DNA from: Natronosporangium hydrolyticum
GTDB lineage: Bacteria > Actinomycetota > Actinomycetes > Mycobacteriales > Micromonosporaceae
Reading direction: 5' to 3'
Length of the DNA: 64,000 nt
NCBI RefSeq assembly: GCF_016925615.1
Contig: NZ_CP070499.1
Span: forward strand, 2,418,001-2,482,000
A model generated the notes under the pieces. That model saw only the letters and a program-made list of their open reading frames with translations. It ran no database searches and had not been told where the DNA came from. Shown here in pieces: positions 1 to 64,000 of this stretch. The first letter of the stretch is position 1. Every line of letters begins with the position of its first letter. Both the position numbers and the translations under genes were made by a program.

Positions 1-255
1 AAGGCCTTCGCCGACCTGCCGAAGATTCCGCTGTTTACCTGGGCGATCGACCGCCGACCGGACGGTGCCCGGATGCACGCGAAGCTGGTCGTCGCCGACG
101 AACGGGTTTTGTTCGTCAGCAGCGCCAACCTCACCGCCGCCGGTATCGGCAGCAACGTCGAAGCAGGTCTGCTGGTCAGCGGCGGGCCGGCGGCGCGTCG
201 CGCAGCCGAACATCTGCGTGCGATGCGGCGTCACGGCCTGCTTGTCCGAATCTAA
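1..255 (+). CDS. drmC: DrmC-like phospholipase D family protein, C-terminal part
   Basis: The gene enters from the left edge; only the last 84 residues are present. They contain the second half of a phospholipase D active site: an HAK motif (HxK) after a Met, then a conserved SANLT segment, then an acidic-hydrophobic EAGLLV strand and a short helical tail. That ending (SANLT...GLLV.GGP..RR) resembles DrmC, the PLD protein of DISARM anti-phage systems, and the following genes are also defence-like. DISARM membership is an inference, because drmA, drmB and the methylase would lie outside the window. It could instead be a stand-alone PLD nuclease. Confidence 0.6.
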   Translation, partial: KAFADLPKIPLFTWAIDRRPDGARMHAKLVVADERVLFVSSANLTAAGIGSNVEAGLLVSGGPAARRAAEHLRAMRRHGLLVRI

Positions 256-318
256 CCGTCAGGGCTACCCTTCGTCAGCGGGACGTGTCGAGCAGTCAAG
301 ATCCGGAGGTGGCGGCGG

Positions 319-2466
319 GTGGGGATGACCATCGTGCTGGCCGAGAATCTGCACCGCGCCCTGTCCGATCTCGACAGCTCGGCCCGAAAGCGCGTGGTGG
401 ACTTCCTGATCAAGCTTCAGGTCGAGCCCCACGCCAGCGGTGTGAGACTCAAGGCGATCAAGAACCCTCGCGACCGCCGGGTCCGCACCGCCCGGGTCAC
501 CGACGACCTGCGGGCGGTGCTGCTCCACCTCGGGGACTCGATGTACATGGTGCAGACAGTGTTGCCCCACGACGATGCCTACCGCTACGCCGAGCAGGTC
601 ACCCTCACTCTCAACCCGGCGACCGGGGCGGTGGAGGCGCTCGAGACCGCCCGGATCAGCGACCGGGTCGAGCAGGTGGTGGCCGCGCCGAGACAACGCG
701 TGACCGACCAGCCGCCGCTTCTGGCGCACGTGGTCGACCGCGACTATCAGCGGCTGGGCGTCAACGAGGAGCTGGTGCCGGCGCTGCGCACCCTGGTCGA
801 CGAGGCGGACCTGTTGGAGCTGGTGGAGCCGCTGCCGCCGCTGCAGCGCGACGTTCTGCTGTCGCTCGTGGACCGTTCACCCGAGCAGGTGTACGCGGAC
901 TTGATCGCCCCGATCGAGGCGCCGACGGTGAGCGATGACATTCCCACCGCGCTGGCAAGCCCGGTCAACCAGGCGGCGTACCTGGTGGTGACCGACGCCG
1001 CCGAGCTGAAGGACGCACTGGCCTGGCCGATGGACCGGTGGCGGACCTACCTGCACCCGAGCCAGCGCAGCCTGGCGTACCCACTGAAGCCGTACTCCGG
1101 CCCGGTGCGGGTGACCGGCGGCCCCGGGACCGGGAAGACCGTGGTGGCGGTGCACCGGGCGGTGTCGCTGGCACGGGCAGCCGAGCCGGGCGAGCGGATC
1201 CTGCTCACCACCTATGGGAACACCCTCGCCCGGGCGCTGGGAGAGCTGCTGGAGCGTCTCGGCGGCAAGGTGGTCCGGGACTTGGTCGACGTGGTGACGA
1301 CCGACAAGCTGGCCCGGCGGGTGCTGGTTGACGCGGGGCGTACGGTGCCCTCACCTCTGAATGACGCGGACTGCCTCGCTGCGCTACGTGGCTTCGTGGC
1401 CCGGACCGGCAGCGAGCTGGACCCGCAGTTGCTGCGCGACGAGTGGTATCGGATCATCCTGGATCTCGACCTGACCAGCAAGGAGAGTTATCTGGCGGCG
1501 CACCGGCCCCGGATGCGGCGACTCTCGCTGCGCCAGCGGGAACAGGTGTGGGAGGTGCTGGCGGGCTTCACCGAGTGGCTCGCCGAGCATCGCCAGACGA
1601 CCTTTCCGCAGGTGACCAACGAGGCTGCGGCGGTGGTCAGTGGCTGGGAGACCAAGCCCTACCGGCACGTGGTCGTCGATGAGGCGCAGGACATGACCGT
1701 CGGGCAGTGGCGGTTGTTGCGGGCGGTAGTGCCCGAGGCGACCGACGATATGTTCCTTGTCGGCGACGCGCATCAGCGCATTTATGGGCGGTACGTGGTG
1801 CTGAGTCACCACGGCATCCACACTCGCGGCCGGAGCCGTCGGCTGACTATCAGCTACCGGACGACTCGGGAGATCGCCCGGGGCGGGCTGGCGTTGCTTA
1901 AGGGCCATCACTACGACGATCTCGACGGCGGCGACGACACCTTGGACAGCTATCGGGCGTTGACGCGGGGGCCGGTGCCGATTGTGGCCGGCTACCCGAC
2001 TCTTGCGGCGGAGCTGGGGGCACTAGCTGAGCAGGTGGTGGCGTGGCGGGATGTCGGGGTCACCATGGCTGACATCGCGGTGGGCGTTCGTACCCACCAG
2101 ATCGCTGAGCAGGTGACTGCAGCGTTCGCCGATCGTGGCATCCCGGCGGCGGTCGTCACCCCCGAGACCTACGATGCCCAGGGGGCAGTACACGTGATGA
2201 CCGTTTACCGGCTCAAAGGACTGGAGTACCGCTGCGTCGCGATCGCCGGCATGTCTGAAGGCGTAGTCCCGCCAAAGAGCATGATCGCAGCCGTTGGCGA
2301 CGACCCTCAAGCCCAGCGGTACCTGCACGACGAAGAGAGGGCAAGGGTCTTCGTAGCCGCCACCCGCCCACGAGAGGCGCTGTGGGTCTCCTGGCATGGA
2401 CAGCCGAGCCCGCTGGTCCTGCCGCTGGTGATGATGTTCAAAACGCCGAACCAGGAGTGCGCATGA
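319..2466 (+). CDS. UvrD/Rep-like superfamily 1 helicase with RelE-like N-terminus
   Basis: A 715-residue protein with an ordered set of SF1 helicase motifs: Walker A GPGTGKT (268-274), motif II VDEAQD (453-458), then FLVGDAHQ, the ISYRTT motif, a TVYRLKGLEY motif V and a VAATRPRE motif VI. Residues 1 to about 95 look like a RelE/ParE-fold domain (basic repeat, RxRVTDDLRA, ending HDDAYRYAE). Residues 95-260 are an acidic linker region. The GTG at 319 is preferred over ATG 325 because GGAGG lies 10 bases before it. Its stop overlaps the next ATG (ATGA), so helicase and AIPR protein are probably made together. Helicase function follows from the family; a role in phage defence is inferred from context. 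Confidence 0.85.
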   Translation: MGMTIVLAENLHRALSDLDSSARKRVVDFLIKLQVEPHASGVRLKAIKNPRDRRVRTARVTDDLRAVLLHLGDSMYMVQTVLPHDDAYRYAEQVTLTLNPATGAVEALETARISDRVEQVVAAPRQRVTDQPPLLAHVVDRDYQRLGVNEELVPALRTLVDEADLLELVEPLPPLQRDVLLSLVDRSPEQVYADLIAPIEAPTVSDDIPTALASPVNQAAYLVVTDAAELKDALAWPMDRWRTYLHPSQRSLAYPLKPYSGPVRVTGGPGTGKTVVAVHRAVSLARAAEPGERILLTTYGNTLARALGELLERLGGKVVRDLVDVVTTDKLARRVLVDAGRTVPSPLNDADCLAALRGFVARTGSELDPQLLRDEWYRIILDLDLTSKESYLAAHRPRMRRLSLRQREQVWEVLAGFTEWLAEHRQTTFPQVTNEAAAVVSGWETKPYRHVVVDEAQDMTVGQWRLLRAVVPEATDDMFLVGDAHQRIYGRYVVLSHHGIHTRGRSRRLTISYRTTREIARGGLALLKGHHYDDLDGGDDTLDSYRALTRGPVPIVAGYPTLAAELGALAEQVVAWRDVGVTMADIAVGVRTHQIAEQVTAAFADRGIPAAVVTPETYDAQGAVHVMTVYRLKGLEYRCVAIAGMSEGVVPPKSMIAAVGDDPQAQRYLHDEERARVFVAATRPREALWVSWHGQPSPLVLPLVMMFKTPNQECA

Positions 2467-4124
2467 GTCTGCAGGTCACTCAGGTTGCCGCAAAAATCGA
2501 GCGGGACTATCAAGACCTGATCGATCTCTCCGACGTGGGGGCGCACGCTCAACGGGCACACTTGCACACCCGGGGACTCGCCGCGTTGGCGGTGCAGATG
2601 GTGACCGGTCGAGACCCGGTCGACGCATCCGCCGCGATCGTCGATGGCGGCGACGACAACGGCATCGATGCGATCTGGGTTGACGAGGCCACTCCGTGGA
2701 TCGTTCTGGTTCAGTCGAAGTGGCGTCAGCACGGTAGGGGCGGGATCGACCTTGGTGACATGCACAAGTTCGTCGACGGGCTTAAGGCTCTGACCGAGGA
2801 ACGCTTCGAACGGTTCAATGCCAAGGTTAAGCCCTTCGCGGCGCAGCTCACCGCGGCCCTGCGGGAGGTGAACCTCCGCATCACCGTCGTCGTCGTGACC
2901 ACTGGGGCGTCCACGCTCGGTGAGCACAGCCAGCGCGTCTTCGACGACGTCGCCGAGCAGATGAACGATCCGACCGAGCAGGTTGAGTTGCGGGTTCTCG
3001 GGCTCGCGGAGGTGCACCGGTTCCTGGTCGAAGGTATGCGGGTGCAGGCAGATGTTGACGTGACCCTGGCAAACTGGGGACCGCTCGACGGACCGTATCA
3101 GGCTTTCTACGGTGCGGCATCCGCCAGCGAGGTGGCCGGCTGGTATGAGCAGCACGGTGACCGGCTGTTCGACGGGAACATCCGCCGCGCCCTCGGACTG
3201 ACTTCAGCCAACCGGTCGATCGTTGCGACCCTACGCAAGACTCCGGGCCACTTCTGGTACTTCAACAATGGCATTACCGTGCTGTGCCAGAAGATTGAGA
3301 AGACCGCTGCGGGCGGGGTCATGAGGACCTTCGGCCAGTTCAGCCTCACCGGCATCACCGTAGTCAACGGAGCCCAGACGGTCGCCAGCATTGCTGAGGC
3401 CGCCCGGCATGATCCGGCCGTGGTCGAGCAGGCGCAGGTCCTGGTTCGGCTCATCTCGCTCGATGACGTCGCGGCTGACTTTGGCGAACAGGTCACCCGC
3501 GCCACCAACACCCAAAACACTGTCGAGGCCCGCGACTTTGTGGCGCTGGACTCGCTCCAGAGCACCCTCAGGGAGGATTTCGCACTTCGCCTCGGTAAGC
3601 GGTACTCGGTCAAACGGGGCGAGGACCAGCCGGTCGGAGCGGAGGGGTGCTCGGTGGTTGAGGCGGCGGACGCGCTGGCGTGCGCCCACCCGGACCCGTC
3701 GTTCGCGGTGCTCGCCAAGCGCGAACGGGGCATGCTGCTGGAGACCGGGGACGGCTATTATCGCCAGTTGTTTACCTCAGATCTCGCCGCCGAGCTGTTG
3801 TGGCGCCACGTGGAGGTGCTACGGCTGGTCGACGCAGTACTGGCTGAGCGGAAGACCGAACTGGCGGGCCGAGCGAAGACAGTGGCGGTTCACGGAAACC
3901 GGCTGACTGCCCATCTGGTTTTCCGGGCAATGGCGGCAACCGATGAACCGGACGAGCGCACCGACCGCGGGGTGAGGGACCTGACGCGCGTGATGCTTGG
4001 CCACCTGATTGACGAGGTGGAAGCGGCGTTTCCGGACAACTACGTGACCAGCCTGTTCAAGAACACAACGAAGTGCCGCCAGCTCGCCACCGTCATTCAG
4101 GGCCGGATGGCCATGGCCGGGTGA
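2463..4124 (+). CDS. AIPR family protein with predicted PD-(D/E)XK nuclease N-domain
   Basis: A 553-residue protein starting in the ATGA overlap with the helicase. Residues about 60-90 have the arrangement of a restriction-endonuclease fold: GID (Asp69), a beta strand, then QSK (84-86) followed by a Trp. The centre has the AIPR signature, FNNGIT (267-272) and VNGAQT (301-306). AIPR (abortive infection phage resistance, PF10592) proteins occur in phage-defence loci. The coupled pair suggests a helicase-nuclease complex that would cut or block invading DNA; that is an inference. The family and nuclease assignment rest on motifs only. An in-frame upstream extension to 2382 is rejected because it would run back into the helicase gene. 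Confidence 0.82.
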   Translation: MSLQVTQVAAKIERDYQDLIDLSDVGAHAQRAHLHTRGLAALAVQMVTGRDPVDASAAIVDGGDDNGIDAIWVDEATPWIVLVQSKWRQHGRGGIDLGDMHKFVDGLKALTEERFERFNAKVKPFAAQLTAALREVNLRITVVVVTTGASTLGEHSQRVFDDVAEQMNDPTEQVELRVLGLAEVHRFLVEGMRVQADVDVTLANWGPLDGPYQAFYGAASASEVAGWYEQHGDRLFDGNIRRALGLTSANRSIVATLRKTPGHFWYFNNGITVLCQKIEKTAAGGVMRTFGQFSLTGITVVNGAQTVASIAEAARHDPAVVEQAQVLVRLISLDDVAADFGEQVTRATNTQNTVEARDFVALDSLQSTLREDFALRLGKRYSVKRGEDQPVGAEGCSVVEAADALACAHPDPSFAVLAKRERGMLLETGDGYYRQLFTSDLAAELLWRHVEVLRLVDAVLAERKTELAGRAKTVAVHGNRLTAHLVFRAMAATDEPDERTDRGVRDLTRVMLGHLIDEVEAAFPDNYVTSLFKNTTKCRQLATVIQGRMAMAG

Positions 4125-4128
4125 AGGT

Positions 4129-4193
4129 CTTGCCGTTTCGCTAGCTCCGGCTCGCCACCAGTCTGCCAGCTGGCAAGACAGCGAAGCGGCAAG
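4129..4193 (+). repeat. Inverted repeat between AIPR and XRE/ImmA genes
   Basis: Two 14-base arms (4129-4142 and 4180-4193) are complementary with one G-U pair. Between them lies a perfect 12-base palindrome (4164-4175, TGCCAGCTGGCA). In RNA it could form a cruciform-like terminator for the upstream pair; in DNA it could be a regulator site. No T-run follows, so intrinsic termination is uncertain. Confidence 0.6.
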
Positions 4194-4194
4194 T

Positions 4195-4209
4195 GTGCGA
4201 TTATCGCAC
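4195..4209 (+). promoter_or_regulatory. Probable operator for the XRE/ImmA regulator
   Basis: A perfect palindrome with 7-base arms and a one-base centre (GTGCGAT-T-ATCGCAC) lies 26 bases before the preferred start of the XRE-domain gene. A compact, symmetric, AT-centred site directly in front of a helix-turn-helix gene is the usual layout for self-regulation. That role is inferred. Confidence 0.6.
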
Positions 4210-4234
4210 CATGGCCGACTCCGGTGAGTGGATC

Positions 4235-5308
4235 ATGATTGGGGAGCTGGTGCGGCAGGCTCGCCGCGGCGCCGGCTTGTCTCAGGACGAGTTGGCTCGA
4301 GAAGTGGCGTTGGATCGCACCATGATCGCGAAGATCGAGGCCGGGAGTCGACGGATAGACGCGATGGAGCTGATCCGGATCGCGGGCGCGCTTGACGTGC
4401 CGGTCGACTACCTGCTCGAACCTCGGCCGTCAGTCATCTCCCACCGAGCAGACTTGCTAGCCGACGACAGCGATACGGAGTTCGACCGTAGCGCGCAGCG
4501 GCTCGAGGTAGTCCTGACCGGGTGGCTCCGTGACATCCGGCAGATGGTTGACGGGGGTTCACTTCGCCCGAGCCCACCGGTGCACTATCCCGGCCGGATC
4601 GAGACCCAGGCCGACGGGCGCGAGGCTGCCCGCTGGCTGCGCCGGGTACGCAAGATCGATAACGAGCCGATCGAGAGCCTACTGGACTTCAACGAGCGCA
4701 GCGGACAGTATGTTCTCGTTACCCCGTTGGAGGGGGACGGCGCCTCACTGATTGAAGGTGACCTTGCGGTGGCGGTCGTCAGCGCCAGCGGCAACCCGGG
4801 TCGGCGACGGGCCACCGCGGCACACGAACTGGGGCACCTGGTGCTGGGCGACGAGTACGCCACCGATCTCGCGGTGCACCTGTCCCGGGACGACCGGGAG
4901 GCAGTCGTGAATGCCTTCGCGGCCGAACTGCTCCTACCTGCCAGCGCTTTCGGAGCTCGGGGTGATTCGGACGCTCGGATCCGTGAAGAGCTCGTCGGAT
5001 TGGCTGCTCGGTACCGCACCTCATGGTCACTGGCCCTCCGGCAGGCCGAGCAGGCAGGCTGGCTTGACCCTTCGACCCGGATCAGGTGGGGCCAGATCAC
5101 CCCCACGAGAGCCGAGTTCCTCGACGCGGTTGGCTGGGCTCCTCAGCCCGACCTCGACGCTCTCCGAGTGCCGCCCGGGTATTCGCATGCGGTCCTCGAC
5201 GCCTGGCGGCGTGACCTGATCACTGACGCTCGCGCAATTGAGCTCCTTCACGGAACGATCAAGCCCGAGGACTTGCCGCCGCGTAGTGACGCTGGGCTCG
5301 CTCCGTGA
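4235..5308 (+). CDS. XRE-family regulator with ImmA/IrrE-type metallopeptidase domain
   Basis: About 357 residues. An N-terminal XRE helix-turn-helix (LSQDELA ... MIAKIEAGSRRI) is followed by a C-terminal ImmA/IrrE domain with the zinc motif HELGH and downstream AAELLLPA. Such proteins repress genes through the HTH and are relieved when the peptidase domain cleaves a repressor; many sit in mobile or defence DNA. In-frame starts at GTG 4193 and ATG 4211 are possible, but 4193 lies inside the inverted repeat and 4211 abuts the operator-like palindrome. ATG 4235 has a weak GGTGAG 6 bases upstream and gives the usual short lead-in to the HTH. It overlaps the next gene by GTGA. Confidence 0.85.
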   Translation: MIGELVRQARRGAGLSQDELAREVALDRTMIAKIEAGSRRIDAMELIRIAGALDVPVDYLLEPRPSVISHRADLLADDSDTEFDRSAQRLEVVLTGWLRDIRQMVDGGSLRPSPPVHYPGRIETQADGREAARWLRRVRKIDNEPIESLLDFNERSGQYVLVTPLEGDGASLIEGDLAVAVVSASGNPGRRRATAAHELGHLVLGDEYATDLAVHLSRDDREAVVNAFAAELLLPASAFGARGDSDARIREELVGLAARYRTSWSLALRQAEQAGWLDPSTRIRWGQITPTRAEFLDAVGWAPQPDLDALRVPPGYSHAVLDAWRRDLITDARAIELLHGTIKPEDLPPRSDAGLAP

Positions 5309-5856
5309 GCGTGATTCCCCTCGGCTCCAGCCAACTGCTCATCTTCGACACCATGATCCTTAGCCATTTTGCACTGGCAGATCGCTTGGACGTGCTGGGT
5401 GAACTCCTCCTGGGACAGCCATGCGCCACCACCACTGTGGTGCTTGACGAACTCCGGACCGGAGCGAAGACGCGGCCTGAGCTAGCAGGTGCACTGGAAC
5501 TGGAGTGGGTGCGTCAACTTCCACTGGACCGGCCGGGTGAGATCAAGAGCTTCGGAGTATGGGTGCGGAGGCTCGGTGCCACCGGACGCGACCTGGGGGA
5601 AGCCAGTGTGTTCGCGGCCGCCGAACACAACGGCGCCGTGGCGATAACTGACGACCGGAGCGCCACCCGGGTGGGTCGTGCCTACCGTCTATCGGTTCAC
5701 GGCACCATCTGGCTGCTGGTCCGGGCTTGCGGGGCTGGCAAGCTGACGGAAGCTGCCGCTGGCACCCTCGTCGAGGCACTGCGTGCGACCGGGCATCGTC
5801 TTCCCTGCACGGGGACGGAGTTTCCCCGATACGTCCGCCAGCACGGTCTTCTCTAG
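5305..5856 (+). CDS. PIN-domain protein, likely toxin or effector partner
   Basis: A 183-residue protein with PIN-fold ribonuclease features: FDT near the N-terminus, LDEL in the second acidic position, GEAS in the third and TDD in the fourth, spaced as in PIN domains. It starts at GTG 5305 in a GTGA overlap with the XRE/ImmA gene, so the two are translated together like a toxin-antitoxin pair. PIN proteins usually cut RNA. Here the partner would be the regulator/peptidase; that pairing is seen in the gene order, while the toxin role is inferred. Confidence 0.72.
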   Translation: MSVIPLGSSQLLIFDTMILSHFALADRLDVLGELLLGQPCATTTVVLDELRTGAKTRPELAGALELEWVRQLPLDRPGEIKSFGVWVRRLGATGRDLGEASVFAAAEHNGAVAITDDRSATRVGRAYRLSVHGTIWLLVRACGAGKLTEAAAGTLVEALRATGHRLPCTGTEFPRYVRQHGLL

Positions 5857-5875
5857 CGGGAGACCAAGCCCCATC

Positions 5876-5899
5876 CCATCCACGCTCCGGCGTGGGTGG
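5876..5899 (+). terminator. Hairpin after the PIN gene
   Basis: A stem of about 10 base pairs (including one G-T wobble) with a TCCG loop begins 19 bases after the PIN stop codon. There is no T-run, so it is probably a weak or Rho-assisted terminator. Confidence 0.5.
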
Positions 5900-5954
5900 A
5901 AGGGTGTCTTAGCCGGACTCCCCGATGCGGTGATGTAGGCTGGAACCTCCATAA

Positions 5955-5996
5955 AGGGGCACTCGCCGTGAGAGCGGCTACTGCCCCTCTCTTTTT
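5955..5996 (+). terminator. Rho-independent terminator-like hairpin before the Wadjet relic
   Basis: Arms AGGGGCA (5955-5961) and TGCCCCT (5982-5988) enclose a second small stem (GCCG/CGGC), and TCTCTTTTT follows directly. This is the clearest stem-plus-T-run in the window. It ends about 38 bases before the jetA remnant, so it separates the PIN operon from the Wadjet scar, or served as a leader attenuator of the original jet operon. Confidence 0.65.
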
Positions 5997-6033
5997 GCCG
6001 GTCGGGCTGGGCTGCGGCGGAAGGAGCGTGACC

Positions 6034-6174
6034 TTGCAGTACGAGGAGATCGCCGCGCTGCGCAAGCACAGCCCGGCGTGGCGGCTGCTCTGCGCCGACA
6101 ACGCGCCGCTGGTGCTGAGCTTCCTGCACCGGGTCTTCGTCGAGGGCAATGCCCGCTCGGTGACCGCGACCGAG
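6034..6174 (+). pseudogene. jetA: jetA (DUF3375) N-terminal remnant of a Wadjet system
   Basis: About 47 residues match the start of DUF3375/JetA, the MukF/kleisin-like subunit of Wadjet plasmid-defence complexes: an opening YEEIAALRKHSPAW helix, then PLVLSFLHRVF and a SVTATEL segment. A TTG at 6034 lies 7 bases after AAGGAG (6021-6026); GTG 6028 is too close to that site. The homology stops near 6174, after which the frame belongs to nothing recognisable, while a neighbouring frame shows the end of JetC. A normal JetA is about ten times longer. Confidence 0.7.
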
Positions 6175-6305
6175 CTGACGCCTCGGTCGGGCTGGTCGAC
6201 AACACGGCAGAGGGCGACTGCTCGCGGCTGCATGGCATGACCATCGAAGAGTATCGAGAGCGCCGGCTCGCCCACGCTGCGGCACAGGCGGCCACGCCGG
6301 CATGA
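6174..6305 (+). pseudogene. jetC: jetC (SbcC/MukB-like ATPase) C-terminal remnant
   Basis: In a different frame from the jetA piece, about 43 residues run to the stop codon at 6303-6305 and end in a MTIEEYRERR helix, the kind of tail seen at the C-terminus of Wadjet SMC-like ATPases. The TGA overlaps the next ATG (ATGA), the junction expected between jetC and jetD. The simplest reading is one deletion of several kilobases that removed most of jetA, all of jetB and most of jetC. The assignment rests on position, junction type and a short match. Confidence 0.55.
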
Positions 6306-7050
6306 CCGCCTGGACCACACCGGCCGATGTCGAGGCCAAGCTCCGCCGGCAGTGGGAGAGCGGGCGAGCGCTCGCCGCGTACGGCGAAGGCGCCGCCTGG
6401 CAGCCGCTCGGTATCCCGCTGCGGGGCCCGACCGCCGCAGAGCTGGCGGCGGATCTGGAACGGGCCCGCGGCTGGGCGGCGAGCTGGCAACGCGTCGCCA
6501 GCCGGCTCGGACGCCTGGAGTACAAGACTGTCGGCGGGCGGCTCATCGGTGCCAATCAGCTGCCCGGCAGGCTGTGGGTCGACAGCTACGCCCAACTCTT
6601 GTCAGCGCTGGGAAGGCAGCAGCAGGCCGAGTGGTTCGCCGCGCAGGTCGCGGCCGCGAGGGCCGAGACTCCCCGGCTGGTCGATTGGCTGCTGCGACGT
6701 CCGTTGCGGGTGCTCGAACACCAGCCACAGTGGTCCCGCCTGGTCGCGACCGTACAGTGGATCGATATCCACGTCGATGGCAGCCAGTATCTCCGGCAGC
6801 TGGATGTGCCCGGAGTGGATACCAAATTCATCGACAACCACCGGGCAGTGCTGGTTGCGCTGCTCGACGCTCAGCTGGACCCGGACCGGGTCGACCAGTC
6901 GCAGCCCCGCGGCGACATCGCCGCCCGGTACGATTCCGGCGCCGGCCCCAGTACGCCCGGCTGCGCACCCTCGATGAGCGACCGCTGCCGGGAGGGTTCA
7001 GCGAGTTTACGCTCCGGCTGGGGGAGTTTCGCGCGAGCGGGCGGGTCAAC
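6302..7050 (+). pseudogene. jetD: jetD (DUF3322/DUF2220) truncated and frameshifted
   Basis: From ATG 6302 the reading frame matches the DUF3322 N-domain of JetD, the Wadjet nuclease subunit: AKLRRQWESGR, then a LEYKTVGGR segment, WVDSY, a run of arginine-leucine helices and FIDNHRAVL. Near 6928 the match jumps to the next frame (FRRRPQYARLRTLDE ... EFTLRL), so there is a one-base frameshift. It ends by about 7050, where the convergent oxidase gene begins. The C-terminal Toprim-like DUF2220 nuclease part is absent, so no working JetD can be made. The long open frame continuing to 8116 is chance, opposite the oxidase. Confidence 0.75.
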
Positions 7051-7054
7051 CTGG

Positions 7055-8005
7055 CTACGTGCCGGACGCCAGCTCGGCGGCTTCGCGGGCACAGCCCCAG
7101 GAGAGCGTGACCCCGCCGCCGCCGTGGCCGTAGTTGTGGATGATCCGGCCGGCCGGGCGGTCCTCGACCGCCAGCCGGACCTCGGGGCGGGCCGGGCGCA
7201 GCCCCACCCGTTCCGCCAGCACCGGGGCGCCGGCGAGCGCCGGCACCAGCTCGACGCTGTCGGCGAGGATCCGGGCGGTGATCGACGGGTCGGGGGTGGG
7301 GTCGCTGCGGTCCGGTTCGGCGGTGCCGCCGAGCACCACAGTGTCCCGGTGCGGCAGCACATACTTCAGCCAGGGGGACGCGCCGGGGTGTTCGCTGACG
7401 AACTCGTCGATGCCCGGATTTTCGACCACCACCACCTGGCCGCGGACCGGCCGCAGGCCCGGGTCGGGGACCAGCTCCCGGGCGCCGATCCCGGCGCAGT
7501 TGACCACCAGCGGCGCCACCGTGAGGGCGTCGGCCAGGTCGGTGACGAGGCCCGGTTCGATCCGGCCGCCGGCGGCGCGGAGCCGGTCAGCCAGGTAGCC
7601 GAGGTAGATAGGCATCTCGACCAGCACCGAACCGAACCGCCACCCGACCTCGTACCCGTGGGGAAGGTCCGCCGGCGGGCACGGCACCGCGGCCACCGTC
7701 TCGGTCCAGGCTGGCGGCGCGATCGCGGTCGGGGCGAGAACAACCCCGTTGGTGCGGCGTACGCCGGTGGTCGGCTGGTCGGCGAGCGTGCGCAGCTCGG
7801 TGAGCGTGGCGGCACCCCAGGCGGTGACCTTGTCGACCGGCCGCACCAGGTAGGGCATCCAGAGCGCACCGGCGACCGCGGAGGTGGTGCGGGCCGGCTC
7901 CGTGGCGGTGCGCACGGTCACCCGTCGCCCGGTCTCGGCCAGGCACACCGCGGTGGTCAGCCCGCTGACCCCGGCGCCTACGACCAGTACGTCGACCTCA
8001 GCCAC
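7055..8005 (-). CDS. D-amino-acid oxidase, FAD-dependent
   Basis: A 316-residue flavoprotein. The N-terminus has the Rossmann dinucleotide motif VVGAGVSGLT, and the C-terminus has the DAAO signature HNYGHGGGG followed by TLSWG. It would oxidise D-amino acids to 2-oxo acids with hydrogen peroxide and ammonia. It starts at GTG 8005 and lies 28 bases after the GH39 gene on the same strand, so the two could share a transcript though they have no obvious joint pathway. It points into the jetD remnant, and its 3' end probably replaced the missing jetD end. Size is slightly under the usual 320-350 residues. Confidence 0.88.
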   Translation of the reverse strand: MAEVDVLVVGAGVSGLTTAVCLAETGRRVTVRTATEPARTTSAVAGALWMPYLVRPVDKVTAWGAATLTELRTLADQPTTGVRRTNGVVLAPTAIAPPAWTETVAAVPCPPADLPHGYEVGWRFGSVLVEMPIYLGYLADRLRAAGGRIEPGLVTDLADALTVAPLVVNCAGIGARELVPDPGLRPVRGQVVVVENPGIDEFVSEHPGASPWLKYVLPHRDTVVLGGTAEPDRSDPTPDPSITARILADSVELVPALAGAPVLAERVGLRPARPEVRLAVEDRPAGRIIHNYGHGGGGVTLSWGCAREAAELASGT

Positions 8006-8033
8006 GCGGGTCAGCGTACCTGTGGTGTCGGGT

Positions 8034-9671
8034 TTAGGCCGACTGCCGCAGCGACATCACCGCCCACGGCCCGAGTTCGACATCCAGGTCGAGTACGCCG
8101 GTGTCGGAGACGGTGATCGTGAACCGGCGCAGCGCGTCGGCGACGCCGCTCAGATGCGCGTGTTCGGCCCGGGAGAGGTTGCGGGGCGACCCGAGCTGGT
8201 GGTGGGCTTCAGCCACGTTCCCGTGTGCCCAATCGAGAATCTCGACCAGAAAGGTACGGCCGGGTTCGAGGCCGCCGATCGTGTGGCGGATCCGGCGGCT
8301 CGGCCCGACCTCGGCGAGCGGCCGGGTCTGTTCGTACGAGTCTGCCGAGCCGACAGCGCGCTTGCCCATGTCGGCGGGGTAGTTGAAGAAGACCGCGGCG
8401 ACCGCGGACGTCTCGCTGTTCCGGGTCACGGCCCCGGCCGGTGTCTTGAGGAGCAGCCGGTCGCCGAGCTGGTGGAGCATCGCGAACGCATGGTAGGTGG
8501 GTTTGTGGATGCCCCCTTCGGTCAGCAGGCCGAAGCCGCCGTGGAATGGGCCGATCCCGGCGCCGCCCTCCTCGAAGATGTCGGTGAAGGTCCAGTAGGA
8601 GATCGAGTCGGCGAGGCTGGCGCACTGTAGGTACGCCCGGGTGATGTAGGTGGCGGCGAAGACCGTGTCGTGGATGGCGTCGCGGGACGACGGCGAGGTC
8701 GACCACTCCGAGATGTGGATCTCGGCTTCGGGGTAGGGGCTACTCGCCACGATCTTCCGGAGCAGGGCCAGGTCGTCGGCGGTCGCGTCGACATACCGGG
8801 AGATCGGCACCGCGTCGCCGTCGGCTCCGAAGGCATAGTCGGTCGGGTACGTGTGGGTCGAGATGAAGTCGATCGGGAGGTCACGCTCGGCGCACCAGCT
8901 GAGGAAGTCCTCGATCCAGACCGGGCGCCAGTCGAGGGCGTCCACGTCGGTCGCGGCGGCCGTCTCGTGCATCGCGGCGCGATCCTCCACCTCGCCCTGA
9001 TATCTGGCGTCCGGCACGAACACGCTCGTCGCCGGCCCGCCAACCTTCAACTCGGCATCGATAGTTTTGATCGCCGTCACGGTGTGCCGGTAGAGCTCGA
9101 AGTATTCGGTCTTCGTCCCGGTCCAGAAGTGGGGGACCAGGTTCGGCTCGTTCCACACCTCGAACCGCCACCGCCGGACCTCGGCGAGGCCGTAGCGGTC
9201 GATCCAGTGTGAAACCGACCTGGTGACCAGCTCCACCCAGCGGTCCATGTCTTTGGGTGGGCTGCAGTGAGCTCCCCACCAGAAGACCGTCTCGGTCTTG
9301 GTCGCGAGCTCCCGCGGCATGAAGCCCAACTCTACGAACGGTTTGGCGCCGGTGTCGAGGATGAAGTCGAAGACCTTGTCTACATAGCTGAACGTGTAGA
9401 TCGGGGAAGCCAGTGGTCGGTCGGGGCCGAAACCGCCGCCGTGAGCCTCCCGGTAGACGAACATGTCGTCGTGGAAGATCCCGTGGAACCGGATGTAGCG
9501 AAACCCCAGGTTATCGACGACCTCCGCGAACTGTTGCTGCCAGTCGGCGCGTAGGGCCTCGTTTGCCCGGCCGGCGCCGACACACTCGGACCAGATGTGC
9601 CGGAGCGGGGTCTCCGCCCGCACCTCGCCGTCGATCCGGATCGGGGGCTGGTGGGCACCGTCGTGGGTCAT
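8034..9671 (-). CDS. Glycoside hydrolase family 39 (beta-xylosidase-like)
   Basis: A 545-residue TIM-barrel glycosidase without a signal peptide, so probably cytoplasmic. The acid/base glutamate sits in FEVWNEPN and the nucleophile in HISEWS, spaced as in GH39. A GYxRFHG-like strand (RYIRFHGIF) and WWGAH also fit the family. ATG 9671 is chosen because AGGAG lies about 8 bases upstream; the frame stays open to 9776 without a better site. The C-terminus is a beta-sandwich typical of the family. Substrate (xyloside, or an alpha-L-iduronide-like sugar) cannot be told from sequence. Confidence 0.87.
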   Translation of the reverse strand: MTHDGAHQPPIRIDGEVRAETPLRHIWSECVGAGRANEALRADWQQQFAEVVDNLGFRYIRFHGIFHDDMFVYREAHGGGFGPDRPLASPIYTFSYVDKVFDFILDTGAKPFVELGFMPRELATKTETVFWWGAHCSPPKDMDRWVELVTRSVSHWIDRYGLAEVRRWRFEVWNEPNLVPHFWTGTKTEYFELYRHTVTAIKTIDAELKVGGPATSVFVPDARYQGEVEDRAAMHETAAATDVDALDWRPVWIEDFLSWCAERDLPIDFISTHTYPTDYAFGADGDAVPISRYVDATADDLALLRKIVASSPYPEAEIHISEWSTSPSSRDAIHDTVFAATYITRAYLQCASLADSISYWTFTDIFEEGGAGIGPFHGGFGLLTEGGIHKPTYHAFAMLHQLGDRLLLKTPAGAVTRNSETSAVAAVFFNYPADMGKRAVGSADSYEQTRPLAEVGPSRRIRHTIGGLEPGRTFLVEILDWAHGNVAEAHHQLGSPRNLSRAEHAHLSGVADALRRFTITVSDTGVLDLDVELGPWAVMSLRQSA

Positions 9672-9901
9672 ACGATCACTCCTGCTCGCAGAAGACGTGG
9701 CAGGAAGTAATTGTTTCAGGGTGGCCACGTCCGCGCAGTGGGGCTCGGCGGTCGAGCGCGAGCCGTCACCGGGCATAGATCACGGCGGGATAACAGGTCG
9801 TCAACGTCTTGGTCGGCGGGTGTCAGAGTTACGGGTCAGTAGGCGTAAGGTGCGGCGAAGTGTGTCGCCGGTCCGGCGGCGGCGTCGGGAAGGGGAGCCT
9901 C

Positions 9902-10978
9902 GTGCACAGTGGGCGTTGGAAGCGGGCCTTTGCGCTGGTCGTAGGGGGTGGGCTGGTGCTGAGCGCCGCCGCGTGCGGCGAGGCGCCGGACGAGGAGGAG
10001 AGCCCGGCGGCGGCCGGTGACTACCGTGCGTGCATGGTGACCGACATCGGTGGCATCGACGACCGCTCGTTCAACACCTCCGCCTGGGCCGGGTTGGAGG
10101 GTGCGGCGGCGGCCGAGTCGGACATCGAGATCGACTACGTCGCCTCCGGCGCGGAGGCCGACTACATCCCGAACCTGGAGGGCTACGTCCAGGAGGACTG
10201 CGACTTCATCCTGGCGGTCGGCGGGCTGATGTTCAGCCAGACCCAGCAGGTGGCGGCGGACCACCCGGAGCGGCAGTTCGGCATCGTCGACGCCGACGTC
10301 GGGGAGCCGAATGTCTACCCGATGCAGTTCGACACCGCCCAGGCCGCGTTCCTCGCCGGCTACCTGGCGGCCGGCTACACCACCAGCGGCATCGTCGCCA
10401 CCTACGGGGGCGAGAAGATCGGGCCGGTGACCATCTTCATGGACGGCTTCGCCGACGGGGTGGCGCACTACAACGATGTCAAGGACGCCGACGTCGAGGT
10501 GTTGGGCTGGGACAAAGATGCCCAGGATGGTTCCTTCACCGACAGCTTCACCGACCAGGGGGCGGGCCGGGCGTTGTCGGACGCGTTCATCGCCCAGGGC
10601 GCCGATGTGGTCATGCCGGTGGCCGGCGGGGCCGGTCTCGGCACCGCCGACGGCGCGCTGGAGACCGAGGAGTACGCGGTGATCTGGGTGGACGTTGACG
10701 GTTGCGAGAGCGCCCAGCAGTACTGCTCGACCTTCCTCACCACCGTGGTCAAGAACATGCCGATGGCGGTCGAGGGCGCCGTGCTGGAGGCATACGGGTC
10801 CGATGACCTGGCCACCGGCGAGTTCTACGGCACGCTGGAGAACGACGGGGTTTCGATCGCGCCTTACCACGAGTTCGAGGACGAGATCGACGACGAACTG
10901 AAGGCCGAGGTGGACCAGCTCCGGCAGGACATCATCGACGGCACGATCGTGGTCGAGTCCCCGGCGCAGCCGCGTTGA
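9902..10978 (+). CDS. BMP-family (PnrA-like) substrate-binding lipoprotein
   Basis: A 358-residue lipoprotein. A short basic start, a hydrophobic stretch and the lipobox LSAAAC give the export signal, followed by an acidic spacer. The mature part has the BMP/PnrA opening MVTDIGGIDDRSFN and a LAVGG segment, typical of nucleoside-binding receptors. GTG 9902 has GGAAGGGGA about 6 bases upstream; an upstream TTG at 9809 would bury the signal peptide. It leads a four-gene importer (ATPase and two permeases follow). The ligand is probably a purine nucleoside, by family analogy. Confidence 0.88.
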   Translation: MHSGRWKRAFALVVGGGLVLSAAACGEAPDEEESPAAAGDYRACMVTDIGGIDDRSFNTSAWAGLEGAAAAESDIEIDYVASGAEADYIPNLEGYVQEDCDFILAVGGLMFSQTQQVAADHPERQFGIVDADVGEPNVYPMQFDTAQAAFLAGYLAAGYTTSGIVATYGGEKIGPVTIFMDGFADGVAHYNDVKDADVEVLGWDKDAQDGSFTDSFTDQGAGRALSDAFIAQGADVVMPVAGGAGLGTADGALETEEYAVIWVDVDGCESAQQYCSTFLTTVVKNMPMAVEGAVLEAYGSDDLATGEFYGTLENDGVSIAPYHEFEDEIDDELKAEVDQLRQDIIDGTIVVESPAQPR

Positions 10979-10991
10979 GCCGGGGGTTGCG

Positions 10992-12536
10992 CTGAAACTG
11001 GAGCTGCGCGGCGTCACCAAACGCTTCGGTGACGTGCTCGCCAACGACGGCGTCGACCTGACCGTCGAACCGGGTGAGATCCATGCCCTGCTCGGCGAGA
11101 ACGGCGCCGGCAAGTCGACGCTCATGAACATCCTGTACGGGTTGGTCGAGCCCGACTCCGGGGAGATCCGCATCGACGGCGAGCCGGTGCGGATCAACGG
11201 CCCGGGCGACGCGATCGCCGCCGGCATCGGCATGGTGCATCAACACTTCATGCTGGTGCCGGTCTTCACCGTGGCGGAAAATGTCATGCTCGGCGCCGAG
11301 CCCGGCCGGGGCGGTCCACTGCGGGTGCTGGACCGCCGCCGGGCCCGGCGGGAGGTGACCGCGGTCTCCACGAGGTACGGGCTGCCGGTCGACCCGGACG
11401 CGGTCGTCGGGGATCTGCCGGTCGGCGTACAGCAGCGGGTGGAGATCGTTAAGGCGTTGACCCGGGAGGTCGACCTGCTGGTGCTGGACGAGCCGACCGC
11501 CGTCCTCACCCCGGGCGAGGTCCAGGATCTGCTGGAGGTGATCCGCGGGCTGCGGGCGGCCGGCAAGTCGATCGTCTTCATCACCCATAAGCTGAAAGAG
11601 GTGAAGGCGATCGCCGACCGGGTCACCGTGATCCGGCGCGGCCGGACCATCACCACCACCTCGCCGCAGGCCAGCGAGGCGGAGCTCGCCGCGCTGATGG
11701 TGGGGCGCACGGTCAGCCTGGAGGTGGTCAAGGAGCCGGCCACCCCGGGGGCGCCGGTCCTGGAGATCGCCGGTCTGGCCATCGACGACGACCGGCGGTG
11801 CCGGGTGGTCGACGGGGTGGACCTGCGGGTGCACGCCGGTGAGGTGGTGGGGATCGCGGGCGTCCAAGGTAACGGCCAGTCGGAGCTGGTGGAGGCGATC
11901 GTCGGGCTGCGACAGTTGGTGGCCGGCGACATCCGGCTGCGGGGCGAGTCGGTGGTGGGCCGGCGTACGAAGGAGATTCTGCGTTCCGGGGTCGGCTATA
12001 TCCCGGAGGACCGCACCGTCGACGGGCTGGTGCGGGACTTTACGGTCGCCGAGAACCTGGTGCTGAACCTTTACGATTCCGAGCCGTTCGGCAGCCGGGT
12101 GGCGCTGCGGCCGGCGGCGATCGCCGAGTCGGCCCGGCAGCGGGCGGCCGAGTTCGATGTGCGTACCAGTTCGGTCGAGGCGGCGGTGGGGACGCTCTCC
12201 GGCGGCAACCAGCAGAAGCTGATCGTGGCCCGGGAGTTCACCCGCCGGCTGACCCTGCTGGTGGCGTCGCAGCCCACCCGTGGTGTGGACGTCGGGTCGG
12301 TGGAGTTCATCCATCGGCAGATCGTCCGCGAGCGGGACATCGGCACCGCGGTGCTGCTGGTCTCCAGCGAGCTGGACGAGGTGCTGGCGTTGGCGGACCG
12401 GATCGCGGTGATGTACCAGGGTCGGATCATCGCCACCGTCTCGCCGGAGCTGCCCCGCGAGCAGATCGGGCTGCTGATGGCGGGCGTGCTCCCGAACCAG
12501 CCGGGCGAAACCGACCAGCCGGGAGGAGCGGCATGA
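10992..12536 (+). CDS. BMP-type nucleoside ABC transporter ATPase (double nucleotide-binding domain)
   Basis: Two fused ABC ATPase domains, about 514 residues. The first has Walker A GENGAGKST, a QQRVEIVKAL-type signature and LVLDEPTAVL; the second has LSGGNQQK and a degenerate Walker A (GVQGNGQSE), the usual pattern for RbsA/YufO-type ATPases. The first ordinary start (GTG 11034) would remove strand one (KLELRGVTKRFG). Codons 10992 onward (CTG AAA CTG GAG) encode exactly the family N-terminus, with no ATG, GTG or TTG in this frame back to the upstream gene. CTG 10992, 13 bases after the BMP stop, is therefore the likely start. Confidence 0.88.
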   Translation: MKLELRGVTKRFGDVLANDGVDLTVEPGEIHALLGENGAGKSTLMNILYGLVEPDSGEIRIDGEPVRINGPGDAIAAGIGMVHQHFMLVPVFTVAENVMLGAEPGRGGPLRVLDRRRARREVTAVSTRYGLPVDPDAVVGDLPVGVQQRVEIVKALTREVDLLVLDEPTAVLTPGEVQDLLEVIRGLRAAGKSIVFITHKLKEVKAIADRVTVIRRGRTITTTSPQASEAELAALMVGRTVSLEVVKEPATPGAPVLEIAGLAIDDDRRCRVVDGVDLRVHAGEVVGIAGVQGNGQSELVEAIVGLRQLVAGDIRLRGESVVGRRTKEILRSGVGYIPEDRTVDGLVRDFTVAENLVLNLYDSEPFGSRVALRPAAIAESARQRAAEFDVRTSSVEAAVGTLSGGNQQKLIVAREFTRRLTLLVASQPTRGVDVGSVEFIHRQIVRERDIGTAVLLVSSELDEVLALADRIAVMYQGRIIATVSPELPREQIGLLMAGVLPNQPGETDQPGGAA

Positions 12537-13861
12537 CCACCGAGCCACAGGCTGAGACCCCGGCTGAGCGCCCGGCTGAGACTTCGCCGGCAACACCATC
12601 CGAGACCCCGGCTGAAAATACAGCCGAGCCGCCGCCGTCGTTCATCGCCACCTTCCTGCACCAGCTGTGGCGGATGAACACGGTCACGGTCACCGCCCTA
12701 GCGATCGTGCTGGCGCTGGCGGTCGGCGCGATCCTGATGATCATCTCCGATCCCGCGGTACGCGCCACCTACGGCTACTTCTTCGCCCGCCCCACCGATG
12801 CGCTCGGCGCCAGCTGGACGAAGGTCAGCGACGCGTACGCCAGTCTGTTCCGCGGTGCGATCGCCGACCCGTCGGCGGTCGCTGCCGCGGTGACCGGCTC
12901 CGGCGACTGGGCGGTGGCGCTTCGGCCGTTGTCGGAGACGCTGACCAGCGCCGCCCCGCTGATCTTCACCGGGCTGGCGTTCGCGGTGGCGTTCCGCGGC
13001 GGGCTGTTCAACATCGGCGTACAGGGCCAGGCGATCCTCGGCGCGGTCGGCGCCGGGCTGGCCGGTTTCCTGCTGCCGCTGCCGGTGATGCTGCACCTGG
13101 TCGTGGCGGTGGTCGCGGGCGGGTTGCTAGGCGCGGCCTGGGGGTTCGTCCCCGGTTTCCTCAAGGCCCGCACCGGCGCGCACGAGGTCATCACCACGAT
13201 CATGTTGAACTGGATCGCGGTCTTCCTGCTGTCGTGGCTGCTGATCCAGCACTGGGTCCAGGATCCGGACCGGACCGACGCGATCAGTCAGCGGGTGGCG
13301 GGCTCGGCGCAGCTGCCTCGGTTGCCGGAGTGGACCGGCCTGTCCGGGCTGCGGGTACACCTGGGCGTCGTACTGGCGGTGCTGGCGGTGGCTGGGGTGG
13401 CGTGGCTGCTCAAGCGGGCGACCTTCGGGTTCGAGCTGCGGGCGGTCGGGCTCAACCGGGACGCGTCCCGCGCCGCCGGCATCTCCGTCACCACCACCTA
13501 CGTCCTGGTGATGGTGGTCGCCGGCGGGCTGGCCGGGCTCGGTGGGATGACCATGGTGCTCGGTACGGCCACAGTGCTGACCCCGCTGGTGATCGGCTCG
13601 GTCGGGTTCGACGGCATCCTGGTCGGCCTGCTCGGCCGCGCCAAACCATGGGGTGTCCTCGCCGCCGCGCTGCTCTTCGGCGCGTTGCAGGCTGGCGGGC
13701 GGAGTATGCAGACCAGCGCCGGTATCTCGCTGGAGCTGGTGCAGGTGATCCAGGCGCTGATCGTGATCTTCGTAGCGGCGCCGGCGTTGGTGAAGGCGAT
13801 CTTCCGGCTGCGGGCTGCCCGGGTCCGCAGCGTCGCCGCCGCTACCGGAAAGGGGTGGTGA
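12533..13861 (+). CDS. BMP-type nucleoside ABC transporter permease (first)
   Basis: A 442-residue membrane protein starting in an ATGA overlap with the ATPase. After a long Pro/Glu/Thr-rich cytoplasmic tail of about 40 residues there are roughly eight to ten membrane segments. The FNIGVQGQA segment and the KARTGAHEVI coupling region are typical of BPD_transp_2 permeases of the YufP type. It forms the channel with the next gene product. The repetitive tail (repeats of ETPAE-like units) is longer than usual and probably lies on the inner face; its function is unknown. Confidence 0.88.
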   Translation: MTTEPQAETPAERPAETSPATPSETPAENTAEPPPSFIATFLHQLWRMNTVTVTALAIVLALAVGAILMIISDPAVRATYGYFFARPTDALGASWTKVSDAYASLFRGAIADPSAVAAAVTGSGDWAVALRPLSETLTSAAPLIFTGLAFAVAFRGGLFNIGVQGQAILGAVGAGLAGFLLPLPVMLHLVVAVVAGGLLGAAWGFVPGFLKARTGAHEVITTIMLNWIAVFLLSWLLIQHWVQDPDRTDAISQRVAGSAQLPRLPEWTGLSGLRVHLGVVLAVLAVAGVAWLLKRATFGFELRAVGLNRDASRAAGISVTTTYVLVMVVAGGLAGLGGMTMVLGTATVLTPLVIGSVGFDGILVGLLGRAKPWGVLAAALLFGALQAGGRSMQTSAGISLELVQVIQALIVIFVAAPALVKAIFRLRAARVRSVAAATGKGW

Positions 13862-13862
13862 G

Positions 13863-15122
13863 GTGACCGAGGTCGCGGTAGCCGCACCGGAACGGTTCTG
13901 GACCCGGCAGCGCCGGGCGGGTGCGGGGCTGACCGCCGCCGGGGTGGTGGCGGCGGCGCTGTTCGGCGCGCTCGCCACCGGAGAGCCAGCCAGCTTCACG
14001 CTCGCCGAGACCACCACCGGTACGGCGGTCTCCGTCCCCGGTCGACTCGGCGCGCTCGGGTTCGCGTTGGTCGCCGTGCTCGCCGGGGCCGCGCTGTGGT
14101 CGCCGATCGGGGAACGCTGGTTCCGGTGGCTGCTCGGCGCCGGGCTGGTCGCGGTCGTGGGTTCGTTCCTGTGCTGGCAACTCTCGGCGTCCACGGCGCA
14201 CGTCATGCCGCTCGGCAACGTGCTCCGCAGCTCGGTGATCTTCGCGCTGCCGTTGCTCTTCGGCGGCCTCGCCGGGGTGATCGGCGAGCGCTCCGGCGTG
14301 ATCAACATCGCGATCGAGGGCCAGTTCATCATGGGCGCCTTCGCCGCAGCGATGGTGGCCACGCTCGCCGCAAGCGTCTGGGTCGGGATCGCCGCCGCAG
14401 CGGCGGCCGGGATGCTGATCGCGGGGCTACTGGCCCTGCTCGCGATCCGGTACCTGGTCGACCAGATCGTGGTCGGGGTGGTGCTGATCGTCTTCGCGCT
14501 CGGGTTGACTGGGTTCCTCTTCGAACAGTTGATGGCGCGCGACCCGAGCCGCTACAACCAGCCGGACCGCGTGCCGACCTGGGAGGTGCCGGGGCTGTCG
14601 GAGATTCCGCTGCTAGGGCCGGTGCTCTTCCGCGGCAACATCTTCGTCTACCTGGCGCTGGCGCTGGTGGTGCTGCTCTACTTCGGACTGTTCCGGACCC
14701 GTTGGGGGCTGCGTACCCGGGCGGTGGGGGAGCACCCAGCCGCGGCCGACACCGTCGGCGTCCGGGTGAACCTGCTGCGCTACCGCAACATGTTGCTGGC
14801 CGGGGCGGTCGCCGGGGTGGGCGGGGCCTACTTCACGCTGCTCGCCACCACCAACTTCAACAAGGGCATGACCTCCGGGCTGGGCTTCATCGCCCTGGCC
14901 GCGATGATCTTCGGCCGGTGGCACCCGGTCGGGGTGCTGCTCGCCGCGCTCTTCTTCGGCTTCAGTCGCTCGTTGTCGGTCTATCTGGGGACGATCGGCA
15001 GCCCGATCCCGAGCCAGTTCCTCAACATGCTGCCCTACATCGCCACCATCATCGCGGTAGCCGGCCTGGTGGGCCACGTCCGGCCGCCGGCCGCCGGCGG
15101 TCAACCCTACGTCAAAGGTTGA
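13863..15122 (+). CDS. BMP-type nucleoside ABC transporter permease (second)
   Basis: A 419-residue inner-membrane protein from GTG 13863, one base after the previous stop. It has about ten membrane helices and the conserved INIAIEGQF segment that matches the QGQA motif of its partner, marking it as the YufQ-like half of the heterodimeric channel. It completes the binding protein-ATPase-permease-permease set. The operon ends here, followed by a repeat-rich gap. Confidence 0.88.
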   Translation: MTEVAVAAPERFWTRQRRAGAGLTAAGVVAAALFGALATGEPASFTLAETTTGTAVSVPGRLGALGFALVAVLAGAALWSPIGERWFRWLLGAGLVAVVGSFLCWQLSASTAHVMPLGNVLRSSVIFALPLLFGGLAGVIGERSGVINIAIEGQFIMGAFAAAMVATLAASVWVGIAAAAAAGMLIAGLLALLAIRYLVDQIVVGVVLIVFALGLTGFLFEQLMARDPSRYNQPDRVPTWEVPGLSEIPLLGPVLFRGNIFVYLALALVVLLYFGLFRTRWGLRTRAVGEHPAAADTVGVRVNLLRYRNMLLAGAVAGVGGAYFTLLATTNFNKGMTSGLGFIALAAMIFGRWHPVGVLLAALFFGFSRSLSVYLGTIGSPIPSQFLNMLPYIATIIAVAGLVGHVRPPAAGGQPYVKG

Positions 15123-15212
15123 GGCAATCGGCGTGGACCGCAAGGCCCAGAACGAGTCCGGTTCCCGCTGCTCGTCAACCCAGTGGTCGGCGGCTTCAGC
15201 CGCGGGTCCGGT

Positions 15213-15260
15213 AGGGCCCCGTTGCGTGGCCTACGAGAGCTGCGAGCACAAACGGAGCAG
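15213..15260 (+). repeat. Dispersed repeat family R1, copy A
   Basis: The core at 15230-15260 (CCTACGAGAGCTG...AAACGGAGCAG) recurs three more times: inverted at 15580-15610, direct at 43579-43609 and inverted at 43758-43788. The left extension (GGGCC..GTTGCGTGG) is shared with the far copy at 43.8 kb, so the element is about 47 bases. Copies come in facing pairs. No coding function is evident. Confidence 0.75.
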
Positions 15261-15368
15261 TTGATCACCCGGCGCCGGCCGGGCACCGACCGAGGAGCCA
15301 GGTCCGTGCGCCTAGCTCGACGCGGCCCAGTCATCTACCACGCTGCTGGTTGTTCGCTCGCTCTCGTC

Positions 15369-15450
15369 GCTTGGTGGGTTGAGTGGTGCCAGAATTGCCG
15401 GGACTATGGGGATTGACGGGCAGCACGGCTCACCACTCAACCCACCAAGC
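15369..15450 (+). repeat. 19-base inverted repeat family R2, copy 1
   Basis: Arms at 15369-15387 and 15432-15450 are perfectly complementary (GCTTGGTGGGTTGAGTGGT and its reverse complement) around a 44-base loop. The same left arm occurs at 36127-36145 with a diverged right arm and a different loop. Looks like a small palindromic element or transcript-end hairpin of this genome. Confidence 0.7.
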
Positions 15451-15579
15451 TGGCCGGTGACCGCTGACCCCACGGAGGTGCGGTTGGGGCGGCGCGGGGG
15501 CCTGGCGGCGCGGTGGGTGGCTAGATGGCGCGGTGCGGGGGCCAGGCGCGGTGCGGTGGACAGATGGCGCCAACCGGCG

Positions 15580-15610
15580 CTGCTCCGTTTGTGCTAGCAG
15601 CTCTCGTAGG
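15580..15610 (-). repeat. Dispersed repeat family R1, copy B (inverted)
   Basis: Reverse complement of copy A with one mismatch over 31 bases. With copy A it encloses 319 bases that include the R2 inverted repeat. The whole gap from 15123 to 15706 otherwise has no gene that can be supported. Confidence 0.75.
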
Positions 15611-15706
15611 CAACAACCGGAGGCCCCACCCATTCGTTCACCCGCCAAGATCATCAAGCGGAGTGGCGTGAGCTGCCCAACCTTGACCCAGCTAGCTGGG
15701 CCCCGA

Positions 15707-16315
15707 TCACCCTCGTTCGATGAACTCGGCGCGATCGTTGACGTGTGGGAACGGCTCCGCCGGCTCGGGTACGCCGAGGAACTCGCAGAGCCGCGGCCAG
15801 CCCTCGCCGGGCTTGTATACCAGCAGCCGCTCGGCCGGCACCTCCGCTTGCACCTGCTGGTTGTGCCGCAGGTACGCGGCGATGGCGTGCTCGCGGTCCT
15901 CGGGGCGGCCATCGAAGCAGCGCTCGACCAGCACGCGTCGCCGCATCGCCAACCAGCCCTCACCCAGGTGGTCCCGGACGCCGTCCAGCCAGCCCTGGTA
16001 GATGGTGGACCGGAAGCTGTCGTACCACTTCTCCGGATCCCGTACCGTCAGCAGCACCTTGGCCTGCGGGTAGGCGGCGGCGAGCTCCCGCCAGAAGACC
16101 GAACCGGGCCAGTCCATGGTCGCGGTGTAGCGGTGGTAGATGCGTTCCCAGTCGAAGTCCGGGTCGTCGAGGGCCTCGGTGAACAGCGCCGCCTGCGCCG
16201 GCTCGGCGATCACCTCCAGCATGTGGTGGCAGGAGTAGCCGAGCTGCTCCAGCGCGGCGCGCATGGAGGCGGTTCCGGTGCGGCCCCAGCCGGCACCGAT
16301 GATCTGAAGGGGCAT
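15707..16315 (-). CDS. Sulfotransferase family protein
   Basis: A 202-residue P-loop protein. The N-terminus has the 5'-PSB loop GAGWGRTGTAS and, further on, the 3'-phosphate strand LLTVRDPEKWYDSF. This matches short bacterial PAPS-dependent sulfotransferases of the Sulfotransfer_4 type. It starts at ATG 16315, just upstream of the importer operon on the same strand but separated from its end, so probably transcribed alone or as read-through. The acceptor is unknown. Confidence 0.82.
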   Translation of the reverse strand: MPLQIIGAGWGRTGTASMRAALEQLGYSCHHMLEVIAEPAQAALFTEALDDPDFDWERIYHRYTATMDWPGSVFWRELAAAYPQAKVLLTVRDPEKWYDSFRSTIYQGWLDGVRDHLGEGWLAMRRRVLVERCFDGRPEDREHAIAAYLRHNQQVQAEVPAERLLVYKPGEGWPRLCEFLGVPEPAEPFPHVNDRAEFIERG

Positions 16316-16349
16316 GTGATCATCTTGCCACGGCGGCGGCCCTCATAGG

Positions 16350-17183
16350 TCAACCCGGCAGCACCCCGGGCTGCGGCAGGATCAACGGGGTGCCGGCGAG
16401 CGGGTCCGGGATCACCGTGCAGGTGACCGAGAAGACCTCTTTGATCAGCTCGGCGGTGACGATCTCGGCGGGCGCGCCCTCGGCGGTGATCTGCCCGTCC
16501 CGCATCGCGATCAAATGGTGGGTGTAGCGGCAGGCCATGTTGATGTCGTGCAGCACCAGCACAATGGTCCGGCCCAGCCGCCGGTTCAGCGCCACCAGCA
16601 GCTCCAACACCTCGATCTGGTGCGCCAGATCCAGGTAGGTGGTGGGCTCGTCGAGCAGCATGATCTCTGGGTCCTGCGCCAGCGCCAGCGCGATCCACAC
16701 CCGTTGCCGCTGCCCGCCGGAGAGTTCGTCGATCGGTTGCTCGGAGAGCTGGGCGACCCCGGTTGCCTGCATCGCCGCCGCCACCGCCTGGTCGTCGGCG
16801 GTGCTCCACTGCCGGAACCAGCGCTGATGCGGATGCCGGCCCCGGCCGATCAGATCGGCGACGGTGATGCCGTCCGGGGCGATCGGCTGCTGCGGCAGCA
16901 GGCCGAGCTGCCGGGCCAGGGTCCGGGCGGGCAGTGTGGAGAGATCCGCGCCGTCGAGCAGCACCCGGCCCGACTGTGGTCGCAGCAGCCGGGCGAGGCC
17001 ACGCAGCAGGGTGGACTTGCCGCAGCCGTTGGCGCCGACGACGGTGGTGATGCGGCCCTGCGGCAGCGTCACCGAAACGCCGTCGACGACCAGTTTGTCC
17101 CGATAACCGAGGCTGAGCTGGTCGGCGGCGAGGCTGGGGACGGGGTGTGACGGGGAGGCGGTGTGCGGCGGGGAGATGGTCAT
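16350..17183 (-). CDS. btuD: Cobalamin-type ABC importer ATPase (BtuD/FecE-like)
   Basis: A 277-residue ABC ATPase: Walker A GANGCGKST, signature LSGGQRQR, Walker B IMLLDEPT, then the H-loop VLHDI. It is the FepC/FecE/BtuD kind that serves iron chelate and B12 importers. ATG 17183 overlaps the permease stop (ATGA). The open frame runs on to 18386, but that part is antisense-free chance overlap with the permease. The upstream riboswitch makes a cobalamin or cobamide substrate the best guess; a siderophore is the alternative. Confidence 0.87.
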   Translation of the reverse strand: MTISPPHTASPSHPVPSLAADQLSLGYRDKLVVDGVSVTLPQGRITTVVGANGCGKSTLLRGLARLLRPQSGRVLLDGADLSTLPARTLARQLGLLPQQPIAPDGITVADLIGRGRHPHQRWFRQWSTADDQAVAAAMQATGVAQLSEQPIDELSGGQRQRVWIALALAQDPEIMLLDEPTTYLDLAHQIEVLELLVALNRRLGRTIVLVLHDINMACRYTHHLIAMRDGQITAEGAPAEIVTAELIKEVFSVTCTVIPDPLAGTPLILPQPGVLPG

Positions 17184-18235
17184 CCGGCGTGTCCTATTCG
17201 GTTGGCCCGGGCGAGCAGGTAGAGCAGCATCGGTGCGCCGAGGATCGCGGTGAGCACCCCGACCGGCAGCTCGGTGGGGCTGAACAGCAGTCGGGCGGCC
17301 AGGTCCGCGCTGACCACGATCAGCGCGCCGACCGCGGCCGACGCCGCCAGCCCGGTCTGCCGTTCGGCCAGGATCCGTCGGGTGATCTGGGGCGCCACCA
17401 GCGCCACGAAGCCGATCGGGCCGGCCGCCGCGGTCGCCATGGCGGCCAGCACGACCGCCACCAGCAACAGCGGGGTCCGACCGCCACCGGCCCGGCCGGA
17501 GAGCGTCTGCGCCAGATCGTCCCCGAGCTCGAGCAACCGCAGCTGCCGGGCGAGGATGAGCAGCGTCGGCACCACTACGGCGAGGGTCAGCCCGATGACG
17601 GTGACGTGCAGCGTGGTCCGGTTGGCGAGGCTGCCGGTGAGCCAGGCGGCCGCGACCAACGCCCGGTAGATGTCGGCCCGGATCAGCAGCAACGAGATCC
17701 CCGATCCGAGCATCGCCGCGACGCCGATGCCGACCAGCACCAGCCGGAAACCATTGAGCCCCCGCTTGTACGCGATGGCGAGGATGAGCGCCGCGGTGAG
17801 CAGCGCCCCGGCCAGCGCCCCGACGACGGTCATGAGCCCGCTGCCGCCGAGCACCGTGAGCACGATCAGCGCACCCAGCGCCGCGCCCGAGTTGATGCCG
17901 ATCACATCGGGGCTGACCAGCGGGTTGCCGGCGATCCGTTGCAGGATCGCGCCGGAGAGGGCGAACGCGGCGCCGACCCCGAGGCCGGTGAGCGCCCGCG
18001 GCAACCGGTCGCCGATCACCACGTCCCGTTCGATCAGGGTCCCGCCACCGCCGAGGATGGATACCGCGTCGGTGAAGCTGATCGGGTACTCGCCCAGCGT
18101 CAGCGAGCAGGCCGCGATCAACGCGGCCAGGGTCCACGCGGTCGTGCCGAGCAGCAGGGAGCTGCGGCTCAGCCGGAGCGCGACGCCGCCGCGGGGGGAG
18201 CGGAGCAGCACCGCGTCCCGGGTCGGTCTGCTCAC
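17180..18235 (-). CDS. btuC: FecCD-family ABC permease, second subunit
   Basis: A 351-residue permease with about nine to ten membrane helices. It shows the FecCD hallmarks GDRLPRALTGLGVG, the GNPLVSPD loop and GPIGFVALVAPQI coupling region. GTG 18235 overlaps the previous permease stop by GTGA; the frame stays open to 18391 but that would swallow the neighbour. It would pair with the other permease as a heterodimer, whereas classical BtuC is a homodimer, so the arrangement is more like siderophore systems. Confidence 0.86.
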   Translation of the reverse strand: MSRPTRDAVLLRSPRGGVALRLSRSSLLLGTTAWTLAALIAACSLTLGEYPISFTDAVSILGGGGTLIERDVVIGDRLPRALTGLGVGAAFALSGAILQRIAGNPLVSPDVIGINSGAALGALIVLTVLGGSGLMTVVGALAGALLTAALILAIAYKRGLNGFRLVLVGIGVAAMLGSGISLLLIRADIYRALVAAAWLTGSLANRTTLHVTVIGLTLAVVVPTLLILARQLRLLELGDDLAQTLSGRAGGGRTPLLLVAVVLAAMATAAAGPIGFVALVAPQITRRILAERQTGLAASAAVGALIVVSADLAARLLFSPTELPVGVLTAILGAPMLLYLLARANRIGHAG

Positions 18236-19326
18236 AGCTGCGGCACCTTCCGGTTGCGGACCAAGTAGAGGAAGAACGGCGCCCCGGCCAGCGCGGTGAT
18301 GATGCCGACCTGCAGCTGCTGCGGCGCCACCAGCACCCGGCCGAGCACGTCTGCCAGCAGCAGCACGATCGGACCCAGCAGCACACACCACGGCAGTAGC
18401 CAGCGGTAGTCCGGTCCGGTGATCATCCGGGCGATATGCGGAATCACCAGTCCGACGAACCCGACCGGCCCGGCGACCGCGGTGGCCGCCCCGGCCAGCA
18501 GCACCACCGACAACGCCCCCACCGCTCGTACGGCCATCAGCTTGGTGCCGAGGCTGCTCGCCATGTCGTCGCCGAGCGCGATCGCGTTCAGTGCGCGGCT
18601 GATCACCACAGCGGCGACCGCACCGGCCACGATGAACGGGGTGACGATCACCAGGTCGGTACCGCCGGCGCGGGTGAGTGAGCCGACCACCCAGAACCGG
18701 AAGTCGTCCAGCGTCGAGGCGTCGAGCAGCGTGATCGCGGTGGTCACGGCCCCGACCAGGGCGGTGAACGCCGCCCCGGCGAGGGCGAGCTTCACCGGGG
18801 TGGCGCCACCGTGGCCGAGCGAACCGAGGAAGTAGACGAAGACCGCCGCGACCGCCGCGCCGACGAAGGCGAACCAGATGTAGCCGCTGACCGTGGCGAC
18901 CCCCAGCAACGCCATCGCCAGCACGACCGCCAGCGCCGAGCCGGCGTTGACCCCCAGGATGCCGGGGCCGGCCAGGGGATTGCGGGTCAGCCCTTGCATC
19001 ACCGCGCCGGCGATCCCCAGCGCCGCACCGACGAGCAGTCCGGTGACCGTGCGGGGGATCCGGACGTGCCGGACCACCCGGTCGAGGTCGCTCTCAGCGG
19101 GCCCGTCGAGGGCGGCGATCACGTCGGCGAACCCCACCGAGAAGTTGCCGACCAGGACGGAGAGGACGCTGACGACCCCGAGGACCAGGGCGGCGACCAC
19201 CAACCCGGCGCCCCGGCCGAGGCCGCCGCGCAGCAGTACGCGCGGTGCCTGGGCCGGTCGGCGGGGCGGTGGTGGCTGTTGCGGCGCGGTGGTCTCGTCC
19301 CGACGAGCCACCGTGGCCTCTGCCAC
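18232..19326 (-). CDS. btuC: FecCD-family ABC permease, first subunit
   Basis: A 364-residue permease. A proline-rich cytoplasmic start (QQPPPPRRPAQ) precedes about ten membrane helices. Conserved FecCD features are RIPRTVTGLLVG, GLTRNPLAGPG and GPVGFVGLVIPHI. GTG 19326 lies 11 bases after the binding-protein stop and is the first start that excludes the neighbouring gene. It is homologous to but distinct from the second permease and probably arose by duplication. Confidence 0.86.
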   Translation of the reverse strand: MAEATVARRDETTAPQQPPPPRRPAQAPRVLLRGGLGRGAGLVVAALVLGVVSVLSVLVGNFSVGFADVIAALDGPAESDLDRVVRHVRIPRTVTGLLVGAALGIAGAVMQGLTRNPLAGPGILGVNAGSALAVVLAMALLGVATVSGYIWFAFVGAAVAAVFVYFLGSLGHGGATPVKLALAGAAFTALVGAVTTAITLLDASTLDDFRFWVVGSLTRAGGTDLVIVTPFIVAGAVAAVVISRALNAIALGDDMASSLGTKLMAVRAVGALSVVLLAGAATAVAGPVGFVGLVIPHIARMITGPDYRWLLPWCVLLGPIVLLLADVLGRVLVAPQQLQVGIITALAGAPFFLYLVRNRKVPQL

Positions 19327-19337
19327 GCGCTGCTGCC

Positions 19338-20405
19338 CTACTGCTCGGTGAACAGCTCTGGGTGGAGCAGGGCGGCCACCTGTTCGATGCTGTGCGCTGC
19401 CCGGACGCCGGCGGACCGGTTGGCGAAAAGGAACGGGTGGACGTTGCCCTCGGCGACCGCGGTCACCCCGGCGAGCGCCGGGTTTTCCATGAGCTTGGCG
19501 ACGTCCGGCTCCGCGTCGGCGTCGGTCAAGCTGGCGTCGCAGCATGCGCTGGTCAGGATCACATCCGGGTCGCGCTTGATGATTTCTTCGATGTCGATGT
19601 TGTTGTTGCGCAGCTCGGTCAGGTCCGCGAACGCGTTCTCGCCGCCGGCGTGTTCGATGATCTGGGTCCCGAAGTCGATCCCGCCGGCCACCCGGAAACC
19701 GCCGTCGTCCTGCGGCGAGATGATCGCGACCGTGGGCCGGGGGGCGTCCGCGACCCGCTCCTCGACCGCAGCCACCCGCGCTTCCAGTTCGGCGATGACC
19801 TCCTCGGCCCGGTCGGTCACCTCGAAGAGGGTCCCCAGGTCGTGCAGGTCGTCGTAGATCGTCGCCACTCGTACCGTGGCCGGGTCGATCGCCTCGTCGG
19901 CGAGCCCGTCTTCGCTGGGGCACAACGGGCTCAGGATCCAACTCTGGATGCCCAGCTCAGCCAGCCGGCCCCGGGTGCCGAAGCTGTTTGGATTGTCTTC
20001 GGCGAAGACGCCGTTGAAGCCGGAGAGTACGAAGTCCGGCTCGGTCGCCAGTAGCCCGTCGCGGCTGGGCAGCGAGGGCACATAGTCCGCGGCGGCCTGC
20101 GCGTCGGTGTACTCCGGCAGCACCTCGGAGTCGAGGAAGGCGGTCTGGACCAGCCGGTCGCTGATGCCTAGCGCATGGGCGACCTCAATGGCCGGCTGGT
20201 ATGCCGCGTAGACTCGCTCCGGCGGGCCGTCGACCGCGACCTCGATGCCGCAGTTTTCGAGCAGGACGCGCGCTTCGCCGTCGGTGCCGTCGGCCTCGGC
20301 CGCCGAGCAGCCGGTGAGCAGCAGCGCTGCCGCACCCGATAAGGCCGCGCCAGCGCGCAGGGGCCGAGCAGCAAAAGGTTGCAGGGTGCCGATACGGGAG
20401 GCCAT
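19338..20405 (-). CDS. btuF: BtuF/FecB-type substrate-binding lipoprotein
   Basis: A 355-residue lipoprotein with signal peptide and lipobox LLTGC. The mature part begins with an acidic linker and a VAVDGPPERVYA strand, then helical-backbone metal-receptor features (a PSLPSRDGLLATEPDFVL segment typical of the hinge domain). It opens the importer operon, directly under a cobalamin riboswitch, which points to B12 or another cobamide as ligand. Without the riboswitch it would be read as a siderophore receptor. Riboswitch to start distance is about 35 bases. Confidence 0.86.
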   Translation of the reverse strand: MASRIGTLQPFAARPLRAGAALSGAAALLLTGCSAAEADGTDGEARVLLENCGIEVAVDGPPERVYAAYQPAIEVAHALGISDRLVQTAFLDSEVLPEYTDAQAAADYVPSLPSRDGLLATEPDFVLSGFNGVFAEDNPNSFGTRGRLAELGIQSWILSPLCPSEDGLADEAIDPATVRVATIYDDLHDLGTLFEVTDRAEEVIAELEARVAAVEERVADAPRPTVAIISPQDDGGFRVAGGIDFGTQIIEHAGGENAFADLTELRNNNIDIEEIIKRDPDVILTSACCDASLTDADAEPDVAKLMENPALAGVTAVAEGNVHPFLFANRSAGVRAAHSIEQVAALLHPELFTEQ

Positions 20406-20439
20406 AAGCCCGCCTTTCCAGGTCCTCGTGGAACGGGTG

Positions 20440-20620
20440 CTAGCGTGCCGTGGCCGGTCTCCTGGCTAACGGGACCACCTGTGACACCCCTGCCTTCCCA
20501 GGACCGCTGGTCCCAGTGGCTCCACCCGCGAGGGCGGAACGGACGTGTCACGTCCCGATCACAGTGGCGAGGGCCGCGCCGGTTTCTTCACCGAACTTCC
20601 CGAGCACCACGGCCCGCGAA
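20440..20620 (-). promoter_or_regulatory. Cobalamin riboswitch
   Basis: On the minus strand the B12 box AGCCAGGAGACCGGCC is present exactly (20452-20467). Upstream in the same RNA are the core strands GGGAAGTTCGGTG, a GAAACCGGCG stretch and CGCCACTGTGATCGGGA, in the right order and spacing. P1 forms between 20607-20613 and 20447-20453 (GCCGTGG with CCACGGC). The aptamer sits just before the binding-protein start. In this group it usually acts on translation start; no clear terminator was seen. Confidence 0.93.
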
Positions 20621-20789
20621 CCATATCAAGGACTCGCCCGTCAGTCGACGCCGAGGAGTGTCACCGCGATGACTGTGCTGATCGCGATGCATGTGCTGAT
20701 GTTGAGCCCGACCCGCCGGTGTGCGAGCGTGTATCCGCAGACGACGGCCGAGCCTCGCCGGCCAACCGGGATGAGAGGGACCTGTCACC

Positions 20790-22124
20790 ATGAAAGGGTC
20801 AGAAGTCGGATCGGCTGGTCGCCCTAGCGTCGTCAACGACAACGGCGCCTGGTGCTGGTTCCAGGACGAGCGGGCGCTCGTCGACGCGGCGACGCAGACC
20901 CTGGTCGTCGGTTCGATCGCGGTCGGGGACGGGCCGGGCGGCGAGGCCCGTTCGGGCAACGTCGAGTTGGCCGTGGTTGACCTGCGGACGGGCACCAGCA
21001 CCATCGTGGTGCTGCATGAGCGGCTGGAGGCCGACGACCACAACGTGCCGGCGCTGTGGCGGCGCAGCGACGGCCGCTGGCTGGCGGTGTATGCCCGGCA
21101 CAAGACCGACGACCTGACCCGGTGGCGGATCAGCGAGCCCGGCGACCCGACCCGGTGGGGCCCGGAACGCAGCTTCGACTGGAGCGAGTTGACCGGCGGC
21201 CGCGGCGTCACCTACTCGAACCTGCATGCGCTGGACGGTCGGCTCTACTGTTTCGTGCGCGCCGTCAACGACGACCCGTGTGCGCTGGTATCCGACGATG
21301 AGGGTGCCACCTGGACCTACGCGGGGAAGCTCTTCACCCGGCCGAAGGTCGGTTACGTCAACGGTTACACCCGTTACGTCTCCGACGGCGCCCGGATCGA
21401 CCTGGTCACCACCGATCACCACCCGCGTGATTTCGATAACTGTGTATATCACGGTTACGTTGCGGGTGGCGCGCTCTACCGCAGCGACGGCAGCGTGGTC
21501 GACGAGACGGCGCTGACCGGTGACGCCCCGTCGCAGGAGAAGCTCACCACCGTGCTGGCGGGCAGCTCGCAATGGGGTGGTGAGTGGATGACCCACTGCT
21601 GGACCACCGACATCCGGCGCTCGGCCGACGGCACGGTCGCCGCGGTGCTGACCGCCCGGGCCGGCGCCGCGCCGGCTTCGGCGGAGGCCGGGCTCGACAG
21701 CTGGCGTCCGGTGCCGGACCTGCGGTTCTTCTACGCCCGGATGTCGCCGAGCGGCGAGTGGGAGGTCCACCAGCTCGCCCACGCCGGCCCCGGGCTGCTG
21801 CCGCACGAACAGGACTACACCGGTCTGGCGGCGATCGACCCGTACGACCTGGGCTCGCTCTACGTCTCCACGCCGGTCGATCCGCGCGACGGCAGTGTCA
21901 TGCCGCACTACGAAATTTTCCACGCCTACACTTCGGACGGCGGGGCGACCTGGCGGTGGCGGCCGATCACTGAAAAGTCCGATGTTGACAATCTGCGGCC
22001 GATCGTGGCGCCGGGCGACCCTGGGCGGGTCCCGCTGCTCTGGTTCCGCGGCGCAATGACCGCCTCCCAGCACTACCGCTGCGAGGTCGTCCTGCTCGAC
22101 ACGCCGCGCGACCGGCGCGACTGA
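20790..22124 (+). CDS. BNR_4 family beta-propeller protein
   Basis: A 444-residue protein with no signal peptide. Sialidase-like Asp-box repeats (SDDEGATW, TSDGGATW) are spread along it, with ADDHNVPAL, a YARHKTDD motif and GEWMTHCW. These fit the BNR_4 propeller family (PF15892), which includes polysaccharide-lyase-like enzymes such as ulvan lyase as well as uncharacterised members. Whether this one is a lyase is not shown by sequence. ATG 20790 follows a GAGAGGGA stretch about 11 bases upstream. It is divergent from the importer operon, with a shared control gap. Confidence 0.75.
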   Translation: MKGSEVGSAGRPSVVNDNGAWCWFQDERALVDAATQTLVVGSIAVGDGPGGEARSGNVELAVVDLRTGTSTIVVLHERLEADDHNVPALWRRSDGRWLAVYARHKTDDLTRWRISEPGDPTRWGPERSFDWSELTGGRGVTYSNLHALDGRLYCFVRAVNDDPCALVSDDEGATWTYAGKLFTRPKVGYVNGYTRYVSDGARIDLVTTDHHPRDFDNCVYHGYVAGGALYRSDGSVVDETALTGDAPSQEKLTTVLAGSSQWGGEWMTHCWTTDIRRSADGTVAAVLTARAGAAPASAEAGLDSWRPVPDLRFFYARMSPSGEWEVHQLAHAGPGLLPHEQDYTGLAAIDPYDLGSLYVSTPVDPRDGSVMPHYEIFHAYTSDGGATWRWRPITEKSDVDNLRPIVAPGDPGRVPLLWFRGAMTASQHYRCEVVLLDTPRDRRD

Positions 22125-22141
22125 GTCGACCTAAACCGCAA

Positions 22142-22181
22142 CGGCTCCCGACCTCGCTCAGCTGGGCGAGGCCGGGAGCCG
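22142..22181 (+). terminator. Bidirectional hairpin terminator
   Basis: Two stacked stems, CGGCTCCCG/CGGGAGCCG and CCTCGC/GCGAGG, separated by a one-base mismatch, sit between two convergent genes. It lacks a T-run but its symmetry suits both transcripts. Confidence 0.7.
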
Positions 22182-22200
22182 GGTTACTGTCGGCAGCGGG

Positions 22201-22824
22201 TTACTCGCCGGGCGCCGCCGGGGCCTCGCCCTCATCGGTGAAGGTGAAGGTCGTGTCCAGGCGTGAGTGGCCCAGCTCCTCGGCGATCAGGTCGCCGGAC
22301 TGGGTGGAGAGCTGCAGATAGGCGCTGTTGTTGCTGATGGCGTACCCGCCGTCCTCGATGTCTTCGATGGTGAAGAGCTGCCCGTCCCGGCCCGCGTCGC
22401 AGGCGGCCGCGAGCACGGTCAGCGAACTGGTGCCGCTGTTGTCGATGCCCATGCAGGCCGGTTCGCCGCTCTCGTCGGGGACGGCGGTTCGGATCATGTG
22501 GGTGTCTTCGCCGCTGGGGACCAGCACGAAGGTGTCGAAGTCGTCAGGTCCCGGGCTGGGGCCGAGGCGTCCCTCCCCGTCGACTAACAGGATCATCTCC
22601 GGATGCTCAACCACCTCGATGGTGATCTGCCGGTCGCCGGCCAGGATCGCGTCGTCATCGGTGGTTGCGGTGCCGTCATCCGGTGGCTCCTCCGTGGACT
22701 CGGGCTCGGTTGTCGCGGCGGGTGGGGGAGCGGCGTCCTGGTCACTCTCAGCGTCGTCGCATGCTGCCATGGCGAGTGCTAGACCGACGATTCCGGCGAC
22801 GGCGACCGTGCTCTGGGCTCGCAA
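22201..22824 (-). CDS. Acidic lipoprotein of unknown function
   Basis: A 207-residue protein not recognised as a family member. It has a signal peptide with lipobox MAAC, then a long acidic, Thr/Pro-rich linker (about residues 24-60), then a compact domain with two Cys (PACMGI, AAACDAG) that may pair, and aromatic-poor beta strands. Layout suggests an anchored extracellular beta-trefoil or similar domain, but that is a guess. It starts at TTG 22824, six bases after GGAAGGA. It is convergent with the BNR_4 gene and shares the hairpin. Confidence 0.7.
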   Translation of the reverse strand: MRAQSTVAVAGIVGLALAMAACDDAESDQDAAPPPAATTEPESTEEPPDDGTATTDDDAILAGDRQITIEVVEHPEMILLVDGEGRLGPSPGPDDFDTFVLVPSGEDTHMIRTAVPDESGEPACMGIDNSGTSSLTVLAAACDAGRDGQLFTIEDIEDGGYAISNNSAYLQLSTQSGDLIAEELGHSRLDTTFTFTDEGEAPAAPGE

Positions 22825-22914
22825 GGGGCATCCTTCCCTATTGGACTAGGAGAGCCCTTCGGTACCCAGCCAGGTGATCCGGAAAACCTCCGGCGGGCAG
22901 GTTTCGTTCAGATG

Positions 22915-24192
22915 TCACGAGTCGGGACGAGCTGCCCCCGGCCGTCCGGCGGCCAGCGTGTTCTTGACCAGCTTCCCGCCCTGCATGATGATCGCGAAGT
23001 TGGCGGGGTCGGCGATCAGGTCGAGCTCCACGATCGGATCGCCGGCGACGAGCAGCAGATCCGCGTAGGCGCCGGGCGCGACGACACCGAGCGGCGCCGG
23101 GTACGGGTCCCGGGCTCCGCACATCGCCAGCAGGGCGGCGTTGTCGTGGGTGGCCATCCGGAGCACCTGCGCCGGCCGGAACCAGCGACTGAGCTTTGCC
23201 AACTGGGCGCCCTGCCGGGTGGTGAGGTGCGGATCGAAGAGCGTGTCGGTGCCCCAGGCGATCTTTATGCCGTACTCGATCGCCAGCCGGTAGGCGACAT
23301 CGGTGCCCTCATGCGTACGCCGCTGCTTGGCGCGACCGGCCGGGTCGTGCATCGGGTTGGCGTCCTCGTCGTCGAGGAACGGCTGCAGCGACCACCAGAT
23401 GTCGTGCTCGGCCATCATCGCGACGGTCTGCTCGTCAACCAGTTGGCCGTGCTCGACGCAGCGGACCCCGGCCCGGATCGCCTGCTGGACCGAGTCCGAG
23501 GTGTATGCGTGCACGGTGACGTAGGTACCCCAGTTGGCGGCGGCCTCGACCGCGGCGTGGATTTCACGTTCGGTGTACTGGGTGGCGTCGAGCGGGTCGT
23601 ACAACGTGGACGCGCCGCCGCCGGCCATCACCTTCACCTGGGTGGCGCCCAGCAGCAGCTGCTCCCGGGCCGCGCGGAGCACCGCGTCCGCGCCGTCGGC
23701 GATGACGCTGATGCCGACCCGCTCCACCAGCGGCAGCGGCCGGGACGGGTCGAGCGGGAGATCGTGCACAGTCCGGAAGTCGCCGTGGCCCGAGGTCTGG
23801 CTGATCATCGCGCCGCTGGGGTAGATCCGTGGCCCCGGAACCACGCCCTCGTCGATCGCCCGTTTCAGGGGGAACGAGGGCCCGCCCAGGTCACGGACGG
23901 TGGTGAAGCCGCGTTGGAGGGTCTGCTCCGCCTGCCGGGCGGCGCGCAGCATCGCATACCGGGAGTCCGTGGTGACGAGTTCCAGGATCGTGATGTCGGC
24001 CAGGGTCGAGTGCCAGTGTGCGTCGATCAACCCGGGCAGTAGCGTGTGGCCGGGCCCGTCGATGATCTCGCCGGTGGGGAGCGCTCCGACATCGACTATG
24101 CGATCGTCGGTGACGGTCACGGTGGTCGGCTCGGTGAGGGCGTCGGCCGTGCCGTCGAAGACCCGCACGTTTGTGAAGGTTGTCGTCCCCAT
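22915..24192 (-). CDS. Zinc-dependent amidohydrolase
   Basis: A 425-residue member of the amidohydrolase superfamily. The first metal motif is DAHWH in a PGLID context; a later HAYTSD and VEHGQLVDE provide further metal-binding histidines, and WGTDTLFD is the final Asp site. It would split an amide, cyclic amide or ester, most like the Xaa-Pro dipeptidase-type (prolidase-like) amidohydrolases. It starts at ATG 24192 on the minus strand and stands alone before the katG control region. Cytoplasmic: no signal peptide. Confidence 0.84.
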   Translation of the reverse strand: MGTTTFTNVRVFDGTADALTEPTTVTVTDDRIVDVGALPTGEIIDGPGHTLLPGLIDAHWHSTLADITILELVTTDSRYAMLRAARQAEQTLQRGFTTVRDLGGPSFPLKRAIDEGVVPGPRIYPSGAMISQTSGHGDFRTVHDLPLDPSRPLPLVERVGISVIADGADAVLRAAREQLLLGATQVKVMAGGGASTLYDPLDATQYTEREIHAAVEAAANWGTYVTVHAYTSDSVQQAIRAGVRCVEHGQLVDEQTVAMMAEHDIWWSLQPFLDDEDANPMHDPAGRAKQRRTHEGTDVAYRLAIEYGIKIAWGTDTLFDPHLTTRQGAQLAKLSRWFRPAQVLRMATHDNAALLAMCGARDPYPAPLGVVAPGAYADLLLVAGDPIVELDLIADPANFAIIMQGGKLVKNTLAAGRPGAARPDS

Positions 24193-24392
24193 CAGCTGAG
24201 GCTAGCTGTGATTACCCGATCACGGAGCGGGTTCTGCCGGTGCAGTCACGCCCCAGGGGGAGGTGGGTGCTCGCGTCGAACGGCCCGTGAACGCTGGCTG
24301 AATCGCCGCGACGAGCCGCAGCCAAAACTTGAATGATTCCAGACAAGGCCCTATGGTGGGGGGCGTGGCCTCCGACCTCGAGGGTTAGCTGA

Positions 24393-26729
<2,337 letters not shown>

Positions 26730-26746
26730 TCCGGTTCCGTACGAAG

Positions 26747-26778
26747 GGGCCCGGCCGACCGGTTGGTCGGCCGGGCCC
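26747..26778 (+). terminator. Perfect 14-bp hairpin between katG and the GH43-like gene
   Basis: GGGCCCGGCCGACC and GGTCGGCCGGGCCC form a perfect stem with a GGTT loop, between convergent genes. No T-run on either side, so it may work by stem strength alone. Confidence 0.75.
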
Positions 26779-26786
26779 TCGTCGTA

Positions 26787-29029
26787 TCAGTGGATGGTCA
26801 GTGGTGCGGATTCGGTAGTCCCGGCGTGGTTGCTGAACTCGACGACGAAGGTTTGGCCGGCGTCGAGGCCGGTCACCGGCACCTCGACCTGTTGGGCCGC
26901 GGGGGTGTCAGCGGTGAGGTCACCACTGGCGACCTCCTCACCGTCGCGCAGCAGCCGCCACTGGCTGGCGTTGGTGCCCCACCACAGGTTGGCGGTGACG
27001 GTGGTGGCGCCGTCGGCGTCCGGGCGACTGTGGGAGAGCACCGGGGTCGCCGGGGCGGCGTCGGTGACCGCCACGGTGATCGGACCAATCTCGGTGGTGC
27101 CCTGCGAGTTCACCAGCTCACCCCGGTAGGTGTAGCTGCCGTTGGGCCGGTCGGTGATCGGCACGCTGGCGTACTGGGCCGAGGGGGTGGCCGCGGTCAA
27201 CGGTACGGTCGCGAGCAGTTGGTCGTTCTCGTAGAGCCGGAACAGGGTCGCGTTGCTGCCCCACCAGAGGTTCATCCGCAGCTCATAGTTGCCGTCGGCG
27301 AGGCCGTAGGCCCAGCCGCTGGTGGAGCTGAGCACCCCGGCCGCGGGCGGCGCGGTCTCGTCGTCGGGCGGGAGCTGACCGGCGAGGCATTCGTCGTACT
27401 CTTCCGGAGTGGGCGACCACCGGAACCAGTCGAAGGTCGCGTCGATCTCCGGAGCACCGACGTCGCCGCGGAACGCGAACGGCCCAATGTGGTCGAACCC
27501 GTGCCGCAGCTCGAATGGGCGGCCGACATCGTCGAAGCTGCCGCCGTCGTACGAGACGCTGGGCTGGACGGTGTTGCCGTCGCTGGTCAGCCGGAGCAAG
27601 ACATCGGTGGCGCCGGCCACTGCCGGGGCGACGGTGTCCTGCCGACTCGATGCCCCGACCACCTGGACCACCTCCAGCCGTAGCCCGGGCGTCGCCTGCA
27701 CCAGGTCGAACTTGCCGTAGGTGCCGTCGGTGCCGTAGAGCAGCAGGCCCCCTGCTGGAACCGTTGCGTCGCCTCGATGTGCAGCTTCGTGGTGACCTGC
27801 CAGGGGCCTTCGGGCAGCTCCTGCTGCAGCAGCGGTGCCGCGGCCACCCCACCCAGGTAGGTGGGGATGGTGAGGGCGCCGTCGGCGACCTGGTGGCGGG
27901 CGTCCTCGCCGCGAACCACCCGATCCCAGTCGGCCGAGACGGTGTCGCCGTCGAACTCGTCGGAGCCGGGAGCCGCGCACTGCTCGAAGACCGGGTTGTC
28001 CGGGTCGGTCGGCCAGTCGATCGGCTCCGGGCCGTCGGGGAACTCCACCCCGGGGCCGGCCTTGGCGTACGCGATGGTGGCGCCGAGCCGGTGGCCGGCC
28101 TCGTAGAACAGGTACGTGTGTTCGCCCTCGGTGACGATGTCGGGAGCGGCGGTCCGACCGACGTCTTCACCCACGCCGCTGGACGAGTGCAGTAGTGCCG
28201 AAGGGCCGACCTCGGTGAGCGTCGGATCGACCGGCCGGGCCATCACGTTGCCGGTGGAGTTGTGGTAAATGATGTAGAGCTGGTCGCCCCACTGCCACAG
28301 GTTGCCGCCCGATACGTTGCCGCTGTCGCCGTCCTCCGGCTCGACCACCGGATCTGGGCGGATGTCCCAGTCGATGCCGTCGAACGACTCGGCGTACCGC
28401 AGCCGCCGGCGGTCGTCATTGTAGTTGGCCATGTAGAGCATGCCGTAGACGTACTCGGAGTCCGGGTCTGGGTGGTCGAAGACCCGCGCGTAGCTGCTCT
28501 CGGTGACGCCCGGCCCGCCCATGCCGTTGTCCACCGCGATGTCGCCGTATTCGAAGTGGACGCCGTCGGTGCTGGTGGCGTAGCGGGTCTCCGAGTTTTC
28601 GCCGTGGAAGTAGAGGAAGACCTCGCCAGTCTGCTCATGCCAGAGGGCGTCCGGCGACGAGACGTGCGAGACCGAGTAGTGCGGTTCCCATTCGGTGGCG
28701 ATGATGGGGTTGTCCGGGAACTCGGTCCAGGGACCGTCCAGTGAGTCCGAATACATGAGCATGATGCCGGCGGGCGGGTCGTGGGGCGCCAGGTAGAGAT
28801 ACCACTCGCCGAGCGGGTCATCGAGGTGGGCACCGGCGTGGAAGATGCTGGGGAAGATGTACTCGTCGGTCGGATTGTAGATCATCGATGCTTTGTCGGT
28901 GATGATCCCCTGGAAGACGAAGTCGGGGAACGGTTCGTCGGCCGCGGCCGGGCTAGGTGCGCCGACGCCGGTGGCGGCGAGCGCGGCCGCGGTGATGAGG
29001 ACGGCGCAGCGGCGTAAGAGTGGTCTCAT
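26787..29029 (-). pseudogene. Secreted GH43-like propeller protein, frameshifted
   Basis: Two frames together encode one exported protein of about 747 residues. A signal peptide ending PAAADE precedes a five-bladed propeller (family GH43/GH32-like: TDKASMIYNP, SSPDALWHEQ, ESSYARVF). A concanavalin-like DUF1349-type domain starts at SDEFDGD, and two Ig-like repeats (each NLWWG plus a WR or LFRLYE core) close the C-terminus. At 27748-27752 a run of five C (plus strand) breaks the frame; one more base would restore it. This is either a true inactivating change or a sequencing error. Upstream ATG 29029 lies across from the LacI gene and its operators. Confidence 0.72.
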
Positions 29030-29092
29030 CCGCGTACCTCCTTAGGTTGGGGGTGGGTGCGGCCGGTAAGAAGGCCAGCACTGAAAGTGTTA

Positions 29093-29106
29093 GTAATACG
29101 GATTAC
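29093..29106 (+). promoter_or_regulatory. LacI-type operator 1
   Basis: Palindrome GTAAT-ACGG-ATTAC, close to the GH43-like gene start. One of three similar sites in the divergent gap. Confidence 0.7.
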
Positions 29107-29187
29107 CAGGGACTGGTACGCACAAACTAGACGCCGCTTCGGGCCCGCACAAGCCCCCGGCCGGCGGGGGTTGCCGGGCAAAGCGAT

Positions 29188-29205
29188 TGATAATTCGGAT
29201 TATCA
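29188..29205 (+). promoter_or_regulatory. LacI-type operator 2
   Basis: Best copy: TGATAAT-TCGG-ATTATCA with perfect 7-base arms and a central CG, as LacI-family proteins prefer. Confidence 0.75.
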
Positions 29206-29265
29206 GTTGCCCCTGCCTTGACACGGCCGAAACCAGTGGCTAACAATCTCCTCACATCCGGTCAG

Positions 29266-29277
29266 TAATACGCATTA
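29266..29277 (+). promoter_or_regulatory. LacI-type operator 3
   Basis: TAAT-ACGC-ATTA, 12 bases before the LacI start. Probably lets the regulator control its own gene and the divergent GH43-like gene. Confidence 0.7.
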
Positions 29278-29289
29278 TCGGGAGTGGTC

Positions 29290-30336
29290 ATGACGGAGGT
29301 CGAGCGGGCGCGGCGGATCACCCAGCGCGACATCGCGCGCCTGGCCGGGGTCAGTCAGACCACTGTGTCGCTCGTCCTGAACAACCGCGCCGACGACACC
29401 GCCCGGATCCCGGTCCAGACCCGGGATCGAGTGCTGCGGGTCATCCGGGAGACCGGCTACGTCGCCGACCCGATCGCTCGGCGGCTCGCCGAACGGCGCA
29501 ACCGGATCCTCGGAGTCTTCACCTACGAACCAATGTTCCCCAGCAGCACCGCCGACTTCTACCACCCGTTCCTGGTCGGCATCGAGGAGTGCGCCGAGCG
29601 GCTCGGCTGCGACCTGTTGCTGTTCACCAGCGCCCCGGCGGTGGGCGGTCGGCGCCGGATCTATCAGGACGGCAACCGGTTGCGGCTGGCCGACGGATGC
29701 ATCCTGCTCGGTCGGCAGCTCGACCGGGGCGACCTTAGCCGTCTGGTGTCGGAGGGGCAGCCGTTCGTGTCCGTCGGGCGCCGCGACGACGCCGGTGGGC
29801 CGGTGCCGTACGTGGCGGCCGACTACGCCGCCGCGGTCGGGGAGCTGGTCCGGCGCGCGGTCGCGGCCGGTCACCAACGGCTGGCGTACCTCGGGGAGGG
29901 CGCCGGCCCGGAGTCGTATGTGGATCGGATGACCGGCTTCACTGAGGCGGTCGCGGCCGCCGGCGTCGCCGGCCAGCGGCAGCCGGTCGGTGGCCGGCCA
30001 GCGGCTGAGGTGCTGGACGCGCTACTCGCCGCCGGCGTGACCGCCGTCTTCCTGGAGGAGTACGCCGACGGCGTGGCGCTGGCCGACGCGGCCCGGCTCC
30101 GGGGCGTCCCGGTGCCCGGCGCCCTGTCGCTGGTCGCGATGGGCCACCCAACCCGGTCCGCCGACACCGACCTCGCCTTCACCGGCTTCCGGATCCCCCG
30201 GCAGGAGATGGGGTGGCGGGCGGTGGAGCTGCTCACCGACCTGGTGGAGGGCGGGGCCGACCCCGGTGCCCGCCAGCAGTTGCTGCCGTGCGAGCTGGTC
30301 GACGGCGCCACGTTGGCGCCCCCGGCCGGGGCCTGA
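29290..30336 (+). CDS. LacI-family transcriptional regulator
   Basis: A 348-residue LacI protein. The N-terminal HTH (ITQRDIARLAGVSQTTVSLVLN) and hinge region are complete, followed by a sugar-binding domain. ATG 29290 is chosen because GGAG ends 5 bases before it; GTG 29284 is an alternative. Three palindromes with central CG in the upstream divergent gap are likely its binding sites. It heads the oxidoreductase and sugar-importer genes, so it probably senses the sugar they handle. Confidence 0.9.
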   Translation: MTEVERARRITQRDIARLAGVSQTTVSLVLNNRADDTARIPVQTRDRVLRVIRETGYVADPIARRLAERRNRILGVFTYEPMFPSSTADFYHPFLVGIEECAERLGCDLLLFTSAPAVGGRRRIYQDGNRLRLADGCILLGRQLDRGDLSRLVSEGQPFVSVGRRDDAGGPVPYVAADYAAAVGELVRRAVAAGHQRLAYLGEGAGPESYVDRMTGFTEAVAAAGVAGQRQPVGGRPAAEVLDALLAAGVTAVFLEEYADGVALADAARLRGVPVPGALSLVAMGHPTRSADTDLAFTGFRIPRQEMGWRAVELLTDLVEGGADPGARQQLLPCELVDGATLAPPAGA

Positions 30337-30357
30337 ACACAGAGAGAGGAAACCATA

Positions 30358-31956
30358 GTGGTGGAGACAGAAGTACTGGTCGTCGGCGGCGGCCTGGGTG
30401 GCGTGGCGGCGGCGTTGGCAGCGCTGCGGGCCGGCCGCCGGGTGGTGCTGACCGAGGAGTACGACTGGCTCGGCGGCCAACTCACTAGTCAGGCGGTCCC
30501 ACCGGACGAGCACTCGTGGATCGAGCAGTTCGGGTGCACCGGGAGCTACCGGGAGCTCCGGGACGGCATCCGGGAGTACTACCGGCGGCACTACCCGCTG
30601 ACCGAACGTTCCCGGGCGTGGCGGCAGCTGAATCCGGGCGCCGGCCACGTCAGCCGACTCTGCCACGAACCCCGGGTGGCGGTGGCGGTGATCGAGTCGA
30701 TGCTGGCGCCGTACCGGGGCAGCGGCAAGCTGACCGTCCTGCAGCCCTACCGGGTCGCGGCGGTCGAGACCGACGGCGACCAGGTGACCGCGGTCGAGCT
30801 GCGTCATCGTGACACCGGTGAGCCGGTGACCGTCGCCGCCCCGTATGTGCTGGACGCCACCGAGACCGGGGAGCTGCTGCCGCTGTCCGGGGCTGAATAT
30901 GTCACCGGGTTCGAATCCCGCGACGTCACCGGTGAGCCCAGCGGTTCGGCCACCGCCCAGCCCGACAACATGCAGGCGGTCTCGGTCTGCTTCGCGATCG
31001 ACCACGTGGCCGGCGACCACACCATCGACCGGCCGAAGAGTTACGACTTCTGGCGCAGCTACGAACCTTCGTTCTGGGGCGGTCCGCTGCTGGGATTCCG
31101 GGCGCCGGACCCGCGCACGCTGACGACCGCCGAGCGCAGCTTCACCCCCAACCCCGACGACGACCCGCTGGCGGTCGTCGCCGACCAGCGACTCTCCGGC
31201 GGCGACCGGAACCTGTGGACCTTCCGGCGGATCGCGGCCCGCCGCAACTTCGTCGACGGCGCCTACGCCAGCGACATCACGCTGGTCAACTGGCCGATGA
31301 TCGACTACCTGGAGGGTACGGTCATCGACAACCCGGACGCGGCGAAGCATTACGCCGGGGCCCGGGAGCTGTCCTACTCGGTGCTCTACTGGCTACAGAC
31401 CGAGGCGCCGCGCCCCGACGGTGGCGCCGGGTGGCCCGGGCTGCGGCTCCGCGGCGACATCACCGGCAACCCGGAAGGGCTGGCTCAGGCGCCGTACATC
31501 CGGGAATCCCGCCGGATCGCCGCCGAGTACACAGTGGTTGAACAGGACCTCTCGCTGGCCGTCCGCGGCGACCACGGTGCGGTGCGCTACCCCGACTCGG
31601 TCGGCGTCGGCATGTACCGGATCGACCTGCACCCCAGCACCGGCGGCGACAACTACCTGGACGTCGGCTGCTGCCCGTTCGAGCTACCGCTGGGCGCCCT
31701 GATCTGCCAGCGGATGGACAACCTCCTACCCGCCGGCAAGAACATCGGCACCACCCACATCACCAACGGTGCCTACCGGCTGCACCCGGTCGAGTGGAAC
31801 ATCGGCGAGGTCGCCGGCGCGCTGGCCGACTTCTGCCTGGCACACGGCGTGCCGCCGCGCGCGGTACGCAACACCCCCGGCCTGCTGGCCGACTTCCAGG
31901 ACCAGCTGGCCAGCGCCGGCGTAGCGCTGCACTGGCCCGATGTGTCCGGTTACTGA
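30358..31956 (+). CDS. FAD-dependent oxidoreductase
   Basis: A 532-residue flavoprotein of the FAD_oxidored type (PF12831). The N-terminus has the FAD-binding VVGGGLGGVAAA motif, then GGQLTSQAVPPDEH and an LDATETGEL strand; the C-terminal TNGAYRLHP context is typical of the family. It starts at GTG 30358 or 30361 (AGGAA 8 bases before). It is downstream of LacI and directly before a sugar importer, so it may oxidise or reduce the imported sugar or a derivative. The exact reaction is unknown. Confidence 0.82.
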   Translation: MVETEVLVVGGGLGGVAAALAALRAGRRVVLTEEYDWLGGQLTSQAVPPDEHSWIEQFGCTGSYRELRDGIREYYRRHYPLTERSRAWRQLNPGAGHVSRLCHEPRVAVAVIESMLAPYRGSGKLTVLQPYRVAAVETDGDQVTAVELRHRDTGEPVTVAAPYVLDATETGELLPLSGAEYVTGFESRDVTGEPSGSATAQPDNMQAVSVCFAIDHVAGDHTIDRPKSYDFWRSYEPSFWGGPLLGFRAPDPRTLTTAERSFTPNPDDDPLAVVADQRLSGGDRNLWTFRRIAARRNFVDGAYASDITLVNWPMIDYLEGTVIDNPDAAKHYAGARELSYSVLYWLQTEAPRPDGGAGWPGLRLRGDITGNPEGLAQAPYIRESRRIAAEYTVVEQDLSLAVRGDHGAVRYPDSVGVGMYRIDLHPSTGGDNYLDVGCCPFELPLGALICQRMDNLLPAGKNIGTTHITNGAYRLHPVEWNIGEVAGALADFCLAHGVPPRAVRNTPGLLADFQDQLASAGVALHWPDVSGY

Positions 31957-31968
31957 GGAGAGAAGACC

Positions 31969-33258
31969 ATGAGAGTACGCATGATCCGGCGCTCGTTAGC
32001 CGTCGGCCTGGCCGGCGCGCTCGGCGCCGCCGGGCTGGCCGCCTGCGGCGGGGACAGCGAGGAGACGACGGGCCCGATCTCGTTGCGGATGACCGTCTGG
32101 TCGGCGAACGACGACCACCTGGCGCTGTTCAACGCGATCGCCGACGAATATATGGCCGACAACCCGGACGTCACCGAGATCGCCTTCGACCCGTTGCCGT
32201 TCGAGACGTACACCACCGCCCTCACCACCCAGATCGCCGGCGGCAACCCGCCCGACCTGGCCTGGATCTTCGAGAGCAACGCCCCCGACTTCGTCACCTC
32301 CGGCGCGCTGGTCCCGCTCGACGACGCCCTCGGCGACGCCGACGGGTACGAGTACGACGACCTGGTGCCCGCCACCACCGACCTGTGGCGCGACGAGGGC
32401 ACCCTGTACGCGTACCCGTTCTCCACCTCGCCGTTCGGGGTCTTCGCCAACCTGGACCTGCTCGACGAGGCCGGGCAGGGCGCCCCCGCCGAGATGATCG
32501 CCGCTGGCGAGTGGGACTGGGACACGGTGATCGACGCGTCCGAAGCGGTCGGGGAGCAGACCGGCGCGGCCGGCATGGTGATCCGCGACTTCGACTACAC
32601 CGGCTGGGACTACCTCTCCACCCAGTGGACCGGCTGGGGCGCCCAAGCCTGGAGCGACGACGGCAGCACCTGCGGCTTCGCGCAGCCGGAGATGGTCGAG
32701 TCGATGACCTTCCTGCACGACGCCATCTTCACCCGGCAGGCGATGCCCGGCCCGGGCACCAGCGCGGACTTCTTCGCCGGTGAGGCTGCGTACACAGTCA
32801 CCCAGATCTCCCGGGCGTCGCTGCTGGACGAGGACGGGTTCGACTGGGATCTGGTGCCGCTGCCGGCCGGTCCGGCGGGGGAGTACGCGGTGATCGGCCA
32901 GGCCGGGCTCGGCGTGCTCACCCAGAGCGAGAACCCGCAGGCCGCCACCGACTTCCTGGCCTTCATGACCAACCCGGAGAACTCGGCGAAGCTGGCACAG
33001 TACTTCCCGCCGCCGCGGCAGTCCCAGCTCACCGCCGACACGCTCGCCCAGACCAACCCGCTGCTCAGCGCCGAGCAGCTGCAGGACGTGGTGATCGACG
33101 GCATCTCCACCGGCGTCGTCAAGCCCAGCAACACCAGCCAAGCCGAACTGAACCAGATCATCCGGGCCGAGCTGGACGACCTGTGGCTGCCCAACGCCGA
33201 CATCCCGGCCGTCCTCGACAGCGTCTGCGAAGCCATCGACCCACTGCTCGCCGGGTGA
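31969..33258 (+). CDS. Sugar ABC transporter binding lipoprotein (family 1)
   Basis: A 429-residue family 1 extracellular solute-binding protein. The signal peptide ends in lipobox LAAC, followed by a short acidic spacer and MTVWSANDD. GGNPPDLAWIFES and a later GEAAYTVTQIS segment match oligosaccharide-binding proteins such as UgpB or MalE relatives. Strongly acidic surface. First of a binding protein-permease-permease set; no ATPase is present, so a shared one elsewhere (MsiK-like) is expected. Confidence 0.9.
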   Translation: MRVRMIRRSLAVGLAGALGAAGLAACGGDSEETTGPISLRMTVWSANDDHLALFNAIADEYMADNPDVTEIAFDPLPFETYTTALTTQIAGGNPPDLAWIFESNAPDFVTSGALVPLDDALGDADGYEYDDLVPATTDLWRDEGTLYAYPFSTSPFGVFANLDLLDEAGQGAPAEMIAAGEWDWDTVIDASEAVGEQTGAAGMVIRDFDYTGWDYLSTQWTGWGAQAWSDDGSTCGFAQPEMVESMTFLHDAIFTRQAMPGPGTSADFFAGEAAYTVTQISRASLLDEDGFDWDLVPLPAGPAGEYAVIGQAGLGVLTQSENPQAATDFLAFMTNPENSAKLAQYFPPPRQSQLTADTLAQTNPLLSAEQLQDVVIDGISTGVVKPSNTSQAELNQIIRAELDDLWLPNADIPAVLDSVCEAIDPLLAG

Positions 33259-33265
33259 TCAGACG

Positions 33266-34216
33266 GTGACTACGCCGCAGCAGGTGGACCGGGCCCCGGC
33301 CCGGTCCACCAGCCCGCCCCCACCCCGCAGCCGGTTCTGGACCACCCGCCGCCGCGACCAGCTCGCCGGATACCTGATGATCACGCCGCAGCTGCTCGGG
33401 TTCGTGATCTTCGTGTTCGTGCCGCTGATCCTGGTGGTCTGGTACAGCATGCACGAGTGGAACGTGCTAGCCGGCACCTTCGACTTCGTCGGCGGTGACA
33501 ACTACCAGCGGCTGCGCGACGATCCGAACCTGCCCGGGGTGCTCCGGGCCACCGGCCTCTTCTCGGTCGGCCTAGTGATCCTGAACCTCACCCTGGCGCT
33601 GCTGCTGGCGGTGCTGCTCAACCAGCGGCTACGCGGCACCGTCGTGTTCCGGACGCTGTTCTTCTCACCGGTGGTGGTGTCACTGGTGGCCTGGACCATC
33701 GTGTGGCGGTTCCTGCTGCAGGACAACGGTGGCATCAACGGGCTACTCGACAGCATCGGCGTCGACGGGCCGAACTGGCTGCGCAGCGGCGGCACCGCCA
33801 TGCTCTCGGTGATCGTGGTGCAGGTGTTCAAGAACGTCGGCCTCAACCTGGTGCTGTTCCTGGCGGCGCTGCAGGGCGTGCCGCGGGACCTCTACGAGGC
33901 GGCCACGGTCGACGGCGCCAGCCGCTGGCGGCAGTTCTGGCGGATCACCGTGCCGATGATCAGCCCCACCATCCTGCTCACCTCGATCATCACGGTGGTG
34001 GGTTCGCTGCAGGTGTTCGCCCAGATCGCGGTGCTCACCCAGGGCGGGCCCGGCAACTCCACCACGGTGCTCGTCTACTACCTCTACCAACAGGCCTTCC
34101 AGTTCCACCAGTTCGGCTACGGCGCCACCCTGTCGGTGCTGCTGTTCCTGATCGTGCTGGCGCTGACCGTGGTGCAGTGGCAGATGCGCAAGCGGTGGGT
34201 CTTCCATGAACGGTGA
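33266..34216 (+). CDS. Sugar ABC transporter permease (MalF/UgpA-like)
   Basis: A 316-residue permease from GTG 33266. About six membrane helices with the EAA-type coupling loop YEAATVDGASRWRQFWRITVP. It begins with a proline-rich cytoplasmic tail. Pairs with the next gene. Confidence 0.9.
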   Translation: MTTPQQVDRAPARSTSPPPPRSRFWTTRRRDQLAGYLMITPQLLGFVIFVFVPLILVVWYSMHEWNVLAGTFDFVGGDNYQRLRDDPNLPGVLRATGLFSVGLVILNLTLALLLAVLLNQRLRGTVVFRTLFFSPVVVSLVAWTIVWRFLLQDNGGINGLLDSIGVDGPNWLRSGGTAMLSVIVVQVFKNVGLNLVLFLAALQGVPRDLYEAATVDGASRWRQFWRITVPMISPTILLTSIITVVGSLQVFAQIAVLTQGGPGNSTTVLVYYLYQQAFQFHQFGYGATLSVLLFLIVLALTVVQWQMRKRWVFHER

Positions 34217-34222
34217 GCTTTC

Positions 34223-35065
34223 ATGAACGACAAGCTGTCTCCCCGGGCGAAGCTGGCGGTCTACGCGCTGCTGCTAGTCCTCATGATCCCGTTCGTCTTC
34301 CCGACCTGGTGGATGGTCACCTCGTCGTTCAAGCCGATCGGCGAGATCTTCTCCTACCCGCCGTCGCTGCTGCCGACCTCGCCGCAGCTCGACGCGTACC
34401 CGCAGGTCTTCGAGATGCAGCCGTTCCTACGGCAGTACTTCAACAGCGCCTACATCGCGCTGCTGGTCACCGCCGGCACGCTCGGGATCTCCTCCCTCGC
34501 CGGGTACGCCTTCGCCCGGATCCGGTTTCCCGGCGCGAACCTGCTCTTCCTGGTGGTGCTCACCGGGCTGCTGGTGCCGAGCGAGGTGACGATCGTGCCG
34601 CTGTTCCAGATGTTCAACCGGCTCGGCATGATCGACACTCACTGGCCGCTGATCCTGGTGCCGATCTTCGGTGCGCCGAGCGTCCTCGCCACCTTCATCA
34701 TGCGGCAGTTCTTCCTGGCCCTACCCGGGGAACTGGAGGAGGCGGCCCGGGTCGACGGGCTGGGGCGGTTCGCGATCTACTGGCGGATCGCCCTGCCGCT
34801 GGCCCGGCCGGCGCTCGGCGCGGTCGCCATCTTCACCTTCCTGCACAGCTGGAACCTCTACCTGGAACCGATCGTGTTCCTCTCCACACCGAGCAACTTC
34901 ACGCTGCCGCAGGCGCTGACGCTCTTCGTCGACGCCTACGGTGGACCGATGTGGAACGTCCAGCTGGCGGCGGCGTCGATGACCGCGATCCCGGTGTTGA
35001 TCGTCTTCGTGCTCGCGCAGCGGCAATTCATCGAGGGCCTGTCGCACACCGGCCTCAAGGGCTGA
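34223..35065 (+). CDS. Sugar ABC transporter permease (MalG/UgpE-like)
   Basis: A 280-residue permease with six membrane helices. The EAA loop reads EEAARVDGLGRFAIYWRIALP, the standard MalG form. It starts at ATG 34223, 7 bases after the first permease. It closes the binding protein-permease-permease operon; the partner ATPase is missing from the window. Confidence 0.9.
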   Translation: MNDKLSPRAKLAVYALLLVLMIPFVFPTWWMVTSSFKPIGEIFSYPPSLLPTSPQLDAYPQVFEMQPFLRQYFNSAYIALLVTAGTLGISSLAGYAFARIRFPGANLLFLVVLTGLLVPSEVTIVPLFQMFNRLGMIDTHWPLILVPIFGAPSVLATFIMRQFFLALPGELEEAARVDGLGRFAIYWRIALPLARPALGAVAIFTFLHSWNLYLEPIVFLSTPSNFTLPQALTLFVDAYGGPMWNVQLAAASMTAIPVLIVFVLAQRQFIEGLSHTGLKG

Positions 35066-35134
35066 CCGGCACCACTCGGTCAGGTCGCGGCGGCCGGCCC
35101 CCTCCGGTAGGGTGTCCACCCGGGAGGGAGGGAG

Positions 35135-36001
35135 ATGCACAGCTGGCTCCGCGGCGTGGTCGCCGCAACCGTCGCGACCGCGGCTCTTGCGGTCAGCGGA
35201 TGCACGCCCTCACCTGTGGATGGTGACCTGACCGGCGACTGGGCGGACTTCGGGGAGCTCACCCAGATGCGTCCCGAGGTCGGCGCCTGCCACAACGGCG
35301 ACTATCGGGCCACCGTTGCGCTGGGCATCTACTACCAGCCGCGGGAGTGCACCGAGCCGCACCGGTTAGAGACCGCGTACGTCGGCACCTTCGCGGGGGA
35401 GACCGCCGAGCGGGACTCGCCGCCGCGCCAGGACACGCCCGCATGGCGCGACACCTACGCGGAGTGCGAGGACGGGGCTGCGGAGTATCTCGGGGCGGAC
35501 TTCCGGCACGGGCGGCTGTGGCTCGGGGTGGGCGTGCCGACCGCCGCCGCCTGGGACGGCGGCGCCCGCTGGTTCCGGTGCGACCTGATGGAGCTGCGAT
35601 CCAACGCCGCGACCCCGCTCTGGCCGGAGAGCCTGCGCGGTGCGCTCGCCGCCGGCCCGTCCAAGCTGACGCTGGGGTGCTACACGGTGACCCTGGCCGA
35701 CACCGGCGAGGTCGAGACGATGGACTCGGTGGACTGCGCAGAGCCCCATCAGGCGGAGTTCGTGGGCGTATGGCACAGCGACCAGCCCCGGTATCCGGAC
35801 CGCCAGGCCGACTACGACCGGGTCCACCGTGGCTGCAGCGAGGTGGCGCGCGACTTCGTCGGTGACCCGCCGAGCACTCCCTTAGGTACGATCTTCGACC
35901 ACATCAGCGACGAAGACTGGGACAACGGCGATCGCGGTTTCCGTTGCTACCTGTTCTCCAGCGAGGAAGACCTGACCGGTTCGCTCGCGGGCGACGCCTG
36001 A
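35135..36001 (+). CDS. Septum-formation family lipoprotein
   Basis: A 288-residue exported protein with signal peptide and lipobox VSGC. The mature part holds two similar halves (about residues 40-150 and 160-280), each with a Cys near a PH-containing turn (ECTEPH, DCAEPH) and a paired later Cys, as in the actinobacterial septum-formation domain (PF13845). GGAGGGAGG sits right before ATG 35135. Likely an anchored cell-surface protein with disulphide bonds. Function in actinomycetes is little known; name follows the family. Confidence 0.78.
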   Translation: MHSWLRGVVAATVATAALAVSGCTPSPVDGDLTGDWADFGELTQMRPEVGACHNGDYRATVALGIYYQPRECTEPHRLETAYVGTFAGETAERDSPPRQDTPAWRDTYAECEDGAAEYLGADFRHGRLWLGVGVPTAAAWDGGARWFRCDLMELRSNAATPLWPESLRGALAAGPSKLTLGCYTVTLADTGEVETMDSVDCAEPHQAEFVGVWHSDQPRYPDRQADYDRVHRGCSEVARDFVGDPPSTPLGTIFDHISDEDWDNGDRGFRCYLFSSEEDLTGSLAGDA

Positions 36002-36044
36002 CCCCGCCCCAGGCCCCACGGGGCCGCCGCGTTGGGTCGCCGCG

Positions 36045-36103
36045 TTGATCATGAACTTAGGTACATGATTGGGGCTGAATCCCGCCCCAAACCTCATGGT
36101 CAA
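36045..36103 (+). repeat. Imperfect hairpin downstream of the septum-formation gene
   Basis: Outer arms TTGATCATGA/TCATGGTCAA and inner arms TTGGGGC/GCCCCAA make a branched hairpin about 44 bases after the stop. May act as a terminator. Confidence 0.5.
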
Positions 36104-36126
36104 CCCGGCGGGAGCGCCGTCGGCCC

Positions 36127-36207
36127 GCTTGGTGGGTTGAGTGGTGATCAACTAGAGCGACAAAATGGTTTCAGCCTGGCAAATCGGTCACCAGTCACCC
36201 CACCAAG
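36127..36207 (+). repeat. 19-base inverted repeat family R2, copy 2
   Basis: The left arm (36127-36145) is identical to R2 copy 1; the right arm (36190-36207) has two mismatches to its reverse complement. The loop is unrelated to the first copy. Confidence 0.65.
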
Positions 36208-36752
36208 AGATACATGCTCGCTGGCGCGGGCACCCGTAGGCGGATGAAAGAGGGCATAAGGAGCCTGCAGAGTCCTAGTGATCTTGACCCCGCGACCCGA
36301 CTATGTTCAGCTATGCCCGTTTCGTGCTGCTCGGGCGACCAAGTAACGGCCATCGTAGGCCCTCTTTCGTCTCAGTCGAGCGAGGTAAGCGGTCCGAACC
36401 CCGGCGCTCGACTTGCTGAACGAGTGGAGCGGCGTCCTGCCCAACCATGCCGGAAATGCGCTGTTCGATTCGCAGCGACTGCTGGTGTCGGCGGGTCACG
36501 CAGGCCGCCGACAGTCGGCTGCGCCGCCGCCGGCAGCCTGGGTAGCAGCGCAGCGGCGGTGGTAGCCGCCTTTGCGCTGCTCACAACCCTTCCTAAACAC
36601 CAGCGCAGGCGTATACGTACGCAGAGCAAACGCGGCGGGTAACCCACCCGAACTGCGGAGACGTAAAGTTGATCAAGTCGTTGAAGCGGGCGCCACCGGC
36701 CCGCTCCTCCAACCGGGGGTGAGCTGTAGCGGCTGACCGCAGCCGCTGGGAG
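36208..36752. other. Gap without a supported gene
   Basis: 545 bases read in all frames; only short open frames with no recognisable protein feature and no tRNA-like fold. May be decayed DNA or hold a small RNA. Nothing can be called here. Confidence 0.6.
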
Positions 36753-37190
36753 TCAGTCGGCGGCGACGCAGAACTCGTTGCCCTCCGGGTCGGCCATAGT
36801 TACCCAAGTGTGGGGGCCTTGGCGGCCATGGTGCAAGAAGGTGGCGCCCCTGGCGGTGAGCCGCTCGGTCGCCGCCGCGATCCCGGTGTCGCCGACGAGA
36901 ACGTCGAGGTGCATTCGGTTCTTGACCGTCTTCGCCTCCGGTACCAGCTGGAACAGCAGCCGTGGGGCACGCTCCAGCCCATCGGGGTGGCGGATCGCGG
37001 TGCCTTCCTTCCACACGAGGGCGCCGCGATGGCGGATGGTGTCCTCCTCGGTCGCGTAGCCCTTGGCGATCATGTCGCGGATGAAATCTTCGTTGCTGGG
37101 CTCCACCTGCCAGTCGAGGGTCTCCGCCCACCAATCGGCGAGGACATGCGGCTCCGCCGCGTCGACGGTCACCTGGAATGTGTACGACAT
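36753..37190 (-). CDS. VOC-family (glyoxalase-like) protein
   Basis: A 145-residue protein starting at ATG 37190. It has the glyoxalase-like pattern: an opening VTVDAAEPHVLADWWAE helix and a closing MADPEGNEFCV strand with the conserved Glu; an internal MHLDVLV strand supplies a metal-binding His. VOC proteins include dioxygenases, isomerases and resistance proteins; this one cannot be narrowed. The divergent TetR relic suggests a once-regulated gene. Confidence 0.82.
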   Translation of the reverse strand: MSYTFQVTVDAAEPHVLADWWAETLDWQVEPSNEDFIRDMIAKGYATEEDTIRHRGALVWKEGTAIRHPDGLERAPRLLFQLVPEAKTVKNRMHLDVLVGDTGIAAATERLTARGATFLHHGRQGPHTWVTMADPEGNEFCVAAD

Positions 37191-37389
37191 GACTTCGAAG
37201 CTACGCGCCACCACCGACAACGGCGGTGCGATCGCCGTCCTGTTATCGGGCAGTGCGCCATCCGCTTCGCTCTGGGCAAAGCGGCTCAGGAAGAACCGTT
37301 GTAGCCGGTGCCACAGTGACGGAGTGTGGTCTAGGTGGCCCAGCAGATTGGTGCTCGCCAGGCCCTCCCGGACCGGCAGGCGCTGGCTG

Positions 37390-37584
37390 ATGAACGACTT
37401 GATTGTGCAGGGGCAGGCGGAGGGTGCGCTGGAGCGCGGCGACCCGGCGCGAGTTGGGATCGTGCTCTTCGCGACCTTGCAAGGCATCGCCGCGCTGAGC
37501 AACGGTGCCCTGGTGGCGCCGGACCTGCTCGACGGACTCGTCGCGACCGCCGTCGACCAATTCATCCGGGGATCGCACCGCTAG
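37390..37584 (+). pseudogene. TetR-family regulator C-terminal remnant
   Basis: About 64 residues from ATG 37390 resemble the C-terminal ligand-binding part of a TetR regulator (GDPARVGIVLFATLQG, then LVATAVDQFI). No HTH domain precedes it in any frame. It ends inside the 3' end of the M20 peptidase on the other strand. Likely a dead leftover; short match, so modest confidence. Confidence 0.45.
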
Positions 37585-38776
37585 CGGGCAGGACTGCGAG
37601 CCGGTTCGACAGCAGACCGGCGATGGCCCGGACCCCGACGCCGATCGCCCGTTCGTCGGCGGCGAAGTCGGGCGTGTGCGGCGCGCCGTTGTGGCCGGTC
37701 GCCGGCTCGGCCCCGCCAAGGAGGATCATCGCGCCTGGAACGTGCTGGAGGAAGAGCCCGAAGTCTTCGCCGTTGAACGGGAACGCGGCGTGCAGGACAA
37801 CAACGGCCGCCGACCCGAACGTGTCGCGCAGGTAGGTTGCCGCCGCCTCGCTCAGCTCCGGGGAGCAGACCATGGCGGGGAAAGGGCATTCGGGAAAGTC
37901 GATCCGGGCGCCGGCGACCGGCGCCACCAGTCGCCGCAGGTCGGCCCGGAGCTGCGGGTAGCGGTCGTCTGGCCATGCCCGCAGGTTGACCCGCAGCTCG
38001 GCCTGCTGGTCGTCGGTGGTGAGGTCGGAGTGGACGAAAACGAACCGCGCCAGCGGACCGTCGGGCGTCTGCAGGTCGGTGAAGAGCTGCTGTGACTCCT
38101 CGGGCGTGCGCGGGTACGCCACCGTCGCCCACGCCTCGATCTCGGCGCGCAGGCGGGCACCCTCCGCCTCGGCGTGCGGACCGGCGAGCGCGATGTGGCA
38201 GCGGTCCAGCCCCGGCTGTCCGGAGCCGGGCATCACCGCGAACGTGCCGACCGGCAGCGGGGCGCAGTGCAGCGCGTAGATTTCGTGCGGCTCTGCCCGG
38301 GCGAGGACACCATCGGCGAGCATGGCCTGAGCGCCCTCAAGGGTCTCCTCGGCTGGCTGAAAGATGAAGACCACTCGACCCTGGAGTCGATGCCGTACCT
38401 TCGCGAGCACCTGGGCGATGCCCACCCCGACGGTGGTGTGGATGTCGTGACCGCACAGGTGTGCGGCACCGGGCACCTGCGAGGCGAACTCGCTGTCGAA
38501 CTCCTCGTCGCCGGCGACGGCGTCCAGGTCGGCCCGGTAGGCGATGGTGGGCCCGTCGGCAACCCCGTCGACCGCCGCCACCACCCCGTGCCCGCCGACA
38601 CCGGTCGAGACCGTCAGCCCTGCCGCCCGCAGCCGTTCGGCGACCAGCGCCGCGGTACGCCGTTCGCCGCCGGCCAGCTCGGGCCAGCGGTGAATGTCGC
38701 GGCGCAGCGCAATCAGTTCGTCGTCGAGGTCGGAGGCGACCGCGTCGATCGTCGCCCTGTCCGATGTCGATGCCAT
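37562..38776 (-). CDS. M20-family metallopeptidase/amidohydrolase
   Basis: A 404-residue M20D enzyme. Zinc ligands lie in CGHDIHTT, in the PAEE motif (with the general-base Glu) and in ALHCAP; the last metal site is in GHNGAPHTP. The FNGEDFG segment is also typical. Such enzymes remove acyl groups from amino acids (hippurate hydrolase type) or cut small peptides. Cytoplasmic; starts at ATG 38776. It stands alone, about 60 bases before the DrrB-like gene. Confidence 0.88.
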   Translation of the reverse strand: MASTSDRATIDAVASDLDDELIALRRDIHRWPELAGGERRTAALVAERLRAAGLTVSTGVGGHGVVAAVDGVADGPTIAYRADLDAVAGDEEFDSEFASQVPGAAHLCGHDIHTTVGVGIAQVLAKVRHRLQGRVVFIFQPAEETLEGAQAMLADGVLARAEPHEIYALHCAPLPVGTFAVMPGSGQPGLDRCHIALAGPHAEAEGARLRAEIEAWATVAYPRTPEESQQLFTDLQTPDGPLARFVFVHSDLTTDDQQAELRVNLRAWPDDRYPQLRADLRRLVAPVAGARIDFPECPFPAMVCSPELSEAAATYLRDTFGSAAVVVLHAAFPFNGEDFGLFLQHVPGAMILLGGAEPATGHNGAPHTPDFAADERAIGVGVRAIAGLLSNRLAVLPASGAIPG

Positions 38777-38836
38777 ACCGCCAAGGGTAGGGCAGGTGGT
38801 GGTTGCCTGCCCTACCCCGGCGGATGATGGCTCGGT

Positions 38837-39664
38837 TCAGCGAGCGGAGACTCGGCTGAACAGTCGCTTCGACCAGAGGTAACCGCCGAGCGTGATGGCG
38901 GCGCACCAGCCGAGCGCGAGCCATGCGTTGTTGCCGATCGGCTGCCCCATGAGCAGGCCGCGAAGGGTTTCGATGATCGGCGTGAACGGCTGGAACTCGG
39001 CGAACCAGCGCAGGCCGGCCGGTAGCGAGTCGGTCGGGACGAACCCGCTGCTGACGAAGGGCAGCAACAGCAGCGGCATCGGCAGGTTGCTTGCGGTCTC
39101 CACGCTACCGCTCACCTGACCGAGCGCGACGGAGAGCCAGACGAAGGCGACCGTCACCGCCAGCAGGAAGCCCGCGGTGACCAGCCACTCGACCGGTCCG
39201 GCCGCGGGCCGGAAGCCGACCAGCAGCGCCACGACGATCACGAAGGCGAGGGCGAAGGTCGCCTGGATGATGCTGCCCACGACGTGCCCGGTCAGCACCG
39301 AGACCCGGGCGATGTGCATGGTGCGGAACCGGGCGATGATGCCTTCGGTCAGGTCTATGGCGACCGAGATCGCAGTGCCCTGCACGGTCGCCATGACGGT
39401 CATCAGGATGATCGCAGGCGCCACGTAGTTGACGTACTCGGCACGGCCGCCGGGTGCGCTCCCGTCGAGTCCGGCGCCCAGCGTGCCGCCGAAGACGTAG
39501 ACGAAGAGCAACAGGAAGACGACGGGCATCCCCACCAGCATGATAGTCATCGACGGATATCGCAGCATCCGCTTGAGGTTGCGACGCAACATCGTCACCG
39601 AGTCGCGTACCGGATGGAACCGCAGGTTGGTCGGGGCCGGGGCGATGATGGCAGAAGCGGTCAT
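38837..39664 (-). CDS. ABC-2 type exporter permease (DrrB-like)
   Basis: A 275-residue membrane protein with six helices, last gene of a four-gene minus-strand operon. ATG 39664 overlaps the ATPase stop by ATGA. The family (DrrB) exports lipids or antibiotics. With the ATPase it would form a homodimeric or 2+2 exporter; substrate unknown. Confidence 0.87.
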   Translation of the reverse strand: MTASAIIAPAPTNLRFHPVRDSVTMLRRNLKRMLRYPSMTIMLVGMPVVFLLLFVYVFGGTLGAGLDGSAPGGRAEYVNYVAPAIILMTVMATVQGTAISVAIDLTEGIIARFRTMHIARVSVLTGHVVGSIIQATFALAFVIVVALLVGFRPAAGPVEWLVTAGFLLAVTVAFVWLSVALGQVSGSVETASNLPMPLLLLPFVSSGFVPTDSLPAGLRWFAEFQPFTPIIETLRGLLMGQPIGNNAWLALGWCAAITLGGYLWSKRLFSRVSAR

Positions 39665-40620
39665 CGGGTGGTCACCTCTTCGTGGCGAGGGGCGCCGGTG
39701 AGTGCGAGGAAGACATCGTCCAGATCGGGGGTGTGTACGGAGAGTTCGTCGACCTCGACCGAGTGGTCGTCGAGCTGGCCGATCAGCGCCTTCAGCGACC
39801 GCAGGCTGCCGTCGCTGGGCACCCGCAGGGCGAGCGCGTCGGGCTCGCGCGATGCCTGCGGCAGGACCCCCAGGGCCGCGTCGAGGTGCGGCGAGACCGC
39901 GAAGTGCAGGCGCACGTGCCCACCAGGGATGCGGCGCTTCAACTCTTCCGCAGTGCCCTCGGCGACCACACGTCCATTATCGAGCACCGCGATCCGGTCG
40001 GCGAGCTCGTCGGCCTCTTCCAGGTATTGAGTGGTCAGAAAGATGGTGACGCCGCTAGCCACCAGCTCCCGGACGATCTGCCACATGTCTCGGCGGCTGC
40101 GCGGGTCCAGCCCGGTGGTGGGTTCGTCCAGGAAGATCACCTGCGGGCTGCCGACCAGGGTCATCGCCAGATCGAGCCGTCGCCGCATGCCTCCGGAGTA
40201 GGTGGACGCCGGCTTGCCGCCGGCCTCGGTGAGTCCGAACTGGTCAAGAAGCTGGGCGGTGCGGCGCCGGCGGTGGCCGCGGGGGAGGTGGTGGAGGTCG
40301 GCCATCAGCAGCAGGTTCTCCCCGCCGGTCAGCAGATTGTCCACTGCGGAGAACTGGCCGGTCACCCCGATCGCGGCGCGCACCGCATCCGGCTCGCGGG
40401 TCAGGTCGTGCCCGGCGACCCGGACCTCACCAGCGTCGGCCTTGAGCAGGGTAGACAGAATCTTGACGGCGGTGGTCTTGCCGGCGCCGTTCGCGCCGAG
40501 CAGCGAGAAGACCGTCCCCTGCGGCACGGTCAGGTCGAGACCGGCGAGGACGACCTGGTCGCCGAAGGATTTCCGGAGTCCGGTCACGGCGATCGCCGGC
40601 CGGGCCTGTGTACTGGGCAT
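39661..40620 (-). CDS. Daunorubicin-resistance-type ABC ATPase (DrrA-like)
   Basis: A 319-residue ATPase: Walker A GANGAGKTT, signature YSGGMRRRL, Walker B VIFLDEPTTGLDPRSR. The C-terminal extension ending DDVFLALTG is typical of DrrA. Begins at ATG 40620, 29 bases after the DUF4097 gene. Works with the following permease. Confidence 0.9.
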   Translation of the reverse strand: MPSTQARPAIAVTGLRKSFGDQVVLAGLDLTVPQGTVFSLLGANGAGKTTAVKILSTLLKADAGEVRVAGHDLTREPDAVRAAIGVTGQFSAVDNLLTGGENLLLMADLHHLPRGHRRRRTAQLLDQFGLTEAGGKPASTYSGGMRRRLDLAMTLVGSPQVIFLDEPTTGLDPRSRRDMWQIVRELVASGVTIFLTTQYLEEADELADRIAVLDNGRVVAEGTAEELKRRIPGGHVRLHFAVSPHLDAALGVLPQASREPDALALRVPSDGSLRSLKALIGQLDDHSVEVDELSVHTPDLDDVFLALTGAPRHEEVTTR

Positions 40621-40649
40621 GCTTCACCTTTCAATGGGCGGGCGGTGGG

Positions 40650-41489
40650 TCAGGAACGGCGGATGGTGATGTCCCCGCAGGCGGTGCGGCCGCGCACCTC
40701 GACGGTCTCGGCGGCATCGTCGGGACCGGCGGTGTCCGCCAACTGGTTGCGGACGAGCCCGTAGCTGGTGTTGACCGCGAGGAAGGCGGCGGTGCCCTCG
40801 GCGACGCCGATCTCCAGGTCACCGGCGGCGGTGGCGAGCACCACGACGCCGCGGACCGCCTCGCCGAGCCGGATGCCGCCGGCGGATGTCTTCGCGTCGA
40901 CGCCGGCGCCGGCGCGCTCGACGTGGATGTCGCCGTTGGCCGCGCGTACCCGGGCGTCGCCGGTGACCGCGTCGATGGTGGTGGGGCCGTTGGAGTTCTT
41001 GACCGCCGCGGCGCCGTCGACCTCTCCGATCTGGATCGAGCCGGTGCCGGTGGAGACCTCGGCGCTGCCGGCGATGCGGTCAGCGGTGATGTGACCGGCC
41101 CCGGTGTGTACGCGCAGCGGACCGGTCTGTTCGAGCCAGATGTTGCCGGTGGTCTTGAGTTGGCACTGCCCGAGCCGGCCGGCGCAGCGCAGGTCGCCCT
41201 GCAGCAGGTGGGCGGAGAGCTGGGAATCGACCGGTAGTTCGATGGAGACCTCGACCGATCTGCTCTTCCTGGAGAAGTCGAAGTGGCGCTTCGGGCCAGT
41301 CACCCGCAGTACGCCGTTGGTGTAGTCGACGTCGATCTGTGCCGCGGCCTTGACATCGGACTCGTCAGCTTCGTCACTCGGGTGGACCTCGACCACGGTG
41401 TCGGCTCGTGGGCTCGCCGCGACCCGTACCTGGGCGACGCCGAGTTCCAGCGTGACTGAGATCGGTTCGGGTGTCTCGAATTTTGGCAT
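40650..41489 (-). CDS. DUF4097-family beta-helix protein
   Basis: A 279-residue protein rich in regular beta-strand turns with alternating Gly/Asp (such as HTGAGHITAD and STGTGSIQIGE), as in DUF4097/adhesin-like right-handed beta-helix proteins found beside regulators and exporters. No signal peptide, so probably cytoplasmic. ATG 41489 has GGAGA 6 bases upstream. It sits between the RHH regulator and the exporter; in many actinobacteria the same order recurs, function unknown. Confidence 0.8.
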   Translation of the reverse strand: MPKFETPEPISVTLELGVAQVRVAASPRADTVVEVHPSDEADESDVKAAAQIDVDYTNGVLRVTGPKRHFDFSRKSRSVEVSIELPVDSQLSAHLLQGDLRCAGRLGQCQLKTTGNIWLEQTGPLRVHTGAGHITADRIAGSAEVSTGTGSIQIGEVDGAAAVKNSNGPTTIDAVTGDARVRAANGDIHVERAGAGVDAKTSAGGIRLGEAVRGVVVLATAAGDLEIGVAEGTAAFLAVNTSYGLVRNQLADTAGPDDAAETVEVRGRTACGDITIRRS

Positions 41490-41569
41490 GGTTGTCTCCA
41501 CAAAATGGGTAGTCAGCCGTCCCCGCAGGCCGGGGGCGTGGTGGTTGGTGAGCCGAGTGGCCGGTGCGG

Positions 41570-42094
41570 CTAGCGCACCCAGCCGGTGAAGTGTTGTCTG
41601 CCTCGTTTCCCGCTGCCGCGGGGCTCGGGACGAGCGCCGCCTGCGGGACGCTGCAGGGAAGTGGTGGCGGCGCGGACCAGCCAGGCGTTGACCGAGCGTC
41701 CTTCCTTCGCCGCTGCCTCCTCGATCGCGGTCTTGAGCTGCTCAGGCATGCGTACGTTGATGCGGGCGGCGGGGCCGTCCTCGGTGATCAGGGGTTCGTT
41801 GTCCGGTGCCGCGGCAGTCGTTGCCGGCTCCTCAACTTCGGATGGTTCGGTGGGCGGCGCCGTCACCACGAAGCTCGGATCGCGTCCGTGCAGCCGCAGC
41901 TCCACCGAGCCTGGGGCCAGGTCCTGGGTGATCTCGTCGGCGGCGGTCGACAGCGCTTCCAGCAGCGCCATCCGGATCGCCGACTCGAGCGCCCCGGTCA
42001 GCCGCTCGACCAGCGCCCGTGCGTCCTCGCCGCCGGCTTCGGCGAGCGTGGCGAACTCCCGCCCGAGGTTGTTCACATGCTTGGTCAGGTCCAT
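41570..42094 (-). CDS. Ribbon-helix-helix regulator, HicB/Arc-like C-domain
   Basis: A 174-residue protein. The N-terminal half is helical and acidic and matches nothing clear. The C-terminal part has an RHH signature (ARINVRMPEQLKTAIEEAA, then GRSVNAWLV), the DNA-binding fold of Arc/HicB regulators. ATG 42094 on the minus strand is directly flanked by a GTGCCA...TGGCAC palindrome. It heads the operon with DUF4097 and the DrrA-DrrB exporter and probably represses it. Confidence 0.82.
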   Translation of the reverse strand: MDLTKHVNNLGREFATLAEAGGEDARALVERLTGALESAIRMALLEALSTAADEITQDLAPGSVELRLHGRDPSFVVTAPPTEPSEVEEPATTAAAPDNEPLITEDGPAARINVRMPEQLKTAIEEAAAKEGRSVNAWLVRAATTSLQRPAGGARPEPRGSGKRGRQHFTGWVR

Positions 42095-42095
42095 G

Positions 42096-42110
42096 GTGCC
42101 AGAATGGCAC
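42096..42110 (+). promoter_or_regulatory. Palindromic operator 1 before the RHH gene
   Basis: GTGCCA-GAA-TGGCAC, starting one base beyond the RHH start codon, where a repressor would block initiation. Confidence 0.6.
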
Positions 42111-42146
42111 AAGATTGGCGCCATCACAAGTGTATTTGGCTCAGGC

Positions 42147-42166
42147 TGGCACCGTGTTGGGTGCCA
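42147..42166 (+). promoter_or_regulatory. Palindromic operator 2 before the RHH gene
   Basis: TGGCAC and GTGCCA half-sites 8 bases apart, sharing the hexamers of operator 1. The pair fits a tetramer of RHH proteins. Confidence 0.55.
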
Positions 42167-42240
42167 TCTTTCGTTCGGGGTGCAGTGGCGCAGGTCGGAG
42201 CAGGCGTCGCTACCTCCGGAACGGGGGAGAGGATGGCGGC

Positions 42241-42509
42241 ATGACCGGAGACCGTTCGACGCCGCCCACGATCCCCGCGGGAACCCTCGCCGCCGGCCCA
42301 CAACCGATCCTCTCCGTGCCAGGGGGCCTAGTGCTGCGCCCCTGGGAGCCCAAAGACGCACCGGCCTTGAGAATGTCGCGTCCTGCCGGGTCGCGACGAA
42401 GGCCGGCTTCCGGCTGGAGGGCATCAAGCGCAGCGTTGCCGTCCACGCCGACGGTCGACATGACATGCACCTGCATGCCCGTATCCGAGGTGACGAGCCG
42501 GCGGGTTGA
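42241..42509 (+). pseudogene. GNAT acetyltransferase remnant with internal deletion
   Basis: The first frame holds a GNAT N-terminus (GLVLRPWEPKDAPAL). Near 42366 the match switches frame to a GNAT C-terminus (NVASCRVATKAGF, then RHDMHLHARIRGD) and runs to the stop at 42507-42509. The whole acetyl-CoA binding centre is missing. Single deletion scar, no active product expected. Confidence 0.6.
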
Positions 42510-42601
42510 CCATCGGTCGCGATAGAATCCGGTTCCTCCGGCCCGGCTCTGTTGCGGTGCCGGCGTCGCCTGGCCGCCCCTCCACGACAGGAGCACTCGT
42601 C

Positions 42602-43399
42602 ATGCCCGAGCAGGATCCCGAGCTCGCCGCAAAGCTTCAGGTCGATGTGCCACACGCGGCGCGGATGTGGAACTACTGGATGGACGGCAAGGACAACTTC
42701 CAGGCCGATCGGGACGCCGGGGATGCGGTGGTCGGGGTCTATCCGGAGATCGCCATCATGGCGCGGCAGTCCCGGCGGTTTCTTATCCGCGTTGTGCGAT
42801 ATTTGGCCGCGGAGGCGGGGATCCGGCAGTTCATCGATGTCGGGACGGGTCTGCCCACGATGCAGAACACTCACGAGGTGGCCCAGCAGGTCGCGCCCGA
42901 GTCCAAGATCGTCTACGTCGACAACGACCCGTTGGTGCTGGTCCACGCGCACGCGCTGCTGACCACCTCCGAGTCTCGCGGGAACATCACCTACGTGGAC
43001 GCTGACTACCACGACCCGGAGCAGATCCTTACCGAGGCGAGGGCGGCGTTGGACTTCCAGCAGCCGATCGCTGTGCTGTTCATGGGCGTCATGGGCTACG
43101 AGCCCGATCTTGCGGTTGTACGCTCCATCGTGGGCCGGATGATCGGCAGCGCCCCGACCGGCAGCTATCTGGTGCTGTGGGACGGCACCGACACCAGCCC
43201 GGAGGTGGTGCAGGGCGCCGAGACGCTGGCGGAGAGCGGCGGTGTTCCCTACATTCTGCGCAGCCCGGCGGAGCTCGCCGAGTGCTTCGAGGGTCTCGAG
43301 CAGGTCGAGCCGGGGCTTGTGCCGATCACCCAGTGGCGTCCGGATGAGGCGGACGCCGAGCGGACCGATGCCTACGGGGCGGTCGCGCGTAAGCCCTGA
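42602..43399 (+). CDS. DUF574-family SAM-dependent methyltransferase
   Basis: A 265-residue protein of the actinobacterial DUF574 family (PF04672), with ARMWNYWMDGKDN near the start, the SAM loop DVGTGLPT, and YVDNDPLVL. These are predicted class I methyltransferases with unknown substrates. ATG 42602 is preferred over the open frame from 42506. It is followed by a long palindrome that could end its transcript. Confidence 0.88.
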   Translation: MPEQDPELAAKLQVDVPHAARMWNYWMDGKDNFQADRDAGDAVVGVYPEIAIMARQSRRFLIRVVRYLAAEAGIRQFIDVGTGLPTMQNTHEVAQQVAPESKIVYVDNDPLVLVHAHALLTTSESRGNITYVDADYHDPEQILTEARAALDFQQPIAVLFMGVMGYEPDLAVVRSIVGRMIGSAPTGSYLVLWDGTDTSPEVVQGAETLAESGGVPYILRSPAELAECFEGLEQVEPGLVPITQWRPDEADAERTDAYGAVARKP

Positions 43400-43443
43400 C
43401 GCCGTCGGCACTGCCAGGCGCCCGCGCCGCTGGTAACCCGCAA

Positions 43444-43504
43444 GATCAAATGCCCGTCAGCTGTACGACACGCGGTGTGTCCTACAGCTGGCGGGCATTT
43501 GATC
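43444..43504 (+). repeat. 61-base near-perfect palindrome
   Basis: Starts GATCAAATGCCCG and ends CGGGCATTTGATC; only three mismatches across two 30-base arms. Begins 45 bases after the DUF574 stop. Candidate terminator or REP-like element. Confidence 0.75.
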
Positions 43505-43578
43505 ACCGGGGCCGTAGCGGCCACCCTGGTCGGGCACGTCGAGGTGGAGGGTAGGTGGATGCCGGCTCCGCTGCCTGG

Positions 43579-43609
43579 CCTACGAGAGCTGCGAGCACAA
43601 ACGGTGCAG
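43579..43609 (+). repeat. Dispersed repeat family R1, copy C
   Basis: Same 31-base core as copy A with one change (GGTGCAG for GGAGCAG). Faces copy D across 148 bases. Confidence 0.75.
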
Positions 43610-43757
43610 TGCGCCGGCGGCTGTCGCCGCCACACCGGGTGGCAGTAATGCGATCGACGGTCGTCGAATAGTCGACGTACCCTGGTAGTTCCCGACGCTG
43701 TCTGGTGGAGGCCCCGACGGATCCGTCTCCCAACGCGGTGCCGGTACTCGGCCGACG

Positions 43758-43804
43758 CTGCACCGTTTGTGCTTGCAGCTCTCGTAGGCCACGCAACAGG
43801 GCCT
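43758..43804 (-). repeat. Dispersed repeat family R1, copy D (inverted)
   Basis: Inverted copy that also carries the GTTGCGTGG...GGCC extension seen only in copy A. The 43400-43946 gap otherwise contains no supported gene. Confidence 0.75.
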
Positions 43805-43847
43805 GTGCACTCTCCCTCTCCCACGACAAGATCAACTAAAGCGGACC

Positions 43848-43880
43848 AAGCCGGTCTTTCACCAGTTGAAAGACCGGCTT
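43848..43880 (+). promoter_or_regulatory. Perfect 13-bp inverted repeat upstream of vanA-like gene
   Basis: AAGCCGGTCTTTC and GAAAGACCGGCTT with a 7-base loop, 66 bases before the vanA-like start. Either an operator (for the IclR gene nearby) or a terminator of an upstream transcript. Confidence 0.55.
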
Positions 43881-43946
43881 TCCGGGGCTCGAGCGGCTGC
43901 GAAACGATGCTGGCCACACCAGTCGCCGTCGAGGAGGTTGACCGAT

Positions 43947-45002
43947 ATGGGGTTTGCGCGTAACCAGTGGTATGTGGCGGCGTACGGCAGTGAGGTGGGC
44001 CGGCACCTGCTCGCCCGCACCGTGCTCGGCGAGCCGCTGGTGCTCTATCGGACGCAGTCGGGGCAGGTGGTGGCGCTGGCCGACCGGTGCGTGCACCGCC
44101 GCTATCCGCTCTCGGAGAGCCGGTTGGAGGGCGACACCATCGTGTGTGGCTACCACGGCTTCACCTATGGCAGCAGCGGCGCCTGCACCTTCGTCCCCGG
44201 GCAGCAACGCATTCCACGTTCTGCCAAGGTCGCCTCGTATCCAGTGGTGGAGCAGGACTCCTTTGTCTGGGTGTGGATCGGCGACCAGGACCGGGCCGAC
44301 GCCACTACGATTCCGCGGGCACCCTGGCTCAACGACCCACGTTATACAGTCGTCGGTGGCATGGAGCCGCTCGAGGCGCGGTATGGCCTGCTGGTAGACA
44401 ACCTGATGGACCTGTCCCACGAGACCTACCTGCACGGCGGCTACATCGGTACGCCGGAGGTGGCCGACACCCCGATCACCACCGAGGTGGACGAGGAGAA
44501 GGGCGTGATCTACGTCAGCCGACACATGGATGACGCCGAGTGCCCGCCGTTCTACGCCAAGTCGACCGGGATCGAGGGTCGGATCACCCGCTGGCAAGAC
44601 ATCGAATACCACCCACCGTGCCTCTACCTCCTGCACAGCCGGATCGCCCCACAGGGCCAGTATCCGCCGGCGGAAGGCCCGGACAGCGCGGCGTGCCACG
44701 CCGAGATCGTGTACGCCATCACCCCGTCCACCGAGCACACCACGTACGACTTCTGGGCGGTGGCCCGCGACTTCGCGATCGACGACGAGTCGGTCACCGA
44801 ATACTTGCGTACCAGCAACCACACCGTGGTGATGCAGGACGTCACCGCCCTGAACCTGCTGGAGCGGGTGATCGCGGCCGAACCGGAGGCATATCAGGAG
44901 CTGAGCATCAACATCGACACCGGCGCGCTGGCGGCCCGGCGGATGCTGGCTCGCATGATCGGTTCCCCCGTCGGGGCGGCGCCGGCGGGAGCGCTGGCAT
45001 GA
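43947..45002 (+). CDS. Rieske oxygenase, vanillate demethylase-like (VanA)
   Basis: A 351-residue Rieske non-haem iron oxygenase. The 2Fe-2S ligands are Cys48, His50, Cys67 and His70 in CVHRRYP ... VCGYHG; the catalytic iron site is in DLSHETYLH. Closest in style to VanA, which removes the methyl group from vanillate or related aromatic ethers. ATG 43947 follows GAGGAGG by 9 bases; the frame is open from 43866. Its partner reductase lies two genes downstream. Overlaps the small gene by ATGA. Confidence 0.88.
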   Translation: MGFARNQWYVAAYGSEVGRHLLARTVLGEPLVLYRTQSGQVVALADRCVHRRYPLSESRLEGDTIVCGYHGFTYGSSGACTFVPGQQRIPRSAKVASYPVVEQDSFVWVWIGDQDRADATTIPRAPWLNDPRYTVVGGMEPLEARYGLLVDNLMDLSHETYLHGGYIGTPEVADTPITTEVDEEKGVIYVSRHMDDAECPPFYAKSTGIEGRITRWQDIEYHPPCLYLLHSRIAPQGQYPPAEGPDSAACHAEIVYAITPSTEHTTYDFWAVARDFAIDDESVTEYLRTSNHTVVMQDVTALNLLERVIAAEPEAYQELSINIDTGALAARRMLARMIGSPVGAAPAGALA

Positions 45003-45223
45003 CCGAGCAGGTCGGCATGCTCGCCGGTGACCGGGTGTACCGGATCCACTGGCTGCCGGGCACCGACACGCTGTTCGGGGTCTGCCACTGCGGCGCGGAG
45101 CAGACCGCCGAGGAGCCCGCGGCGATGTGGGACTGGCTGTTGGCGCACCCGTCGGGGCACCAGCTGCGACCACCACCCGTACCGTCGCCGGTGTCGTCAC
45201 CGCGGACGGAGGCGTCGGTGTGA
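44999..45223 (+). CDS. Small CHCG-motif protein between oxygenase and reductase
   Basis: A 74-residue protein with one CHCG motif in a FGVCHCGAEQ context and a proline-rich tail. It starts at ATG 44999 in the oxygenase stop and ends in a GTGA overlap with the reductase, so it is co-translated with both. Not recognised as a family; the motif could bind a metal. In several actinobacteria such short proteins lie between VanA and VanB. Confidence 0.7.
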   Translation: MTEQVGMLAGDRVYRIHWLPGTDTLFGVCHCGAEQTAEEPAAMWDWLLAHPSGHQLRPPPVPSPVSSPRTEASV

Positions 45224-46158
45224 TCGAGCTTGAGCTGGTAGTGGCCGCGAGGGAGCCGGTCGCGGCCGGGGTGATCCAGCTGACCCTGCGGCATCCCGTC
45301 GGCGACCCGCTGCCCGGGTGGGAGCCGGGTGCGCATATCGACTTGGTGCTGCGGCCGGACCTGGTCCGGCAGTACTCACTCTGCGGCGACCCGGCTGACC
45401 GCTCGAGCTGGTCGGTAACGGTCCAGCGGGAGCCGGACGGGCGCGGCGGTTCCAGGCTGGCGCACGACGAGCTGACGCCCGGCACGGTGGTGCGGGTGCG
45501 CGGGCCCCGGAACCACTTCGGACTGGCGAACGCGGCGCGGTATCTGTTCATCGCCGGCGGCATCGGTATCACGCCGATCAAACCGATGCTCGCCGCCGCC
45601 GACGTTGCCGGCGCCGACTGGCGGTTGCTGTACGGCGGGCGCACCCGTGCCACCATGGCCTTCGGCGGCGAACTCCAGCGCCGGTACGGCGACCGGGTCC
45701 AGCTCTGCCCCCAGGATGAGGCCGGGCTGCTCGATCTCGACAGCTGGCTCGGGACCCCGGCGATCGACACGCTCGTCTACTGCTGCGGGCCGGAGCCGCT
45801 GCTCGACGCGGTGCAGGAGCGCTGCCGGACGTGGCCGCCGGAGGTGCTGCACCTTGAGCGCTTCGCTCCGGTCGCCGCCGACAGCGCTGGCGGGAGCGAC
45901 AACGGGTTCGAGATCGAGCTGGCGCTCACCGGGCAAACTCTGGCGGTCCCGCCGGACAGGTCGATCCTGCAGGTGGTGGAGGAGGCGGGGATCCCGGCGC
46001 TCTCCTCCTGCCGGGAAGGCACCTGCGGCACCTGCGAGACCGGGGTGCTCGACGGCGTCCCCGAACACCGCGACAGCCTGCTCGGCGGCGACGCCGATGA
46101 TGTGATGCTCATCTGCGTCTCCCGCTCCCGTACCCCCCGCCTGGTACTGGAGCTGTGA
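45220..46158 (+). CDS. Oxygenase reductase with ferredoxin domain (VanB-like)
   Basis: A 312-residue reductase. An N-terminal FAD-binding barrel (RQYSLCGDP), an NAD(P) domain (AGGIGITP, YCCGPEP) and a C-terminal plant-type ferredoxin ([2Fe-2S] cysteines in SCREGTCGTC and a later LICVSRS) form a chain that passes electrons to the Rieske subunit. Starts at GTG 45220 in a GTGA overlap. Fits VanB. Confidence 0.9.
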   Translation: MIELELVVAAREPVAAGVIQLTLRHPVGDPLPGWEPGAHIDLVLRPDLVRQYSLCGDPADRSSWSVTVQREPDGRGGSRLAHDELTPGTVVRVRGPRNHFGLANAARYLFIAGGIGITPIKPMLAAADVAGADWRLLYGGRTRATMAFGGELQRRYGDRVQLCPQDEAGLLDLDSWLGTPAIDTLVYCCGPEPLLDAVQERCRTWPPEVLHLERFAPVAADSAGGSDNGFEIELALTGQTLAVPPDRSILQVVEEAGIPALSSCREGTCGTCETGVLDGVPEHRDSLLGGDADDVMLICVSRSRTPRLVLEL

Positions 46159-46183
46159 CCTGGCGGGGCGCGATGATGGGGGA

Positions 46184-46930
46184 GTGCACACCCAACCAGG
46201 CAGGTCGGTGACGAGTAAGGTGCTCGCGCTGCTGGGCGCGTTCGGCCCGGCCGACCCCGCGCTGACCCTCAGCGAGCTGGCGCGACGGGCCGGCATCTCC
46301 CTGCCCACCGCGCATCGCCGGGTCGCGGAGCTGGTCGAGTGGGGTGCGCTGGAGCGCGGCGAGGACGGCCGGTACCGGATCGGGCTGCGGCTGTGGGAGG
46401 TGGGCGCGCTCGCGCCCCGCGGGCTGGGACTTCGTGAGCAGGCCCTGCCGTTCCTGGAGGATCTCTACGACGTCACCCACGAGAACGTCCAGCTAGCCAT
46501 CCGCGACGGGCTGGAGCTCGTCTTCATCGAACGGATCGCCGGCCGGCACGCGGTGCCGGTGCTCACCCGGGTGGGTGGCCGCTTCGCCCTGCCCGCCACC
46601 GGGGTCGGCCTGGTCCTCCTCGCCCACGCCCCGGCTGAGGTTCAGGAACAGCTGCTCGCCGCGCCGCTGCGGCGGTACACCGCGCTGACCATCACCGATC
46701 CGAGTGCGTTGCGACGGGTGCTCGCCGACGTGCGCCGCCAGGGGTACGCGGTGAGCGACCGGCAGGTGACCATGGACAGTTTCTCGGTCGCCGCCCCGAT
46801 CCGTGGTCCGGACGACGCGGTCGTCGCCGCGGTCTCGCTGGTGGTGGCCCACGAACGGGCCGACCCGCTGACGCTGGCCCCGCTGGTCCGGGCGGCGGGC
46901 CGTGGCATCTCCCGAGCCCTGCGGCGTTGA
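46184..46930 (+). CDS. IclR-family regulator
   Basis: A 248-residue IclR protein. Winged helix (LSELARRAGISLPTAHRRVAELV) is followed by the effector domain with VGGRFALPATGVGLVLL and a closing VAAVSLV strand. GTG 46184 or 46208 could start it. It lies just after the vanA-vanB pair and is the likely aromatic-acid sensor controlling it. Confidence 0.88.
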   Translation: MHTQPGRSVTSKVLALLGAFGPADPALTLSELARRAGISLPTAHRRVAELVEWGALERGEDGRYRIGLRLWEVGALAPRGLGLREQALPFLEDLYDVTHENVQLAIRDGLELVFIERIAGRHAVPVLTRVGGRFALPATGVGLVLLAHAPAEVQEQLLAAPLRRYTALTITDPSALRRVLADVRRQGYAVSDRQVTMDSFSVAAPIRGPDDAVVAAVSLVVAHERADPLTLAPLVRAAGRGISRALRR

Positions 46931-46994
46931 CTCCGGCGCATGCCTACGGGGCGCGCGCAAGCCCCGAGCCCACCGGTGAGTCGGTTCGGCTTCG

Positions 46995-48008
46995 CTACGA
47001 CCGATCCCCGGTAGCGAGTCCTACCTCCTGCAGGATTCGGTCAGCAAGGCGGCTGAAGTCTCCCCGGGCTTCGGTGACCGCGGTCTGGTGGCCGCCGAAC
47101 GCGCCGTCGGCGGGCTTGAGCGCGAACACTGGTTTCCTTGCCTCGTAAGACAGCGGCATGAGACTTCGGTAGTGCTTGAGCTGGCCGAGGCAGTACGGGT
47201 CATCGCTGACAACGGGAGCCGGCTCGTCTATGTCCAGCACCGCCGTTCGATAGACCTCCGGGATGCGGGCCATCCAACGCTGGTACGCCTTCACCGGGCG
47301 CCCGAGCCGGACGCCATGGCCCATCAGGACGTAACCGGACGGACGCATCTGACCGGTCGGCAGTTCGAGGGTTGGGTTCGGGTTGCGCTCGAGCCGTGCC
47401 AGCCACTCCGTACGCCAGCGACGCAGAGCGGGTCCGAGGTTCTGAAGGCCTTGGACGCTAAACAGGTCCGGTGCGAGCGGGATGACGATATGCTCGGCGG
47501 CGATAAGCGCGGAGCGGTTAATGGCCCCCAGATTCGGGCCGACATCGACGAGGATAACATCCGCGCCGCTCAAATCGGCACCCTCCTCGATGAGGCGCCA
47601 GAAGGCTGATGTTACCCGGAAGGCCCGCTCACTACCGTCGAGGCAGGCAGGCCATTGGCTGGAAAGCTCATCCTCGAACTTGGATAGGGTCAGGTCACCG
47701 GGCAGGAGGCTGATTCGGTCTGCGACGTCAACGATCGGTGGCTCGGAGATGTCGCCGACACCGCGGACGAGTGGTGCCAGACTTCCGTAGACAGTTTTGC
47801 CGGGGCTGGTCAGAGTCTTCTCCGCCGGCCACAGCCGCTCTAGGTCCTCCTCGGCGAGGAAGTTGGCGGTCAGGTTGGCCTGGGGATCGAAGTCGGCCGC
47901 GACGACGACCAGGCCTTTCTCCGCCATCATCCATGTGAGGTGGTAGACCAGCGATGTCTTCCCCACCCCACCCTTGTTGTTGAAGAACGCGATCACGGGA
48001 GGTTTCAT
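46995..48008 (-). CDS. ParA-like AAA ATPase
   Basis: A 337-residue ParA/Soj-type ATPase with deviant Walker A KGGVGKTS near the N-terminus and ADFDPQAN. Unlike partition operons, no parB follows. ATG 48008 overlaps the upstream AlbA/HATPase gene stop by ATGA, so the pair is made together. The C-terminal 120 residues are an extension not seen in short ParAs. It may move or position a partner protein, or serve a defence role; unknown. Confidence 0.82.
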   Translation of the reverse strand: MKPPVIAFFNNKGGVGKTSLVYHLTWMMAEKGLVVVAADFDPQANLTANFLAEEDLERLWPAEKTLTSPGKTVYGSLAPLVRGVGDISEPPIVDVADRISLLPGDLTLSKFEDELSSQWPACLDGSERAFRVTSAFWRLIEEGADLSGADVILVDVGPNLGAINRSALIAAEHIVIPLAPDLFSVQGLQNLGPALRRWRTEWLARLERNPNPTLELPTGQMRPSGYVLMGHGVRLGRPVKAYQRWMARIPEVYRTAVLDIDEPAPVVSDDPYCLGQLKHYRSLMPLSYEARKPVFALKPADGAFGGHQTAVTEARGDFSRLADRILQEVGLATGDRS

Positions 48009-49207
48009 GCCGCCTCCCTGATAATGACTCCCACGTAGGACGGGTCAGGCGTGAACTCTGGCGGAGGGCTGCCGTTTTCGGCGAGCGCGCGCCGAGCGAT
48101 GGGGAGACCGGCGCCGAACCTCTGCACAAATCCGAGACCACCCATCGCCTCCGCAAGGATCGGGTTCCGGTAGTCGGTTACCCCGGGCTGGCCAAAATTC
48201 TCCACCGTCACTGTCCCATAGGGCCCACCCGGCGAGAATATCTCAACCCTATCTTCGTACCAGGTGAGGCGTACCGGTGAGGCGGTCCCTTCGTAATTGC
48301 GGTGCAGGATGGCATTGCGAGTGAGCTGTTGTAGCGCCGCCAACGGATAATCGGATCGTCGCACATCGCGGAGCGCCTCGCCGATCCGTACCGAGGTGCG
48401 AATGTTGAGCCGCAGTAGTTCGTCGAGTTCCCGCAACAGGTCAGGCAGAGCGGAGGTCAGGCGTCGCTCGTCCACGATGGGGTCACTGAGTGAAGTGCCT
48501 TCGACCCGAACAAACTGCACCTGGGCACCAGAGATGAATCGCGCCGGGTCGGTGCCGAGGATAAGTAAGCCGGCGTTGGTGGGGACACCATCGACGGTGG
48601 CGAGCCGTAGTGACGCCAAGCGCTGTTCTGTGGTGCGACCGTTCGCGGCGAGTACCTCGGAGGTGAGGACGCTGGGCAGGTACTCTCTCTCGAAAAGTGC
48701 AAGGTCGAGGTCCCCCAGCGTGGCTCCGTCGGCTGGCCGACTGTCAAACGGTAAATCAGCGGCGCGTCTCCGTTCGGCGAGTCGGCGCTCCTCGTCAGCT
48801 GTCGCGACGGCCCGACGTGGCCCGACCCTGATCCACACTTGGCCATTGAACCGGACGGGTGGGCTTGGGCTCGGTTCCACCTCGATCGCGGCTACGGCCT
48901 GATCCCCGACTTCGAGCCTGCGGACGTTCATGACTGGCGGTGGGAGGATTCGACCGTCCCCACGCAGGTCAGCCAGACTAAGCAGCAGCCGGTCGTCGAT
49001 GCTGAGGCCGGCCGGACGCCCATCGTCGCTGGCACCGACAAAGATCACGCCGGAGCTGTGGTGGTCGGGCAGGTCGTTGGCGAATGCGCAGATCGCTTGG
49101 CAGATCCGATCCTTGATCTCCCCGCCCTTAAGCGACTCTTTCCGCTCGACCTGGTCGGTCTCCAGGTCAGGCAACATGCGCAGCAGGTCGTTGGTGCTCC
49201 GGGACAC
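48005..49207 (-). CDS. AlbA_2/HATPase_c_4 (RecG-like) protein
   Basis: A 400-residue protein. The N-terminus matches the Schlafen-related AlbA_2 domain (ERKESLKG and FANDLPDHHSSGVIFVGASDDG), which binds nucleic acid. The C-terminus has a GHKL-type HATPase_c_4 module (TRNAILHRNYEG, EIFSPGG, FGAGLPIARRAL). GTG 49207 has no strong ribosome site. It comes before ParA in one operon. Such AlbA/HATPase proteins occur in mobile and defence DNA. Confidence 0.82.
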   Translation of the reverse strand: MSRSTNDLLRMLPDLETDQVERKESLKGGEIKDRICQAICAFANDLPDHHSSGVIFVGASDDGRPAGLSIDDRLLLSLADLRGDGRILPPPVMNVRRLEVGDQAVAAIEVEPSPSPPVRFNGQVWIRVGPRRAVATADEERRLAERRRAADLPFDSRPADGATLGDLDLALFEREYLPSVLTSEVLAANGRTTEQRLASLRLATVDGVPTNAGLLILGTDPARFISGAQVQFVRVEGTSLSDPIVDERRLTSALPDLLRELDELLRLNIRTSVRIGEALRDVRRSDYPLAALQQLTRNAILHRNYEGTASPVRLTWYEDRVEIFSPGGPYGTVTVENFGQPGVTDYRNPILAEAMGGLGFVQRFGAGLPIARRALAENGSPPPEFTPDPSYVGVIIREAA

Positions 49208-49559
49208 TACGCTCCTTCGGCTGGCTCTGCGGTCGCCATCTCTGCGAGCCTGGTGGCAGTGTTCGTGTCTTCGCCGTTCACTACCCAATCGTATTACCAC
49301 GGCCTCCGATCGGTGCCCATCAGCTCGCGGTGGCGAGCCGGTGGCTGGCGACGGACAGCGGAATGTGGGCGGCGGCGGCCCACTGTGAAGCTGCCGCGAT
49401 TACTAGCAGCGACGAATGCCTGGCAGGCGGCGACCAGGTCCGTGGTATGGCAGTCTAGCCAGATCAGCATCAATCGGCTCAGCTTGGCCTTGGGCAGCAG
49501 CGTCGTGGTCGGCTGCCAAGCTCCGATCGGCCCCACAATGGGGTGGGGACGACGAAGGG
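49208..49559. other. Gap without a supported gene
   Basis: 352 bases between the divergent AlbA operon and the beta-lactamase gene; probably contains promoters for both. No clear repeat, tRNA or coding frame was seen. Confidence 0.5.
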
Positions 49560-50549
49560 ATGACTGTGACGACAACGACTCGCGCGCCGCTGTTGCGGCG
49601 TGCCGCCGCCGGGCTCGCGACTGCGCTGCTGCTGCTCCCCGGCGCCGCCTGCACGACCGAGGAGAACCCGCCGGCCACGCCGCCGGCGCCGACCACGCCG
49701 GGGGTCGCACCGGGGGGCACGCCAACGGTCGCGCCGGTGGCGGAGGAGTTCGCCGAGCTGGAGGCCGAGTTCGACGCCCGACTCGGGGTCTACGCGATCG
49801 ACACCGAGTCCGGTGCCACGCTCGAGCACCGCGCCGACGAACGATTCGGGTACGCCTCGACGTTCAAGGTGTTCGCCGTGGCCGCGATGCTTGCCGATGT
49901 CACGGCGGCGGAGTTGGCGGAGGAGATCTTCTTCACCGAGGCGGATCTGGTGAGCCACTCGCCGATCACCGAACAGCACGTTGACACCGGCATGACCCTG
50001 CGCGCGCTCGCCGAAGCGGCGGTGCGGTACAGCGACAACACCGCTGCCAACCTGATTCTGCAGCGCCTGGGCGGCCCGGAGGGCTTCGCCGCGGCGCTGG
50101 AGGCCCTCGGTGACGAGGTGACCGAACCTCGGCGGTACGAGACCGAGCTGAACCAGTGGGCGCCGGGGCAGACCCAGGACACCACCAGCCCCCGCGCCTT
50201 CGCCACCAATCTGCGGGCGTACGCGGTGGACGACGCGCTCGCCGCCGAGGATCGGGAGCTGCTGGTCGAGTGGATGCGGGGCAACACGACCGGGGACGAG
50301 CTGGTCCGGGCCGGCGTACCAGCGGGGTGGGTGGTTGGTGATCGCACCGGCGCGGGTGGCACCTACGGCACCCGCGCTGTCGTGGCGGTGGCGTGGCCGC
50401 CGCCGGGAGAGGGAGCACCGGTGGTGCTCGCGCTCATGTCGAACCGGCATGAGGCAGCTGCCGAGTTCGACAACGCGCTGCTTGCCCGGGCGACTGAGCT
50501 GGTGATCGGGGCGCTGCGACCTGATGCGGAGCCAGAGGTGACAGAATGA
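49560..50549 (+). CDS. Class A beta-lactamase, lipoprotein
   Basis: A 329-residue exported enzyme. Signal peptide with lipobox GAAC, then a Pro/Thr-rich spacer. The active-site motifs are STFK (Ser70xxLys), SDN in [13 protein letters not shown] (Glu166xxxAsn170) and DRTGAG in place of the usual KTG. Arg at that place is also seen in carbenicillinase-type enzymes. Hydrolyses beta-lactams at the cell surface. ATG 49560 gives the right signal start. Confidence 0.9.
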
Positions 50550-50561
50550 CGGCGCGGGCTG

Positions 50562-51638
50562 ATGGGGACGGAGAGGGTGATCTTGACGGAGAGCGGGTCC
50601 GGGTCGCCTGCCACGGACCGGGAGCGTTCGCCCGGCAAACCGGCCGGGCCGGTCACGATCTCGTATATCGCTGAGTCGGCGGGGGTTTCGGTCCCGACGG
50701 TGTCGAAGGTGATCAACGGCAGGTCAGGAGTTTCTGCCGACACCCGGGCGCGGATCGAAAGCTTGATCGACCAGTACGGGTATCGCCGGCCGGCTGGCAA
50801 CCGGAGCAAGGTGCTCGAGCTCGTGTTCCGTGAACTCGAGAGCATGTGGGCGGTGGAGATCATTCGGGGTGTGGAGCGGGTCGCCCGCCAACACCGGATC
50901 GGTGTGATGGTCTCCGAGTTCGGCCTGCACGACTCGGTGGCAGCGGCTGCCATGGCTGAGACGGTTTCGCGGCGGCCGAGGTGTGTGTTGTCGGTGGCGC
51001 AGCTGTCCGAGGCCGAACGGGAGCAGCTGCGGGCGCAGGGCATCCCGTTCGTGGTCTTCGATCCCACCGGCGAGCTGCCGGACGACGTGCCATTCGTGGG
51101 CGCGACGAATTGGAACGGCGGGCGATCTGCGGTGCGTCACCTGGTCGGGTTGGGGCACCAGCGGATCGCGATGATCGGGGGGCCGGACCAGGTGCTGTGC
51201 TGCCGCGCCCGGCTCGACGGCTACCGGTCGGCGATGGAGGCTGCCGGCCTGCCGGCCGAGGCCGGTGCGGTGGTCCATGCCGAGCTCACCCGTGAGGGCG
51301 GCTACGAGGCCGCTAGGTCCCTGCTGTCTCGGGCCGACCGGCCGACGGCGGTCTTCGCCGCGAACGACCTGCAGGCGCTCGGTGTCTACCAGGCTGCCCG
51401 CGAAGCGGGGCTGCGGATCCCGGACGACCTTAGCGTGGTCGGCTTCGATGACTTGCCGGTCGTGGCCTGGGTGGACCCTCCGCTGACCACGGTTCACCAA
51501 CCGTTGACCCAGATGGCGGTCGCGGCGACCGAGCTGGCGCTGGTGCTCGGCCGCGGTGAGACACCGTCGCAGCTGGGAGTGGAGATCGGGACGACCTTGA
51601 CGGTCCGGGGGAGCACGGCGCCGCCCCGGTCCGGGTAG
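50562..51638 (+). CDS. LacI-family regulator
   Basis: A 358-residue LacI protein: HTH ISYIAESAGVSVPTVSKVIN after a 30-residue leader, then a sugar-binding domain (GFDDLPVVAWVDPPLTTV). ATG 50562 follows the beta-lactamase by 12 bases; TTG 50582 is another possible start. It is convergent with the cellulase gene and may regulate it, but no matching operator was seen upstream of the cellulase. Confidence 0.87.
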   Translation: MGTERVILTESGSGSPATDRERSPGKPAGPVTISYIAESAGVSVPTVSKVINGRSGVSADTRARIESLIDQYGYRRPAGNRSKVLELVFRELESMWAVEIIRGVERVARQHRIGVMVSEFGLHDSVAAAAMAETVSRRPRCVLSVAQLSEAEREQLRAQGIPFVVFDPTGELPDDVPFVGATNWNGGRSAVRHLVGLGHQRIAMIGGPDQVLCCRARLDGYRSAMEAAGLPAEAGAVVHAELTREGGYEAARSLLSRADRPTAVFAANDLQALGVYQAAREAGLRIPDDLSVVGFDDLPVVAWVDPPLTTVHQPLTQMAVAATELALVLGRGETPSQLGVEIGTTLTVRGSTAPPRSG

Positions 51639-51684
51639 CCAGCCGCCCGGCTCGGATCGGCGACCGAGCCGGGCGGCTGCCCAG

Positions 51685-53763
51685 TCAGCCGGTGCTCCCG
51701 GTGACCGTACTGCCGGACTTCACGATTTCATACGTGATCTGGGTGCCGCTCCAGAAGTGGAAGGTCAGGGTGACCTGGCCGTCGTCCACCTCGTCGAAGA
51801 ACTCCGGCTTCAGGATGATCGCGCCGGCGTCGTAGTCGGGCTGGAAGTGCTGCCAGAACTCCTTGAACGGGGTCCATTCGGCGGGTCCGGCGTTGCTGCC
51901 ATCGGCGTACCGGGCCGCCATGGTGGCGAGTTGGTCGCCGTGGAACTCGGTGGGGATGGCGAACGAACTGGTGGTGCCGGTCGCCGTGGTCTGGGTAGGA
52001 GTGTCGTAGGTGATGATGTTGATCTGCCACGGCGTGCCCTGCGAGAAGCGGGCCTCGATAGTGGAGTTGACGCCGTAGGCGCGGTCATCGACCAGGCGGG
52101 TCATGGCCGGTCCGGTCAACGTGAGCGTGTCGCCGGCGACCGTGTAGTCGCTGCCTTCCGCCAGCTGCTCGTCGTCCTGCCACAACCCTTGGAACGACAG
52201 GCCGTTCTGGTTGAGCGTAAGGTCTCTGCTGGTGATTGACCCGCTCTGCGGCACGTAGACATGGTCCGCTGAGGCGGTGCCGGAGCGGCTGGTCCAGCTC
52301 GCCTTGAACATCTCATAGACACCTTGGTCTCGCCACTGCAGCTCTTCGCGGTGCAGGAACTGGCCGGCGTCCCACACCATGGTGGTGAGCTCCCGGGTCC
52401 GAGCGTGATAGCCGACGGCTTCAAGAAACTTCAAGAACTCGCCTCGCTGGATGACACCGGGTCGAGTGTGGTCCCAGTTGAGCAGCGCCCATTCGCCGAT
52501 GATCACCGGGATGTCGTTGGCGACGAAGGTGTCGTGGACGCGGTCGAAGGTGTCGATCAGATCCTGCTCCACGGTGGCGTCATAATGGGTGCCGCCGGCG
52601 ATGTTGACGCTGAACGGCCACCAACCATAGAAGTGGACGGTAGCGACCAGGTTGGCATCATCGAGCTGGTCAAAGGTGGTCAGCAGCGCGTCGAGCCGAG
52701 CTTGGTCGGTGCTCGTGTGCAGGGTTGGCAGCACCAGCAACCGGTCGGTGTTGTTTCCGCCGGACTCCCGGACGATTCGATGGAACTCGACGTTGAACTC
52801 GTGCACCAACTGGTCGCCCTCAGCGTCGGAGGTGTCGGCGAACTGGGGCTCGTTGATGCTCTCGAATACCAGCTCCTTCGGGTAGTCGCGGAAGGCGTCG
52901 GCGAGCTGGGTCCACAGGGCGGTGTACCGGTCCATCACCGTGGTGGGGTCGTTGGGATAGGCGTTGATCCATTGCCAGGAGTCGTGATGCAGGTTGATCA
53001 TCACGTAGAAGTCCTCGGCCAGGGACCAGTCGACGATCTCCCGGACTCGGTCGAGCCAATCAGGGTCGATGGTGTAGTCGGGGGCCGGGCCGTGCCGGTT
53101 GCTCCAGGTGATCGGGAGCCGGATGCTGTTGTAACCCTGTGACCGCACCTGTTGCAGCAGCGCCTCGGAGGTGAGGGGATTGCCCCAGGCGGTCTCGTCG
53201 GGGATGGCGTCGAGTGTGTTGCCCAGATTCCAGCCGGGCTCCATCGCCGCCACCATCGCCATCGGATCGCTCGGACGCGGCGAGCTCGTCGGCGACGGCG
53301 ACGGGCTCACCGACGGGCTGACCGACGGCGATGGGGTCGCGATGTCGCCGGTGCAGCTTACCCCGTTGAGCGTGAACGACGTCGGTTCCGGGTTGGTGCC
53401 CGACCACGACCCGTTGAAGCCGAACGAGACCGTCTCGTCTGTCCCCAGCTCCGCGTTGTAGCTCATGTTCTCGGCGGTGACGATGCCCTCCGACGAGCTG
53501 ACCGTGGCGTTCCAGGCCTGGGTGACCTCTTGGCCAGCGGTGAAACTCCACTCCAGACTCCAGCCATCGAGCGGCTCGCCAAGGTTGGTCACCGCCACGT
53601 CGGCGGTAAAACCGCCCGGCCACTGCGCCGGCACCGTGTACGCCACACGGCAACCCGTCGCCGCCTGGGCGCCGACCGCCACGGCCGTCCCCGCGACCAG
53701 CAGCGCGGCGACGCTACCGGCGATGACACTGGCCCGCCAGCGGGCTCTTCGTACACCTTGCAT
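51685..53763 (-). CDS. Modular GH5 endoglucanase (CBM2-GH5-X2-CBM46-like)
   Basis: A 692-residue secreted cellulase. After the signal peptide (ending QAAT) comes a CBM2-type module (residues about 37-140; CRVAYTVPAQWPGGF, Cys pair), a Ser/Pro linker, then a GH5 domain with acid/base Glu in SINEPQF and nucleophile in IIGEWALL. It continues with an Ig/X2-like module and a C-terminal CBM46-like domain (KEFWQHF, LTFHFWSG). This order recalls GH5_4-Ig-CBM46 enzymes, though with CBM2 added in front. ATG 53763 has GAGGAG 6 bases upstream; ATG 53781 is less likely. Confidence 0.93.
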   Translation of the reverse strand: MQGVRRARWRASVIAGSVAALLVAGTAVAVGAQAATGCRVAYTVPAQWPGGFTADVAVTNLGEPLDGWSLEWSFTAGQEVTQAWNATVSSSEGIVTAENMSYNAELGTDETVSFGFNGSWSGTNPEPTSFTLNGVSCTGDIATPSPSVSPSVSPSPSPTSSPRPSDPMAMVAAMEPGWNLGNTLDAIPDETAWGNPLTSEALLQQVRSQGYNSIRLPITWSNRHGPAPDYTIDPDWLDRVREIVDWSLAEDFYVMINLHHDSWQWINAYPNDPTTVMDRYTALWTQLADAFRDYPKELVFESINEPQFADTSDAEGDQLVHEFNVEFHRIVRESGGNNTDRLLVLPTLHTSTDQARLDALLTTFDQLDDANLVATVHFYGWWPFSVNIAGGTHYDATVEQDLIDTFDRVHDTFVANDIPVIIGEWALLNWDHTRPGVIQRGEFLKFLEAVGYHARTRELTTMVWDAGQFLHREELQWRDQGVYEMFKASWTSRSGTASADHVYVPQSGSITSRDLTLNQNGLSFQGLWQDDEQLAEGSDYTVAGDTLTLTGPAMTRLVDDRAYGVNSTIEARFSQGTPWQINIITYDTPTQTTATGTTSSFAIPTEFHGDQLATMAARYADGSNAGPAEWTPFKEFWQHFQPDYDAGAIILKPEFFDEVDDGQVTLTFHFWSGTQITYEIVKSGSTVTGSTG

Positions 53764-54090
53764 TCGGATACTCCTCGCCATAGTCAGGTTCGCCTAGGCT
53801 CGGAGCTGGACGGCGCGCTTACCTCGCCGCGATGTCGCTGCTGGCTGGAGGTTGGTGGGGCCGGGCCAGGGAGCCAAGGTCGGGGTTGGCGCCGGCGGCG
53901 GGGTGCTGTTTGTGGCTGCCGGGTGCCGGGCCACAGGTAGGGCCGCGCGGGCGCAATGGGGTGACTCTTCGCGGAATGCTTGCCCGTTACTCCGCAGACG
54001 CCGATGGCTCCCACTTAGCCGCAACTTTCGGACTATCAAGGCGGAAAGTTGCCGCCCAAGTACCGTACGCTTTCGAGTGGGGAGACGTCA

Positions 54091-54222
54091 ATGGGATCGA
54101 CGTTGGTCGGCGCCGACCCGGTCGAGAGGGGGCTTACGCAGGGAGTTCCGCCGCTGGTATGGCGGGTGCTTCCGCGGGTCGCAGCGGGAGCCTTCGGCGT
54201 TACCTTGCCGGTCCGGCCGTAG
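54091..54222 (+). CDS. Possible 43-residue peptide gene
   Basis: Starts ATG 54091, six bases after GGGGAG, and ends TAG 54220-54222. The product ends with a mostly hydrophobic stretch (PLVWRVLPRVAAGAFGV). Unrecognised; too short to judge. The rest of the 53782-54353 gap shows only weak reading frames and no repeat. Confidence 0.3.
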   Translation: MGSTLVGADPVERGLTQGVPPLVWRVLPRVAAGAFGVTLPVRP

Positions 54223-54353
54223 AAAGTTTCCATCCGATGCTCCGCTCGCCCTCACGGCCGCCGGCTACCGGGCCGCCCTGCGTAGCGACGGCTGAGGTTT
54301 CGACAACACTGAGGGCTTCGATACTGTTGCCCGGTCGACGGTGAGGGGTACGC

Positions 54354-55856
54354 ATGGCTGACCAGAGCGCAACTGTCCGCACCACCGCCGGCCGGGTGCG
54401 TGGCCGTCGCGAGGGCGAGCTGGCGGTCTTTCGTGGCATCCCGTTCGCAGCGCCACCGGTCGGCTCCGCCAGGTTCGCCGCGCCGCAGCCGGTGGACCGA
54501 TGGGACGGGGTGCGGGAGGCGGTCGCGTTCGGTCCGGCTCCGCAACAGGGCACCCTGTCCGGGGCGACCCCGCCGGAGTCGGCCGCCGACGACTGGTTGA
54601 CGGTCAACGTGTGGACGCCGGAGCCGGACCCGGCGGCCCGCCGGCCGGTGATGGTGTGGATCTACGGCGGCGCCTACGCGATGGGCAGCTCCAGCTTCCC
54701 CGATTATGACGCTGCCCAGCTCGTCGGCACCGGTGACCTGGTGGTGGTAACCCTCAACTACCGGGTAGGCGTCGAGGGTTTCGCCCAGCTCGCCGGGGCA
54801 CCGGCCAACCGTAGCCTGCTCGACCAGGTCGCCGCCCTGGAATGGGTGCGCGACAACGTCACCGCGTTCGGCGGTGACCCAGCGCAGGTCACCATCTTCG
54901 GTGAGTCCGCCGGCGCCGGCTCGGTCGCCGCGCTGCTGTCGATGCCGCGAGCCGACGGCCTGTTCCAACGGGCGATCGCGCAGAGCGTGCCGGGGACCTA
55001 CCTCTCGGCTGAGCTGGCCGCCGATATCGCCGCCGAGATCGCCGGCGAGCTGGAGCTACCGGCGACCGCGGCGGAGCTGTCGGCTGTGGAGCCACGCCGG
55101 CTGGCCGCCGCCGGGGATCGGGTCGCCACCAAAATGCGCCTGTACGAGCAGCGGTGGGGTCCGGTGGCGCATACGTTGACCCCGTACTCGCCGGTGGTCG
55201 ACGGCGAGGTGCTACCTCGCACGCCCTGGCAGGCGCTGGCCGCCGGCGCCGCGCGGGGCGTGGAGCTGATCGTCGGCCACACCCGCGACGAGTGCCGGCT
55301 GTTCCACTACTTCACCGGGCTGACCGGGCGGGTCACCGATGAGCAGGCCACCGCCGCGTTGCGGGCGCTGGCCCCCGGGCCGGAGGGGGAGCGGGCCTAC
55401 CGCGCGGCGTTCGCTGGCGCCACGGCCGAGCAACTCTTCGACCTGGTCCATTCGGACTGGTTGTTCCGGATGCCCTCGCTGCACCTGGCCGACGCGCAGG
55501 TGGCCGGCGGCGGTCGGGCACACCTCTACGAGCTCACCTGGCGCGCGCCGGGGCAGCCGGAGGTAGGCGCCTGCCACGCGCTGGATGTCCCGCTCACCTT
55601 CGGCGTCTTCGCCTCCGACCTCGCCCGGACGCTGTTGGGAGCCGAGCCACCGCCCGCGGCGGAGGCGCTGTCGAACCGGGTCCGCGCCGCCTGGACCGAC
55701 TTCGCCCGCACCGGGGACCCGGGTTGGCCTGGGTACGACCCGCAGCGGCGGCTCACCCACTTGCTCGATGCCGAGCCCGCGGTCGTGCCGTACCCGGAGG
55801 AGGCTTCTCGCCAGATTTGGCGGGACCACACCTTCGCGGCGCTGCCGTTGCTGTGA
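54354..55856 (+). CDS. Type B carboxylesterase
   Basis: A 500-residue alpha/beta-hydrolase. Nucleophile Ser in FGESAGAGS, oxyanion YGGAY, acid in HTRDECRLF and catalytic His in ACHALDVP. Opens with the typical GRVRGRREGELAVFRGIPFA segment. No signal peptide, so cytoplasmic. Para-nitrobenzyl-esterase-like enzymes of this family split short-chain esters. It is followed by a convergent gene whose stop lies 21 bases away. Confidence 0.92.
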   Translation: MADQSATVRTTAGRVRGRREGELAVFRGIPFAAPPVGSARFAAPQPVDRWDGVREAVAFGPAPQQGTLSGATPPESAADDWLTVNVWTPEPDPAARRPVMVWIYGGAYAMGSSSFPDYDAAQLVGTGDLVVVTLNYRVGVEGFAQLAGAPANRSLLDQVAALEWVRDNVTAFGGDPAQVTIFGESAGAGSVAALLSMPRADGLFQRAIAQSVPGTYLSAELAADIAAEIAGELELPATAAELSAVEPRRLAAAGDRVATKMRLYEQRWGPVAHTLTPYSPVVDGEVLPRTPWQALAAGAARGVELIVGHTRDECRLFHYFTGLTGRVTDEQATAALRALAPGPEGERAYRAAFAGATAEQLFDLVHSDWLFRMPSLHLADAQVAGGGRAHLYELTWRAPGQPEVGACHALDVPLTFGVFASDLARTLLGAEPPPAAEALSNRVRAAWTDFARTGDPGWPGYDPQRRLTHLLDAEPAVVPYPEEASRQIWRDHTFAALPLL

Positions 55857-55877
55857 GCCTAGAATCGCCACCGGGTC

Positions 55878-58112
55878 TCACCAGATGGTGACATCCACCC
55901 GCTCGTTGATTACTGGACCAGTGGCGTCGGCGATCGCTCGTACCCGCTCGCGCGAGAGCCTGTCTGTCACCTCCCCGAACCGGCTGTACCCGCCGTTGAG
56001 ATGGGGTGCCGCCGCCAGGGTGATGAAGAACTGCGATCCGGCGCTGTTTGGTCCGGTGTTGGCCATTGCAACCAGGTACGGCCGGTCGAAGACCGATGTG
56101 GAGTCGAACTCGTCGGGTATCCGGAACCCGGGACCGCCCTCCCCGGTCTCGCTGCGGTCGCCGCCCTGGATGAGAAAGCCGGGGATTCGGCGGTGGAAGG
56201 TGGTGTGGTCGTAGAACCCACCTACTCCTGTCTGTCGGGTGATGGGATCCTGCCAAGCCAGGGTGCCGCGGGCGAGCCCAACGAAGGCGTCGACGGTGTG
56301 GGGTGCCGACGTAGGCCACAGCTCGATCGTGATCGGGCCGACTGTGGTGTAGAGCACCGCGACCCCGCGGCAGCCCTGCCCGCCGTGCAGCGGCGGTGGT
56401 GGCCGGCGCCGGCTGACCCCACGCCAGGGTTGTGGCGCGTTGGGCTCGTCGCCCACCTCGGCGCTGTATACCTCCGGTGCCAACGCACTGCCACACCCTA
56501 GGCTGCCGATCGATGAGGACACCGGTGCGGCGCTCGACCGCGCGAGGATCGGCGTTGGGCTGTCCACCAAAGCTTCGGCTTCGGCCCAAAGCCACTGCGG
56601 GTCGTACCCGGCGCGGTGCCGGGCGCGGTGCCGGTGCCACAGTCGGCGAACCTCCACGGATGCCCGGGCGGTCAACGCGAGAAGATCGCCGGCCGCCTGG
56701 GCATCGAGCAATTCGCGGAGACCTTCAGTGGCGAAGTACTTGTCGAACAGCGAGCCGTTGTTGTGCTCCAGCGAGAAGCATTGGTCAACGAAGATAGCTG
56801 GGGGTATCTCAAGCTCGAGGTAGCGGCGCAGCGTTGCGGCGACGGGCCCCCACGCCTCCCCGCCATATTCCAACCCCGGTCCGTTGAAGGTCTCGGCGGC
56901 GAGGGTCAGCGCCCGCAACTGTCCCAGCTCCCGCCGGGTGCGCCACCAGGCCACTCGGCTGTCGCCAGCGGTGACCCGCTCGATGAACGACCCGACCGGC
57001 TCGGGTAGTCGATGCCGGCGGGCCCGCTCGAAGTGGCCGAGTTCGCCACCGATAGTTAGATCGATCTGGCGGGCGAAATAGTCGGCCAGGCCAGGCACCC
57101 ACTGGGCGAAACGCCGCTGAGCCTCGTCGCAGCCGGCTGCGCTCAGCCACTCCAGCACGTAGAAATCGGCAGCGAGCGAGGTGGCATCGACATCCTCCAC
57201 GTACCAGCGCGGATGCCGCCCGCCTAGCTCGTTCGCGAGGTCCGTGAGGCACTCTTCCCGGGCGACCAGGCCCGCGAGGTAACGTCCCCAGTGCCGATCA
57301 ATGACTGCGGCGAGTCTGGGGTAGCGCCAGATCGCCCCGAGCACGTCAACGCATGGGCGGTGGTCCGGTTCGACGCTCCGGATCAGATGCGCCGATAGTT
57401 TCTCGATCATGATCTTGGTAACGACGGCGCGCAATCGCCGATGATGGCGGCCTTGTCCGGGCATCCGCTGGCCCAACTCGGCCAACAGGTTGTCCTTCCC
57501 TGGAGATTCCTTGAGGAGCGTCCAGCAGAAAAGGGCCAGAACTGCGTCCGCCAGGGTGGCCCCGGTAAACCGGCGGCAGTCGGCATAGCACGCGGCGATC
57601 CGACCTTCCACAGTGAGGAAACCTACTCCCGGGAAGTGCGGAGCCAGCGGCACCAGGAACAGCTGCATGGTCAGGGGACCGGTTGCCAGACCGAGCGCGG
57701 CCCGGAGCGGTTCGCCGAACCGATCCAGCGGCAGCAGCCGTCGCAAGTCAGCCTCGCCGGTCGTCCGGACGCCGTCGAGACCAGCGAGAACGGGCTCCAG
57801 CGAAGGAGCCGCCGCTACCATCGCCGCAGCGATCCGGTCGCTGCCGGATCGTAGCTCGGTAAGACCGACCGCATCCACCAGGGCGGCGGGGCTGGTTGCG
57901 TGAGTAATCCCCATCGGTAGATCGGTCAGTCCGGCGCGTCCCCAGTCGCGGAGGCCGTCCACGAACTGCGCCACCTCGGGCACCACCGGACACGGTAGGA
58001 AGACCGACTCATGCGCGAACCGGCCCATCAGCTCCCGTTGTACCGCTAGGAAGAGGTCCAGCACGCTGCTGCGGTGGTAGCTAACCGCCAACGTGGTTTT
58101 GCTTGTCTCCAT
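55878..58112 (-). CDS. Unknown large domain fused to a cyclophilin (peptidyl-prolyl isomerase)
   Basis: A 744-residue protein. Residues 1 to about 530 form an all-helical, unrecognised domain that is rich in Arg/Trp and contains a conserved-looking FSLEHNNGSLFDK. Residues about 586-744 are a complete cyclophilin-type isomerase: FHRRIPGFLIQGGD and SAGSQFFITL. The link (about 530-585) is Pro/Arg-rich and low in structure. It may be a true fusion or a relic joining of two genes; the continuous frame favours expression. One base separates it from the radical SAM remnant upstream. In a RiPP context a proline isomerase could help fold the peptide; this is inference. Confidence 0.72.
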   Translation of the reverse strand: METSKTTLAVSYHRSSVLDLFLAVQRELMGRFAHESVFLPCPVVPEVAQFVDGLRDWGRAGLTDLPMGITHATSPAALVDAVGLTELRSGSDRIAAAMVAAAPSLEPVLAGLDGVRTTGEADLRRLLPLDRFGEPLRAALGLATGPLTMQLFLVPLAPHFPGVGFLTVEGRIAACYADCRRFTGATLADAVLALFCWTLLKESPGKDNLLAELGQRMPGQGRHHRRLRAVVTKIMIEKLSAHLIRSVEPDHRPCVDVLGAIWRYPRLAAVIDRHWGRYLAGLVAREECLTDLANELGGRHPRWYVEDVDATSLAADFYVLEWLSAAGCDEAQRRFAQWVPGLADYFARQIDLTIGGELGHFERARRHRLPEPVGSFIERVTAGDSRVAWWRTRRELGQLRALTLAAETFNGPGLEYGGEAWGPVAATLRRYLELEIPPAIFVDQCFSLEHNNGSLFDKYFATEGLRELLDAQAAGDLLALTARASVEVRRLWHRHRARHRAGYDPQWLWAEAEALVDSPTPILARSSAAPVSSSIGSLGCGSALAPEVYSAEVGDEPNAPQPWRGVSRRRPPPPLHGGQGCRGVAVLYTTVGPITIELWPTSAPHTVDAFVGLARGTLAWQDPITRQTGVGGFYDHTTFHRRIPGFLIQGGDRSETGEGGPGFRIPDEFDSTSVFDRPYLVAMANTGPNSAGSQFFITLAAAPHLNGGYSRFGEVTDRLSRERVRAIADATGPVINERVDVTIW

Positions 58113-58113
58113 G

Positions 58114-58905
58114 TCACCAACCCGGGTTCTCCGGCAGCGCGAGTCCTAGATATTGCTCATCTTCGGAGGCCATCACGCCCGCGCGGCAGCATGCCTCGAG
58201 CAGCCCTCGTACCTGTTTGGCCGTGACTTGGTACCCGAGTGACGCGAGCTCTTCACGGATGCGTTCAGGCGAACGCGAGGTGTAGTCACAAGCCTGATAG
58301 GCCTCCGCGCGCCATCCCGTCAACATGGTTTGCTGCGGCAGCTCGCTGCGCCGATCGATGATGCGTAGGGTCTCTGGCAGCCGTTGATAGGTCAAGCTCG
58401 GACGCCGTTCGCCTGCCCAGCACCGGCGCCATTGCTCGATCGCCACGTCCAGAGCCATTCTGGCTCCGGCGGTGGCGATGTGGTCGGCCTCGTACTCAAA
58501 CGAGTAGGCGATCTTGTCGTGTTGGAGGCTGTGCGGGTAGATGTGCCGGTAGCTGCTCTGAGGCCGGACCCCATGGATCGGGAAGGTGTTGTCGGTAAAG
58601 TATGGACTGAAGCGCTCGAGCCAGAACCGTTCTCCGCCTGCGGGCGGCTCCAGGTGATGCAGCAGCGGCACCAGCGCTGCCTGCTCGTGGTAATCCGCGT
58701 CGGTCTCACCTGGGAACCCGCTTAGAATGTTCCACTCCACCACGAGGCCAAAGTATCTAGCCCACTTCAACAGCCGTAGGTTGATGAGTTTGGATGACCC
58801 CTTCCGCATAAGCTGCAATACATGGGTGCTCAGGCTCTCGATACCGGGCTGGATCCAATTGATGCCCGCGCGAGCGAGCAGTCGTAGATGCTCAGGTCTG
58901 AGCCC
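58114..58905 (-). pseudogene. RiPP-type radical SAM enzyme, C-terminal remnant
   Basis: About 263 residues match the C-terminal half of the rSAM_ocin_1 type, a B12-binding radical SAM family that modifies ribosomal peptides: a WIQPGIESLST strand, RKGSSKLINLRLLKWARYFG, NILSGFPGE, and RFSPYFTDN. The N-terminal B12 domain and the CxxxCxxC cluster are missing. Its upstream end at 58905 joins directly to a methyltransferase fragment in another frame. Either deletion scar or incompletely sequenced; not functional as drawn. Confidence 0.65.
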
Positions 58906-59153
58906 ACATCTAGGACCCGGCCGTGAGCATGACCCAGCGCCCACCGGACGGGCGCAGAGAACGACTCCGAGCTGCCGAAGTAGCGGATCGCGTCGGTTGC
59001 CGAGATGAAGCCGTCGTCTCGCTCGACGATCTCGTTGGCGATCCCCGGCTTCTCACCACTGCGCAGCACCGCCAGGAGGGCCTCGCCGAACGCGTCGCCG
59101 ACCTTCGGGCCTGACATCCCGTCCACAGTTGGCGAATCGGAAGCGGCAGCCAC
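58906..59153 (-). pseudogene. Methyltransferase N-terminal remnant
   Basis: About 82 residues with the opening of a class I SAM methyltransferase: DAIRYFGSSESFSAPVRWAL and the glycine-rich SAM strand GRVLDVG, where the match stops. The rest of the enzyme is missing and the radical SAM remnant begins. GTG 59153 or ATG 59117 could start it. It follows the small peptide gene by 9 bases, as in a RiPP operon. Confidence 0.55.
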
Positions 59154-59162
59154 GGCGGGGCC

Positions 59163-59375
59163 TCAGAGCCCGGCTGCGCTCGCTGGTGGGTCTGCCCGGT
59201 GGGCGAGTTGGTGCTCGATGTTTCGGTGTCTGTCAGCATGAACGCCGAGCAGATAGATCCGGTCGTCCAATCCGGCGACTTCGTCCGGGGTCAGCGGCGA
59301 GAACTCCAGCTCTTCTAGATCGTCCGCGACATCTTCGGCTACGCCGGCGCGGTCAGCGGTGTGCTCGTTGATCAT
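59163..59375 (-). CDS. Candidate RiPP precursor peptide
   Basis: A 70-residue peptide, ATG 59375 with GGGGAG 5 bases upstream. The first 40 residues are strongly acidic with a predicted amphipathic helix (EDVADDLEELEF), leader-like; the end is His/Arg-rich then Ala/Pro-rich (IEHQLAHRADPP). It has no Cys. It is directly upstream of the methyltransferase/radical SAM remnants and divergent from an exporter and protease. This layout suggests a precursor, but the family is not recognised. Confidence 0.45.
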   Translation of the reverse strand: MINEHTADRAGVAEDVADDLEELEFSPLTPDEVAGLDDRIYLLGVHADRHRNIEHQLAHRADPPASAAGL

Positions 59376-59559
59376 GTCGACTCCCCGTCCCGGCAGTGGT
59401 CTGCTACTTGTTACCCATGGTGCCCAGCCACCTCGTTACTGTCAAGATGTTCGATGTGAGCCAGTTGCGGAGTTAGCGATGGCGATGTAGAAATCAGTGG
59501 TCGGCCGCTAGGCGCCGGGGCCGTTACCGCTTGCTGGAGAGGGGCCTGACAACCGTCCC

Positions 59560-60531
59560 ATGAGTTCCTTCGCGATTGAGACCGTGCAGCTTGACCGGGA
59601 GTACCGCACGAGCACGGGGACGATCCGCCGTCGGCGACTGGTGGTGCCGGCGCTCAGCGGCATCTCGCTGGCAGTCCCGCCACGAGAGATCTTCGGGTTG
59701 GTCGGGCCAAATGGGGCCGGCAAGACCACGCTCATCAAGGTCCTCACGACGCTGCTCCTGCCAACATCGGGCCGCGCTTCGGTGCTAGGCCATGATGTGG
59801 CGAGCGAGGCTCGAAGCATTCGACGGAAGGTCAACTTTGTCTTCGGGGGCGAACGCGGACTGTACTGGCGGCTCTCGGCCGAGGACAACCTGCGCTACTT
59901 CGCCGACCTCTACCGGGTGCCGGCGCGCGAGGGCCGCCCACGTGCACAGGAGCTCCTGGAGCTGGTCGGCCTCTCCGATCGGCGCCACGAGCGGGTGGAG
60001 GGCTTTTCGAAGGGGATGAAACAGCGGCTCCATCTGGCGAAGTCGCTGATCAACAGGCCGCAAGTGCTCTTTCTGGACGAGCCGAGCATAGGCCTGGATC
60101 CGGTGGCTGCTCGCCAACTCCGAAGCCTGATCGAACGGGTCCGTCGGGAACACGGGACGACAATCCTGCTGACCTCGCACTACATGTGGGAGATGGAGAC
60201 GCTCTCTGATCGGATCGCGGTGATCATCGATGGTACGATCCGCCACCTCGACTCGCCCCAGGCCCTCCGGACCGCGGCGGTCGGCAGCCACGTCGTCGAG
60301 CTGGTCCTCGCCGATGCCGCCGACGAGGGCGTCGTAAGTGGGGCTGCTCGGGAGTTCGGCCTGGCAGTGGCGGCCAGCGCTGACGGCCGGCGAGTCATCC
60401 GGGTCCACACCTCCCGGCCAGCGCATCTGGTGGCCGCCGTGGTTAGCCAGTGCGACCTGGGGATAGCTGGTCACAGCATTCGCGACTCGCAGTTGGAGGA
60501 TGCCTACGTCCTTATGGTCGAGGGGAAGTAA
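59560..60531 (+). CDS. ABC-2 exporter ATPase
   Basis: A 323-residue ATPase with Walker A GPNGAGKTT, signature FSKGMKQRL (SKG variant), and Walker B VLFLDEPSIGLDP. ATG 59560. The C-terminal domain resembles natural-product exporters. Heads an ATPase-permease-permease operon divergent from the peptide gene. Confidence 0.9.
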   Translation: MSSFAIETVQLDREYRTSTGTIRRRRLVVPALSGISLAVPPREIFGLVGPNGAGKTTLIKVLTTLLLPTSGRASVLGHDVASEARSIRRKVNFVFGGERGLYWRLSAEDNLRYFADLYRVPAREGRPRAQELLELVGLSDRRHERVEGFSKGMKQRLHLAKSLINRPQVLFLDEPSIGLDPVAARQLRSLIERVRREHGTTILLTSHYMWEMETLSDRIAVIIDGTIRHLDSPQALRTAAVGSHVVELVLADAADEGVVSGAAREFGLAVAASADGRRVIRVHTSRPAHLVAAVVSQCDLGIAGHSIRDSQLEDAYVLMVEGK

Positions 60532-60532
60532 C

Positions 60533-61303
60533 GTGCCCCACCAGGCCGTGGTCGCTTCGATGCGAGTCCACCTGGTCAACACGCTAGCTCGGCCGATCTT
60601 CCAGGTCATGCTCCTGATCCAGCCGATTACGATGGTACTGCTGACTTACTACGTCTACGGCCGGGTCGACGGAGCCGGGGCGTTCTATGTCGTTCTGGGC
60701 AGCGGCATGGCGGGCATGTGGGTGGCGACCGCGTTCTCCTCGGCCGGCGATCTTGGACGCGAACGCAGGTACGGCACCATTCTGCCGGTCCTACTCGCTG
60801 ACGCTTCGCTCTGGCTGGTCTCTGCTGGCCGCGCGATGGGTGCGTTAGTGCTGTCGTTGATCCCCATCGTGATCTCCAGCGTCGCCGCGGTGCTGCTGTT
60901 TGGTGTCCCGCTGCCCGGTGACCTGTCAGTACCCTGGGTCCTGGTCGGCATCGCCGTTTATGGGCTCGCCTGCCACTCATTCGGCCTCCTGCTGGGTACG
61001 CTGTTCTTGCTGTCGCGACGCACGACGGTGCTACAGAACTTCCTCGAGTGGCCGTTGTTGGTCGCCTCCGGCGTGTTGTTTCCGGTCACCGCCCTGCCGG
61101 CCGGAGCCCAAGGGGCCACCGCAGTGGTCCCGATGCGGTGGGCCGCGCAGGCCACCGAGCAGGCGTTCACCACCGGGACGCTCGACCTTCGGGCGCTTGG
61201 CCTGGCATTGTCGTCGGCGGGGATCGCCCTGGCCGCAGCGGTAGTGCTGTTCCGAGTGATCGAACGCAGGGTACGGGTCACCGCGAGCTTGGAGCTGGCC
61301 TAG
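60533..61303 (+). CDS. ABC-2 exporter permease (first)
   Basis: A 256-residue permease with six membrane helices. GTG 60533 follows GAGGGGA by 7 bases and lies one base after the ATPase stop; ATG 60560 is a less likely start. Its FLEWPLLVASGVLFPVTALP loop fits ABC-2 transporters. Confidence 0.87.
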   Translation: MPHQAVVASMRVHLVNTLARPIFQVMLLIQPITMVLLTYYVYGRVDGAGAFYVVLGSGMAGMWVATAFSSAGDLGRERRYGTILPVLLADASLWLVSAGRAMGALVLSLIPIVISSVAAVLLFGVPLPGDLSVPWVLVGIAVYGLACHSFGLLLGTLFLLSRRTTVLQNFLEWPLLVASGVLFPVTALPAGAQGATAVVPMRWAAQATEQAFTTGTLDLRALGLALSSAGIALAAAVVLFRVIERRVRVTASLELA

Positions 61304-62080
61304 ATGTTCGCCGTCCGGTTGCTCCGTCAGGTCAGCTACTCCTACCGCGGACTCTTCGGATGGCTCCGGCCGCTGGACTACGCAATCATGATGTTCATCG
61401 AGCCGGCGGTCCAGATCATCTTTTTTGGACTGTTGGGCCAGTTCGGGCCAGAGGGCACCGAGTACTACATCATCGGCAACGCGGTACGACTGATGGCCAC
61501 GAGCGCTCTATTCGGTGCGACGTCCGTCATCATCAATGAGCGCGGTCAGGGAACTCTCACCGCGCTGATCGCCGCGCCGACGCCGGTGGCGGAGACCTTC
61601 TATGCCCGTGCTCTGTTGCAAGGGATCTCAGGGGTCCTGACCGGGGTCTTCTGTATCAGCCTCGGGGTGGTGTTGTTCGGCCTCGACATTAGCAGCACCT
61701 CGATCGTGTGGTTACTGATCGGGCTGCTGGTGACCGCGATCTCCCTGTCCGGCCTTGGCTTGCTACTGGCGAACCTCAGTCTGCTCGGCACCGACGCCAA
61801 CCTGCTGCTCAACGTCGTGTTCTATGGCTTGATCGTTTTCAGCGGCGCGAACATTCCCCTCGCGGAGCTGCCCGGTCCGGTGGCTACAGCGGCGCAGGCA
61901 CTGCCCATGACCCACGGCTTGCTCGCGGTCCGGCAGGTGATCGACGGTGACCTCAGCGGTGTGCCGTATCTGCTCACGATGGAGTTGCTCATCGGGCTGG
62001 CATATGCGGCTGCCGCAATCGTGCTCCTGCGGTACGCCGAGCGGCGAGCTCGCCGTACCGGCAAACTGGAGTTGGTGTGA
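61304..62080 (+). CDS. ABC-2 exporter permease (second)
   Basis: A 258-residue permease starting right after the first (TAG then ATG). Similar to its partner, with the region FYGLIVFSGANIPLAELPGP before the last helices. The two probably form a heterodimeric channel for a peptide or small product. Confidence 0.87.
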   Translation: MFAVRLLRQVSYSYRGLFGWLRPLDYAIMMFIEPAVQIIFFGLLGQFGPEGTEYYIIGNAVRLMATSALFGATSVIINERGQGTLTALIAAPTPVAETFYARALLQGISGVLTGVFCISLGVVLFGLDISSTSIVWLLIGLLVTAISLSGLGLLLANLSLLGTDANLLLNVVFYGLIVFSGANIPLAELPGPVATAAQALPMTHGLLAVRQVIDGDLSGVPYLLTMELLIGLAYAAAAIVLLRYAERRARRTGKLELV

Positions 62081-62168
62081 GGCCTGGAACCGGCCCGCGG
62101 GCCCGCCACGGCGGGGCAACACATCGACTGGTATTGCGATCCGAGAGCGGTTCAGGCAGCATGACCTT

Positions 62169-64000
62169 GTGTCTGGTGACGTACTTTCGCACCCTGAGGG
62201 ACCCCCCGTGTCCCGCTGGGAGAGGCGCTTTCGGGCACCCCGGATAGGCATGCCGGTCAGCGCTCTTGACGCCCCTGACCGACACGTGTGCATCGCTACG
62301 GCGCACGGCACCATCGAAGTGCACAGTTGGGACAGCAGTTCAAGGGTCCTGACCCAAGCTACCTCCCGACAGGAAGGCACCCACCGCGCCGCGATTGAGC
62401 CGGCCGGTGAGTGGATTTGGTGGTTCGACGACCGCGACGGCGACGAATGCGGAGTCTGGCGCCGGCAGCGGTTCGGAGCTGGTCCGGGTGAACAGACCGT
62501 GGACGCGACCGGGTTGGCGCCGTCCCAGCCGGCCGGTCTTGCGCTTGGCCGACGCAACGTGGCGGTCGTGGGCGTCGTCGACCGGCGGGACGAGTACCGG
62601 GTTCTCCGGCTCGGCCTCGACGGCAGCGCCGACCCGCTGCTGCTCTATCAGCACCGGCAGGCGGTGTCAGTTGGTCCACTCAACGCCGACAGCACGCAGC
62701 TGTCCTTAATCCATAGCGAACACGGCGACTCCCGGCATCCGGCAGTGCGCGTTTTGGACACGTCCGGCAACGCCGTCGTCGGCGACCTTTGGGATGGACC
62801 CGGTCTCGGGGTACGTCCGATCGGTTTCGCGCCGGCGTTCGGCGACGACCGGCTGCTCGTGCGGCACGACCGGCACGGACGACCCGGCCTCCTGCTCTGG
62901 CGGGTCGGCACTGGTGAGCAGTCCGAGCTCGATCTCGCGGTGCCGGGAGAGGTGGCTGCGGCATCCTGGTACCAGGATGGTTGCGCAGTGCTGGTGGCAG
63001 TTTCCCACCACGGCCGCACCCGCCTGCACCGGGTTGACTTGGCCGTCGGCGGCATGGCAGTCAGCGCCGTCCAACCGGTCGGGCCCACCACCGGCACCGT
63101 CTCGGCCCTCACCACCACTCCTGGCGGGGACGCATGGTTTCTGTGGTCATCCGCCGCCGACCCGCCGACCATCCGCAACCTTGTTGGCGAACCGGTGGTG
63201 GCGCCGCCTGGGCCCGCTGCACCACCCAGCGTCCCGGTGACGGATCTATGGGTGGACGGTCCGGGCGGGCCCGTCCACGCGTTGTTGCGCCTGCCGCCGA
63301 GCCTCGGCAGGCAGCGAACCGACCGTTACTTGCCGCTCGTCATCGACTGTCACGGCGGCCCCGCCGCCCACGACAGTGACCTCTTTCGTGCCGGACCGGC
63401 GGCGTGGGTAGATCACGGCTTCGCCGTCGTCCAGATCAACTATCGCGGTTCCACCGGGTACGGGACTGGGTGGCGCGACGCCATCGCCGAGCGGGTCGGC
63501 CACACCGAACTGGCGGACGTCGTAGCCGTTCGCGATCACCTGGTGAGGGTGGGCATCGCTGATCCGCGACGAGTCGTATTGTCCGGGCACTCGTGGGGCG
63601 GCTACCTCACCTTACTCGGGCTCGGGCGCTATCCCGATCGATGGTCGGTGGGGCTGGCCACCTCGCCGATCGCCGACTACCTGGTCGCCTACGCCGACGA
63701 GAGCGAAGACTTGAAGGCATTCGACCGCTCGCTCTTCGGTGGCTCCCCGGAGCAGGTCGGGGAGAAGTATCGCGACGCCAGCCCGCTGACGTATGTTCCT
63801 GAGATCCAGGTGCCGCTGTGGATAGCTGCGGGTCGGGCTGATCCACGTTGTCCATGGCGACAAATACTAAGCTATGTCGACGCTCTGAAGCGATATCGGA
63901 TCACTCATGAGCTGTACCACTACGATGCCGGACATGGATCGCTGGCGGACGCGGAACGGATTCGGCAAATGGGCATGAAGCTCGACTTCGTCGCGCGCTA
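62169..64000 (+). CDS. Prolyl-oligopeptidase-family (S9) serine protease, 3' end cut
   Basis: At least 610 residues and still open at the window edge. An N-terminal beta-propeller (residues to about 350) precedes an alpha/beta-hydrolase with Ser475 in GHSWGG, Asp in AAGRADPR and His in DAGHGS, so the catalytic triad is complete. GTG 62169 or GTG 62208 is the start. No signal peptide. Follows the exporter by 89 bases. S9 proteases cut short peptides after Pro or Ala and some process RiPP precursors. Confidence 0.88.
   Translation, partial: MSGDVLSHPEGPPVSRWERRFRAPRIGMPVSALDAPDRHVCIATAHGTIEVHSWDSSSRVLTQATSRQEGTHRAAIEPAGEWIWWFDDRDGDECGVWRRQRFGAGPGEQTVDATGLAPSQPAGLALGRRNVAVVGVVDRRDEYRVLRLGLDGSADPLLLYQHRQAVSVGPLNADSTQLSLIHSEHGDSRHPAVRVLDTSGNAVVGDLWDGPGLGVRPIGFAPAFGDDRLLVRHDRHGRPGLLLWRVGTGEQSELDLAVPGEVAAASWYQDGCAVLVAVSHHGRTRLHRVDLAVGGMAVSAVQPVGPTTGTVSALTTTPGGDAWFLWSSAADPPTIRNLVGEPVVAPPGPAAPPSVPVTDLWVDGPGGPVHALLRLPPSLGRQRTDRYLPLVIDCHGGPAAHDSDLFRAGPAAWVDHGFAVVQINYRGSTGYGTGWRDAIAERVGHTELADVVAVRDHLVRVGIADPRRVVLSGHSWGGYLTLLGLGRYPDRWSVGLATSPIADYLVAYADESEDLKAFDRSLFGGSPEQVGEKYRDASPLTYVPEIQVPLWIAAGRADPRCPWRQILSYVDALKRYRITHELYHYDAGHGSLADAERIRQMGMKLDFVAR

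Follow-up and report, generated by a model that had tools for sequence, protein, structure and literature searches.

A probably decayed RiPP-like gene cluster in Natronosporangium hydrolyticum and its intact relatives in other actinomycetes

The window, meaning the whole stretch of 64,000 nucleotides of Natronosporangium hydrolyticum DNA that was analysed, carries toward its end a short peptide gene, pieces of two enzyme genes and a large gene whose product ends in a cyclophilin domain, all on the minus strand, together with divergent genes for an exporter and a peptidase on the plus strand. The features are the following.

59163..59375, minus strand: precursor peptide gene, 70 aa, with homologues in 13 of 13 relative neighbourhoods
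58899..59153, minus strand: roughly the N-terminal third of a class I SAM methyltransferase, with an uncertain start codon (within 59108-59153)
58900..58915, minus strand: deletion junction of the methyltransferase into the radical SAM enzyme, from three-frame translation against S. radicis and alignment
58114..58911 (5' limit approximate), minus strand: C-terminal fragment of a TIGR03975 B12 radical SAM C-methyltransferase, from its TIGR03975 profile match
55878-58112, minus strand: whole gene for a 744-aa DUF-cyclophilin protein
56607..58097, minus strand: N-terminal domain (residues 6-502) of the 744-aa protein, 45-58% identical in relatives
55881..56375, minus strand: cyclophilin domain (residues 580-744) of the 744-aa protein, from Pfam PF00160 and a structural match
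59560..60531, plus strand: ABC-2 exporter ATPase (DrrA-like), 75% identical in S. radicis
60500..61303, plus strand: ABC-2 permease 1, from profile match and comparison with relatives
61304..62080, plus strand: ABC-2 permease 2, from profile match and comparison with relatives
62127..64000 (start approximate), plus strand: S9 prolyl-oligopeptidase-family peptidase, 59% identical to an S9 protein inside the Nonomuraea cluster

The stop codon of the S9 gene lies 28 bases past the end of the window, and a gene for a metallo-beta-lactamase fold follows it just beyond. An earlier sequence-only reading of these genes holds in its parts. The small peptide gene is real, with homologues in every relative neighbourhood examined; the methyltransferase start and the radical SAM end are seen in different frames; residues 588-730 of the large protein match Pfam Pro_isomerase (E=8e-33), in line with the cyclophilin fusion; and the plus strand carries the divergent genes for the ABC-2 exporter and the S9 peptidase. 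By comparison with other genomes, the locus is probably a decayed member of a RiPP-like family with intact copies in other actinomycetes.

At least a dozen other actinomycetes, from Streptomyces, Nonomuraea, Umezawaea and Micromonospora, carry intact relatives. A profile of the DUF domain built from a two-sequence alignment found ten relatives in scans of genome contigs, where the single window sequence found nothing; these ten and G005, G990 and G1080 make up the 13 neighbourhoods described here. Two further matches to the N-terminal domain were taken as noise: one (G062, E=2e-4) lies in an ORF for an alanyl-tRNA synthetase, and the other (G996, E=3.5e-4) has two stops inside. A PEP enzyme accompanies the precursor in all 13 neighbourhoods, and a nucleotidyltransferase and ABC genes are each present in 12 of 13. 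The peptide stands together with an intact radical SAM enzyme in 11 of 13, so that the outcome named as refuting the sequence-only reading, a peptide not conserved beside radical SAM enzymes, did not arise. The gene content of the cluster varies, since the Nonomuraea cluster is without radical SAM enzyme and methyltransferase. The comparison indicates that the constant set is the precursor, the PEP enzyme, the RRE-nucleotidyltransferase, the DUF-cyclophilin protein and the exporter. The sequence-only reading had expected a class defined by B12 radical SAM enzyme, methyltransferase and proline isomerase; intact relatives do exist, but that defining set is wrong, given that Nonomuraea has no radical SAM enzyme and that the methyltransferase is found in 1 of 13 relatives, only S. 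radicis, the closest.

The precursors of the relatives are acidic, 41-56 aa long, and follow a pattern of about DLxELEF...DRxYLxGV, with invariant D, E-L, F, D-R, Y-L and G in 12 aligned sequences. In all 13 neighbourhoods this short conserved peptide with its leader motif shares a cluster with the modifying enzymes and the DUF-cyclophilin gene. The near-invariant DRxYLxGV lies at the C-terminus, the usual position of a core. The cores are very short, with about 8-14 residues after DR, and variable in length; most are without Ser, Thr and Cys, and the aligned precursors show no conserved proline in them. The peptide of S. radicis matches that of the window at E=4e-16 (79% over 38 aa). The window peptide has DDLEELEFSPLTPDE as its leader motif and DRIYLLGVHADRHR as its core region; the roughly 18 residues that follow, NIEHQLAHRADPPASAAGL, form a tail that none of the relatives has. 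A search for the leader motif by DNA pattern gave no match.

The two cut enzyme genes follow the peptide gene. The methyltransferase fragment shares 61% identity with residues 22-90 of a complete class I methyltransferase of S. radicis (264 aa), and the homology ends at GRVLDVG; at the junction VLDVG is continued, in another frame, by ...LRPEHLRLLARAGI from the radical SAM enzyme. What remains of the latter is its last 264 residues, which cover positions 350-606 of the 606 in the TIGR03975 profile (E=1e-69) and share 60% identity with residues 415-678 of a complete enzyme of 679 aa. The window copy is not full-length and at 235.4 bits falls below the TIGR03975 cut-off of 281.85, which the intact S. 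radicis enzyme, a full member, passes with 643 bits. The fragment is without the B12 domain and without the C-x7-C-x2-C cluster motif, which all 10 of the intact relatives checked have kept. It contains zero internal stops and diverges just slightly faster than its relatives; relative-rate and dN/dS tests for decay give at most a weak signal (dN 0.32, dS 1.28 between the window and S. radicis). That the fragment is open and only slightly faster in divergence speaks against decay unless it is recent. Two other radical SAM relatives (G571 and G781) were rejected as cluster kin, with at most 44% identity and locations in other kinds of cluster.

The PEP enzyme of the relatives resembles pyruvate, phosphate dikinase (PPDK) and keeps the phospho-His and PEP sites, with motifs GGxTSHAAVV, RLLDPP, NPMLGVRG, NDL and CGE, while the ATP site is gone. 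It is without the front of the ATP-grasp domain and aligns only from position 237 of the TIGR01828 profile; it has no counterpart to the stretch with GGKGANL and SVRSGA in the PPDK encoded in the N. hydrolyticum genome. At 492 bits against a TIGR01828 cut-off of 843, it fails as a pyruvate, phosphate dikinase. Scans with Pfam and NCBIfam of the cluster genes, a part of all neighbouring genes, showed no ATP-grasp ligase of the kind that graspetide clusters carry.

RREs are common, although not universal, in RiPP clusters, and the nucleotidyltransferase of the relatives is predicted to carry one at its C-terminus. In a predicted fold of pLDDT 85, residues 272-362 align with the solved RREs of TruD, TbtB, TbiB1, a lasso B1 protein and PbtF (Z 6.5-7.7, 76-86 aligned); a Z of about 7 is modest, and the matches at these residues are mostly RREs. 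Pfam gives a weak match to PqqD, below the cut-off. The front part resembles ANT(4') nucleotidyltransferases, at Z 11-12 over about 240 aligned residues.

Both genes are missing from the window. The N. hydrolyticum genome encodes only a housekeeping-type PPDK, 40% identical to the PEP enzyme, and no homologue of the nucleotidyltransferase. The site of the nucleotidyltransferase loss is a clean TGA/ATG overlap with no visible scar, a point against decay. The locus had been read as a peptide-modification cluster that lost two central enzymes by deletion. It does appear eroded, with two enzymes cut, but the count was too low: comparison with the relatives indicates that four enzymes are lost, two gone and two truncated. 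Because these enzymes are gone or cut and the peptide tail is extended, no mature product is expected in the window strain.

In the 744-aa protein, a domain of about 500 aa, mostly helical in the predicted model, precedes the cyclophilin. It matched no Pfam family, and its profile reached a best of only E=0.42 against PDB sequences. A fold search with the whole model returned matches filled by cyclophilins. The C-terminal domain is a cyclophilin by both its predicted fold (Z=17.6 to 1w74, 151 aligned, rmsd 3.2) and its conserved catalytic motifs FHRR, GFLIQGGD and GSQFFIT. TIGR04500 was unmatched among the NCBIfam profiles. With no conserved proline in them, the cores are probably not the target of the isomerase.

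The intact clusters appear to represent an undescribed RiPP class that likely yields a phosphorylated or nucleotidylated, often C-methylated peptide. In the most far-reaching reading, which is somewhat less likely than not, a nucleotidyltransferase guided by its RRE and a PPDK that lost its ATP site and transfers phosphate from PEP would modify a short YLxGV peptide, possibly at tyrosine, with a group based on phosphate or a nucleotide. The DUF-cyclophilin protein would be an essential partner, and the window strain would have deleted the biosynthetic core and kept the genes for export and cleavage. The individual chemical steps are assigned as possible, though doubtful. The RRE would bind the DLxELEF leader motif. 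The PEP enzyme would pass phosphate from PEP via its histidine to the peptide or a building block, and the nucleotidyltransferase would add a nucleotidyl group, perhaps on the invariant Tyr of YLxGV; with Ser, Thr and Cys missing from most cores, the acceptor is a guess. The radical SAM enzyme would C-methylate the core, the DUF-cyclophilin protein may be an obligatory partner or chaperone, and the product would be cleaved and then exported. In the window strain, one deletion appears to have cut the methyltransferase and the radical SAM enzyme. That the exporter, peptidase and DUF-cyclophilin genes are still open could reflect a recent loss, or export and cleavage could serve as a shield against the product of neighbours.

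The same open genes could belong to a reduced but working pathway, in which peptide, DUF-cyclophilin protein, exporter and peptidase act alone or borrow enzymes from elsewhere in the genome. All genes outside the junction remain open, the radical SAM-end gene and the DUF-cyclophilin gene overlap as if translationally coupled, the Nonomuraea version manages without radical SAM enzyme and methyltransferase, and the genome holds a second TIGR03975-type enzyme. That second gene, however, is itself split between two frames and has its own peptide beside it, the genome has no cluster-type copy of the PEP enzyme or the RRE-nucleotidyltransferase that almost all relatives carry, and the peptide tail is altered, which makes a working reduced pathway quite unlikely. 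The junction and gaps could also come from errors of sequencing or assembly, and the frameshift in the second radical SAM gene could be a base error too. Such an origin is most improbable: the genome is a single contig, the gaps are three and lie apart (PEP enzyme, methyltransferase/radical SAM and nucleotidyltransferase), and the missing genes are found nowhere else in the genome.

It is also unlikely, if less so, that the family departs from classical RiPPs and that the small protein is a carrier for a small molecule or an enzyme partner, with the peptide not itself the product. The very short and variable cores fit such a role, a PEP enzyme and a nucleotidyltransferase are unusual among RiPPs, and carrier-peptide pathways are known (PMC9303977). 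Against this, the RRE fold and a RiPP-family B12 radical SAM enzyme share the cluster, and DRxYLxGV is near-invariant at the C-terminus, where cores lie.

Partial parallels exist among known systems. In the relatives, the radical SAM enzyme ranks as a full TIGR03975 (rSAM_ocin_1) RiPP maturation C-methyltransferase, but its partner genes differ from those found in the literature for TIGR03975 systems. The lasso peptide pseudomycoidin is modified at its C-terminal Ser by the kinase PsmK and the nucleotidyltransferase PsmN (PMC9266682), and likewise pairs a phosphate-adding enzyme with a nucleotidyltransferase on a ribosomal peptide. Here, in contrast, the donor is probably PEP, the nucleotidyltransferase has its own RRE and the cores are missing the C-terminal Ser; the scan of cluster genes showed no lasso cyclase. 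In Micromonospora rosaria, the PPIase-annotated MirC is a required partner of the rosaritide RiPP enzyme, with strict co-occurrence (PMC13097080). MirC shares the prolyl isomerase annotation and an extra N-terminal domain, but it is of SurA/PpiC type (TIGR04500) with a 90-aa front domain and works with a graspetide synthetase, whereas here a cyclophilin stands behind the much larger domain. The PEP enzyme shares the motifs of the phospho-His mobile domain and the PEP/pyruvate domain with the pyruvate, phosphate dikinase / PTS enzyme I superfamily, and differs in lying inside a peptide cluster with its ATP-grasp front missing. The literature searched yielded no RiPP class with cyclophilin, PPDK or PEP-utilising enzymes, and apparently no joint description of a leader-binding nucleotidyltransferase, a PEP enzyme without ATP site and a new domain-cyclophilin protein.

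If the RiPP reading is true, the family would be a class that draws its phosphate from PEP and whose nucleotidyltransferase binds the leader, a chemistry absent from the literature searched. It would add an N-terminal domain without a Pfam family, and would be the second, independent instance in which a partner protein annotated as a prolyl isomerase takes part in RiPP maturation. The window copy would be an example of such a cluster falling apart, and intact clusters are open to study in several Streptomyces, with S. radicis as the closest intact relative.

The locus in the window (contig positions 2418001-2482000) is single-copy in its genome (one contig, 5.7 Mb), and every feature named in the sequence-only reading is present: the peptide, two enzyme pieces, the 744-aa protein, the exporter and the S9 peptidase.

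59163-59375, minus strand: peptide ORF, 70 aa
58899-59153, minus strand: class I methyltransferase, first third
ending at 58114, minus strand: B12 radical SAM enzyme, last 264 residues, in a different frame from the methyltransferase
55878-58112, minus strand: 744-aa protein with a C-terminal cyclophilin (DUF-cyclophilin)
plus strand: ABC-2 ATPase, two permeases and S9 peptidase

The S9 gene ends 28 bases past the window edge; next comes a metallo-beta-lactamase-fold gene with 56% identity to a gene adjoining the Nonomuraea cluster. A carboxylesterase-like gene (54354-55856, plus strand) converges on the cluster. Given that its third-position GC is 0.89 versus 0.71-0.84 for the cluster genes, the cluster may have been acquired by this genome.

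Translation of both frames over 58860-58960 places the junction: the methyltransferase reads to GHAHGRVLDVG, and the radical SAM frame resumes at GLRPEHLRLLARAGI. Homology of the methyltransferase piece to the enzyme of Streptomyces radicis, the closest intact relative, spans residues 22-90 of 264, and that of the radical SAM piece begins at residue 415 of 679 in the intact enzyme of genome G005. Both the B12 domain and the C-x7-C-x2-C cluster motif belong to the missing part; the motif is found in all ten intact relatives checked and is absent from the window copy. The rest of the genome encodes no cluster-type PEP enzyme, the best match being a housekeeping-type PPDK (40% identical), and no nucleotidyltransferase homologue. 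In all, four modifying enzymes are gone (PEP enzyme, nucleotidyltransferase) or cut (methyltransferase, radical SAM enzyme). These losses look recent, given that the evolutionary rate of the surviving radical SAM fragment is at most slightly above expectation. The window copy is quite probably a decayed cluster.

Relatives were sought with a profile built from the N-terminal domains of the window and G005 proteins, which recovered S. radicis, S. sp. KL109B, S. coffeae, S. sp. NP-1717, S. sp. ODS25, S. sp. NRRL B-3428, Nonomuraea thailandensis, Umezawaea endophytica, Micromonospora echinofusca and M. okii. G005, G990, G1029, G1180 and G1080 came from genome searches, in which 4 of 344 genomes of genus g140 (that of G465, by inference Streptomyces; one noise match excluded) and 3 of 160 of the Micromonospora genus g4 gave a match. 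Gene content was counted over 13 neighbourhoods, the ten named plus G005, G990 and G1080. All 13 have the precursor and the PEP-utilising enzyme, 12 the nucleotidyltransferase, 12 the ABC exporter, 11 the radical SAM enzyme and six the metallo-beta-lactamase-fold gene, while the S9 peptidase and the methyltransferase occur in one each; genes missing from ODS25 carry little weight, since its contig begins within the cluster. Nonomuraea has no radical SAM gene within about 10 kb either side of the cluster. The most divergent cluster, in G1080, encodes an extra 330-aa protein without assigned function just upstream of its radical SAM gene (L088:3942-4934), and in Umezawaea alone an 82-aa acyl-carrier-protein-like ORF (L069:12203-12451) immediately follows the DUF-cyclophilin gene.

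The precursors of the relatives are 41-56 aa long, with start codons partly uncertain. Twelve aligned precursors share D19, E22, L23, F25, D38, R39, Y41, L42 and G44 (window numbering); that of G1080, which diverges most, has EIEF for ELEF and NR for DR, with the core YLLGVHADGPRGV. Other cores include YLVGVHADRHRVL, YLFGVHADRSRIQ, YLFGVHVDAVRG, YLLGVRPEFVNR and YLLGVRREYYNVR, and no proline is conserved among them. The window peptide tracks the S. radicis precursor as far as HADRHR and continues for about 18 residues found in no relative, a tail that we infer to reflect loss of the stop codon or the endpoint of a deletion.

In intact clusters, the PEP enzyme matches positions 237-864 of the PPDK profile at 492 bits, below the cut-off of 843. 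Alignment with the PPDK of the window's own genome shows that the phospho-histidine and PEP/pyruvate-site motifs are kept and that the front of the ATP-grasp domain is missing. In the nucleotidyltransferase (350 aa), a GS...SDxD motif is accompanied by a third Asp that is also conserved. Structure comparison aligns the model of this protein (pLDDT 85) with ANT(4') enzymes at Z 11-12, and model residues 272-362 with the RiPP recognition elements (RREs) of TruD, TbtB, TbiB1, a lasso B1 protein and PbtF at Z 6.5-7.7. In the DUF-cyclophilin model, the cyclophilin part matches M. tuberculosis PpiA (Z 17.6), and the N-terminal domain (residues 6-502) is well predicted; none of 11 members gives a credible Pfam hit for this domain, and it has no match among PDB sequences.

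Other loci carry radical SAM enzymes of the TIGR03975 type, the RiPP maturation B12 C-methyltransferase family. A second RiPP-like locus in the window's own genome (L047:1954-8213, about 2844950-2851210 of the contig) encodes a short acidic peptide, three tandem 2OG/prolyl-hydroxylase-like proteins, a pentapeptide-repeat protein and such an enzyme, whose gene is broken over two frames (6295-7011 and 6978-8213), with transposase genes following. In G781 (L042:9599-15936) the enzyme adjoins two 2OG-type hydroxylase-like proteins and a tetrapyrrole-methylase-like protein, with a small protein that has long polyproline-glycine repeats at its end; this looks like another unusual peptide cluster. 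In G571 (L039:8325-15543) it adjoins an aldo-keto reductase, a LanKC-like protein and a Cys/Thr-rich 99-aa peptide, so that here a B12 radical SAM enzyme sits in a cluster of the lanthipeptide type.

Each of several elements is known separately in RiPPs: a kinase with a nucleotidyltransferase in pseudomycoidin, a partner annotated as a PPIase (MirC) in rosaritide, and TIGR03975 enzymes. Nucleotidyltransferases are possible secondary enzymes in daptide clusters (PMC10036551), and the RRE-Finder text (PMC7470986) describes RREs fused to glycosyltransferases and glutathione S-transferases, with nucleotidyltransferases unmentioned. In a literature search that covered few subscription papers, no report was found pairing a RiPP with a cyclophilin and a radical SAM enzyme, or with PEP-utilising enzymes, a result that falls short of proving novelty.

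For an intact cluster, the comparison establishes which parts are present, how they are conserved and what domains they contain; the order of steps, the acceptor residue and the product are conjectural, and the peptide may alternatively be only a carrier. In the proposed pathway, the RRE would capture the leader, PEP would drive phosphoryl transfer, the nucleotidyltransferase would carry out nucleotidyl transfer and the radical SAM enzyme would C-methylate, with the DUF-cyclophilin serving as a partner or chaperone, and the peptide would be cleaved and exported.
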